Both the position numbers and the translations under genes were made by a program. A model generated the notes under the pieces. The model saw only the letters and a list, made by a program, of their open reading frames with translations, searched no databases and was not told the DNA's origin. Positions 1 through 46,456 of a stretch of 46,456 nucleotides of DNA are shown in pieces. This DNA comes from Thermoproteota archaeon (GTDB lineage: Archaea; Thermoproteota; Methanomethylicia; Methanomethylicales; Methanomethylicaceae), in NCBI GenBank assembly GCA_030055575.1, contig JASFYL010000004.1:1-46456 (forward strand), in the 5' to 3' direction. Within the stretch, counting starts at the first letter, position 1. Each line of letters opens with the position of its first letter.

Positions 1-480
1 GTGCCCGCCAGCACAGTCAGCCACAGCCTGAAGCCGCTGAGGGGAATGGGAGCGATCGATGTGAGCCGCAACGGGATAGCCGTAAAGAACCCCAGGAAGA
101 TCCTGCTTTTCTGGTGCAGCGTCAGGCGCCTGGAACCGCTTGTTGTGTACAGGAAAAGTCTCAGAGTGCCCGTGCAGGAGATAGAGGGGATGGTTCCTCC
201 ACGCACCATATTCACCGCATTCACCGCCTTCAAGCATCGCTTCGGGCGTGTTCCAGCCGAATACAGCGAGGTTTACGTCTACGGCGATGCGGAAGGCTTC
301 GAGTCCAGGTTCGGACCGCCATCCTACCCCAAGGAGAGGTGCAACCTCATAGTGATGGAGCCGGACAACCACTTGAGAAGGCTTGGGAAGGCGCCCCTGG
401 CGCAAATTTACGCTGATCTCTGGAACATCCCCTCCTGGTACTCGCAGGACTTTATCAATGAGCTGGACAGGATGATCTAA
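1..480 (+). CDS. AbiEi-like antitoxin / winged-helix regulator (5' truncated by window edge)
   Basis: N-terminal HTH-like segment (STVSHSLKPLRGMGAI) and a C-terminal 'APLAQIYADLWNIPSWYSQDFINELDRM' segment; stop is 1 nt before the start of an AbiEii-like nucleotidyltransferase. Confidence 0.6.
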   Translation: MPASTVSHSLKPLRGMGAIDVSRNGIAVKNPRKILLFWCSVRRLEPLVVYRKSLRVPVQEIEGMVPPRTIFTAFTAFKHRFGRVPAEYSEVYVYGDAEGFESRFGPPSYPKERCNLIVMEPDNHLRRLGKAPLAQIYADLWNIPSWYSQDFINELDRMI

Positions 481-481
481 G

Positions 482-1126
482 ATGTCATTCTATCATCCCG
501 ACATAACCGAGGAGAGCTGGAGGGTCCTTCTGGAACTGAGGAGGAGGCATTCGTTCATACTGATCGGGGGATGGGCCGTCTGGCTCTACACAAAGGGGCT
601 GAAGTCCAAGGACATCGACATTATAGTGGACTTCGAAGAGCTCTCCCAACTGAGGAAAGAGTTTTTGCTCACCAAGAACCCGCGCCTGAAGAAGTACGAA
701 CTTAAGCAGGGCTCCACTGATGTGGACGTATACGTGCTCCACTACTCGGACTTCGGGATCCCGCCGCATCTTCTCAGCGCACATGTCCTCAGCGTCGAAG
801 GGTTCAGGGTGCTGGCTCCGGAGTACCTCCTGGTCCTGAAGTTAAGGGCTGCCATGGACCGGGAGGTCTCGGCTAAGGGGGAAAAGGACAGGATAGACAT
901 ACTATCGCTGCTGGTATCAGGGGCGGTCAAGCTAAGCGAGTTTGTCGCGATCTGCAGGCAGAACTCCCTTGACGGCTACGTCGATTTACTAGAAAGAGTG
1001 GTACTAAGAGGTCAGGCAGAATATGCAACGCTCGGATTGTCCGACCTCAGGAAGGTGAAGCTCTTCAAAGAGAAATTTGCCAAGGAGCTAGGTGATGCAA
1101 AATCCAAATTTCGGCTGGACAAGTGA
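482..1126 (+). CDS. AbiEii-like nucleotidyltransferase (putative toxin)
   Basis: Pol-beta-type NTase motif 'LIGGWAVWLYTKGLKSKDIDIIVD' (GG..., DxD), AbiEii-like length, adjacent to upstream regulator. Confidence 0.7.
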   Translation: MSFYHPDITEESWRVLLELRRRHSFILIGGWAVWLYTKGLKSKDIDIIVDFEELSQLRKEFLLTKNPRLKKYELKQGSTDVDVYVLHYSDFGIPPHLLSAHVLSVEGFRVLAPEYLLVLKLRAAMDREVSAKGEKDRIDILSLLVSGAVKLSEFVAICRQNSLDGYVDLLERVVLRGQAEYATLGLSDLRKVKLFKEKFAKELGDAKSKFRLDK

Positions 1127-1506
1127 AGACAAATCTTCCGTTAAGCCATGCAAGCAGAGTCCTGATAAAATACGAGTCCATTCCCGTGGAAACTTTAATG
1201 GATGCATAAGCGAGCTGGTGAAGTGGGTGATTACAGGTTATTCTGCGATGTATCTCAAATCAGCTGGGATCACTTGCATAAGTAAGTTCTTGGATAAGAC
1301 GACTGGCTTCATTTTGTGTTGGTAGCGACCATTGTGTGAGGCTCGGGGGCGTTAGAATCCTACTCGACCTCGAACTTCTCTCGACCGAAGTATGGAGTTC
1401 GAAACGCTAGGGATCCCTTGGTTGAAGCTGAATACCCTCTACGAACGAAGGTAGAGATGGCAAGGCACGGTAGGTCAGGGCAGGGCGCGCTGGGCTTGAA
1501 GCGGCG

Positions 1507-3519
1507 CTAAGTCGTCCTCTCGCGGGTAAGGGGGAGGCGGATGGTGAACGTAGTTCTTCCCTCCTCTCCCTTCACTGCCGCGGTCCCCGCGACTTCGGGG
1601 CGGCTCTCGACCTCGACGCTGCCGCCCATCGCCTCTACGAACTTCTTCACGACCGCCAGACCCATGCCCATCCCCCTCGGCTTGCCCGTCACGAAGGGCT
1701 GGAAGAGCTTCTCCCTGACCTCCGGCGGGATCCCCACCCCGGTGTCGGAGACTGATACAGCGTAGCGGTGCCCTCCTTCTTCAACCGCCGCCTCGACCCT
1801 GAGCTGCCCACCACGGGGCATCGCCTGGACGGCGTTAGTAAGGATGTTGACTAGGCACCTTTTCAGGAGGTATGGATCCGTCTTCACACAGCTCAGGGCT
1901 GTTTCAACCGAGACCTGGACATCAACATTTGGCGGGATCGAGACGCTCGAGAGCGCGTCCTTGACCACCTCCTGGATATTGACCGGCTCGTACTGGGGAG
2001 AGACACTCCTCGCGTAGTCGTTGAGGTCGCGCACGATCTTGTCCATGTACTGGATCTGCCTCTGCACCCTACCGTAGATCTCCAAGAGCGTCTGCCGCTC
2101 CCTCTCGTCATTGATCCCGAGCCGGGATATCTCCTCGCGGGTCAGCCAGACCAGGTTTGTCATCGCTTGGAGCGGGTTCCTCAGATCGTGCCCTACCATC
2201 GTGGCTGCCTCGCCTAGTGCAGCCATCCTCTCCGCCTCCCTGAGCCTCTTCGTCCGCTCGACCACGACCTCCTCGAGGGAAGAGACGTAGTTCCAAAGCG
2301 CCTCCCTCGCCAGGACGGTCTCGGTGATGTCAAGGATAATCCCCTGGTAGTGGGTGATCTCCCCAGACGGCGAACGCCTGACCCAAGTGTAGTCCCTCAC
2401 CCACCTCGTTTGCCCGTCCCTCGTTACAATGCGGTAGACCTGCTCGAACTCGACCAGCCCCTTTTTGGAGTACTCCGAGACCTCCGAGGCGACGCGGGCG
2501 AGATCCTCCGGGCTCACTATATCAGCATACTTCAGCCTTCCAGAAGTGAAGTCATCTGGAGAGTACCCGAACTTGGAGATGTTCTCGGTGACATACTCAA
2601 CGGGCCACCCCTCCTCATTCTTCCAAAGGAAGGTCACAGCCGGGCTCCTGTTTATTATGAAGTAGAGCGCCTGCAGGTCGCGCATGGCTCTCTTGAGGCT
2701 CTCTTCGGTTTCCTTCAGCTCGGTGATGTCTACCCCGGTGCTTATGAAGAAGGTCTTCCCGCCGAACTCGACGGACCGGTGGATGTTCATGTAGGTCCTT
2801 CCGGATCGGGAGGTCCACTCGTGCTTTTCGGTCCCAGCTTTGCCCAAAGCCTTGAGGCTGGGGCACCCGTAGCATGGTCTGGAGAGCCCCTTCGAAACCT
2901 CGTAGCACTTCCTGCCCGACGGGTTCTCAAAGGCGATGTTATCCTCAAAGAACCTATTCCAGTAGACAAAATTGAACTTGTCGTCCTTTAAGTAGACATA
3001 TGCGGGCAGCGAGTCAAGCAAGAGATCCTTCAGCCTGAGCTCCCGGAATGTGCTAATTATAAACGATAGATGCTGGGCTGTCAGCCTTGCTAAAGGTACC
3101 GCTTTCAGAGAGAGCTCCTTTGTATGGACTAAGACGACTGATACGGGCTCGCCATCTACGGCAACCCTAGTCAAGGCGGCTTCCGAACTGCCTACATCTC
3201 CCGGGGCGGGGTCTAGCCTAACCAGCTCACCGCCGATGGCGCGGTGGACGGCGTCTCGGGTACTTGGTGCCAAGAGTAGCTCGGCAGGAACGCTGGGCGA
3301 GGAGCAAAGAAGCTCAACCCGGTCGCCATTCCGGACGAAGATAGCGACCCCGAACCTCGGACCAGAGAGGGCGAGGCAGAATCCCTTATACACCTCGACC
3401 TCGTCTAAGCCTGACCGAGGGAGGGCGAGCAGTGTTTCGTTCACCGATATCAGGGCATTCATGAGATCATCGTCCGTAAATCTCTCCCTCCTCGACGGAA
3501 TCGGTCTTCTCATGCCCAT
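1507..3519 (-). CDS. Sensor histidine kinase (GAF-like N-terminus, two PAS domains, HisKA, HATPase_c)
   Basis: PAS signatures ('HYQGIILDITE', 'FISTGVDITELKE'), H-box 'MVGHDLRNPLQAMTNL', N/G boxes 'CLVNILTNAVQAMPRGG', 'VSDTGVGIPPEVREKLFQPFVTGKPRGMGMGLAVVKKFVEAMGG'. Confidence 0.95.
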   Translation of the reverse strand: MGMRRPIPSRRERFTDDDLMNALISVNETLLALPRSGLDEVEVYKGFCLALSGPRFGVAIFVRNGDRVELLCSSPSVPAELLLAPSTRDAVHRAIGGELVRLDPAPGDVGSSEAALTRVAVDGEPVSVVLVHTKELSLKAVPLARLTAQHLSFIISTFRELRLKDLLLDSLPAYVYLKDDKFNFVYWNRFFEDNIAFENPSGRKCYEVSKGLSRPCYGCPSLKALGKAGTEKHEWTSRSGRTYMNIHRSVEFGGKTFFISTGVDITELKETEESLKRAMRDLQALYFIINRSPAVTFLWKNEEGWPVEYVTENISKFGYSPDDFTSGRLKYADIVSPEDLARVASEVSEYSKKGLVEFEQVYRIVTRDGQTRWVRDYTWVRRSPSGEITHYQGIILDITETVLAREALWNYVSSLEEVVVERTKRLREAERMAALGEAATMVGHDLRNPLQAMTNLVWLTREEISRLGINDERERQTLLEIYGRVQRQIQYMDKIVRDLNDYARSVSPQYEPVNIQEVVKDALSSVSIPPNVDVQVSVETALSCVKTDPYLLKRCLVNILTNAVQAMPRGGQLRVEAAVEEGGHRYAVSVSDTGVGIPPEVREKLFQPFVTGKPRGMGMGLAVVKKFVEAMGGSVEVESRPEVAGTAAVKGEEGRTTFTIRLPLTRERTT

Positions 3520-3623
3520 TATTTACTAGAAATGTCCAGTCATTAGTTCAAGCACAATCGGACGGACTATTCTCCACGCCCCAAGATCCGATTGCCTAAT
3601 AATAGCAGCGCCACGATCGTCAG

Positions 3624-4106
3624 TCAATAGTACATCTCCTCCCGGATCCTTTTTATCCTCTCCTGAGAGTCCCTCTCGATGAGAGCGATTATCTTCTCCT
3701 GTATGTTCCGGATCTCCTGTTTCTGCCTATCCACCTGATCGTTGATCGCCTTGATCAGCTCCTCTGGGTCCACTGGCTTCAGGAGGTAGGCGTCAGCCCC
3801 CATGTTGAGTGCCTGGATTGCGTTCTCTAGCGTCGCGTTCCCCGTGAGGATAATCTTCCTCGTCCTCGGGATCCTCGTCTGGTTGAACTCTCTGAGGAGT
3901 GCCACCCCCGACGAGTCTGGTAACACGATGTCAAGAATGGCTACGTCGTAGTGCCTCCGCTGTATCCGATCCGCTGCCTCGCGTCCAGTGGATGCGGTGT
4001 CGACGTGGTACCCCCTGCTCTCGAGGATCATCTTTAGGGTCTCGAGGAGGGTTGTGTCGTCGTCCACAATAAGCACGTAGATCGAGCCCGGATCCAAGGA
4101 GGGCAC
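3624..4106 (-). CDS. Response regulator receiver protein (REC domain plus C-terminal helical tail, no obvious DNA-binding domain)
   Basis: 'VLIVDDDTTLLETL', phospho-Asp 'DVAILDIVLPDSSG', 'KIILTGNAT', 'GADAYLLKPVDPEEL'; cotranscribed upstream of the kinase. Confidence 0.95.
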   Translation of the reverse strand: MPSLDPGSIYVLIVDDDTTLLETLKMILESRGYHVDTASTGREAADRIQRRHYDVAILDIVLPDSSGVALLREFNQTRIPRTRKIILTGNATLENAIQALNMGADAYLLKPVDPEELIKAINDQVDRQKQEIRNIQEKIIALIERDSQERIKRIREEMYY

Positions 4107-4266
4107 CCCACCAGTTCATCGCCAGTTGCTTGATAGTTAGTCCACCTTACGACTAATAAAGGTTCATATGAATCCCAGCGTTGGTCAAGATTTCTTGCCC
4201 AACACGCTTAAAGCAACCGTAACCGAAGTGGTATCCCAACGGAGGACTAGCAATGGGTGAGTGTCT

Positions 4267-4276
4267 TTATAAAGGT
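4267..4276 (+). promoter_or_regulatory. Putative TATA box for the symporter operon
   Basis: 'ctttataaag' upstream of the small membrane ORF at 4427; eyeballed only. Confidence 0.35.
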
Positions 4277-4426
4277 GGTAGCCTTTTCTGGTTACCGCGG
4301 TAGTGCGGTGCGCCAGTCCTCTGCCATGACCTCCCCCTCGAATTTCTATGAGAGTTTTATAGCCGAGGGAATGGCAGCGGGCTGTTCATGCGGGTCGATT
4401 TTTTTGAACCCTGAAGTGTTGGGGGG

Positions 4427-4618
4427 ATGCCTTTGGCGAGGCTGAACGGAAGGATCGTCCTCGGGCTCGCGATACTGGGTGTCAGCTTCGTCTCGGTGCT
4501 TCTCGTCGCGGCGACTGTGGGCGGGTGGGTCGCGTACTTCTACCAGCTGGCGGTCAGCTGCGTCTGGGCAGCCGCCCTCCTCTGGCTGAGGGTGAAGGAC
4601 TTCTGGGAGGAGGACTGA
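4427..4618 (+). CDS. Small two-TM membrane protein, putative partner subunit of the sodium:solute symporter
   Basis: 63 aa, two hydrophobic helices; stop 3 nt before the symporter start. Confidence 0.7.
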   Translation: MPLARLNGRIVLGLAILGVSFVSVLLVAATVGGWVAYFYQLAVSCVWAAALLWLRVKDFWEED

Positions 4619-4621
4619 AAG

Positions 4622-6187
4622 ATGGCAGACTCGGTTCCGATCCCATCCCCGACGGTCGAGTCAGCGCTGGCGGTCCCTCTTGCGGTCGGGGCTATGCTGG
4701 TCGTCAGCGCGGCGATCGGGGTCTTCTTCTTCAGGAAGAACAGGAGTTTCGACGACTGGGCCGTTGGTCACGGCGACGTCGGCCCTCTTGTAACGGGACT
4801 GGCTTTGACTGCGACGTGGCTGAGCGGTTGGGCCATCTTCGGCAATGCCGGGCTCGGGTACACATACGGTTGGTCCGGGACATGGCTAATAGGCGGGATG
4901 AACCTGATGGGCCTCTCGTTATGCGTCGTGCTGGGCTACAGAATGAGGAGGTACGCTGCTCTCGGTGCTAGGACCGTCCCCGAGGTAGCGAGGGTCAGGT
5001 TCGACAGTAGGCTCGTGCAAGGGCTCGCCGGGATCGCGATGGTGATCCTGCTCATAGTCTACAGCGTCGGGCAGTACAAGGCGATGGCATCGGTCTGGAA
5101 GCTGACGACTGGGACGGACTGGCTTGTCAGCCTCCTCATCACCGCGGTGCTGTGCGCCGCGTACATAATGGTCGGCGGCTACGCAGGGACTCAGCTGTCC
5201 CTCGCGCTCCAAGGAGCCATATTCATGGCGATAGGCTGGATATTCGGCTTAGCTTCGATATTCTGGGCGGGGGGGCCAGACAAGATAGCGGAGGCGATAG
5301 CCTCGTCGAACTTCGTTAAGCCGGGAGGGGATGCGACATCGGTCCCGATAGGGGGATACACCTCGCCGATAGCGCCCTCTTTCCCAGGGTACGACTGGAT
5401 CGGCGTGACCGCGGCGATGTTCATGTTCCTGTTCATGGCGACGGGGTTCCCGCACAACATAGCCAGGTTCCTCGGGACTAGGAAGGTCACGAAGAAGGAG
5501 TACGGGGCGATCATGCTCGTCGTCGCGCTCAATTGCGTAACTCCGCTGATGGTGGGTGCGATGGGCTACGCGGCTAGGGCGGTCTGGGGTCCCGAGCTGA
5601 TGAAGTCCGGACCGATCTACGGCGACGCCGCTGCCTCGCTGGTCTCAATGGCCATCGGCGGTACTGCGGGGGCGGCAGTATTCTCGATGGCGGTCTTCTC
5701 TGCGGCTGTATCATCGCTCGCTGGCATGGTGATGATAATGGCGACGAATGTCAGCAGGGACCTGGTCCAGAACGTGGCGCCAAAGATGAGCAAGCGCGCC
5801 ACGCTGGCGCTCTCGAGGCTCCTCGTGATACCGTTCGTGCTGATACCCCTATGGTGGACTTACACATCTCCTCCCCCGGTCCTCTCCGAGTTCATGTCTG
5901 GGTCCGCGGTCGCGCAGGGCGGGATATTCTTCTTCGTCATCGCGGTCTCGATGTACTGGAGGAGGGCCACGAAGTGGGGGGCAGTAGCCACAATAGTCTA
6001 CGGGATGGCATTCGCGCTGCTCCACCCGAACGTCTACGGGAAGCTCTACCCGCCGTTCAACCACTGGGGGATCTGGGCGCTCGCGCTGATGTTCGGGTGC
6101 GCCGCGGTCTATGTGCTGGTGAGCCTGGTAACGAAGCCTCTGCCGGAGGAGAAGCTGGCGAAGCTCTTCGGCAAAAAGGAGGGGTGA
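4622..6187 (+). CDS. Sodium:solute symporter (SSS family)
   Basis: 521 aa multi-TM protein with SSS-like features ('ALTATWLSGWAIFGNAGLGYTYGWSGTW', 'FPHNIARFLGTRK', 'FSMAVFSAAVSSLAGMVMIMATNVSRDL'). Confidence 0.9.
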   Translation: MADSVPIPSPTVESALAVPLAVGAMLVVSAAIGVFFFRKNRSFDDWAVGHGDVGPLVTGLALTATWLSGWAIFGNAGLGYTYGWSGTWLIGGMNLMGLSLCVVLGYRMRRYAALGARTVPEVARVRFDSRLVQGLAGIAMVILLIVYSVGQYKAMASVWKLTTGTDWLVSLLITAVLCAAYIMVGGYAGTQLSLALQGAIFMAIGWIFGLASIFWAGGPDKIAEAIASSNFVKPGGDATSVPIGGYTSPIAPSFPGYDWIGVTAAMFMFLFMATGFPHNIARFLGTRKVTKKEYGAIMLVVALNCVTPLMVGAMGYAARAVWGPELMKSGPIYGDAAASLVSMAIGGTAGAAVFSMAVFSAAVSSLAGMVMIMATNVSRDLVQNVAPKMSKRATLALSRLLVIPFVLIPLWWTYTSPPPVLSEFMSGSAVAQGGIFFFVIAVSMYWRRATKWGAVATIVYGMAFALLHPNVYGKLYPPFNHWGIWALALMFGCAAVYVLVSLVTKPLPEEKLAKLFGKKEG

Positions 6188-6213
6188 GGTCGAGGAGGCA
6201 ACCCTCGGACCGG

Positions 6214-6270
6214 ACGGGTGCTGTGCCCGTTCTTCCTTTTTCCCTTTTTATCCTTCATTTCCCTCTTTTG
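6214..6270 (+). terminator. Putative terminator: short hairpin plus T-rich tract
   Basis: acgggt-gctgt-gcccgt (5 bp plus one G-U), followed by ttcttcctttttccctttttatccttc, about 25 nt after the SSS stop. Confidence 0.5.
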
Positions 6271-6339
6271 GTACTTTTCTGGGCCGATCGCTGCAGTCTT
6301 GATCCGGCGCCATCGATTTCCGAACTCGAGGTTCCGGTT

Positions 6340-7392
6340 TCAGAAGGCATGAGCTGGCACGAATTTCTTTGCTATCTCAGAGCAAATCCTGACGGTCTCC
6401 CTCCCCTCCTCGGGCGGGACTGGGGTGCGCCCGCCGCCGATAATAGCGTCGACGAACTGCTTGATGAGAGCCCGGTGCGTCTGGAGCCACCTCTTGCTAC
6501 TCGGTCTCAGCGCGGTGCAGAAGGACTGGCTGGTGAGCTGCCCCCACTGGCTGACCAAGGAGAGGTTCTTGTCGACGACTTTGAGCGTGGGGAGGCGCCT
6601 GGTGATGAGGATCGAGTTGTACATGTCGACATCTACTGCCCCGCTCGTGGCGATGGCCTCCACAGTGTAGTTCCAGCTGCCTCCACCGAAGGAGACCAGG
6701 ATCATGCAACGGGCGTTCCCACCCTGGAGGGCGACCCTGAAGGTGTCGTGGGGTATCGCCAGGTGATCGTTCAATCTGCAGGCCTCTGCGCTCAAGAGGT
6801 CCACCCTTCCCAAGAGCGAAATGGCAAGGTAAATCGGGTGGGGGAAGTTCTCGAGGAAGAAGCCGCCGCCTATGCGGTGCACCCAGTGCTCCGGATCAAG
6901 GTATACGGATTTCCTGAGCTGGTGGGTAATACGAACGTCAAGGACCTCTCCCAACTCTCCTCCGGCGATCATCTTCCGGGCGCGCAGGAAGCACGGGTGG
7001 AACCGCTGGTTGTGCGCCACGCAGAGCATCCTCCCGGACTTGGACGCGGCGCCTATCATCTCGTCGCACTCCTTGAGGGTCGTCGCCATCGGCTTCTCCA
7101 CCATCACGTGGCAGCCCCTCTCGAGCGCGCCGACGGATACCTGGGCATGGGAGTCGGGAGGGGTGCAGATGTGCACCAGATCAGGTTCCTCCCTTACAAT
7201 CATCTCCTCCCAGGAACGGTAGAAGCTCCTAATCCCGAACTTCTTAGAGGCAGACTCGGCCCTTTTAAGATCGGTGTCCGAGACCGCAACGACAGACACC
7301 ATGTCCTTGAGCCGAATCAGGGACGGGAGGTGGGAGGACAGTGCGACGTTTCCGCACCCCACGAGAGCGACCCTTATCTTTGGCATCCTCAT
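6340..7392 (-). CDS. Gfo/Idh/MocA family oxidoreductase
   Basis: N-terminal Rossmann 'VALVGCGNVALSSHLPSL', 'HICTPPDSHAQVSVGALERGCHVMVEKPMATTLKECDEMI', 'VAHNQRFHP'. Confidence 0.92.
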   Translation of the reverse strand: MRMPKIRVALVGCGNVALSSHLPSLIRLKDMVSVVAVSDTDLKRAESASKKFGIRSFYRSWEEMIVREEPDLVHICTPPDSHAQVSVGALERGCHVMVEKPMATTLKECDEMIGAASKSGRMLCVAHNQRFHPCFLRARKMIAGGELGEVLDVRITHQLRKSVYLDPEHWVHRIGGGFFLENFPHPIYLAISLLGRVDLLSAEACRLNDHLAIPHDTFRVALQGGNARCMILVSFGGGSWNYTVEAIATSGAVDVDMYNSILITRRLPTLKVVDKNLSLVSQWGQLTSQSFCTALRPSSKRWLQTHRALIKQFVDAIIGGGRTPVPPEEGRETVRICSEIAKKFVPAHAF

Positions 7393-7462
7393 CCATCTAT
7401 CTTTTTATGTCAACGGGTAACAGAGATATAATGGTTGCCGTTGCCCACGAAGAGGTCTTGAA

Positions 7463-8422
7463 ATGATCGTTGATCCTTACTTGCAGAAGACGCTCAAGGA
7501 GAGGGCGATCTTCTCGCTGGACCGGACAGTGCTTCCGATGCTCCCGGAGCTTTACGAGGGGGTCGTGATACCGGTCAGGAGGTGGATCTACGACCTCGCC
7601 GTGAGGGGGAGGGTGAACCGTCTGGTCTCGGAGAGGCTGGCCGAGTGGCCCTCCGTATTCACCAACATCGAGATCGAGACCGTGAACAGGTGCAACAACG
7701 ACTGCCCATTCTGCCCGGCAAACAGAGGCGCGGACAGGAGGGCCCATGCCGTGATGGGCAGACGGCTGTTCACGTCGATCGTGAGGCAGCTGGGGGAGAT
7801 CGGCTTCAGGGGGAACCTAGCGCTTTACTCTAACAACGAGCCCCTCTTGGACCCCAGGATCGCGGAGCTGGCAAGGGAGGCCAGGGGGGCGGTGCCCGGA
7901 TCTTTCATCTACATCTTCACGAACGGAACTCTACTCACACCTGGGCTCTACACGGAGCTGATGGGATCACTGGACCTGATCGTGATAAACAACTACAGCG
8001 ACGACCTCAAGCTGCTCCCCCAGGTGAGGGAGATCGAGAGGGCCTCGAGGAGCGACCCCGGGCGCTACGGGAGGACCAAGATCGTGCTCCGGAGGAAAAG
8101 CGAGTTCAGGACGAACAGGGCCGGGCAGTCCCCTAACAGGAGGCGCCGCTTGGGGCTTACGTCGGCTTGCATCTATCCCTTCTCCCAGATGGTGGTCAGG
8201 CCCGATGGGAAACTGAGCCTCTGCTGCAACGACGCGTGGGGGGCGACCACCATGGGAGATCTCTCCGAGACCGCGATACTCGATTGCTGGTTCGGGGAGA
8301 GGTACAAAGAAGCGAGGAGGAAGATCATCAGGGGGAGGAAGTGCCTCAGCCCGTGCAGGGAATGCGACAACCTGACCACAGGGCACATCGAGGAGGTGCC
8401 TTTGAAGCTCGGCTTCAATTAA
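7463..8422 (+). CDS. Radical SAM protein with SPASM-type C-terminal Cys motif
   Basis: CxxxCxxC in 'NRCNNDCPFCPAN'; C-terminal 'CIYPFSQMVVRPDGKLSLCCNDAWG...CLSPCRECDN'. Confidence 0.93.
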   Translation: MIVDPYLQKTLKERAIFSLDRTVLPMLPELYEGVVIPVRRWIYDLAVRGRVNRLVSERLAEWPSVFTNIEIETVNRCNNDCPFCPANRGADRRAHAVMGRRLFTSIVRQLGEIGFRGNLALYSNNEPLLDPRIAELAREARGAVPGSFIYIFTNGTLLTPGLYTELMGSLDLIVINNYSDDLKLLPQVREIERASRSDPGRYGRTKIVLRRKSEFRTNRAGQSPNRRRRLGLTSACIYPFSQMVVRPDGKLSLCCNDAWGATTMGDLSETAILDCWFGERYKEARRKIIRGRKCLSPCRECDNLTTGHIEEVPLKLGFN

Positions 8423-9076
8423 ATAGGGGCATGAACGGGAGACTCAGCCGTAAGACCGGCAGGGAATTGCTCGATTCTTGACCGGGAACCTACTGAATGC
8501 AGAGCAGATTTATCCAAGTTCCTTCTGAAGGATTTTGCTGTAATTACTCGACCCGACGTGCCTGGGGCTTGAGACGGACCCGCAGCGCCTCGAGTACTCT
8601 AGAGCGCACTTGAGGAGACCCCTCTTCAAGGATCCGAGGCGGCGCAGCGAGCCGTTCCTGCTCCCCCCATTCTCAGGGCAAAGGGACTGGATGTAACCGA
8701 GGGGCACGATGAAATGCACATGAACCGCTTGTTTACTAGTCCCATATTGTTACGATTTCTGAACTAAACTAATGTCAGATTGTTCTTTATGATCATGTGA
8801 TTTGTTCCTGGTGTTACAGAAGAAGGGGGCGATCCAAGTCGCAACCCCTATGGAAGGATTAAGCTGAGGCGCATACTTATTGAAACTTCCAGTAGCAAAC
8901 CAGGCGTAGAAGGATTGATGGAGAAAGACACCCCAATTAGGTCAAGCTGAGGGCTGCGCCCGTTGAGAATGCATGGGCAGCACAACTAACGCGGGAACGG
9001 GTCTCAATTAATACACGTAAGTCTCTAAATAGATAGTGCTATATTCTACTCTGCGTCCGAATAGGTAGAGAATCAG

Positions 9077-9517
9077 ATGGTCGAGAGCATTACAGTAGTG
9101 GTTGCTGGTGGGGACGACATGTCCCCTGCCATCACTCTCGGTGAGCCGCTCGAATTAGAGGCGGTAGAACCAGACCAGATCAGGCAGGGGGATGTGATAG
9201 TGTTCAGGAGGTACGTCTTGATAGCCCACAGGGTGCTCTGGTCCGCTCGGATCCACGGTAGAACGTACTTCATCACAAGGGGCGACCAGTGCCCTTACAT
9301 AGATTCACCGGTGGACTCCCGGATCCTGGTCGGTAGGGCGAAGCGAAAGTGGCGGTGGGTGCAGACCTCTCTACGGAGCCGTATTCTTTTCTCGGTTGCC
9401 ATACTGTGGTACATCGTCGGTACAAAATTGATCAGGGGAAGGGCATTCAGGGTCCTTAATGCAAATGTGAGGAGGGTGGCAAGCATGTGCCTCCCAAAAC
9501 CGCCTGCAGATCGTTGA
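9077..9517 (+). CDS. S26-like signal-peptidase-fold protein with Asp at the expected nucleophile position
   Basis: 'GGDDMSPAITLGEPLELEAVEPDQIRQGDVIVFRRYVLIAHRVL...YFITRGDQCPYIDSPV' tracks Sec11-like SGSMxP / GDIVVF / HRV / TKGDNN boxes, but the SM is DM. Confidence 0.75.
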   Translation: MVESITVVVAGGDDMSPAITLGEPLELEAVEPDQIRQGDVIVFRRYVLIAHRVLWSARIHGRTYFITRGDQCPYIDSPVDSRILVGRAKRKWRWVQTSLRSRILFSVAILWYIVGTKLIRGRAFRVLNANVRRVASMCLPKPPADR

Positions 9518-9518
9518 A

Positions 9519-10598
9519 TCAAAGTATAGAGGAGTATATGTCGGCGAGCCTCCTGACGTGGTCTCGGATGGAGAAGAGTTCCACCGCCCGCCTCCTCGCC
9601 CGTTCTCCCATCCTGCGCCGCTGGGATTCGTCATCTATCAGCCTTGCTATCGCCTCAGCTAGGGCTTTGGGATCCCCCGGCTCGACCAGTATTCCAGTCT
9701 CGCCGTCTTCCACGATCTCTGGTAGCGCGCCGACCTTTGTTGCTACCACCGGCAGACCGCACGACATCGCCTCGACAGCCCCCAGACCGAATGGTTCCTG
9801 CCAGACGGAGGGGAAGACGCACAGGTCTGCGTCCCTGTAAAGGTCGGGCATGCGGCGGTAGGAAGGCACCTCTCTTATGGTCACGGAACTCAGCCTTTTT
9901 GCGGCAGTCCTGACCCTGGCGTCCGAGATTGCCTGCCAATCGACGGGCTCTGAGGTCTTGTATAGGAACGCGGAGCCTGCAATCACCCCTTCGAATTCTA
10001 TCCCCGCCCTCTCGAGCTGCATAAAGGCATCAAGGAGGACGAATATGCCCTTGTGGTGTATCCAAGCCCCGGTGAATACTACGCGGGGGCGCGGCGCATG
10101 AATCCTAACGGGGGGGGAAAAGAGGTCAGTGTCTATCCCGTTGTATAGCAGCAAACAGCGATCCTCCGGAATCGAGGGGTTCTTCTCCAGAAAGTCCTCC
10201 CTTATGAACTTGGAGCAGCATATGAAGAAACATCTCCCGTACTTCTCTCTTGCGAGGTCGTAGTAAGGCAGGGTAGTGGAGTTGTGGATATGGAGGATCA
10301 CCCTTGGGTGCCTCGACACCAGCGCGAGCATCGGAGCGTTTACAGAGTGCTGGATGTCATAGCCAGAGGTCCTTTCGCAGAACCAGAGGTAGTATTCCCT
10401 GCCTGTTTTTCCTGCGGGTTGGGAGGGGCACATCGCCTCTACCCTTGGGTGTTGCCCCACTGAGCCGAGTACGTAGTACCTCGCGTCGACGCCGAGGTCT
10501 AAGAGGTGATCGAGCTCAAGGAAGGTCACCCTCTCTGCTCCGCCGCAAATCTCAGGATCCACCACCACGAGGGGGCTGTTGAGGAATGCGACCCTCAC
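9519..10598 (-). CDS. GT4-type glycosyltransferase
   Basis: 'GGAERVTFLELDHLL', 'VVFTGAWIHHKGIFVLLDAF', 'EPFGLGAVEAMSCGLPVVATKVGALPEIVEDGETGILVEPGD'; GTG start overlaps the upstream stop by 4 nt (GTGA). Confidence 0.92.
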   Translation of the reverse strand: MRVAFLNSPLVVVDPEICGGAERVTFLELDHLLDLGVDARYYVLGSVGQHPRVEAMCPSQPAGKTGREYYLWFCERTSGYDIQHSVNAPMLALVSRHPRVILHIHNSTTLPYYDLAREKYGRCFFICCSKFIREDFLEKNPSIPEDRCLLLYNGIDTDLFSPPVRIHAPRPRVVFTGAWIHHKGIFVLLDAFMQLERAGIEFEGVIAGSAFLYKTSEPVDWQAISDARVRTAAKRLSSVTIREVPSYRRMPDLYRDADLCVFPSVWQEPFGLGAVEAMSCGLPVVATKVGALPEIVEDGETGILVEPGDPKALAEAIARLIDDESQRRRMGERARRRAVELFSIRDHVRRLADIYSSIL

Positions 10599-11560
10599 CG
10601 CAACGCACCCTGTACTGCCTCGTAAAGTGAACGGTTCCCCCTGCCCACATAGAGGTCGAAGCAGGGTACTGATTCCGCGATCGAGGAGAATGCGGCGAAC
10701 GCCGCCCTAGCGTATTCCTGTGACGGCTCGAATATGCTCCCGGACTCGAGCAGAAAGTTCCTGACTAGCCTCGGGACGGTTTTGGCTGGGGTGGAAGGTC
10801 TGCACTCGCTCGACTCCGAGTTCCAGACGCTGGTGTTGAAAATAGCGACCGGCTTCACTGCTTCTTTCTGCACGGGGAAGTACTCCCCCAAGTTCACCCA
10901 TGAACCATCTGCGCCCGGATCGTACCTGCTCCTCTCGAAGGCTTTGCGCAGGGAAGGGAACCTCCTAACGGTCCCTGTGTGGATCATGCTCCGCAGGTAG
11001 AATGGGAAGACGAGGCTTTCCTTGAGGAGGACAACGTCGTCCGAGACCATCCTGTACCCGTTCTCCAACATTGTTAGCAGGCAGGTCGTCTTTCCAGACC
11101 CAGACACGCCGGTGAATATGAGGGCGCCTCCCCCAGGTCCCTGTGAGACCGAGGAACCGTGAATCCAGTGGAACCCCCTCCTCTCGAGCGCCTTCACGAC
11201 GAGGTGCTTTGAGAGGTAGCGAACCTTTTCGAAGATGCGCGCGCTCGGAGAGGCCCATATGGATACCTCGAGGCTCTCCGGAGAGGTGCAGATCAGGTAG
11301 TTACCAGGGTCGTGGATGTAGATCTTTCCCCGGTGGGCAAAGACGCTCGAAGAGGGGAAGACGGTAGAGACGCGAACAGCGCACTCTGGGAGGCGATCTT
11401 GGACAGGGTCCTCCTTTCGCATCACCAAAGACGCGTCTGACCGGAAGGATCCCGAGCCCGCGTGCTCCCGAAACTCCTCCATAAGATCCGCGGCGAGTTC
11501 GTCCATCTCGATTCTAAAGTAAACGGCTGCCCCATGAATGCTGCAAGTAAATTCTTTCAT
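10595..11560 (-). CDS. HPr-kinase-like (HprK-related) P-loop protein
   Basis: Walker A 'GALIFTGVSGSGKTTCLLTMLENGYRMVSDDVVLL' with the HprK-typical SDD; ATG at 11560 (MKEFTCSIHG) preferred over the ORF-track start at 11653, which would leave almost no spacer to the divergent gene. Confidence 0.8.
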   Translation of the reverse strand: MKEFTCSIHGAAVYFRIEMDELAADLMEEFREHAGSGSFRSDASLVMRKEDPVQDRLPECAVRVSTVFPSSSVFAHRGKIYIHDPGNYLICTSPESLEVSIWASPSARIFEKVRYLSKHLVVKALERRGFHWIHGSSVSQGPGGGALIFTGVSGSGKTTCLLTMLENGYRMVSDDVVLLKESLVFPFYLRSMIHTGTVRRFPSLRKAFERSRYDPGADGSWVNLGEYFPVQKEAVKPVAIFNTSVWNSESSECRPSTPAKTVPRLVRNFLLESGSIFEPSQEYARAAFAAFSSIAESVPCFDLYVGRGNRSLYEAVQGALR

Positions 11561-11656
11561 GGCTGTTCGTTTAAAAGAAGGATTGATCGGTATATATCTG
11601 CTTTTAACGGTCTGCAGAGGGGCAGGTTTTATATCGGTGCGGATTTCTTTCAAAAA
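11561..11656. promoter_or_regulatory. Divergent promoter region between the HprK-like and PqqD-like genes
   Basis: 96 nt gap with 'tatatatc' (about 30 nt from the minus-strand ATG), 'ttttatatcg' (about 27 nt from the plus-strand ATG) and a 7-bp inverted repeat ttaaaag (11571-11577) / cttttaa (11601-11607). Confidence 0.5.
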
Positions 11657-11941
11657 ATGGTGAGCAGAGTGGGCAATCTTCTAGACCTCAAGCCATCGAA
11701 GAGCCCTGAGGTAGCCGAGAAGATAGGGTCCGTGACGATGCTCTTCGACGCCTCGTCTGGGAGGCTGTTTGAGCTAAACGAAACAGGAAAGACGGCTTGG
11801 ACCCTCCTCGACGGGAAGAGGAGTGTCAGGGAGGTGGCTGAGGCGATAGCAGCCGAGTATGGGATGGACCCGTCCCAGGTCGCTGAGGACCTGGCGAGGT
11901 TCGTAAAGGAGATGCTCGAGTTTAACCTCCTCAGAGCCTAA
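11657..11941 (+). CDS. PqqD-like (RRE-fold) small protein
   Basis: 94 aa from ATG 11657: '...KIGSVTMLFDASSGRLFELNETGKTAWTLLDGKRSVREVAEAIAAEYGMDPSQVAEDLARFVKEMLEFNLL', a typical PqqD pattern. Confidence 0.88.
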   Translation: MVSRVGNLLDLKPSKSPEVAEKIGSVTMLFDASSGRLFELNETGKTAWTLLDGKRSVREVAEAIAAEYGMDPSQVAEDLARFVKEMLEFNLLRA

Positions 11942-13169
11942 CGTGCTCCCGCTGAGGGGCAGACCGAAGCAGGTAGAAAGTCACATTCATCAAGTACCTT
12001 GAGAGCTCGCGATAGCACTTAAGCGCCGCCGGTGTGCCAGCCTCTCTAACCACGGCTGTTGATATGAACTCGACGTTAAGCTTGACCCTCTCCGGGAAGC
12101 TCCTAAAGGCGTCGTTTATCGTCAGCAACTCGGGGAATGGAGGTAGCCTCCTCTGCATGTAAATCGGGCAACCCCTGCACCAACCCCCGGGGCAGCGCGA
12201 GACCCCGCACACCGAGGAGAATCTGACCGGGAAGCTCACCTTCATCTCATCTGGGATCCTCATGGGGATTTCCCTGAGGGCAGAGGGGACCCCCCTTCCC
12301 AAGGACTCTAGTAGCCATCGGTACAGCGAGACCGGAAGGGCGATGACCCCCCACCAAGACGGGCTGCTGAGCCTTCTGCTAATCGCGCCCCAATCTAGGT
12401 TGGGGAATCTGGCAGATATAGCGTCGATGTCGCAGAGATCCCTGAGCTTCACCTCCCCGTCCCTGAAGGCGTTCATCGCAGTCACGAGGACCATAGACTC
12501 GGGAGGCACCATCCCGAACCTGATCCCACCTGCCTCGACCCTGGAGGCTGACTCCCACAGGCCGTCTATAGCAGGGTATCCAAAGAGGTGCGAGACGCCG
12601 GGAAGGCGGGAGTGGAGCTCTACGCTGAGCTCCAACCTATTCCTTCCTTCCTTCACCATCTTGACATGGTAGGCATCGCTCCCCGACACCAGCTTCCTGT
12701 AGCCTAGCCTCTCAAGCAGATCTCTAGCCCTCGCCAGCTCTTTCCGGTTCGGGATCAGGAGATCCATGTCGGAGTAGTCCCGCATAACCCCGGGCGGGTA
12801 AACCACCGAGTCAAGAAGAACCCCCTTGAAAGGAAGAAATGAAACGCCTGCCCTTGCGAGCGCCTTCATTGCCTTCTTGTACTCAGATCTCCTTGCTAAT
12901 TGGGCAGAGAGCATTTGCAGGTACGCGGGTCGGTAAGACTTCAGGTAGGAGTCATTGTCTTGCCTTGAAAGGACGGATTGGAGGCGTTCGTAGACCTGCA
13001 AGAAGATGCGGTTCCTATGGGCAAGGCTCAGAAGTGCACCCCAATCCAAGCCCCCCGAGAGGTCGCCCTCAACATTTGCTGCGCGCCCTTCCCAACTCAA
13101 GGCGGGCAAGAGGCTTATGAGGATCCTCTGCTCCCTAACCGAGATATCATTCAACCCACTTAACCACAA
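11931..13169 (-). CDS. NTP_transf_5-like nucleotidyltransferase with a Cys-rich motif
   Basis: 'FLPFKGVLLDSVVYPPGVMRDYSDMDLLIPNRKELARARDLLERLGYR' matches the KG..L...R..D.DLLI pattern; CX4CX4CX2C near the C-terminus. Confidence 0.82.
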   Translation of the reverse strand: MWLSGLNDISVREQRILISLLPALSWEGRAANVEGDLSGGLDWGALLSLAHRNRIFLQVYERLQSVLSRQDNDSYLKSYRPAYLQMLSAQLARRSEYKKAMKALARAGVSFLPFKGVLLDSVVYPPGVMRDYSDMDLLIPNRKELARARDLLERLGYRKLVSGSDAYHVKMVKEGRNRLELSVELHSRLPGVSHLFGYPAIDGLWESASRVEAGGIRFGMVPPESMVLVTAMNAFRDGEVKLRDLCDIDAISARFPNLDWGAISRRLSSPSWWGVIALPVSLYRWLLESLGRGVPSALREIPMRIPDEMKVSFPVRFSSVCGVSRCPGGWCRGCPIYMQRRLPPFPELLTINDAFRSFPERVKLNVEFISTAVVREAGTPAALKCYRELSRYLMNVTFYLLRSAPQREHVRL

Positions 13170-13233
13170 CCAAATAAAAGAGAGGGAGGATAAATGGGTT
13201 TGGATCGGTTTGGATAGGAGTTGGCTGGTTACT

Positions 13234-14382
13234 TTGAGGGTAGCCGCAACAGTGCCTTGGAGCCTCCAGTGGGAGCATACTGGCCTCTCGAAGCGGCTAA
13301 TGGGGCAGATCTCTGCTATCGCCTCATCCGGAGTAGAGATAGAGCTATTCTCACATGGTGAGGAAGCTGACTATGGGGCGTTCAGTAACAGGAGGGTGCG
13401 GGCAACGGTCTTCGAGGGGGAAGATCCGAACCTCCCTCTACTGAACTCGTTGAGCTTCAGCCTGGCCTTCTCGGAGGTCGCGAAGGGGCTCGAATGTGAC
13501 TTGCTCCACTGCTTCAACACTACTGCGCTCTTCTTGGATGAAGAGGAATATCTCCTCCAGATGCTCAACCCCACCTCGGCTTTCGTGAAGGAGATGCTGC
13601 AGGGGGAGTACCCCGAGGAAGGGATGTATGCGAACAAGATGCGTTCCTATGAGGTTATGTCCTCGATGGAGAGGAGGGAGGGCGCAAGGGCAGAGCTCGT
13701 CATTGTCTCCTCGGAACTTGCCAAGCGCAACTTAGTAAGGCTCTACGGGATCCCCGAGAGTAAAATCAGAGTCATCCCTACCGGGGTCTCGCCGTCCGAG
13801 GTAGACCAGAGCTACGAGAAGAAGGAGGAGGGGCTGAAGGTCGTACTGTATCCGAACAGGGTCTCGGTGATGAAGGGCTTTAGGTACATGGCCGAGGCGA
13901 TGTTGGAGATCAGAAAGTCGTTCCCTTCCGCAGTCATGATCGTGTTGGGCAGGATAGACAAGTTCGATTATGGGGTTGTATCCCCCCATTTGAAGGTGCT
14001 GAGGGACGCCGGGTGCGTTTCGATAGGTGGGTTCGTGGACAGGGCGCGGTTGAGAGAGTACTACAAGATGGCGGACGTGGTGGTCGTTCCCTCACTTTGC
14101 GACGACCTCAGCCTCTCACTCCTCGAGGCCGTAGCCATGTCGACCCCTGTAGTGGCGACGGAAAACACAGGTTTCCCAGAGGTTGACGAGGTCGGGGTGA
14201 AGGTCAGACCCAAGGACGGGGGCGAGATCGCCGATGCGGTGATCAGTTTGTTGTCGGACAGGCGGATCTACAGAGAGAAGAGGGAGGGCGCAAAGGCGGT
14301 GATAGGGAGGTACTTGTGGCCCAGTATAGGGAAGAGGTACCTCGAGGCATACAGAGAGGTTCAACCCAGCTCAAGCAGATAG
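13234..14382 (+). CDS. GT4-type glycosyltransferase
   Basis: 'VVLYPNRVSVMKGFRYMAEAM', 'VVPSLCDDLSLSLLEAVAMSTPVVATENTGFPEVDEVGVKV'; TTG start at 13234 inferred (LRVAATVPWSLQWE); upstream residues in the ORF track are antisense to the NTase. Confidence 0.85.
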   Translation: MRVAATVPWSLQWEHTGLSKRLMGQISAIASSGVEIELFSHGEEADYGAFSNRRVRATVFEGEDPNLPLLNSLSFSLAFSEVAKGLECDLLHCFNTTALFLDEEEYLLQMLNPTSAFVKEMLQGEYPEEGMYANKMRSYEVMSSMERREGARAELVIVSSELAKRNLVRLYGIPESKIRVIPTGVSPSEVDQSYEKKEEGLKVVLYPNRVSVMKGFRYMAEAMLEIRKSFPSAVMIVLGRIDKFDYGVVSPHLKVLRDAGCVSIGGFVDRARLREYYKMADVVVVPSLCDDLSLSLLEAVAMSTPVVATENTGFPEVDEVGVKVRPKDGGEIADAVISLLSDRRIYREKREGAKAVIGRYLWPSIGKRYLEAYREVQPSSSR

Positions 14383-14511
14383 ACACCGCGTGTTCCGACC
14401 TGCTCATCCCAAATCTCCTTCACCGCGGGAGGAGAGTACACCTTCGGGCTTACTGACATATGCTAGAATTTGGTTTCGAGAGGATATATGCTTTTCCAGA
14501 ACATGCTTGAT

Positions 14512-16665
14512 TCAGCAGCCGCCGTATGGGATGAGGGCATGCACTGAAAATCTGTTGAACTCGACTAAGGGCTCGGAGATCATCTTTTCCACCGGGGCAG
14601 GGGTCTCGTAAGATCTCATCAGGACCACGTAGGCTTGACGCGAAGGGTCAAGGCTATCGTAGAATGATCTTATCGACTCTCCGGTTTCATTGAGGTTGGT
14701 CATTGCCCTGAGGTCCCTGTCCGAGATCGTGGTTATCCCTCTAGCGAACTGCCACCGGACGGTCGGATTCGAAGGGTCAAGAGAACGGGAGCGTGAATAG
14801 TCCGGATAGAGCACTAGGGAATCCTGAGGCGTGTTCTCGTTCAGCCACCGGAGCAGAGCCACTAGGTCTTCTGGGACTTTAGGATCATTAACAGCATAAT
14901 GGTAGTCCAGGTACAGCGTGGAGGTGAAAGAGAGCGCGACGAGTATGGCAACGCCCGCCCTGACGGGCAGCCTGAGGATCCTTGCGGGGGAGCGTTCGGG
15001 GAGCCTCTTCCACAGCCAGAGGACTCCATATGCTCCCAAGATGGAGAGGGCTGGGTGAAGGAAGGCGTTCATCCGGGTGCCCCACCAGAGGCTCCCCAGC
15101 AGCAAAGCTAGCCCTGCCCACGCTGCCGCTATCTTGAACCAGCCCTCCTTCCAGGAAACGACCGCTGCTCCGATCAGCGCCAAGAAACCCAAGATCCCGT
15201 ATCTGGTGATGTAAAGGTACAAGGGGAAGGTAAATTCCACAGAAACCTCGGGGGCGGATGGGGAGCCGAGGAGGTAAGGCAGCCCAGAGGCGTATGCAGA
15301 CGCAAGCATGATTATAAACAGTAGTTTCACGTAGGCGGAGGCTGCAGGGAGCAAAACACGGCTGGACATCCGAGCGCGCAGGCGAGAGAAAGCGACTGCG
15401 AGAATTGTGAGACCCGCAACCCCACCAAGGGCAAGGAGTGCAAACCTGGTGCTGATAGCAAAGAAGGGGATCTTCTCCACAAGAAGCGATGTGTTCAGCC
15501 ACCCAGTCATCAACTCGATGCCAAGGAACACTGCTGCAGAGGAGGCTGCTAGGAGAAACAGGCTGAAGACACCCTTTCTCGTCGGAGAGGCGAACAGGAA
15601 TATTAGTAGAAAAACGGGCGCTAAGAAGCCAGGCAGCATATGTATAAGGAAGGAGGAGAGGAAGAGCACTGCTGATGCGAAGATAGCGGAAAGGCTTTGC
15701 CTTATCCGGGTGGAACCTAGCGCGACGATGAATATAGCGAATGAGGAGAATACTTGGACTACAGATATCATCTTGTAGGTGAGGTCTATCGCGCCCCATG
15801 CAAATGGCATGAAATACATGTCCTGTGTGATGTTGCTTACAGTCCAGAAACTGAGTTTCGGGAAAATGAAAGTGTGTATGAAATAGCCGAGTCCCGCGCT
15901 GAAGGAGTATAACAGGGATGCCAGGACTGCTGAGGAGTCTGTCATCTTGAAGACACGCTTCGCCATCGCGTAGAAAACGAGCACGTTCAAGCCGGAGAGC
16001 AGGAAGAAGAGCGCGTTGGCATTGACTACAGGGATCCCCATAGAAACGGAATACCCAGCAATCATAAATCCGAAAAATACAGGGTAGTATGATCTGTGGA
16101 AAAAATTCCAAACATCGACGCCATTTATGAGTTCAACAGCAGGAGTTATCGCCACCCACTGATCCCCAGGGATCAGGTAAAGGTGCCTGGCGAAGACTAG
16201 ACCCGAGATGGCAGAAGAAGAGGCGGCAGCTAATATCAGTGCGCAGTGGGGGGGCGAGATCTTCGGAGCTGGCGGATGTTCCTTGAAACGCGTCGAGAGT
16301 GCGAACATCAGGGACGTAATTACGATGGCGAGGACAGGGAACGTCGAAATGGAACCGAAGAGGTAGTTGGAAAAAAAACCAAAGAGCCCATTGAACGCGA
16401 AGGAAAGGCAGACCGAAAGAGGGATCGCGCAACCCCACCCCACCCTCTGGTCTAGTCCCGTGATCCTCATGAAAAGACCCCCGGGCAGATAAGTGAGACC
16501 AGCTAGCCAGACCAACGAGCGGAGGTACTGAAGGGGACCTATTTCGCTCCATAGGGATATTGGCGCCACGGAGGCGGGGATCAATAGGGTGACCGCCATA
16601 GAGGATATCAGCGCGAAAACCGCCCAGTTCCATGGATCCTTCTTAGGCATGCCGCCGTCCTTCAT
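14512..16665 (-). CDS. Large polytopic membrane protein, possible GT-C/PMT-like glycosyltransferase or polymerase
   Basis: 717 aa, many hydrophobic segments, soluble C-terminal tail, sits in a glycosyltransferase operon. Confidence 0.6.
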   Translation of the reverse strand: MKDGGMPKKDPWNWAVFALISSMAVTLLIPASVAPISLWSEIGPLQYLRSLVWLAGLTYLPGGLFMRITGLDQRVGWGCAIPLSVCLSFAFNGLFGFFSNYLFGSISTFPVLAIVITSLMFALSTRFKEHPPAPKISPPHCALILAAASSSAISGLVFARHLYLIPGDQWVAITPAVELINGVDVWNFFHRSYYPVFFGFMIAGYSVSMGIPVVNANALFFLLSGLNVLVFYAMAKRVFKMTDSSAVLASLLYSFSAGLGYFIHTFIFPKLSFWTVSNITQDMYFMPFAWGAIDLTYKMISVVQVFSSFAIFIVALGSTRIRQSLSAIFASAVLFLSSFLIHMLPGFLAPVFLLIFLFASPTRKGVFSLFLLAASSAAVFLGIELMTGWLNTSLLVEKIPFFAISTRFALLALGGVAGLTILAVAFSRLRARMSSRVLLPAASAYVKLLFIIMLASAYASGLPYLLGSPSAPEVSVEFTFPLYLYITRYGILGFLALIGAAVVSWKEGWFKIAAAWAGLALLLGSLWWGTRMNAFLHPALSILGAYGVLWLWKRLPERSPARILRLPVRAGVAILVALSFTSTLYLDYHYAVNDPKVPEDLVALLRWLNENTPQDSLVLYPDYSRSRSLDPSNPTVRWQFARGITTISDRDLRAMTNLNETGESIRSFYDSLDPSRQAYVVLMRSYETPAPVEKMISEPLVEFNRFSVHALIPYGGC

Positions 16666-16697
16666 GTCCTGAATTGTAAGTTGGATTCTTAAAAAAG

Positions 16698-17819
16698 TTA
16701 ACTAGGACTGCACGATCTAATCTTACTGTAAAGATCCAAAACCCTCATGACTATAATGGAGATCTCATAGTTTTTCCTAATGTGGAACGCTGCCCTCTCG
16801 CCCATACGCCTGAGTAGACACCTGTCTCCAAGTAGACCGCTTATAGCCATCCCCAAGGCGCGGTGGTCTCCCGGCGGAACCAGGATGCCAGTCTCTCCGC
16901 TACGTACAACAGAACTTATTCCCGGGATGTCGGATCCGACCACCGGGTTCCCGCAAGACATGGCCTCGAGGAGTGAGAGGGGCATCCCCTCGCTAAAGGA
17001 GGGCATGACGAAGAGGGTGGATGAGCGGAGTATCCGAGCAACTTCGCAGCGGCTCACCGCACCAGTGAACACGAAGCGTTCATACACGCCTAAGCGTTCA
17101 GCCATTTCTTCGATTCTTTGGCGGAGCGGCCCGTCGCCGACCAGCATAAACCTGATATTCCTCGAGGTCTTGATTACCTCGACCGCAGCCCTCAGCAAGG
17201 TCGGTAAGCCCTTCTCCTCGACGAACCTTCCGGTCCACACTATGGTGTCTGAGTCTTTATCTCTGGGCCCAGGGCGGAATAATGTTGTATCGACCCCGTT
17301 GGGGATTATGGAGATCTTCTCCCATGGGCACCCAAGCCGGTTTGCTTCGACCGCGTCGCTCTCGGTGAGACACCTCACGGCTGAGGCCGCCCTGAAGACT
17401 AATCTGGAGAGCGTGTTCAGGTAGGCGAACTGGGCGAGGTTCAACGCCCCTTTTCTTGGGGCTTTGATCCCGTTCACGGTCACTACCGAAGGTATCCCCA
17501 TCCGGCGAGCGTAGAGTACAGCCTGGAGAGAAGTCAGGAAAAGGTGGGATTGGCAGTCCACTACTTCCGCCTGCGAATATTCAAAGGCACTCCCAACGTG
17601 CTTCAAGAGAGGGAAGATCGTTCCGTGAATGGGCAAGAGGTTTACCCCTGGCAGCTCTATCAGATCGATTCCGGGCTCGACCAGAGAGATCCTAGTTTCG
17701 CCCAAACCCTTAACCCAGGTCATGACAAAGGGTTGCTCCCCTCTCATCAGCAGTAGTCTGGGAAGTTCGAATGTCACGTCTCTATAATGCCAGTAGGGGT
17801 GCACCAACAGGATCTTCAA
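16698..17819 (-). CDS. GT4-type glycosyltransferase
   Basis: 'IVWTGRFVEEKGLPTLLRAA', 'MPSFSEGMPLSLLEAMSCGNPVVGSDIPGISSVVRSGETGILVPPGD'; TTG start at 17819 (LKILLVHPYWHY) inferred. Confidence 0.9.
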   Translation of the reverse strand: MKILLVHPYWHYRDVTFELPRLLLMRGEQPFVMTWVKGLGETRISLVEPGIDLIELPGVNLLPIHGTIFPLLKHVGSAFEYSQAEVVDCQSHLFLTSLQAVLYARRMGIPSVVTVNGIKAPRKGALNLAQFAYLNTLSRLVFRAASAVRCLTESDAVEANRLGCPWEKISIIPNGVDTTLFRPGPRDKDSDTIVWTGRFVEEKGLPTLLRAAVEVIKTSRNIRFMLVGDGPLRQRIEEMAERLGVYERFVFTGAVSRCEVARILRSSTLFVMPSFSEGMPLSLLEAMSCGNPVVGSDIPGISSVVRSGETGILVPPGDHRALGMAISGLLGDRCLLRRMGERAAFHIRKNYEISIIVMRVLDLYSKIRSCSPS

Positions 17820-17832
17820 AGCGCATTCCCCA

Positions 17833-18867
17833 TCAGAGGGCGGAATCGAGCATATCCAGCAGCGGTTTGTATGCCTTCTCCAACAGATTCTCCCCGGCAA
17901 ACCTTTTCACATTGCTCACAAAACGAGCATATCTCTCACATATTCCATTTATCGATTCTAGAACCCCTTCAGGTTTGGTCACCACCCCGATGCCGGCGTG
18001 TGCCACCTGACCAGTCCAACCGTCTCCTATAGCGATTATTGGCTGGAGTAGGGAGGCATGGAGATAAATCCTGGTAGGGCAACTAGCACGGTACCTTACA
18101 AGCAATCCGATGGGAACCTGCCTCAGCTCCCCTATAGCGTCTCCGAGCGTCGGGTAGGAGTACCACCTGACGTGCCGCAGCCTTCTTTTCAGTCTTTTTG
18201 CCAATCGACCTTGGTCGTAGGACCACAACTCAATGGAGTCGATGCGCCTACAGACCTCAAGAAATGCCTGTTCCTCTTCCTTAAACTGGAGCTTCCCCGA
18301 ACTTACCAACGACACCCCCTTAATCATCCTGTTCAGAGACTCCTCTTCGCTCATGACCACCTTGTCTAGCCCCGGAGGTACAACACAGGAATCAATGCCC
18401 ATAGAGAGCAACTTCTCCCTGAGCCCCTGCGATACGGCAATGACGCCCTCTGTGCTCTCGGTCAACGAGCGCAGCATCCTCGTATAACCATCGGAGGGCG
18501 TGCCGCCGAGCCACTCTGGAGTGAGGTCTTCGATGCTTAAGAAGGTAGCAACCCCTTTGGACGTCAAGTATCGGGCTGCACCGGCGGTTACATCTGTTAT
18601 AAGGATGGCTGCGTCAGGTCTAGCTTGCATCACTTGCTTGGCGATCCGCCTGCCTATCAGGTCCCAAACCGGCTTCTGACCGATTATTATTGGACCGAGG
18701 ATCCGGTAGATACCTCTGAACGCTTTCTCCTGATCTCCTTTGAGAATCCTCACATCATACCGAGACCGGAGTGCTTCGAGCATCATGTCGACCCGGTATC
18801 TAATACCAGGAGAGGAGTGATAGGTTGGCGTGAAGACTACCACTTTAGGTATTGATCCGTTCCGCAC
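17833..18867 (-). CDS. Divergent GT-B-like glycosyltransferase
   Basis: 'IPKVVVFTPTYHSSPGIRYRVDMMLEAL', 'GVIAVSQGLREKLLSMGIDSCVVPPGLD'; GTG start at 18867 inferred; lies between two GT genes. Confidence 0.7.
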   Translation of the reverse strand: MRNGSIPKVVVFTPTYHSSPGIRYRVDMMLEALRSRYDVRILKGDQEKAFRGIYRILGPIIIGQKPVWDLIGRRIAKQVMQARPDAAILITDVTAGAARYLTSKGVATFLSIEDLTPEWLGGTPSDGYTRMLRSLTESTEGVIAVSQGLREKLLSMGIDSCVVPPGLDKVVMSEEESLNRMIKGVSLVSSGKLQFKEEEQAFLEVCRRIDSIELWSYDQGRLAKRLKRRLRHVRWYSYPTLGDAIGELRQVPIGLLVRYRASCPTRIYLHASLLQPIIAIGDGWTGQVAHAGIGVVTKPEGVLESINGICERYARFVSNVKRFAGENLLEKAYKPLLDMLDSAL

Positions 18868-18872
18868 AAGGA

Positions 18873-19820
18873 TCACCTCCGGTCTTGAGAGGTCACGGTC
18901 AACGTCACCCACAGTATCATCATTAATGAGAAAAAGAGGAATGCGAGAAGCGTTGATCCAACCGCGATCAGTGCCAAATTGATTGGGACATAGCCGTTTT
19001 GTGAGTAGCTTTGGACGCACCAGATGCCGAATGTGAATCCGATTAGCATAAAGATGGCTGCGGGTATCCCGTAAATCTTAGTCGGGTGCCTTATCGAAAG
19101 CAGCTTCAAAGTGTTCAGAACCACCGACATGCCCTGTGTCAGAGATCTTATATTGGATTGCTTCTCAGGATAGGTTATACGGACAGGGACCTCAGAAATC
19201 CTCAAACCTTTTCGACTTGAATCCAACAGGATTTCAGTACTCGCACTCATCCCGTGCTCGGACACCATAATGCAATCAAGTGCCTTTCTCCCGTACGCCC
19301 TGAAACCAGACTGCGTATCCGTAATTTTTTTGTCAGAGGAGATGTTCACAACGGCGTTGATGAGTTTTATCCCGTACTTCTTAGGGTACGGGACATGACC
19401 GTTCCCGAGGAACCTCGAACCTATGACAAGGTCGGCCTCGTTTTTGATTATCGGAGAGACAAGGTCGGGTATATAGCGAGGCTCGTGCTGGGCGTCGGCG
19501 TCGAGGGTCACCAGCACATCTGCCCCGATTTCGACGGCGACCCTAAATAACGACGATATGGCTGCACCGTACCCCATGTTAGTTGGGTTGCTTATCACAA
19601 CAGCTCCCAGGGCCTCCGCGATCTCTGCCGTCATGTCGGTTGACCCGTCATCGCATACGAAAATAGCGTCCACGAAGGGTTTCACTTTCAGTATTACTGA
19701 GGCGATAGTCTTCTCCTCGTTGTGGGCAGGGATACCTGCCACCAAGAATTTGCCTCCTGTTGAGTGTTTGTCAACCAAGGATGCTGACCCGCTTGATCCG
19801 GTCATCCGATTTTTCTCCAC
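18873..19820 (-). CDS. GT2 glycosyltransferase, dolichyl-phosphate-mannose-synthase-like, with two C-terminal TM helices
   Basis: 'VAGIPAHNEEKTIASVILKVKPFVDAIFVCDDGSTDMTAEIAEALGA', 'LVTLDADAQHEPRYIPDLV', 'GSRFLG', 'TDTQSGFRAYGRKAL'. Confidence 0.92.
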   Translation of the reverse strand: MEKNRMTGSSGSASLVDKHSTGGKFLVAGIPAHNEEKTIASVILKVKPFVDAIFVCDDGSTDMTAEIAEALGAVVISNPTNMGYGAAISSLFRVAVEIGADVLVTLDADAQHEPRYIPDLVSPIIKNEADLVIGSRFLGNGHVPYPKKYGIKLINAVVNISSDKKITDTQSGFRAYGRKALDCIMVSEHGMSASTEILLDSSRKGLRISEVPVRITYPEKQSNIRSLTQGMSVVLNTLKLLSIRHPTKIYGIPAAIFMLIGFTFGIWCVQSYSQNGYVPINLALIAVGSTLLAFLFFSLMMILWVTLTVTSQDRR

Positions 19821-19869
19821 GAATTATTCTTAATCTCCTCGGTCAGATAAATTATATTAAGCAAACCTG

Positions 19870-19889
19870 GCTACCAAAAATTCGGTAGC
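19870..19889. repeat. Small perfect inverted repeat upstream of the GT operon promoter
   Basis: gctacc-aaaaattc-ggtagc, between the vWA stop and a minus-strand TATA-like 'taatataa'. Confidence 0.4.
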
Positions 19890-19948
19890 TCATGATATTA
19901 CAATCCAAATGCTTTGAAAAATGAATGGCGATGTTTTGAAAAGTGAAA

Positions 19949-20932
19949 TTAATTGCGGCTTCCTTCCAAAACGGCATTCATTTCATAGATGAATGAATTC
20001 AGCACATTGCGTGCGTACTGCCGCACTGCTATACCTCTGGCTATCTCCCCCAGCTTCTCCTCAGGCTCGGCTGCCCGCTTCAGGTATTCCTTCTTTCCAA
20101 TTTCACGGCTCAGGAACATTTGCCTGATCCCAGTCAGCCTGAGGAGGGGCCCCTGCCTCTCTAGGGTCAACGCCGCGATCTCATTCTTAAGATCCTCCTG
20201 CCTCTTTGCGAGGGTTGTTTTTAGAGCCTTCAGCTCCGCGCTCAAGGGAAAACCAAAAGAACTAGCTTCCGATCCAGTCCTCGAATTAGCAGACGGGTTC
20301 CGATTCGTGACCCCCGATGCCTCGGCGAGTATCCTCATAGTCTCCGCGTCGAGCTGCGGGGTGGGAGGATAAAAGAGAACTTTGTGCAGCTCCGCTGCTC
20401 TCCTAACGCGCCTCAGTGTCCCGCCAGTCCGACGCGCGAGAGGCTCGAGCACCCCTAACTTCTCGCTCACCCCCATGTAAACAACGTTAATCTTTGCCTG
20501 CTGGAGGATCGCTTCGTAAATGCCTAGTCGAGGGTCCTCCCCCAAGCTATAGTCGGCGTCTGTGATTAGCACGATCTCCCTCTCGCCCTCCTCATGCGAG
20601 GTCTGGGAAAGAGCCTCGAAGAGCGCAAGCCCGATCGGGGTGCCACCCTCCGCACTGATTGTGGAGATCTCTCTGATTAGGTGAGGGCAGCTCGGTGCAA
20701 TGCTGTGCGCGTTTTGGAACGGGATGACTGTTTCGAGCGCCGGCTTTCCCTTCCTGTTCTTGAAGGTGATGAGCGCGACCCGGTCGTCGGCGCAAAAGCG
20801 ATCCTTGGAGCCGAGGAGTTTTGTGAGCTCAGCCTTCGCCTGCTCGATCTTGGGAACAGAGAAGTCGATTACGCCTTCTGTATTTGACATACTGCCGGAG
20901 GAGTCGAGGAGGTAAACTCTGCTCACTCCCAT
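19949..20932 (-). CDS. von Willebrand factor A (vWA) domain protein with C-terminal helical domain
   Basis: MIDAS 'YLLDSSGSMS', 'AEGGTPIGLALFEAL', 'IVLITDADYSLGEDPR'. Confidence 0.85.
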   Translation of the reverse strand: MGVSRVYLLDSSGSMSNTEGVIDFSVPKIEQAKAELTKLLGSKDRFCADDRVALITFKNRKGKPALETVIPFQNAHSIAPSCPHLIREISTISAEGGTPIGLALFEALSQTSHEEGEREIVLITDADYSLGEDPRLGIYEAILQQAKINVVYMGVSEKLGVLEPLARRTGGTLRRVRRAAELHKVLFYPPTPQLDAETMRILAEASGVTNRNPSANSRTGSEASSFGFPLSAELKALKTTLAKRQEDLKNEIAALTLERQGPLLRLTGIRQMFLSREIGKKEYLKRAAEPEEKLGEIARGIAVRQYARNVLNSFIYEMNAVLEGSRN

Positions 20933-20980
20933 TTATGCTCACCGCTCATTGCGCACAACTACCAACACCCGGAAGACCAT

Positions 20981-21904
20981 TCAGGAATGACCTTGCAAGG
21001 ATCCTGATCGAGACCTTTTTTCTCCTGACGGCTCGATCTCTATGACCATCTCGGAGATATCGCCGTACTCACTAATGATTCTTTCCTTAACTTCCGATGA
21101 AATCCTGTGCGCCTCGGCGACAGAGAGAGAGCCGTCTAGCTCGACGACCGCCTGCCCCGCGACCGATCTCCCCAAGCTCCTCAGCCTCACTCCCCTTACC
21201 CCTACCACGCCCTCCGTCCGGAGTGCGATCGAGGCGATCCTCTCTAACCTCTCAGGGCACAGGCACCCATCCAAGAGCACTACCGAGGACTCCTTGATTG
21301 AGACGTAACCCACGGTGATTATCATAAAAGATATCGCCATTCCGGCGACTGCGTCGAAGTAAGAAAAGCCGAGGGACGACAGCCATACCCCCGCTACCAC
21401 CACAAAGGAGGCACCGCCATCCTTAATCGAGTTGTAGGCGTCGATCTTCATGGCCAGAGAGGATGACCTCCTGGCGAGTCCCAGTTTGTAGACCGCCAAT
21501 CCTGCGGAAGAGATGCCTGCAGACGCCGCCACTGCGATGGCTAGCATCGAGTCCTGGATCTGGACGGGCTCCAGCAGGGCGATGTAGGACTCGTAAAGCA
21601 TCAGCCCGCCGAGCGACATCATGGCGACCGCGGCTAAAAGCCCGAAGAGCGTCTCAGCCCTTTTGTAGCCGTGGCTGAAGATCCTGTCGGGCCTCCTCCT
21701 CGAGATCGATATGCCGACCAAAACGAGGACTGATACCACGCTATCGGCTAAGGAGTGCGCCCCGTCGGCTATGAGCGCGATGCTGCCCAGGGAGAGACCG
21801 AAGAGAATCTCCACGGCGCCAATTGCGAGCAGGAAGGCTACTGAGATCCTCAGTGCCAGGATTTCTGTCTTTATGTGGTGGTAGCTCCGCCCCCTACTGG
21901 ACAA
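20981..21904 (-). CDS. Cation diffusion facilitator (CDF) family transporter
   Basis: 'LIADGAHSLADSVVSVLVLVGISISRRRPDRIFSHGYKRAETLFGL', second 'KIDAYNSIKDGGASFVVVAG', C-terminal cytoplasmic domain. Confidence 0.93.
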   Translation of the reverse strand: MSSRGRSYHHIKTEILALRISVAFLLAIGAVEILFGLSLGSIALIADGAHSLADSVVSVLVLVGISISRRRPDRIFSHGYKRAETLFGLLAAVAMMSLGGLMLYESYIALLEPVQIQDSMLAIAVAASAGISSAGLAVYKLGLARRSSSLAMKIDAYNSIKDGGASFVVVAGVWLSSLGFSYFDAVAGMAISFMIITVGYVSIKESSVVLLDGCLCPERLERIASIALRTEGVVGVRGVRLRSLGRSVAGQAVVELDGSLSVAEAHRISSEVKERIISEYGDISEMVIEIEPSGEKRSRSGSLQGHS

Positions 21905-22003
21905 TAGACGACACAGCCTTGTGGAGTTTTGATGCAGAGATAACTTTTTACGGTATGCAAAGCACTAGAAAAAGATATTTCTTTCCGGTCAAACTACTCA
22001 ATC

Positions 22004-24571
22004 ATGGGATTTTTAGAAAACCCGCACTCAATTCCATTAGAAGAGCTTGAACGCATGCTGGGCACCTCCCCTGAAGGTCTCCCTCCCGAGGAGGCTGAAA
22101 GGAGGCTCGCGGTCTACGGGAGGAACGTCCTCGAGGAGGAGAGGAGGTCCCGGCTGAAGCTCTTTCTAAGGCAGTTCAAGAGTGTGCTGATATACGTGCT
22201 CATCCTCGCTTCTGCGATCGCCCTGCTGTTGGACAAGGTGGAGGACTTCTTTGTCATTGTCGGGATCGTGCTCCTCAATGGGAGCATAGGGTTCTGGCAG
22301 GAAATGAAGGCCGAAGCCTCCATCCAGTCGCTGAAGAAGATGGCCGAGAGCAGGGTCTCGGTGGTCAGGGGCGGAAGAACAATCACGATACCCTCCTCGG
22401 AGCTCGTTCCGGGCGATGTCGTCTCGGTGTCTGAGGGGGACGTGGTCGCTGCGGACATCAGGCTCTTCGAGAGCAACGGGCTCATGGTGGACGAGTCGAC
22501 GATTACCGGGGAGTCGGTGCCATCCTCGAAGGACGAGTCGCGCGTCCTTCCCCCCCAGACGCCCCCGTACGAGATGTCCAACATGCTCTTCTCCGGTACG
22601 ACGGTCGTAAGGGGGTCCGGGAGAGGCTACGTCTGCAAGACTGGCAGCGGCACGTACCTCGCGTCGATCGCCGAGAGGGCGAAGGAGGAGTCCCCGGACA
22701 GCCCGCTCACCCGAGCGGTGAAGGAGTTCTTCAAGAGGTACGTGGTCCTTCTGGTGGCGGTCTTCGCCTCCGTGGGAGTTGCAGGGGTACTCCAAGGAAG
22801 GGAGATAGGCAACCTCTCGTACCTGCTCGTGGCGCAGATGGTCTCTGCGGTCCCAGAGGGCCTCCCGCTCGTCATTACGATAGTGATGGTGGTGGGGGCG
22901 GTCGCGCTCAGCAGGAAGAAGACGCTGACGAGGCACCTGCCCGCGGTGGAGACCCTGGGGAGCGCTACCGTGATAGCCTCGGACAAGACTGGCACGATCA
23001 CAGAGGGGAGGCTGGAGGTCAAGGAGGTCTACTCAGTAGACCCGGAGATGGCAAGGCTCGGGGCGGCGCTCTGCAACGACTCGGACGGCAAGGCAGGGGA
23101 CCCGCTGGACCTGGCGCTCAGCAGGTGGGTCGGTGAAGAATACAACCAGCTCAGGGAGGAGAACAGGAGGGTCTGGTCATTCCCGTTCGACACGAAGAGG
23201 AGGTTCATGGCGACAGCCAACGATGTGTCCGGCAGGAGGGTCTTGTTCGTCAAGGGCGCGTTCGAGGAGCTCAGGAAGCTCTCCGAGGGTACCGATGGAG
23301 ATTTGGAAAACCTCGAGAGGCAGCAGGACGGGATGGCCTCCCGCGGGCTCAGGACGATCGCGATCGCGACAGGGGACTTTTCGGAGGGCCGGGATCCGGA
23401 CGGCTGGAGGTTGAGGATCGTGGCCCTGGTCGGCTTCCTAGATCCGCCAAAGGAGGGTGTTAGAGAGGCAGTCATCACAGCGAAGAGGGCAGGGGTCAAG
23501 GTCCTCATGATAACTGGAGATCACCCGCTGACGGCTAAAGCGATCGCAGGCTCTGTCGGGATATTCAACGAGGGCGAGAGGATCCTCACGGGGATAGAGG
23601 TCGACGGGATGGACGACGAATCCCTCTACAGGGCGCTCCAGGAGTCTTCCGTGGTAGCCAGAGCGCTGCCCGAGAACAAGTACAGGATAGTGAAGGTCCT
23701 GCAGGAGAGGGGGGAGATCGTAGCGGTCACCGGGGACGGGGTGAACGACGTGCCGGCGCTTAAGGCGGCGGACCTCGGGATAGCGATGGGCTCTGGCAGC
23801 GAAGCCGCGAAGAGCGTTGCGAAGATGGTCATTCTCGACAGCAACCTCAGCATCATCGTGGACGCAATAAAGAGGGGGAGGGTCATCGCGGACAACATCA
23901 GGAAGGTGATCTACTACCTCCTTTCCACCAACATGATGCAGATCGTCCTGCTCGCGCTCTCTGTCTTTGCCGGGTACCCGATCCCCCTCCTCCCGATCCA
24001 GATCCTTTGGATAAACATCGTGACCGACGGGGTGCAGGACAAGTTCTTCCCGTTCGCGGATGAGGAGGGAGACGTGATGGCAAGGTGCCCGAGGAAGCCC
24101 AAGGAGCAGTTCTTCGACGGGGTGCAGGTCTTCAGGATCGGCTTCTTCGGGGCGATTACTGGGGCTGCAGCCCTGCTGCTCTTCAGTCACCTGCTGGGAG
24201 CTTACGGGTACGAGCTCGCGGTGTCGATAACGTTCACCACGGTAGCTGCTGCGCAGTGGTTCAACGGGATACAGGCTCAGAAGGAGAGGGAGCCTTTCTT
24301 CAGGGGGGTCAAGAGGAGCTTCCGGGTGAACCCGTACGCGTATCTCGGAGTCCTGTTGGGTATGACGCTCCAGCTCGCGGCGGTCTACCTCGTCCCTGGC
24401 GTCTTCGGCGCCATCCCCCTAGGCATGGAGCACTGGCAGTACGTCGCTGCGTTCTCTGCTTTCTCCTTCTTCGTGGTCGAGGTCAGGAAGCTATTAGAGG
24501 GGAAGATCTTCAGGGAGCGAAGCTGCCAACCCAAAATATTTTTACCAGTTCAGACAACAAAGGAGCTATGA
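22004..24571 (+). CDS. P2-type cation-transporting ATPase
   Basis: 'DKTGTITEG', 'TGES', 'PEGLPLVITIVM', 'MITGDHPLTAKAIA', 'VAVTGDGVNDVPALKAADLGIAMG'. Confidence 0.96.
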   Translation: MGFLENPHSIPLEELERMLGTSPEGLPPEEAERRLAVYGRNVLEEERRSRLKLFLRQFKSVLIYVLILASAIALLLDKVEDFFVIVGIVLLNGSIGFWQEMKAEASIQSLKKMAESRVSVVRGGRTITIPSSELVPGDVVSVSEGDVVAADIRLFESNGLMVDESTITGESVPSSKDESRVLPPQTPPYEMSNMLFSGTTVVRGSGRGYVCKTGSGTYLASIAERAKEESPDSPLTRAVKEFFKRYVVLLVAVFASVGVAGVLQGREIGNLSYLLVAQMVSAVPEGLPLVITIVMVVGAVALSRKKTLTRHLPAVETLGSATVIASDKTGTITEGRLEVKEVYSVDPEMARLGAALCNDSDGKAGDPLDLALSRWVGEEYNQLREENRRVWSFPFDTKRRFMATANDVSGRRVLFVKGAFEELRKLSEGTDGDLENLERQQDGMASRGLRTIAIATGDFSEGRDPDGWRLRIVALVGFLDPPKEGVREAVITAKRAGVKVLMITGDHPLTAKAIAGSVGIFNEGERILTGIEVDGMDDESLYRALQESSVVARALPENKYRIVKVLQERGEIVAVTGDGVNDVPALKAADLGIAMGSGSEAAKSVAKMVILDSNLSIIVDAIKRGRVIADNIRKVIYYLLSTNMMQIVLLALSVFAGYPIPLLPIQILWINIVTDGVQDKFFPFADEEGDVMARCPRKPKEQFFDGVQVFRIGFFGAITGAAALLLFSHLLGAYGYELAVSITFTTVAAAQWFNGIQAQKEREPFFRGVKRSFRVNPYAYLGVLLGMTLQLAAVYLVPGVFGAIPLGMEHWQYVAAFSAFSFFVVEVRKLLEGKIFRERSCQPKIFLPVQTTKEL

Positions 24572-25512
24572 AGTTCCTAGTAACCGGCGGCGCGGGTTTC
24601 ATAGGGTCCAACATAGTCTGGAGGCTCGTCTCGGAGGGGCATGAAGTCTCGGTCCTCGACGACATGAGCCTTGGGAGGAGCGAAAACCTCCCAAAGGGGG
24701 TCAGGATCGTCCAGGGAGATGTCAGGGACAGGATCCTCTTCGAGGATGCGTCCAAAGGCGTCGACGTGGTCTTCTACGAGGCCGCTAGGAGTTCGTCCCC
24801 GATGTTCAGCCCGGACCCTAGAAACGGGGTGGAGGTGAACGTCATGGGCTTCCTCAACGCCCTCGAGGCTGCGAGGAAGTTCGGCTTCGCGATCGTTTAC
24901 GCCTCAACGTCCTCGCTGTACAGCAGGTGCGAGCCCCCACACAGCGAGGGGATGGCTGTGGTCCCAGGGTCTTTCTACGAGTACTCGTTCCTCGCCCGGG
25001 AGGGGGCAGCCAGGCTATACCATGAGCTGTACGGAGTCAGGGCGGTCGGGCTGAGGTACTTCAGCGTCTACGGCCCCAGGGAGGAGGCTAAGGGCAAGTA
25101 CGCGAACAACATCTCTCAGTTCGCGTGGGAGATGATGGAAGGGCGGCGCCCAGTGATATACGGCGACGGAACTCAGACTAGGGACTTTATTTTCGTCGAG
25201 GATGTCGTGGAAGCGAACCTGCTCGCGATGGAAGCCGCGAACCATGAGGGGGGCGAGGTCTTCAATGTCGGCACCGGGGTCGAGACGACGTTCAACAGGA
25301 TAGTCGAGCTACTCTCTGACGAGCTTGGCTCGGAAGCGAGACCGTTGTACGTAGAAAACCCGATCAAGAACTATGTCAGGCGCACGCTGGCTGACACTAC
25401 AAAATCGGAGAGGCTGCTGGGATTCAAGGCGAGGACCCCGCTGAGGGAGGGGATCAGGAGGACCATAGAATACTACAAGTTGACAAGAGGCGCCTCGCTT
25501 CGTCGCTCGTGA
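24568..25512 (+). CDS. NAD-dependent epimerase/dehydratase (UDP-glucose 4-epimerase-like)
   Basis: 'MKFLVTGGAGFIGSNIVWRLVSEGHEVSVLDDMSLGRSENL', 'RDFIFVEDVVEANLLAME', 'FNVGTGVETT'; ATG at 24568, YxxxK-type region atypical ('YEYSFLAREGAARLYH'). Confidence 0.9.
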   Translation: MKFLVTGGAGFIGSNIVWRLVSEGHEVSVLDDMSLGRSENLPKGVRIVQGDVRDRILFEDASKGVDVVFYEAARSSSPMFSPDPRNGVEVNVMGFLNALEAARKFGFAIVYASTSSLYSRCEPPHSEGMAVVPGSFYEYSFLAREGAARLYHELYGVRAVGLRYFSVYGPREEAKGKYANNISQFAWEMMEGRRPVIYGDGTQTRDFIFVEDVVEANLLAMEAANHEGGEVFNVGTGVETTFNRIVELLSDELGSEARPLYVENPIKNYVRRTLADTTKSERLLGFKARTPLREGIRRTIEYYKLTRGASLRRS

Positions 25513-25607
25513 TGGCTCAATTGGGGACCTGAAAGGCAGCCTTTGTTCTTATTCTCATTAAGCTTGGGCTGAACATTTAGAAGCTGGGAACTGACCGAGG
25601 ACGTCCC

Positions 25608-26672
25608 TCATCTTTCGATTGAATCCACGATCCTCTTGGCTGAATTTCCGTCTCCGAATGGGTTCTGCCAGCCCACATTGGCCCTTAGCATCTCCCGGGC
25701 GCAGTCCAGGATCCTTTGTGGGTCGGTTCCCGAGAGCACATTCGCGCCGACCTCGACCGTTTCGGGGCGCTCGGTGTTGTCCCTCAGGGTGACGCACGGG
25801 ACTCCCAGGATGCAAGCCTCCTCCTGGACGCCGCCCGAGTCGGTGAGGATGAGATCCGCACCCCGCTCTAGCATCAGGAACGTCAGGTAATCCACCGGAT
25901 CCACCATCCTTACCGAGGCACCCACGTGCAGCCCATATGCGGAGATCCTCTTCCTTGCCCTCGGGTGCACCGGATACACTACTTCCCTCCCCAGCTCCTT
26001 GGAGACGAGCTCCAGTCCCCCGAGGATCCTCCTCAGCCTCTCCGGGGAGTCTACATTCTCCTGCCTGTGGACGGTCGCGAGGAAGTAGCGGTCTAGGCAG
26101 AGCTCCGAGCGGATGTCCCTGCCCTCGGTGAGCGAGAGGTTCTGGTTGACGGCATCCACGATGGTGTTTCCGGTCACGCGGATCTTCTCCTGGTCCAAAC
26201 CCTCCCGGAGGAGGTTCTGCATCGATACCTCGGTCGGCGCGAATAGGATGTCCGAGACGTGGTCTGCGACGATCCGGTTGATCTCCTCTGGCATCGACAT
26301 GTCACCGCTCCTGAGGCCTGCCTCGACATGACCGACTTTGATGCGCATCTTTGACGCCGCGAGTGTGCCCGCGAGGACTGTGTTCGTGTCCCCCTCGACC
26401 AGCACGTAATCCGGCTTCTCCTCAGCTAGCACCCGCTCTATCCCCATCAGCATCCTCCCAGTCTCCTCGCCGTGGGTACCGGAACCGACGTTCAGATTGT
26501 GCCTGGGCGGGCGGAGGCGGAGGACCTCGAAGAAGACCCGGTCCATGTTGTGGGAGTAGTGCTGCCCAGTGTGGAGGACGAAGTGATCTATCCCCCGCGC
26601 CTCCAGTTCCCGTACCACAGGCGACATCTTGATTATCTCAGGCCTCGTCCCGAGGACGACCGCGACCTTCAA
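25608..26672 (-). CDS. wecB: UDP-N-acetylglucosamine 2-epimerase (non-hydrolysing type)
   Basis: 'VVLGTRPEIIKMSPVVRELEARGIDHFVLHTGQHYSHNMD', 'VLVEGDTNTVLAGTLAA', 'GHVEAGLRSGDMSMPEEINRIVADHVSD', 'TDSGGVQEEACILGVPCVTLRDNTERPETV'. Confidence 0.97.
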   Translation of the reverse strand: MKVAVVLGTRPEIIKMSPVVRELEARGIDHFVLHTGQHYSHNMDRVFFEVLRLRPPRHNLNVGSGTHGEETGRMLMGIERVLAEEKPDYVLVEGDTNTVLAGTLAASKMRIKVGHVEAGLRSGDMSMPEEINRIVADHVSDILFAPTEVSMQNLLREGLDQEKIRVTGNTIVDAVNQNLSLTEGRDIRSELCLDRYFLATVHRQENVDSPERLRRILGGLELVSKELGREVVYPVHPRARKRISAYGLHVGASVRMVDPVDYLTFLMLERGADLILTDSGGVQEEACILGVPCVTLRDNTERPETVEVGANVLSGTDPQRILDCAREMLRANVGWQNPFGDGNSAKRIVDSIER

Positions 26673-26795
26673 CCAAATGCACCGAGATCAGGTGGCTCAA
26701 AACACGCTTTTATCGGCTGCGATCCCAGCTGCCAGTTTGCAGTATTCCCAGTACGAAGGAGTGCGCAGGGGGGAAGGGCAGGGATTGATCGGGCG

Positions 26796-28103
26796 CTACC
26801 TGTTCCTGCCCACCGGGAACTTGACCGCTTCGGGGACCTTGTTTAGCTCCCTCAGGATTATCTCGGTGAGATCGCTCATCGACCTGACGAGCTTAGATGG
26901 GGGGCAAGGGTAAAGGACAGTCGCGTTAATCCAGCTGGCCTCCGGGGTGAAGATCACCCGCGGGCCAGCCTCGATCACGCTCCTGAAAGCGACTGGGCAG
27001 TTGCCCGACTCGCACGCGTGGAGCATCCCATCTATGTCTGGGCGGATGTAATCGGTGACGCACTTGACCAGGATCTCTCTGACCACATTGAGGTCGCTCT
27101 CGTACGCAAGGTTGAAGGTCACGGTTCCGACCCTCACGGGCGAGAGGCGGCTCCCGTAGGTAGCTACTATCTCCGAGAGGACGGTCGAGTTAGGCACTGT
27201 GAGGATCCTCCCGGTGACGGACCAGAAGGAGGACTCGTCTCCAACCTCCACTAGGGTAGTCATCAGGTACCCAATGTCCACGACTATGCCACGCACATCA
27301 CCAATCTTCACGCTGTCGCCGATGGTGTAAGCCCTCCTCACGTTTATGTAGACCCATCCGATGAAGTTCGAGATGAGCGGGCTGAGCGAGTAGGATAGGA
27401 TCAGACCGATCACCCCGAAGGAGAAGACGAATATCAGGAGCTCCCTGAAGACGAATGAGATTACCGCGGCGAGCGCGAGGGCGAGGAGTGTAACCTTAGT
27501 CACCCTCCCCACGGAGACCCTCGAGTGGAGATCGTCTATCTTAGAGATCAATAGGACATAGAGAACCTCCGATAATATCAGGGCAACTAGGAATATGACT
27601 GCAGAGAGGATGGACTCGACGACGTATTGCCCGTAAGGGAGCTTTTCGATGTCTTTGAGGAACATCGCGTAGAAGACGAGCAACACGCCCGCTAAGGACA
27701 GGTACACCACCAGCTTGCTCTTGGAAGGCCTACCCTTTGCGACGAGCATCCTCGCCCGCTTCATCCTCATGACAACTGCAATGAAACGGGCGAGCCTTAT
27801 GAACCTCAGCGAACGGAGTGCTGCCCCTATCAGGGGGAGGGACTCGAAGTAGGCGAAAAGATAAGCCGGCACCATTGCCAACAGGTCTATCCAGTGCTGC
27901 TTTACATAGCCGCGCGTTTCTTTTGACGACCTGGCATCCGCCACGAAGTCCGCGGCGAAGACCGAGCATATGGCCAGGTCCAGCGCATATACGACATCGA
28001 TCCAGAATTCCTCTAAGGGGACCATGAAGTCGACCACGAGAAGTGCTATCGAGAGTATCGCGAGCGCAGCCATCAGCAGCTCACGTGCAAACCCGGTGTT
28101 CAC
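26796..28103 (-). CDS. MscS-family channel with N-terminal voltage-sensor-like four-helix domain
   Basis: MscS part: 'FGVIGLILSYSLSPLISNFIGWVYINVRRAYTIGDSVKIGDVRGIVVDIGYLMTTLVEV...LTVPNSTVLSE'. N-terminus: 'YALDLAICSVFAADFVADARSS...YVKQHWIDLLAMVPAY...LRSLRFIRLARFIAVVMRMKR' resembles S2-S3-S4 of ion_trans domains. Confidence 0.85.
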   Translation of the reverse strand: MNTGFARELLMAALAILSIALLVVDFMVPLEEFWIDVVYALDLAICSVFAADFVADARSSKETRGYVKQHWIDLLAMVPAYLFAYFESLPLIGAALRSLRFIRLARFIAVVMRMKRARMLVAKGRPSKSKLVVYLSLAGVLLVFYAMFLKDIEKLPYGQYVVESILSAVIFLVALILSEVLYVLLISKIDDLHSRVSVGRVTKVTLLALALAAVISFVFRELLIFVFSFGVIGLILSYSLSPLISNFIGWVYINVRRAYTIGDSVKIGDVRGIVVDIGYLMTTLVEVGDESSFWSVTGRILTVPNSTVLSEIVATYGSRLSPVRVGTVTFNLAYESDLNVVREILVKCVTDYIRPDIDGMLHACESGNCPVAFRSVIEAGPRVIFTPEASWINATVLYPCPPSKLVRSMSDLTEIILRELNKVPEAVKFPVGRNR

Positions 28104-28585
28104 CTACGATTCCGCTCCACTAGAGGGAAAGCGGATTTCCGGAGGTTTTTATTCTTTACCCCAAACATGGCGAGTGAACGCACGGAATGACACGATCCAA
28201 CAGCAGAGTGATCTTTTGGATGCGATTTGTTTGAAAGGGAATTGGTTTGGGATGCCGAATTTTTGGGAAGTAAAGCGAAAGTTTAGAAGATCAGATATCA
28301 ATTTCTCTTTCCTGAAAGGGGATTTAACAACAGCCGAGATCGGTCTCCAAGCCCTCATCTTTACTAGTGAACCCCTATATACGCCACAGTAACCTCGACT
28401 GCATTACTGAAGTAGCCCCTTGTAGACTCCTTTGTCAAGGTTCAGGCGTGGTCGATGAATGACCAGCCGGTCCGGGGCAGAGGGAGCCAGAAGAGCACTG
28501 TCACTAAACCAGTTTTCCAATCTGCAGCCTCTAATTTTCTTAGATCCGACAGGGTTAAGAAGAGAGCACTCTCAACTCATCAGCG

Positions 28586-29536
28586 ATGGTGGACGCCATG
28601 GGAGCGGTGGTCGCGGAGTCCCTTTCCAAGAAGTTCGATTCATTCACTGCTGTCGAGAGCGTCAGCTTCGAGATCGGAGAGGGGGAAGTATTCGGCCTGC
28701 TCGGTCCGAACGGAGCAGGAAAGACCACGACGATCAGGATGCTCGCCTGCATAATTTCCCCGACCTCAGGCACGGCTTCAGTCTGCGGGAGCGACATCAG
28801 GACGGAGCCAACAGCGGTCAGAAGGAAGGTCGGGATACAGACCGAGAGCCCAAGCCTGTATGAGAGGCTCACCGCCGTCGAGAACCTCGAGTTCTTCGCC
28901 AAGGCTTATGGGATGACCGACCAGTCGGCTATCCGCGCTAGGATAAAGGAGTTGCTCGAGTTTTTTGACCTTTGGGACAGAAGGGAAGAGAAGGTTGCGG
29001 TCTTCTCAAAGGGGATGAAGCAGAAGCTAGCCATCGCGAGGGCAATAATACACCGCCCCCCAGCCCTCTTCCTGGACGAGCCGACCTCGGGCCTGGATCC
29101 CGAGGCCGCGAAGCTGATACGGGATCTCATAGTCAAGCTGAGCAGGCTTGAGAGGAGAACGATCCTCCTCTCCACACACAGGCTCGAGGACGCGGAGCGT
29201 ATATGCGACAGGGTCGGGATAATCAGCAGGGGCAGGCTGGTGGTCACAGGCACGCCGGAGAACCTTAGGATCAAGGCAGCAGGGGAGGCGAAGGTGGAGG
29301 TGATGGTAAACGGGAGTGCTTCAGGATATGCCGGCGCCATCGAGGGGCTTCCAGGCGTCTCAAACCTCGCAGTCGAGGGGAATAAGATCGTCGTCGGGAC
29401 AAGGGACCCGGTGGGAACGACGCCGGAGGTTGTCAGGAGGCTCGTCGGGGCTGGGGCGCAGATACTAGCTGTCAGACCTTACCTCCCCTCGCTGGAGGAG
29501 ACCTACCTTAGGCTCATGGGGGAGACAGCAGGATGA
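28586..29536 (+). CDS. ABC transporter ATP-binding protein
   Basis: Walker A 'GLLGPNGAGKTTTIRML', signature 'VFSKGMKQKLAIARAI', Walker B 'PALFLDEPTSGLDPEA', H-loop 'LLSTHRLEDAE'. Confidence 0.96.
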   Translation: MVDAMGAVVAESLSKKFDSFTAVESVSFEIGEGEVFGLLGPNGAGKTTTIRMLACIISPTSGTASVCGSDIRTEPTAVRRKVGIQTESPSLYERLTAVENLEFFAKAYGMTDQSAIRARIKELLEFFDLWDRREEKVAVFSKGMKQKLAIARAIIHRPPALFLDEPTSGLDPEAAKLIRDLIVKLSRLERRTILLSTHRLEDAERICDRVGIISRGRLVVTGTPENLRIKAAGEAKVEVMVNGSASGYAGAIEGLPGVSNLAVEGNKIVVGTRDPVGTTPEVVRRLVGAGAQILAVRPYLPSLEETYLRLMGETAG

Positions 29537-30357
29537 AGCTCGAGAACGCGATGGTCGTATTCTGGAAGGACTGGAAGGAGATAAGGAGAAACTACCAGGT
29601 CCTGGCGCCGATCCTCTTCGTCCCGATGATCTTCACCACAGTCCTCCCCCTCATGCTGGTCGTGGTGCCCTCCGCGGTCGGGGTGCCGGGCACCACTATC
29701 CAGTTCCTTGGACCCATGTTCGAAAACCTACCCGAGGAGATCAAGGCGGCTGTCGAAGGGATGGTTGTGGAGCAGTCGATGATATACATCTTCGCGCTCT
29801 ACTTCTTTGCACCGTTCTTCCTCATCATCCCGATTATGGCCTCGAGCGTGATAGCCTCGGACAGCTTTGCAGGGGAGAAGGACCGGAAGACACTCGAGGC
29901 CCTTCTCGCCACCCCGCTGACGGACGGGGAGCTGCTGCTTGGGAAGGTTCTCGTCGCTTTCATACCCTCGATGCTCGTTACTGTCGCCTCGTTCGCATTG
30001 TACTGCGTGGTCGTCGACCTGGCTTATGTGCTACGCTTCGGTGGGGAGGCCCTGTTGCCAAACGCGCTCTGGCTCATGCTGATTTTCGGGGTCACCCCCG
30101 CAGTGGCTCTTGCGGGGATCGGGCTCACCGTGATCATCTCGCTCCGCGTGAAGGGGTATCGGGAGGCCCAGCAGATGAGTGCTGTGCTGATAGTCCCGGT
30201 GCTGGCGCTGGTCTTCGCGCAGGTCGGTGGGGCGATCTTCTTCGGGCAGACGATGATACTACTGATGGCTGCTGCCTTCGCTTTCGTGGACGCCGTGGTC
30301 CTCGCGCTTGGGATAAAGAGGTTCCGTAGGGAGGACCTGCTGACCAAGTGCTGCTGA
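29533..30357 (+). CDS. ABC-2 type permease
   Basis: Overlaps the ATPase stop; 'VIASDSFAGEKDRKTLEALLATPLTDGELLLGKVLVAF' is characteristic of ABC-2 permeases; about 6 TM helices. Confidence 0.93.
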   Translation: MKLENAMVVFWKDWKEIRRNYQVLAPILFVPMIFTTVLPLMLVVVPSAVGVPGTTIQFLGPMFENLPEEIKAAVEGMVVEQSMIYIFALYFFAPFFLIIPIMASSVIASDSFAGEKDRKTLEALLATPLTDGELLLGKVLVAFIPSMLVTVASFALYCVVVDLAYVLRFGGEALLPNALWLMLIFGVTPAVALAGIGLTVIISLRVKGYREAQQMSAVLIVPVLALVFAQVGGAIFFGQTMILLMAAAFAFVDAVVLALGIKRFRREDLLTKCC

Positions 30358-30426
30358 GGGCGCCGAGCAGTTCGGGAGGGATAAGCATAAAGATAATGGA
30401 GAAGGATCATCTCCCGTGGCGGAGTT

Positions 30427-32841
30427 ATGGATTTGCCAGCCAGGATTGTTTTTGCATCTTCGATAGTGCTCGTGCTTCTCTCGATCGCATCTTCCCAGGC
30501 GGTATCTACTGAAGTGAACATCTGGTTGGACACGGACACCTCGCTCTACTCGCTCGGGGAGCCAGTCCACATAGTGATCTCAGGGCCTCCTTGTCAGGTC
30601 TCGGTCTCGGTAACCGGGCCCTCTGGGGAGGAGGTCTTCAGGGACGACGCGCTCGAGATCGGCACCTCGGGGAGCGTGAACGTTACTCTCCAGACTGCAG
30701 GGTTCGCGCTAGGCTCCTACAACATCACTGTAAACGGATCGGCAGGGATTTGCAGCCGTTGGTTCAGGCTGGTGGAACCTTTCATATCCGTCTCTTGCTC
30801 AGCAGCCTCACCCGATGGCGAACCCCTCTCCAGACCCGCGGAGGTCTACTACTACTTCAACGGGACTGCGATAACCCTCTTCGTCAATGTCTCGGCACCA
30901 AACAACCACCTCGCGGCATCGGTCGATCTTGGGTGGCTCGGGGTGGGGGCGACCGGGTTCTCCCCGGCTGATGGGGGCACATGGGCGAGCGGAACGGCAG
31001 CAGACGGCTCGGCGTGGTACGTGTTCCTCGTGAACTGCACCGTACCCAGGGAGCTCTGCTCTCAGGGTCTCTTCGAGACGAGGGTTGAAGCTGCCACAGC
31101 GGCGGGGGCCTCGGGCACTGCAGTCTTTCTGGCGGCTCTAAACTTCCAGCCGACCGAATTGGACAGCAGGCTCGGCGGATCTACCACGGACTGGAAGGGG
31201 ATAACGGACTTCACCAACGTTACTGGGCTCACGTTCGAGTTCTTTAACGGCAGCGCCTCTGTCGCCAAGTTGACCTACACGGGTGTGGTCAACCTCTGCG
31301 ACCAAGTCACTGCGCGGTCGCTGCTTAGCCTGAGCCGGCACATAGACGCGGGTCGGGGCAGGATCTGGGTGAACGCCTCCGCGCTGCCGGCGTTAGACTC
31401 CCCCGCGGAGGTCAGGATGTACGGGCTGTCATTCCCGAGGCAGCCAGGGGTACTCTTCGATGGGGAACCTGTCTTAAGGTCAGGTCAGACCTCGGGAGGG
31501 CCCGTGCGCTCATTATCATGGGACTCCGACAATGGGCGCCTAATTCTCGAGGTGGGCCGGATTGGGGAGCTGGTGGCCGACGGGGATCCTCCCTACGTCG
31601 CGTACATGGAGCCCGGGGACGGGAACTACACGCGGAGTCCTACGCCCTCATTTAGGATCCTCCTCTCGGACGCCGCCTCAGGGGTCGATCCAACCACCGT
31701 AGCGCTCCATGTCGACGGCAAGCAGCTCAGCCCCGCTGCCGCCTCAGAGCGGGGTGGCAGCCTCTGGGTCAACGTAACTACACCGCCGCTCGAGGAGGGC
31801 TGGCACCACTTCCTGCTGACTGCGAGCGACATGCTCGGGAACTTGGGGGTCGCGACCTTTGCGATAGCAGTGGACACGACACCTCCAGAGGTAGTCTCCT
31901 TCCTGCCTGAGGGCGGATCGTACACCGGAGATCCGATGCAGAGGCTTGCTGTGAGGTTTGCGGACGCGCTCTCCGGAACCTCTCGCGCAATCCTATTCAT
32001 CAACTCATCTAGAGTTGCGGAGGTGACAGGCGACTTGATCGAGTACACTCCCGCGACCGACCTGGCGGAGGGCCCATGCAACGCCACCGTCCTGGTCTCT
32101 GACGGGGTCGGGAACGAGCGGACGTTCAGCTGGTCATTCATCGTGGACCGAACTCCTCCCAGGATAGTCTACTTCCACCCAGAAGACGCTATGATAGTCC
32201 CGTACAACGACTCGGTCTACGCCAGCTTCGAGGACGACCTGGGGACAGACCTCAGCAGGATCAGCCTCAAGATAGACGGGGTCGAGGTCGCGGGCTTCAT
32301 CAATCTGACCGACAGGACGCTCCTCTACTTCCCAGCTCCACCGCTATCCAGGGGCGTGCACGAAGCCACGATCACTGTCTACGATCTAGCAGGCAACAAC
32401 GCCACAAAGAGCTTTCGCTTTAGGGTCGACGACATACCCCCCTTAGTGACTGATAGGTCTCCTAAGCACGGGGAAGTGCTCACGAGCAGAACCGTGACAA
32501 TCAGCGCCACGCTCTTCGACAACATAGAGGTTAAGCCAGACCTGGTAAAGGTCGTTGTAGACGGGGTCGATAGGACCTTCCAGTCTTCGGTTACGAAGAC
32601 CAAGGTGACCTGCCAGCTCCCCCTCGACTACGGGGAGCATACGGTCGAGATCGTCCTCTTCGACACCTCCTACAACAGCAACATAGTATCCTGGAGCTTC
32701 AAGGTCATGGAGCCCCAGGCGGTTCCCCATGAGCTCGTCAGGGATATCATAATAATGTCTGCGCTCGTGGTGGGCATAGTCATTGCGCTCGTGCTGGTCT
32801 TCGTGCTGGGCAGCCGGAGGGGGAGGGAGAAGAAGTATTAA
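30427..32841 (+). CDS. Secreted/anchored Ig-like repeat protein with N-terminal signal and C-terminal TM anchor
   Basis: Hydrophobic N-terminus, repeated 'DTTPPEVV.F.P..G', 'DRTPPRIVYFHPEDA', 'DDIPPLVTDRSPKHG' blocks, C-terminal 'ALVVGIVIALVLVFVLGSRRGREKKY'. Confidence 0.85.
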   Translation: MDLPARIVFASSIVLVLLSIASSQAVSTEVNIWLDTDTSLYSLGEPVHIVISGPPCQVSVSVTGPSGEEVFRDDALEIGTSGSVNVTLQTAGFALGSYNITVNGSAGICSRWFRLVEPFISVSCSAASPDGEPLSRPAEVYYYFNGTAITLFVNVSAPNNHLAASVDLGWLGVGATGFSPADGGTWASGTAADGSAWYVFLVNCTVPRELCSQGLFETRVEAATAAGASGTAVFLAALNFQPTELDSRLGGSTTDWKGITDFTNVTGLTFEFFNGSASVAKLTYTGVVNLCDQVTARSLLSLSRHIDAGRGRIWVNASALPALDSPAEVRMYGLSFPRQPGVLFDGEPVLRSGQTSGGPVRSLSWDSDNGRLILEVGRIGELVADGDPPYVAYMEPGDGNYTRSPTPSFRILLSDAASGVDPTTVALHVDGKQLSPAAASERGGSLWVNVTTPPLEEGWHHFLLTASDMLGNLGVATFAIAVDTTPPEVVSFLPEGGSYTGDPMQRLAVRFADALSGTSRAILFINSSRVAEVTGDLIEYTPATDLAEGPCNATVLVSDGVGNERTFSWSFIVDRTPPRIVYFHPEDAMIVPYNDSVYASFEDDLGTDLSRISLKIDGVEVAGFINLTDRTLLYFPAPPLSRGVHEATITVYDLAGNNATKSFRFRVDDIPPLVTDRSPKHGEVLTSRTVTISATLFDNIEVKPDLVKVVVDGVDRTFQSSVTKTKVTCQLPLDYGEHTVEIVLFDTSYNSNIVSWSFKVMEPQAVPHELVRDIIIMSALVVGIVIALVLVFVLGSRRGREKKY
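31590..32720 (+). repeat. About four tandem Ig-like repeat units (about 90 aa) within the secreted protein
   Basis: Recurring (D)xxPPxVxxxxPxxG starts at protein positions near DNA 31585, 31875, 32145 and 32425. Confidence 0.6.
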
Positions 32842-32914
32842 CTTGCTAACCAGTACCTGGGAACGCGCATAGAAGAGTCGCGCTGGGCATCCGGTACGGA
32901 TGACCGACGGGAGC

Positions 32915-33616
32915 TCAGTATGACTCGCGGTGGTAGCTTCCGACAGTTCTCCTCCCCCTGATGAGCATCAGGTCTCCCCTGATCCACCCGCTCAGGACGC
33001 GAAGGATCCCGTACTTCTCGAGTCGCCTCGCCGATGCCTTCACCAGCGTCTTCCGGGTGTAGACGACCTTGCCGAGTCGCCTCAGCCGAAAGCCTAGCTC
33101 GACGTCGTCACAGAGCGGGTAGTCGGTGTACCCTCCCACCTCGAAGAACTTGTCCCTGAGGACGGCTGTGTTGGTCCCCCTCGTGCCGACCACGCCCATG
33201 CGGTACGTGACGTCCGAGAAGAGGTTAATGAAGAAGTATAGAAGGAGGTACCGGAACTTCTTTTCGATCGGGGCGTCCGGCCCGCATACGGCAACGACCC
33301 CCTCCGAGAAGCCCGAGAGTATCCTCTCGAGCCAGTCCTGAGAAGGCGCGATGTCCGCGTCGGTGTGGACGAGTATCCTACCCCTAGCGACCTTGGCTCC
33401 GTCGTTCCTTGCCCCCCCGACCCCCTTCCCGCTCTGGTATATCACCCTGTCCGCGAGCCTGGAGGCAACTTCGACCGTCCTGTCGCTGCTTCCTCCGTCA
33501 ACGACTATCAACTCATAGTAGGACCGCGGCAGGGTCTGCCTCGAGAGGTAGCCCAGCGTCTTTCCTATAACCTTCTCCTCGTTGTAGGTGGGTATTATCA
33601 CAGAGATCTCGACCAA
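32915..33616 (-). CDS. GT2 glycosyltransferase
   Basis: 'ISVIIPTYNEEKVIGKTLGYLSRQTLPRSYYELIVVDGGSSDRTVEVA', 'GGARNDGAKVARGRILVHTDADIAPSQDWLE', 'CDDVELGFRLRRLGKV'. Confidence 0.93.
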   Translation of the reverse strand: MVEISVIIPTYNEEKVIGKTLGYLSRQTLPRSYYELIVVDGGSSDRTVEVASRLADRVIYQSGKGVGGARNDGAKVARGRILVHTDADIAPSQDWLERILSGFSEGVVAVCGPDAPIEKKFRYLLLYFFINLFSDVTYRMGVVGTRGTNTAVLRDKFFEVGGYTDYPLCDDVELGFRLRRLGKVVYTRKTLVKASARRLEKYGILRVLSGWIRGDLMLIRGRRTVGSYHRESY

Positions 33617-33630
33617 CTGGGGTCACCCAA

Positions 33631-34362
33631 TCATGCAGCTTCCTCTCTGGCAGCCCGCACATCCCTCTTCTTCCTGCGGGGCGGTTGCCGGTGCTCCCTA
33701 GCGGGGGTCGACCTGGCAGTTGAGATCAGGTCCGTGAGGCAGGAGAGCGCCTTTGCCACGTCCCCAGTCGAGATCACCACGATGGTGTCCGTGAAGCAGC
33801 TGACAGTCTCCTCGATGTTCACCCCTATCCTGGAGAGGGCACTGTAGAAGGCGGAGATGCACCCTGGGGTGTCGATTATCTCGCCTGGGCTCTGTATCAT
33901 CAGGGCTGCCAGGTTCTCCTTTCGATCCAGAACCTCCGACTGGTCAAAGCGGGGGGAGATACTTCCTACCATCCGCTGGTCGAGTATGATTGTGATCGAA
34001 GTGGAGCCGACGAGGATCTGAAGAAAATCGTTCCAGAACTTCTCAAGCAGCCCCTGAAGCGCCTTCAGCGTCCGCTCGGATTTCTGGACTGAGAGCTTCG
34101 CGACATCAGTCCTTACGTTGAGTATGCTGCCTGCCACGACGCGGTTGACGCCGAAGATCCCGTCCTGCGCGCCGAGCCTTGCCCTCCGGACCGACGTCGT
34201 TATCCCGGCGAGCTTAACCTTCCTTCCCAAGACCTCCGAGACCTTTGGGCTGAGCATCCTTGCGACCGAGCTGTAGTTCGCGTAGCCGCGCCTCATCGCG
34301 TCCTGGAGCGGGGGGTCCTGGTCGATGAGTTCCTGGACGACCTTCGAGACTGACTTGACCAT
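33631..34362 (-). CDS. HTH-like plus ACT-domain protein, putative regulator
   Basis: N-terminal 'LQDAMRRGYANYSSVARMLSPKVSEVLGRKVKLAGITTSVRRAR'; C-terminal 'ALMIQSPGEIIDTPGCISAFYSALSRIGVNIEETVSCFTDTIVVISTGDVAKALSCL' is ACT-like. Confidence 0.7.
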   Translation of the reverse strand: MVKSVSKVVQELIDQDPPLQDAMRRGYANYSSVARMLSPKVSEVLGRKVKLAGITTSVRRARLGAQDGIFGVNRVVAGSILNVRTDVAKLSVQKSERTLKALQGLLEKFWNDFLQILVGSTSITIILDQRMVGSISPRFDQSEVLDRKENLAALMIQSPGEIIDTPGCISAFYSALSRIGVNIEETVSCFTDTIVVISTGDVAKALSCLTDLISTARSTPAREHRQPPRRKKRDVRAAREEAA

Positions 34363-34406
34363 TTTTTGTCACTTTTGCCGAATAAACTAATAAAATGACC
34401 AAAAAC

Positions 34407-34416
34407 AATATAAATT
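34407..34416 (+). promoter_or_regulatory. TATA box of carA
   Basis: 'aatataaatt' about 27 nt upstream of the GTG start at 34439, consistent with a leaderless transcript. Confidence 0.5.
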
Positions 34417-34420
34417 TTCG

Positions 34421-34439
34421 CCCTTCTCTCACAGAAGGG
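34421..34439. promoter_or_regulatory. Perfect 7-bp inverted repeat between the carA TATA box and start codon (candidate operator)
   Basis: cccttct-ctcac-agaaggg, immediately abutting the GTG start. Confidence 0.5.
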
Positions 34440-35575
34440 TGCAGGAGTTGCTCAATCGGGAGAAGGGAGTCCTCGTCCTTGAGGACGGATCCGTGTTCTA
34501 CGGCAGACCCTTTGGCGCGAGGAAGAAGGTCTTCGGGGAGGTCGTCTTCTCCACCTCCATGGTAGGTTACCCGGAGTCGCTGACCGACCCCTCGTACAGA
34601 GGGCAGATACTCACGCTCACCTACCCGATAGTCGGGAACTATGGTGTGCCTTCGTGCGAAGCGGGGCAGATCCCGGACTGCTTCGAGTCGGACGGGATAA
34701 AGGCAGAGGGGCTAATCGTGCATGACCTGTGCGACGAGCCGAGCCACTGGACCAGCGGCAGGACATTAGACCAGTGGCTGAAGGACGAGGGCATCCCAGG
34801 ACTCTACGGGATTGACACAAGGAAGCTCACCAAGAGGCTCAGGGAGAGGGGGGTTATGAAGGGAGTCCTCCAGGCGCTCGGAAAGGGGGAGGAGCCAGAT
34901 GTCGAAGGGCTCTTCGACGAGCTGGCGAGATCGCGCATTGAGGAAAGGAACCTAGTCGAGGAGGTGTCGATCAGGAGACCCCTCGTCTACGAAGGGAGGG
35001 GGCCCACGGTCGTACTCATCGACTGCGGAGTAAAGCTCAACATCGTGAGAAACCTGGTCAGGAGGGGAATCAGGCTCGTCAGGGTGCCTTTCAGCGCCAC
35101 CATAGAAGAGGTGCTCAGCTACGACCCCTCAGGGGTCTTCCTGAGCAATGGTCCCGGGGACCCGAAGAGGTGTGTGGAGACGATCAAATGTATGGAAGGG
35201 CTCCTCGAGACAGACATCCCCATAATGGGGATATGCCTTGGGAACCAGATACTCGCGCTTGCCTCGGGCGGGGAGACATACAAGCTGAAGTACGGGCACA
35301 GGGCCCAGAACCAGCCCGTGATCGACCTTAAGGGGGGCAGGGGCTACATCACCACGCAGAACCATGGTTACGCAATAGAGGAGGACTCCATCCAAAATAC
35401 GCCGTTCCGGGCTTCCTATGTCAACGCCAACGACAAGACGATCGAGGGAATAGCCCACCAAGAGAAGGAGATCTTCGCGGTCCAGTGGCACCCAGAAGCG
35501 TCTCCGGGCCCATTCGACACGGAGTTCCTATTCGACAGGTTCGTAGAGTCAGTGAGGAGGCATTCCAATGCCTAA
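34439..35575 (+). CDS. carA: Carbamoyl-phosphate synthase small (glutaminase) subunit
   Basis: 'LEDGSVFYGRPFGARKKVFGEVVFSTSMVGYPESLTDPSYRGQILTLTYPIVGNYGVP', 'NGPGDPKRC', 'PIMGICLGNQILALASGGETYKLKYGHRAQNQPV', 'VQWHPEASPGP'. Confidence 0.98.
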   Translation: MQELLNREKGVLVLEDGSVFYGRPFGARKKVFGEVVFSTSMVGYPESLTDPSYRGQILTLTYPIVGNYGVPSCEAGQIPDCFESDGIKAEGLIVHDLCDEPSHWTSGRTLDQWLKDEGIPGLYGIDTRKLTKRLRERGVMKGVLQALGKGEEPDVEGLFDELARSRIEERNLVEEVSIRRPLVYEGRGPTVVLIDCGVKLNIVRNLVRRGIRLVRVPFSATIEEVLSYDPSGVFLSNGPGDPKRCVETIKCMEGLLETDIPIMGICLGNQILALASGGETYKLKYGHRAQNQPVIDLKGGRGYITTQNHGYAIEEDSIQNTPFRASYVNANDKTIEGIAHQEKEIFAVQWHPEASPGPFDTEFLFDRFVESVRRHSNA

Positions 35576-38500
35576 GTTTCCATGGCTCAAGAAGGTGCTT
35601 ATCCTCGGTAGCGGGGCGATCAAGATAGGAGAGGCTGCGGAGTTCGACTACTCCGGAAGCCAGTGTATAAAGGCGCTACGTGAGGAGGGGATAGAGACCG
35701 TTCTTGTGAACCCGAACATAGCGACCATCCAGACCGACCCGAGGCTCGCAGGCAAGGTCTACCTCCTCCCCGTCACACCAAAGTACGTCGAGATGGTGAT
35801 AGAGAGGGAGAGACCAGACGGGATACTCCTCGGGTTCGGCGGTCAGACTGCACTCAACTGCGGGGTCCAGCTGGCGAGGAGGGGAATCTTGGACAAGTAC
35901 GGCGTCAAGGTTCTAGGCACTTCCATAGACTCGATAGAGACGACCGGAGACAGGGAGAGGTTCAAGCAGACGATGGTGAACGCAGGGATCAATGTCCCTA
36001 GGAGCGGCTCCGCAAACTCGATATCGAAGGCGATAGAGCTCGCGAAGGAGATCGGTTACCCGGTCATAGTAAGGGTCGCTTACACGCTCGGCGGAAAGGG
36101 GTCAGGGGTGGCCTACGACGAGAAGGACCTTGTCGAGATAGCGGAGCGGGGCCTCGCCCAGAGCATGATAAAGCAGATCCTGGTCGAGGAGTACCTCAAC
36201 CATTGGAAGGAGGTCGAGTATGAGGTCGTAAGGGACTACGAGGACAACTGCATCACAGTATGCAACATGGAGAACCTCGACCCGCTGGGAGTCCACACCG
36301 GGGACTCTATCGTCGTCGCGCCGTCCCAGACGCTGACTAACTATGAATACCACATGCTCAGGAGCGCTTCAATAAGGGCAATACGCGCGCTAGGCATCAT
36401 AGGTGAGTGCAACATCCAGTGGGCACTCGACCCGAAGAGCAACGACTTCAGGGTTATTGAGGTGAACTCGAGGCTCTCGAGGAGCTCCGCGCTAGCCAGC
36501 AAGGCGACGGGTTACCCGCTAGCCTACGTCGCAGCAAAGCTGGCAATCGGTTATAGCCTAACCGAGCTTACGAACAGGGTCACCGGGGTGACCACCGCAT
36601 GCTTCGAGCCTGCGCTCGACTATGTCATCGTCAAGTACCCGAGGTGGGACTTCCAGAAGTTCAGGAACGTCGACCCGCACCTAGGACCGCAGATGAAGTC
36701 GGTCGGGGAGGTCATGGCGATCGGCAGGTGCTTCGAGGAGGCGCTCCAGAAAGCGATCAGGATGCTCGACATCGGGAAGAGGGGGGCGGTCTGCAACCCG
36801 GACGAGCCCGAGGGGGACCTCGAGGCGGAGCTAGCGCGCCCGACCGACAAGAGGCTCTTCTACGTCGTCAAGGCACTCAGGACAGGGATGCCCGTTGAGA
36901 GGGTTTACGAGCTCTCGGGGATAGACCCGTGGTTCCTGAAGAAGATCAAGAGGATGATCGATATAGAGACCGAGCTCAGGGGCGCGAGGCTTGAGGAGGG
37001 CGCTGTAGAGCTGGTGAGGGAGGCTAAGAGGCTAGGGTTCTCGGACCTTCAGATCGCCGTTTGTACAGGGGCGTCGGAGGACGAGGTGAGGGAGTTCAGG
37101 AGGTGCCACGGCATAGTCCCGGTCGTGAAGCAGATCGACACGATGGCAGCGGAATGGCCCGCAAGGACAAACTACCTCTACGTGACGTACGGGGGCGACG
37201 AGGACGACATCGACTTCGGGAGGAGGCGGAAGGCGATGGTCCTTGGCGCCGGCGTGTTCAGGATAGGGACGAGCGTGGAGTTTGACTGGTGCGGCGTAAA
37301 CACCGCTTGGGGGCTTAAGAAGGAAGGGTTCGAGGAGACGATAATAGTGAACAACAACCCGGAGACGGTCTCCACGGACTACGACGTCCCTGACAAGCTC
37401 TACTTCGAGGAGCTCACGTTCGAGAGGATAATGGATATCGAGGAGAAGGAGAGGGTCGAAGGTGTTGTGCTCAGCGTGGGGGGGCAGATACCGAACAACC
37501 TCGCGGTGAGGCTCTCCAATGCGGGGATGAGGATCCTCGGGAGCTCCGCGGAGAGTATAGACCTCGCTGAGGATCGGTCCAAGTTCAGCGACCTGCTCGT
37601 TAGGCTAGGGATACCCCAGCCCAGGTGGAAAGCACTGACGAGCATGGAGGAGGCGAAGGCGTTCGCCAAGGAGATCGGGTTCCCCGTGATCGTTAGGCCG
37701 AGCTACGTCCTCTCGGGCGCGGGAATGCGAGTTGTGTACAACGAGGAGGCTCTCGACGGACTGAGGTCGGCAATAGCGCTCTCGAAGGAGCACCCCATGG
37801 TGATGTCCAAGTTCCTCCAGTCTGCCAGGGAGGTCGACGTAGACGGGGTTGCGGACGGGGAGGAGGTCTACATAGGCGCCGTACTCGAGCACCTCGAGTC
37901 GGCAGGGATACACAGTGGCGACGCGATAATGTGCATACCTCCCAGGACCCTGAGCGAGGAGGTGGTCAGGAAGGTAAGGGACTACACGGAGAGGATAGCA
38001 CGGGGGCTCGGGATAAGGGGGCCGTTCAACGTTCAGTACATAGTCAAGGAGGAGGAAGTCTACGTAATCGAGTGCAACCTAAGGGCTTCCAGGACTTTCC
38101 CGTTCGTGAGTAAGACCATAGGGGTCAACCTGATGGACATCGCCTGCGCGGTCATGGCGGGGAAGAGGATACGAGACCTCGGTTTGTCCCCACCTGGGGA
38201 GCTGCCACACTCCGGGGTCAAGGTCCCGGTCTTCAGCTTCATGCGCCTCACAGGCGCGGACACGCTCTTGGGGGTCGAGATGCTGAGCACCGGGGAGGTC
38301 GCGTGCATCGGGGAGAACTTCACGGACGCGCTGATGAAGTCCCTCGAGGCAGCCGAGATCAGGATACCTGACGCCGGTTCCTCGGTGCTGGTCACGGTCG
38401 GGAACGGCGGGAAGAAGACCGTGATAATACCTTTCATATGGGTTCTGAAAAAGGAGGGCTTCAAGATCTACGCCACCGAGAAGACCTCGAGGGCGCTCGA

Positions 38501-38810
38501 GGAAGCCAAGCTCAAGGACATCGTCACGCTCCACAAGATCAGGGAGGTAGACAAGAAGCCGAACATATCCGAGGAAATAGCATCAGGGAACATCGACCTG
38601 GTGATAAACATCCCCGTGGAGGAGTCTAAGGAGGAGATGGAGGACGAGTACCTGATAAGGAGGATGGCAGTCGAGTTCAACGTGCCGGTCATGACAACGC
38701 TCGAGCTGGTCTCGGCGCTCGTGGGCGTGATAAAGTACAGGCACGCGAACCCGCTGACGATAAAATCGCTCAACGAATACATGGACGCGCTACCATGGAG
38801 GAGCTGGTAA
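35568..38810 (+). CDS. carB: Carbamoyl-phosphate synthase large subunit
   Basis: 1080 aa, duplicated ATP-grasp halves, 'KKVLILGSGAIKIGEAAEFDYSGSQCIKALREEG', C-terminal MGS-like domain; overlaps the carA stop. Confidence 0.98.
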   Translation: MPKFPWLKKVLILGSGAIKIGEAAEFDYSGSQCIKALREEGIETVLVNPNIATIQTDPRLAGKVYLLPVTPKYVEMVIERERPDGILLGFGGQTALNCGVQLARRGILDKYGVKVLGTSIDSIETTGDRERFKQTMVNAGINVPRSGSANSISKAIELAKEIGYPVIVRVAYTLGGKGSGVAYDEKDLVEIAERGLAQSMIKQILVEEYLNHWKEVEYEVVRDYEDNCITVCNMENLDPLGVHTGDSIVVAPSQTLTNYEYHMLRSASIRAIRALGIIGECNIQWALDPKSNDFRVIEVNSRLSRSSALASKATGYPLAYVAAKLAIGYSLTELTNRVTGVTTACFEPALDYVIVKYPRWDFQKFRNVDPHLGPQMKSVGEVMAIGRCFEEALQKAIRMLDIGKRGAVCNPDEPEGDLEAELARPTDKRLFYVVKALRTGMPVERVYELSGIDPWFLKKIKRMIDIETELRGARLEEGAVELVREAKRLGFSDLQIAVCTGASEDEVREFRRCHGIVPVVKQIDTMAAEWPARTNYLYVTYGGDEDDIDFGRRRKAMVLGAGVFRIGTSVEFDWCGVNTAWGLKKEGFEETIIVNNNPETVSTDYDVPDKLYFEELTFERIMDIEEKERVEGVVLSVGGQIPNNLAVRLSNAGMRILGSSAESIDLAEDRSKFSDLLVRLGIPQPRWKALTSMEEAKAFAKEIGFPVIVRPSYVLSGAGMRVVYNEEALDGLRSAIALSKEHPMVMSKFLQSAREVDVDGVADGEEVYIGAVLEHLESAGIHSGDAIMCIPPRTLSEEVVRKVRDYTERIARGLGIRGPFNVQYIVKEEEVYVIECNLRASRTFPFVSKTIGVNLMDIACAVMAGKRIRDLGLSPPGELPHSGVKVPVFSFMRLTGADTLLGVEMLSTGEVACIGENFTDALMKSLEAAEIRIPDAGSSVLVTVGNGGKKTVIIPFIWVLKKEGFKIYATEKTSRALEEAKLKDIVTLHKIREVDKKPNISEEIASGNIDLVINIPVEESKEEMEDEYLIRRMAVEFNVPVMTTLELVSALVGVIKYRHANPLTIKSLNEYMDALPWRSW

Positions 38811-38958
38811 GCCGCAGGCAGTGTTCGATCACACCTGTTGCTACATACCTCTGAACCGTCATCAATTGCTACACTACTCCATTGCCAGGTAAAGGTGTTT
38901 TTATACTTGGACGGAATATCCTTCCATAACATAGCTTTTCTTTCGGAGGGCAATCTGG

Positions 38959-39627
38959 ATGCATGTAAGGGGGACCGGGGAGGGGGGCGTGACTGTTAAG
39001 ACTGCAGCCCTCTTTTCTGGGAAGGATTCTCTCTACGCGGCCTACCTGGCTGAGGGTCTTGGTTTAGAAGTAAATGACTTGATAACCATGATCACCACGC
39101 TCGGCGAACCGTCCCCGCACTTAGAGAACATCGAGGCTATGAAGAAGGCTGCAGAGAGGATGCGGAAGAGGCTCAGGATCGTCGACCTCCGTGGAGGAGA
39201 AGGGGAACTGTTGGGAGCGCTGAGGATCACTGGTGCCTCTGGGCTCGTGGCAGGCGATGTCTTCGTCGAGGACCACATCAAGTGGCTCGAGGGGATCTGC
39301 AGGAGAGCTGGCATAGGGCTCGTTGAGCCGCTCTACAGGAGGGGCACGCTCGAACTCCTCAAAGAGATGCTCAGAGCCGGGTTTGTCGTCAAGATAATCG
39401 GGGTGGACACGAGGCTGCTCGGGGAGGATTGGCTTGGGTTCACGCTCTCAGAGGATACCCTTGACGAGTTTCTTGCAGGCATAGGTAAGGCAGATCCCCT
39501 CGGGGAGAATGGAGAGTACCATACGCTGGTCCTCGACTGCCCCCTCTATACGAGGCGTCTTGATGTGCGCTCCTCTTGGGAGGTCGTAGCTGGACCGTTG
39601 AAGTGCCTCAGGGTAGAAGTCTCCTGA
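38959..39627 (+). CDS. Diphthine-ammonia ligase-like ATP-binding protein (Dph6/MJ0570-type)
   Basis: PP-loop 'ALFSGKDSLYAAYLAEG' and 'GENGEYHTLVLDCPLY' hallmark of the ATP_bind_4 family. Confidence 0.88.
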   Translation: MHVRGTGEGGVTVKTAALFSGKDSLYAAYLAEGLGLEVNDLITMITTLGEPSPHLENIEAMKKAAERMRKRLRIVDLRGGEGELLGALRITGASGLVAGDVFVEDHIKWLEGICRRAGIGLVEPLYRRGTLELLKEMLRAGFVVKIIGVDTRLLGEDWLGFTLSEDTLDEFLAGIGKADPLGENGEYHTLVLDCPLYTRRLDVRSSWEVVAGPLKCLRVEVS

Positions 39628-39988
39628 CACGAGTCGAACCACTGGTCAAGTGCGGAAGGAGACTTAGACCATCCCCCAGAGATTACACTTGAGGGCGCCC
39701 CCACGGGTTGGTAGGAACGAGATTCCAAGCAACCATGCGGTCGAGCATTAGGGCAGCCTGATCCTGAAGCAACACTTCGTACAATTTTTGTGAGCACTGC
39801 CACTCGACTTGCAGCAAGACAAGAGTGGGTCGTGTCTCGCACTCTCCCCCCACTATCCAGCGATTTATGGGATCCTCGTACCTCCTGCTGGGGTTAAAAG
39901 GGCTTGCCCACAAAGTTTAATACCCTTGTCGATAATGCTAATTCTACCAAACGGTGGTTAAAGTGAGCCAATTCCAATATCTATAACT

Positions 39989-40024
39989 GGACCGGCTTCT
40001 GTTGCCTTTTGTACTAGCCGGTCC
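39989..40024 (+). other. Perfect 9-bp stem hairpin upstream of the aromatic operon
   Basis: ggaccggct - 18 nt loop - agccggtcc, in the 515-bp gap before the transketolase gene. Confidence 0.5.
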
Positions 40025-40082
40025 GAGCTGAAGGGCTTAGAAATCCGAAAAAGGAGAAATTATAGAATTAGGGGAAAACGGA

Positions 40083-40123
40083 GCCGTTCGGCAATTCGAG
40101 GCGCCAAAAGCCGAATCTCGGCT
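40083..40123 (+). other. Cluster of small inverted repeats in the putative 5' leader of the aromatic operon
   Basis: GCCG-TT-CGGC (40083-40092) and agccga-atc-tcggct (40109-40123), with alternative pairing agccg/cggct across the region. Confidence 0.4.
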
Positions 40124-40143
40124 GCTGAGGGGGGACGACGGAT

Positions 40144-41001
40144 ATGAGCTCCGCAGTCGAGTTGGCAGACCTGAGGCACGCGACCGATGTCCAGAAGCTC
40201 AAGGAGAGGATAAGGGAGATCCGAAGGTCTATCCTTGAGATGACGTCAATACGCGGGTTGCACCTCGGCTCATCGCTCTCATGCCTGGAGATAATCGCGA
40301 CGCTCTACTTCCTGAAGATGCGGCACAGCCCACACAGACCCCGGTGGAAGGACCGCGACAGGTTCATACTGAGCAAGGGGCATGCCGCGCCCGCGCTCTA
40401 CGCGGTATTGGCAGAGGCAGGCTACTTCCCGAAGGAGGAGCTCAGGACGCTCAAGTCGATAGGGTCGCGACTGCAGGGCCACCCTGACCTACGCACTCCG
40501 GGGGTAGACGCGCCTTCGGGATCCCTGGGACAGGGTCTCTCGATCGGCATAGGGATGGCACTCGCAGCGAGGATGCGCGGCAGCAGGAGCAGGGTATACG
40601 TGCTCGCGGGCGACGGGGAGTGCGACGAGGGTCAGGTCTGGGAGGCCATGATGACCGCCGCCCACCTCAGGCTGGGGAACCTGGTCCTGATAATAGACAG
40701 GAACGGGTGGCAATTGGACGACAGGACGGAGGAGGTTAAGCGGAAGGTCCCTCTCAGGGGCAAGCTCGAGAGCTTCGGCTGGGTGACTTATTCCATCAAC
40801 GGGCACGACATCGAGAAGATCATAGAGGTCCTTGACTCGGCTGAGAAGTCAGAGCTCCCGGTGGCGATCATCGCGCACACGAAGAAGGGGAACGGCGTCT
40901 CGTTCCTCGAGGGCACAAATAAGGGGCACAAGCTGAAGCTCAGCGAGGAGGAGTACCTCGCGGCGCTGAAGGAGCTGGAGGCGAAGCCAGTTTGCGAGTA
41001 G
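40144..41001 (+). CDS. Transketolase N-terminal (TPP-binding) subunit
   Basis: 'GHPDLRTPGVDAPSGSLGQGLSIGIGMALAAR', 'VLAGDGECDEGQVWEAMMTAAHLRLGNLVLIIDRNGWQLD'. Confidence 0.95.
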   Translation: MSSAVELADLRHATDVQKLKERIREIRRSILEMTSIRGLHLGSSLSCLEIIATLYFLKMRHSPHRPRWKDRDRFILSKGHAAPALYAVLAEAGYFPKEELRTLKSIGSRLQGHPDLRTPGVDAPSGSLGQGLSIGIGMALAARMRGSRSRVYVLAGDGECDEGQVWEAMMTAAHLRLGNLVLIIDRNGWQLDDRTEEVKRKVPLRGKLESFGWVTYSINGHDIEKIIEVLDSAEKSELPVAIIAHTKKGNGVSFLEGTNKGHKLKLSEEEYLAALKELEAKPVCE

Positions 41002-41900
41002 CCTTTGGAGAGGCGATTCTGAGGCTAGGCGAGGAGGCAGAGGACATGGTGGTCCTTACCGCCGACGTTGCCAAGCCAACGCAGGTGGCAGCCTTCGGGG
41101 AGCGGTACCCCCACCGGTTCCTGAACGTCGGCATCAGCGAGCAGGACATGGTGGACATTGCGGCTGGCCTCGCTCTCAGCGAGAAGATCCCGGTGGCGGT
41201 AGCATTTGCGCCCTTCATGATGAGGGCATGGGAGCAGGTCAGGAGCACGATCTCGAGGTGTAACCTGAACGTGAAGCTCGTCGGGACGCACTCAGGTCTC
41301 TCTGCATCCGACGAGGGCAGCTCCCACCAGTCGCTAGAGGACGTGGCACTCGCCCGCGTGTTGCCCAACATGACAGTGATCGTCCCAGGGGACCGAGAGG
41401 AGGTGAAGGAGGCTACTGAGGCGGCGGTGAAGAGCCCAGGACCTGTTTACATGAGGATAGGCAGGGACGAGGATGTAAAGTTCCTCGACGAACCTTTCAG
41501 GATAGGCAGGGCAGTTGTCCTCAGGGACGGGAGCGACGTCGCAGTGATCTCCAACGGCGCCATCACAGCGGAGGCGCTCGCGGCGGCCGAGGGGGCACGG
41601 GTGGACGCGATGGTGATCCACGTGCCAACTGTGAAGCCGCTCGACGCCCAGGCGGTTGTCTCAGCGGCGAGGAAGACAGGCGCAGTCGTGTGCGTCGAGG
41701 AGCACAGCACCATAGGCGGACTCGGAAGCGCCGTGTCCGAGCTACTCTCGTCCGAGTACCCAGTCCGGGTCAGGAGGATGGGCGTCAACGACACGTTCGG
41801 GGAGTCCGGAACCTACAGGGAGCTGCTGGAGAAGCACGGGCTTAGCGCGCCGCACATAAGGAGGAGGATGGAGGAGGCTGCCGAGAAGAGGGATAGATAA
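40992..41900 (+). CDS. Transketolase C-terminal subunit
   Basis: 'VVLTADVAKPTQVAAFGERYPHRFLNVGISEQDMVDIAAGLALSEKIPVAVAFAPFM', 'DEGSSHQSLEDVALARVLPNMTVIVPGD'; TTG start overlaps the upstream gene by 10 nt. Confidence 0.95.
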   Translation: MRVAFGEAILRLGEEAEDMVVLTADVAKPTQVAAFGERYPHRFLNVGISEQDMVDIAAGLALSEKIPVAVAFAPFMMRAWEQVRSTISRCNLNVKLVGTHSGLSASDEGSSHQSLEDVALARVLPNMTVIVPGDREEVKEATEAAVKSPGPVYMRIGRDEDVKFLDEPFRIGRAVVLRDGSDVAVISNGAITAEALAAAEGARVDAMVIHVPTVKPLDAQAVVSAARKTGAVVCVEEHSTIGGLGSAVSELLSSEYPVRVRRMGVNDTFGESGTYRELLEKHGLSAPHIRRRMEEAAEKRDR

Positions 41901-41919
41901 GGGGGAGGGGGAAGACGGC

Positions 41920-42894
41920 TTGATCATCGTGCTAGAAGAGGAGTCCAAGGCGCTGGAGGAGGGCTTGGGCGGAAGGTACAGAAAGGTGAAGGTGGGCAGG
42001 CAGGTCGCCTACGTGGTGAGCAGGACTATTCCGAAGCACATCTCGGAGAGACTCTTCGGCGCAAGGATCGTCGAGACCTCGAAGGGCTACCAGCTCGCGA
42101 GCAGGGAGTTCAGTAGAGAGGGCTCGAAGGTCAGGATAGGGAAGGCGGAGTTCGGCGGCAGGGCGGTTCAGGTCTGCGCCGGACCCTGCGCGGTAGAGGG
42201 TAAGGAGCAGCTCTACGAGGCAGCGAGAGCAGTGAAGGAGGCGGGAGCAACGGTCCTCAGGGGTGGGGCATTCAAGCCAAGGACCTCCCCATACGCGTTC
42301 CAAGGGCTCGGGGAGGATGGGCTGAGGATGCTCCGCGAGGTTTCCGATGTCGTCGGGATACCCGTGCTCACCGAAGCAACCTCGCCGGAGCAGGTCCCCC
42401 TCGTCGCTGAGTACGCAGACGCCATCCAGATAGGGGCCCGGAACATGCAGAACTTTGAGCTCCTGAGGGCTGCGGGGAGGTCTGGGAAGGCGGTCGTGCT
42501 TAAGAGGGGGATATCGGCGACGATAGAGGAGTGGCTCTACGCGGCAGAGTACCTCCTGCTCGAGGGCAACTGGAACGTCATCCTATGCGAGAGGGGAATA
42601 AGGAGCTTCGACAGCTCCACCAGGAACGTCTTCGACCTAGCAGGCATGGCGCTGGTCAAGGGGCTCACGCACCTCCCCGTGATAGCAGACCCGAGCCACG
42701 CGACTGGGAGGAGGGAACTGGTCACCCCGGCGGCGAGGGCAGCCATTGCGGCTGGGGCAGACGGTCTCATCGTGGAGGTCCACCCCAGACCTGATGAGGC
42801 GCTTAGCGACGGCCCCCAGTCGCTCGACCCCCAGGGGTTCGCGATTATGATGGAGGAGGTATCGAGGATAGCCAAGGCTCTCGGAAGGGAATGA
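41920..42894 (+). CDS. aroF: 3-deoxy-7-phosphoheptulonate (DAHP) synthase, Thermotoga-like type with N-terminal ferredoxin-like domain
   Basis: 'CAGPCAVEGKEQLYEAARAVKEAGATVLRGGAFKPRTSPYAFQGLGEDGLRML', 'LPVIADPSHATGRRELV', 'GADGLIVEVHPRPDEALSDGPQSL'. Confidence 0.96.
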   Translation: MIIVLEEESKALEEGLGGRYRKVKVGRQVAYVVSRTIPKHISERLFGARIVETSKGYQLASREFSREGSKVRIGKAEFGGRAVQVCAGPCAVEGKEQLYEAARAVKEAGATVLRGGAFKPRTSPYAFQGLGEDGLRMLREVSDVVGIPVLTEATSPEQVPLVAEYADAIQIGARNMQNFELLRAAGRSGKAVVLKRGISATIEEWLYAAEYLLLEGNWNVILCERGIRSFDSSTRNVFDLAGMALVKGLTHLPVIADPSHATGRRELVTPAARAAIAAGADGLIVEVHPRPDEALSDGPQSLDPQGFAIMMEEVSRIAKALGRE

Positions 42895-42897
42895 CCT

Positions 42898-43980
42898 TTG
42901 AGGGCGATCCGTGTCGAGCTGGGAAGCCGAAGCTACGAGGTGCGTGTCGGCGCAGGCATCCTGGGCGCTGTAGGAGAGTGGCTGAAGCCCATCGCTGGTC
43001 GCGGGACCCCCGTAGTGGTAACAGTGCCTCCCGTCGAGAGGCTATACCTGGCGCAGGTCGAGGAAGCGCTGGAGAGCTGTGGTCTGGATCCCCTAGTTGT
43101 GGTGGTAGAAGACGGGGAGGATGCCAAGACCCCATCAGCCTTCCTGGATGTGGTGGGCAGGATGCTCGAGGGAGGGGCTGGCAGGGACTCGACGGTGATC
43201 TCCCTCGGGGGGGGTTGCGTCGGCGACCTCTCCGGGTTCGTCGCATCGACATACATGCGCGGGGTTGGGCTCGTCCATATCCCCACCACTCTCCTGGCAC
43301 AGGTGGACAGCAGCATAGGAGGAAAGACTGCCCTGAACCACCCGAAGTCGAAGAACCTCATAGGGACTTTCCACCAGCCAAGGCTGGTGGTATCCGACGT
43401 TTCAACTTTGAAGACGCTTCCGAGAAAAGAGATCCGCTGTGGGCTCGCGGAGGTCGTCAAATACGGCGTTGTCCTGGATCGCCGGCTCTTCGAGTATGTC
43501 GAGAGCAGGGCAGAGGGCGTGTTAGCGCTCGAGGAACGCGACGCCGAGGAGGTGGTTGGCAGGTCCGTTGCGATCAAGGCAGGAATAGTCTCAGAGGACG
43601 AATCGGACATAGGCAGGAGGATGCTGCTTAACTTCGGGCACACGGTAGGCCACGCAATCGAGGCTGCCACCGGCTACAGGAAGTACAGTCATGGAGAAGC
43701 AGTCGCATTGGGAATGGTAGCAGAAAGTAAGATCGCCGAGAGGCTCGGGATGCTGAGGGGGGCGGAGCTCAGTCGAATCGAGGCACTCCTCTCAGAGCTC
43801 GGGCTCCCTACTGGAGGCGGAGGGGTGCCATTGGAAGCAGCGCTGGGGCTGATGCGCGGCGACAAGAAGGTCGAGGGAGGGGAGCTGAGGTTTGCCCTGC
43901 CCTGTGGGATCGGGTCAGGGAAGGTCGTCAGGGTGACCGATATGGGAGTGATCAAGGACGCCCTGTCTGAGGTGCTCTGA
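42898..43980 (+). CDS. aroB: 3-dehydroquinate synthase
   Basis: 'DSTVISLGGGCVGDLSGFVASTYMRGVGLVHIPTTLLAQVDSSIGGKTALNHPKSKNLIGTFHQPRLVV', 'LNFGHTVGHAIEAATGYRKYSHGEAVALGM'. Confidence 0.98.
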   Translation: MRAIRVELGSRSYEVRVGAGILGAVGEWLKPIAGRGTPVVVTVPPVERLYLAQVEEALESCGLDPLVVVVEDGEDAKTPSAFLDVVGRMLEGGAGRDSTVISLGGGCVGDLSGFVASTYMRGVGLVHIPTTLLAQVDSSIGGKTALNHPKSKNLIGTFHQPRLVVSDVSTLKTLPRKEIRCGLAEVVKYGVVLDRRLFEYVESRAEGVLALEERDAEEVVGRSVAIKAGIVSEDESDIGRRMLLNFGHTVGHAIEAATGYRKYSHGEAVALGMVAESKIAERLGMLRGAELSRIEALLSELGLPTGGGGVPLEAALGLMRGDKKVEGGELRFALPCGIGSGKVVRVTDMGVIKDALSEVL

Positions 43981-44694
43981 ATGTCGATGTTTGAGGACAG
44001 GAGAGGCGGGGGCGGCTACAGGTATAGGATCTGTGCGTCGGTGACCGGCACGAATGAGTCAGAGATGGCGAGGGCAGCCATCGAGGGGGAGGAGCTGGGG
44101 GCGGATCTTGTGGAGCTTAGGCTCGACACGCTTGAGGGCCTGGACGCAGAGAAGGTCAGGGAGGTGTTGAGGATGACCTCCTCCCTAGGGATCCCTAGGA
44201 TAGCGACCGTCATGCCTAGGTCACTCTTCGGCGGGTTCACAGGGGGACCGGCGGAAAGGGGGAGGCTGATCCTTGAGGCAGCCGACCAAGCCGAGTACGT
44301 CGATGTTGGAGCCGAGCTCGGAACCTTGTTGCCCGAGGTCCTTGGGAGGGCAACAAAGAAGGCGGAGGTTGTCCTCTCGTGGCACCCAGAGAGGGTGCTC
44401 ACCCTCGCCGAAGCCAAGAAGTTCGTCGAGGCTTGGCCGGGATGCAGCGTCTACAAGGTAGCGATGCCCGCAAAGAACGCTGAGGACAACATCCGGGCGC
44501 TGGAGCTCTCGCTCGCCCTAGGCGGCGTGAGGAGGATAGTATTCTGCCACGGGAGGGGGGGCAAGGCTTCCAGGATCCTATCCCCACTCTTCGGTGCCGA
44601 ATGGGTGTACGCGTCCCTACGGGCTGGTCGGGAAACTGCGCCGGGTCAGCTGGGAATAGCAGACCTGAGGAAGATCAGGGAGGCACTCGCTTGA
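43981..44694 (+). CDS. aroD: Type I 3-dehydroquinate dehydratase
   Basis: 'GADLVELRLDTLEGLD', 'VVLSWHPERVLTLAEA', catalytic Lys region 'SVYKVAMPAKNAEDN'. Confidence 0.93.
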   Translation: MSMFEDRRGGGGYRYRICASVTGTNESEMARAAIEGEELGADLVELRLDTLEGLDAEKVREVLRMTSSLGIPRIATVMPRSLFGGFTGGPAERGRLILEAADQAEYVDVGAELGTLLPEVLGRATKKAEVVLSWHPERVLTLAEAKKFVEAWPGCSVYKVAMPAKNAEDNIRALELSLALGGVRRIVFCHGRGGKASRILSPLFGAEWVYASLRAGRETAPGQLGIADLRKIREALA

Positions 44695-45536
44695 GCACCA
44701 GCAGGACGAGGCTATTCTGCATTATAGGGGACCCTGTAGAGCACTCGGTCAGCCCGGAGATCTTTACCAGGGCTTTCTCGGCCCGCGGCATGGATGCAGC
44801 ATACCTCGCGTTCAGGGTCCCTTCGGAGAGGCTTGGCGAGGCGATCATGGGGTTGAAGGCGATAGGGTTCGCGGGATGCAATGTAACCATCCCCCACAAG
44901 TTGCGCGTGATGGATCACCTGGACTGGATCGACGAGACCGCGAGGGTGGCTGGGGCGGTTAACGTGGTGAAAGCAGAGGGGGGGAGGCTAAGTGGCTACA
45001 ACACCGACATGAAAGGGGCACTCCTAGCGCTCGAAGGGGTGCAACTAAACGGCAAAAGGATCGCGATTGTCGGTTACGGCGGCGCTGCGAGATCAGTCGC
45101 CTTCGCGATATCCTCCTCGTACAGACCGAAGGAGGTGGTCATTACAGGGAGAAAGCTCGAGCCGGCGGAAAGCCTCGCGCGCTGTCTATCAAGGGTGATC
45201 GAGAGCAGGGCGGTTCCACTTGAGGATCTGGCAGAGTTAGAACCGGATGTGATCGTCAATGCGACGCCCCTCGGCATGTGCCCAGACATGGAGAGGGCGC
45301 CCGTGGATCCACGCGTGTTGCGCAATGGGATGACGGTATTCGACTTGGTCTACAACCCCATGGAAACTAAGCTACTGAAGCTTGCCCGGGGGGCGGGATG
45401 CAGGACGGTGGGCGGGATAGAGATGCTTGTGGGACAGGCTGCCGCGGCATTCGAGATCTGGACGGGCGAGCCCGCACCCGTCAGCGAGATGCGCGAGGCA
45501 GCAAAGGAGGCGCTTGGCGCAAAGAGAGCCAAGTAA
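44691..45536 (+). CDS. aroE: Shikimate 5-dehydrogenase
   Basis: 'LFCIIGDPVEHSVSPEIFTRAFSARGMDAAYLAFRV', 'GFAGCNVTIPHKLRVMDHLD', 'GYNTDMKGALLAL', 'IVGYGGAARSVAFAI', 'NATPLGMCPD'; TTG start at 44691 overlaps the aroD stop. Confidence 0.97.
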   Translation: MSTSRTRLFCIIGDPVEHSVSPEIFTRAFSARGMDAAYLAFRVPSERLGEAIMGLKAIGFAGCNVTIPHKLRVMDHLDWIDETARVAGAVNVVKAEGGRLSGYNTDMKGALLALEGVQLNGKRIAIVGYGGAARSVAFAISSSYRPKEVVITGRKLEPAESLARCLSRVIESRAVPLEDLAELEPDVIVNATPLGMCPDMERAPVDPRVLRNGMTVFDLVYNPMETKLLKLARGAGCRTVGGIEMLVGQAAAAFEIWTGEPAPVSEMREAAKEALGAKRAK

Positions 45537-45622
45537 GTGGATTGACTGGGCGGGAGATTGGCTGGATGGAGCTGGTGCCTGGAAGCGTGAAGATGCAGGA
45601 AAGGAAGGGGCAAGGGAGAGGG

Positions 45623-46456
45623 ATGGGAGCAGGAAGTGAAGGTGGTGCAACGGCAGTGGTGGAATGGAGAAGGGAAGGTCTTGGGGAGATCAAGGGTTGC
45701 GGGAAAGGGTCCGGGACCGCCTTTGGTGCCACAACTATAGTCAACGCAATGCCTTCTGGGTACGGGGCGGCCCTAGGGGTCTGCCTGAGCACCGTCGCAG
45801 AAGTCGAGATCCTGGATACGCCAGAGGTCGAGGTCGAGATAATTGGCTCAGGGCGTGTCGACGACTTGCTGGCGAGGGAGGCGTTCAGGACTGTAGTGAA
45901 TAAGTTCGGGACGATGTGCGGAGGGCGCATCGTTACTCGGAGCGAGATCCCACCTGCCAGAGGCATGAAGAGCTCGAGCGCCGCGTCTAATGCGGTCGTG
46001 ATCGCGACGCTAAATGCGATCGGGGCGAAGCTGGATCCTTTTGAAGTCGTGCGGCTCGGGGTGGAAGCTTCGAGGAGGGCGGGCGTCACCGCGACTGGGG
46101 CTTTCGACGATGCATGCGCAAGTCTATTCGGCGGGGTGAACCTAACCAATAATTACAACATGAGGCTCATCAATGGCAGTGATCTCGAGGAGGAGTTGAG
46201 GGCAGTCTTCCTCGTCCCCGAGGAGCAAAGATACTCAGGGGCGGTCGACATGGATCGCCTCCGAGACTTTTCCAAGGCATCCCTCATGGCTTTCAGCGAG
46301 GCGATGGAAGGGAGGATCTGGCGGGCGATGATCATCAACGGGCTACTCATGGCACGCGCCTTCGGATCCGACCCAGAACCGATACTCGAGGCGGTCAAAG
46401 AGGGCGCGGTATCCGCTGGGCTCTCAGGAAAGGGCCCCGCTTACTGCGCCATAGTC
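45623..46456 (+). CDS. Archaeal GHMP-type shikimate kinase (3' truncated by window edge; start uncertain, ATGs also at 45566 and 45593)
   Basis: Manual translation: 'GSGTAFGATTIVNAMPSGYGAALGVCLSTVAEVEILD...RSEIPPARGMKSSSAASNAVVIATLNAIGAKLDPFEVVRLGVEASRRAGVTATGAFDDACASLFGGVNLTNN...SGKGPAYCAIV'; not in the ORF track because it runs off the end. Confidence 0.9.
   Translation, partial: MGAGSEGGATAVVEWRREGLGEIKGCGKGSGTAFGATTIVNAMPSGYGAALGVCLSTVAEVEILDTPEVEVEIIGSGRVDDLLAREAFRTVVNKFGTMCGGRIVTRSEIPPARGMKSSSAASNAVVIATLNAIGAKLDPFEVVRLGVEASRRAGVTATGAFDDACASLFGGVNLTNNYNMRLINGSDLEEELRAVFLVPEEQRYSGAVDMDRLRDFSKASLMAFSEAMEGRIWRAMIINGLLMARAFGSDPEPILEAVKEGAVSAGLSGKGPAYCAIV

Follow-up and report, generated by a model that had tools for sequence, protein, structure and literature searches.

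The minus-strand open reading frame at 26796-28103 of the window, the 46,456-nucleotide stretch of DNA that was analyzed, encodes a single 435-residue protein of a methane-producing archaeon in which, by homology, a KvAP-type S1-S4 voltage-sensor domain (VSD) is joined through the cytoplasmic end of S4 to a complete four-transmembrane (4-TM) channel of the MscS family. Each module is well known, and their combination is new; it is restricted to one lineage, and its sensing residues are kept by selection. We regard it as moderately probable that the protein is an MscS heptamer in which seven voltage sensors bias the gating by tension; the homology of both halves is observed, and voltage gating is what we infer. 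The features of the protein and its neighboring genes are mapped in Table 1.

Table 1 Coordinates in the window of the fusion channel, its segments and the adjoining genes.
Feature	Position	Strand	Basis
VSD-MscS fusion channel gene	26796..28103	-	435 aa, GTG start; open reading frame, both Pfam domains and homologues
VSD S1-S4, residues 1-118	27750..28103	-	phmmer with KvAP; hhalign with archaeal Kv VSDs; Foldseek 1ors/2kyh
S1, residues ~9-27	28023..28079	-	Helix 3-27 in model; alignment to KvAP
S2, residues ~34-57, with D42, F49 (aromatic plug) and D52 (charge-transfer centre)	27933..28004	-	Residue conservation
S3, residues ~70-87, with D73 (third charge-transfer acid)	27843..27896	-	Invariant in 10; archaeal Kv alignment
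S4, residues ~96-118, R97-x2-R100-x2-R103-x2-R106, then R113/K115/R116	27750..27818	-	Invariance; KvAP alignment
S4-TM0 linker (fusion junction), residues 119-129, predicted cytoplasmic	27717..27749	-	0 of 11 columns invariant
TM0 (extra helix), residues ~130-150	27654..27716	-	Helix 127-153 in model; matched by first TM of 4-TM MscS
MscS TM1 and TM2 (putative tension-sensing paddle), residues ~160-222	27438..27626	-	phmmer with E. coli MscS from 157; hhalign 158-428
MscS TM3 pore helix, residues ~223-256	27336..27437	-	Alignment by N117 = N246
MscS β-domain, residues 257-316	27156..27335	-	PF00924 at residues 243-313
C-terminal α/β domain (cytoplasmic cage), residues 317-435	26799..27155	-	hhalign with 4-TM MscS to 428
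UDP-GlcNAc 2-epimerase-like gene (downstream neighbor, outside channel)	25608..26672	-	73-82% identical neighbor in L032, L033, L035 and L037
ABC transporter pair (divergent neighbor, outside channel)	28586..30357	+	Adjoins the fusion gene also in L032, L033 and L037

Residues 1-118 are assigned to a KvAP-type S1-S4 VSD by several sequence comparisons. The Pfam domain Ion_trans (PF00520) scores 27.8 bits on the window protein (cut-off 25) and 30.8 bits on L010, and is found at E ≤ 0.001 in nine of the ten family members, some of them under the curated cut-off. Using phmmer against the sequences of solved structures, KvAP, the voltage-gated K+ channel of Aeropyrum pernix, was matched over residues 9-185 with an E-value of 2.4e-9 and the isolated KvAP VSD over residues 9-122, and hhalign aligned the ten-member family with archaeal Kv channels over residues 4-145 (E 3e-25). 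Among the residues invariant in all ten homologues are D42, F49, D73, R97, R100, R103 and R106, the four arginines placing a basic residue at every third position of S4 in each sequence; D52, which with F49 and D73 comprises the charge-transfer centre inward of D42, is kept in nine homologues and changed in G006. We take the F49-x-x-D52 spacing together with D73 in S3 to be equivalent to the charge-transfer centre of Shaker (F290-x-x-E293/D316). R100, R103 and R106 align with S4 arginines of KvAP by phmmer, and D73 with the acidic residue (Glu) in S3 of archaeal Kv channels; the codons for the four arginines span 27786-27815, and those for residues 97-116 span 27756-27815. The VSD as a whole is variable, with a mean identity of 59% and 37 of 118 columns invariant across the ten sequences, which diverge down to 50-54% identity, and the hypergeometric probability that seven of the eight canonical sites would be invariant by chance is about 0.001. 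As far as can be judged from sequence, the domain has been kept as a canonical sensor, with no drift toward neutral helices. The protein has no Kv pore: no filter motif of the P-loop/TVGYG-type filter/S6 region was found in the translation of the window protein, whose post-S4 region aligns to MscS, and TVGYGD is present in all archaeal Kv relatives compared.

The remainder of the protein, residues about 119-435, is identified by the same kinds of comparison as a 4-TM MscS channel. MS_channel_2nd (PF00924) scores 42 bits on the window protein (cut-off 20.2) and is present in all ten members; E. coli MscS is matched by phmmer over residues 157-350 (E 1e-7), and 4-TM MscS proteins are matched by hhalign over residues 158-428 (E 1e-32). 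The TM3 pore helix, the MS_channel β-domain and the C-terminal α/β domain that define the MscS superfamily are all found. Within TM3, L234, Y238 and P242 are invariant in the ten sequences; when the two proteins are aligned by N117 = N246, L234 and Y238 presumably correspond to the E. coli MscS gate positions L105 and L109, and P242 to the kink at G113. The β-domain is the best conserved part of the protein (34 of 58 columns invariant) and the C-terminal MscS part is also well conserved, as would be expected if the pore is the working end. The first-pass annotation had placed a VSD-like domain and an MscS domain on one open reading frame, and both Pfam domains do exceed their cut-offs in 26796-28103, so that the pairing lies far outside chance; its reading of the first ~118 residues as VSD-like agrees with the sequence-family, profile-profile and fold comparisons and with the gating residues, the motifs in S2, S3 and S4 and the arginines at 97, 100, 103 and 106 lie where it had put them, and its MscS pore and β-domain in the C-terminal half are borne out by Pfam, by hhalign and by MscS as the top fold match. 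The extra helix TM0, described below, has no place in that annotation.

Those fold matches were obtained with AlphaFold monomers built on a shallow alignment of eight sequences, whose pLDDT was low (57.9 for the full length and 61.1 for the VSD with TM0). When the VSD model (pLDDT 61) was searched by Foldseek, the top matches were the KvAP VSD structures 1ors and 2kyh, with a probability of 1.00, and the VSD of Ci-VSP was among the matches. The full model (pLDDT 58) retrieved MscS with an E-value of 2e-8 and a probability of 1.00, YnaI and MscK, and also the KvAP VSD, with a TM-score of 0.70 by target length and an rmsd of 3.8. The matches to the KvAP and Ci-VSP VSDs, at target-length TM-scores of 0.63-0.70, thus derive from models of pLDDT only 58-61, and we read the modeled folds as support for the assignment of a VSD and an MscS channel, not as proof of it; being monomers, they do not show how the VSD packs against the pore. 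The structure prediction that had been suggested as a check on the voltage sensor accordingly returned KvAP and Ci-VSP sensors for that region, from a low-confidence model (pLDDT 61).

The topology that would allow the two modules to be joined can be read from the charges of the loops. Residues 113-129 are strongly basic, with seven Lys or Arg and zero Asp or Glu, and the loop charges overall fit a positive-inside arrangement of eight transmembrane helices with both termini inside: the S2-S3, S4-TM0 and TM1-TM2 loops are basic, and the S1-S2, S3-S4 and remaining outer loops are not. The predicted order is therefore an S4 that ends inside, then TM0, then MscS TM1-TM3; the cytoplasmic end of S4 can join TM1, an outside-to-inside helix, because the extra helix intervenes. 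A transmembrane helix at the TM0 position also occurs in Sinorhizobium WP_275600238 and in the archaeal proteins L070-L073, and since such a helix exists in 4-TM MscS proteins, the simplest history suggested by the sequences is the addition of a VSD in front of an entire 4-TM MscS, at its N-terminus. TM0 was also considered as a remnant of Kv S5 and this was set aside as less likely: the phmmer alignment with KvAP reaches S5, but the Kv profile comparison ends at residue 145. An MscS origin of TM0 appears more likely, given where the Kv profile match stops and the equivalent place of the helix in 4-TM MscS proteins. Conservation within the protein is lowest in the S4-TM0 linker (48% identity) and in TM0 (41%), which argues against a precise coupling of the S4-S5-linker type.

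In the working that we favor, the protein would assemble as an MscS-type heptamer with seven VSDs around one pore. As in MscS, the TM1-TM3 paddle would transmit membrane tension to open the pore, while the membrane potential would set the position of S4, which would push on TM0 and TM1. A shift of S4 could then, with either sign of the voltage effect, alter the tension threshold or the way in which the pore closes and inactivates. The likeliest role of such a channel would be that of a release valve for osmolytes that responds to the energized state of the cell. The stronger proposal, of a new class of channel in which tension and seven canonical voltage sensors together gate a heptameric MscS pore, is one we put forward tentatively, as falling a little short of probable.

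The account that competes best with voltage-biased gating, although we consider it unlikely, is that the VSD is a structural or lipid-contacting extension of the heptamer rim, which would tune the sensitivity to tension without any voltage-driven movement. It draws its weight from the poor conservation of the junction (linker 119-129) and TM0, and extra N-terminal helices are frequent in MscS relatives such as YnaI and MscK; a rim extension, however, has no need of an invariant D42, F49 and D73 and four arginines at i+3 spacing amid an otherwise variable VSD. Considerably less probable is that the VSD itself conducts, by an Hv1-like proton or cation path, or senses voltage for a target other than the pore, with the MscS part as a module apart from it, for output or assembly. 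There are VSDs that lack a K+ pore, as a proton channel (Hv1) and as the sensor of an enzyme (Ci-VSP) (PMC10657467, PMC3440755), and the Ci-VSP domain is, as noted, one of the fold matches, but the nearest sequence relatives are the VSDs of Kv channels, not Hv1, and the intact pore half contains the most conserved part of the protein.

That there is a gene to explain at all is clear from its occurrence across genomes. The frame runs for 435 codons without a stop, its GTG start lying immediately after a stop codon, and intact homologues were found in nine genomes (that of the window included), all 435-440 residues long and stop-free, with the junction at an identical position; in a tenth genome, G002, the homologue is broken by a stretch of unknown bases. 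The sources are Candidatus Methanosuratincola and close genera (Methanomethylicia/Verstraetearchaeota, now Methanosuratincolia; Thermoproteota), and the closest relatives share 66-72% identity and the farthest 54%. Two intact homologues lie on large contigs, of 410 kb and 692 kb. The locus is syntenic in four other Methanosuratincola genomes, with the UDP-GlcNAc 2-epimerase gene on one side and, in three of them, the divergent ABC transporter on the other; dN/dS values are 0.06-0.23 for the VSD and 0.04-0.20 for the remainder of the protein. Because of the independent intact homologues, the synteny and the low dN/dS, an assembly join is excluded as the source of the fusion, which the sequences indicate to be an old gene under purifying selection in one archaeal family. 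It is barely conceivable that the fusion is an artefact of assembly or annotation, or a chance fusion in decay, for although the source genome is fragmented (97 contigs, 88% complete) and decayed remnants occur in G011 and G015, the protein is full length in nine genomes, on contigs of more than 400 kb in two, at a conserved locus and with dN/dS of 0.04-0.23 across both halves.

A search of 398 Thermoproteota genomes with the full-length profile confined intact two-domain matches to the family of the window, from which 22 genomes were sampled; none was found in the other 18 genomes of the class. Outside the family each half finds its matches in a protein of its own, in most cases a Kv channel of 265-330 residues or an MscS protein of ~180-460 residues. 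The VSD profile alone, run on 397 genomes, retrieved three main architectures, namely Kv channels, the VSD-MscS fusion and proteins of ~500 residues. In a plasmid collection no VSD-MscS protein was found, only MscS halves, and there were no VSD matches; a scan of contigs across genomes yielded matches from the same archaeal group only. The suspicion that the architecture is unusual is thus upheld by the taxonomic survey, which in the 398-genome Thermoproteota sample finds it in one family. Within that family the gene is absent, or only a decayed piece is left, in several genomes, and so it is not essential. G011 retains only a decayed N-terminal VSD piece (L020:216-410, minus strand) and G015 a C-terminal remnant with two stops (C42:10500-10619), indicating that the fusion gene has been lost or pseudogenized more than once.

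Several further observations concern the surroundings and relatives of the gene. Adjoining the ABC transporter pair, at 30427-32841 (plus strand), is the gene for a predicted surface protein of 804 residues, 54% conserved in L032 and L033; its start is signal-like, it contains repeated segments of Ig-like type, and its C-terminus bears a transmembrane anchor. The genome of the window also carries a second full-length VSD-MscS copy (L031:1555-2862, plus strand), 68% identical to that of the window, on contig C61, which has a GC fraction of 0.47, as against 0.58 for the window, and is 88% identical to, and partly collinear with, G015, which belongs to another genus; this points either to a recent transfer or to a foreign contig in the bin. 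A second fusion of a VSD with a non-Kv transporter in Thermoproteota is VSD-CorA, found as proteins of 492-530 residues in G196 and G014 (L091:410-1888 and L092:68-1660, both minus strand) that score 35.9 and 41.6 bits for Ion_trans and 106 and 110 bits for CorA; G014 belongs to the window's own family, and similar ~500-residue VSD matches occur in G320 and G327. For the MscS half, the top non-archaeal relative is a plasmid-borne 4-TM MscS of Sinorhizobium (L080:2258-3337, plus strand; 34% identity, E 1e-26), and the Thermoproteota MscS proteins that were found are 25-30% identical to the half, which may lie closer to a bacterial lineage than to them.

VSDs occur as parts of tetrameric cation channels and of phosphatases, and also act as proton channels. 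KvAP is like the fusion protein in the fold and sequence of S1-S4, in the i+3 arginines of S4 and in the acidic residues of S2 and S3; the fusion protein differs in having no P-loop, selectivity filter or S6, and in an MscS pore as its output, presumably with seven- rather than four-fold symmetry. The 4-TM MscS proteins compared (Sinorhizobium WP_275600238, of 359 residues and 31-35% identical over residues 114-430, and the archaeal L070-L073) share TM0-TM3, the β-domain and the C-terminal α/β domain together with its insert, whereas their N-terminus is a short hydrophilic tail and none has a VSD. E. coli MscS is homologous in TM1-TM3 and the β-domain, but has three transmembrane helices, no voltage sensor, and L105, L109 and G113 at the places of L234, Y238 and P242. 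Ci-VSP and Hv1 likewise use a VSD outside tetrameric K, Na or Ca channels, and do so without an MscS pore. A precedent for a second sensor on an MscS pore is offered by the bCNG channels, which have a cyclic-nucleotide-binding domain and are linked to the MscS superfamily in work cited in PMC6833973; their added sensor is cytoplasmic and ligand-binding, whereas that of the fusion protein would be a membrane voltage sensor. AtHv1 must be stretched before voltage opens it (PMC10657467), so that one VSD senses both stimuli, in contrast to the two separate modules that would do so here. NaChBac, which is stretch sensitive (PMC10038658), and PIEZO, which is modulated by voltage (PMC5854696), are each a single channel modulated by voltage and tension, as we propose for the fusion protein; NaChBac, however, has a Na+ pore and is stretch sensitive secondarily, and PIEZO lacks a canonical VSD.

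The full-text literature searched, from which most subscription papers are absent, yielded no account of a VSD-MscS protein. Kumanovics et al. (2002), a possible earlier report, is cited by later papers for an NxxD motif common to MscL and voltage sensors and for voltage-sensing phosphatases, not for a VSD-MscS fusion. If a heptamer does read both voltage and tension, it would to our knowledge be the first true S1-S4 sensor known to control a non-tetrameric osmotic release valve, and we likewise know of no other prokaryotic channel built to couple membrane energization to osmotic release. An MscS partner would show that a VSD can be linked to a pore that is unrelated and differs in symmetry, and would provide a natural construct with which to ask how S4 movement leads to pore opening without the S4-S5 and S6 machinery of Kv channels. 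The genus has a cultured member, Methanosuratincola petrocarbonis LWZ-6 (PMC12244365), and the fusion gene is present in M. petrocarbonis genome V4 (locus L045), a genome other than that of LWZ-6. With a cultured species in the genus, the channel is testable, and its expression and physiology are open to study; it thereby becomes possible to ask of a living methane producer whether an archaeal osmotic safety valve is adjusted to the membrane potential.
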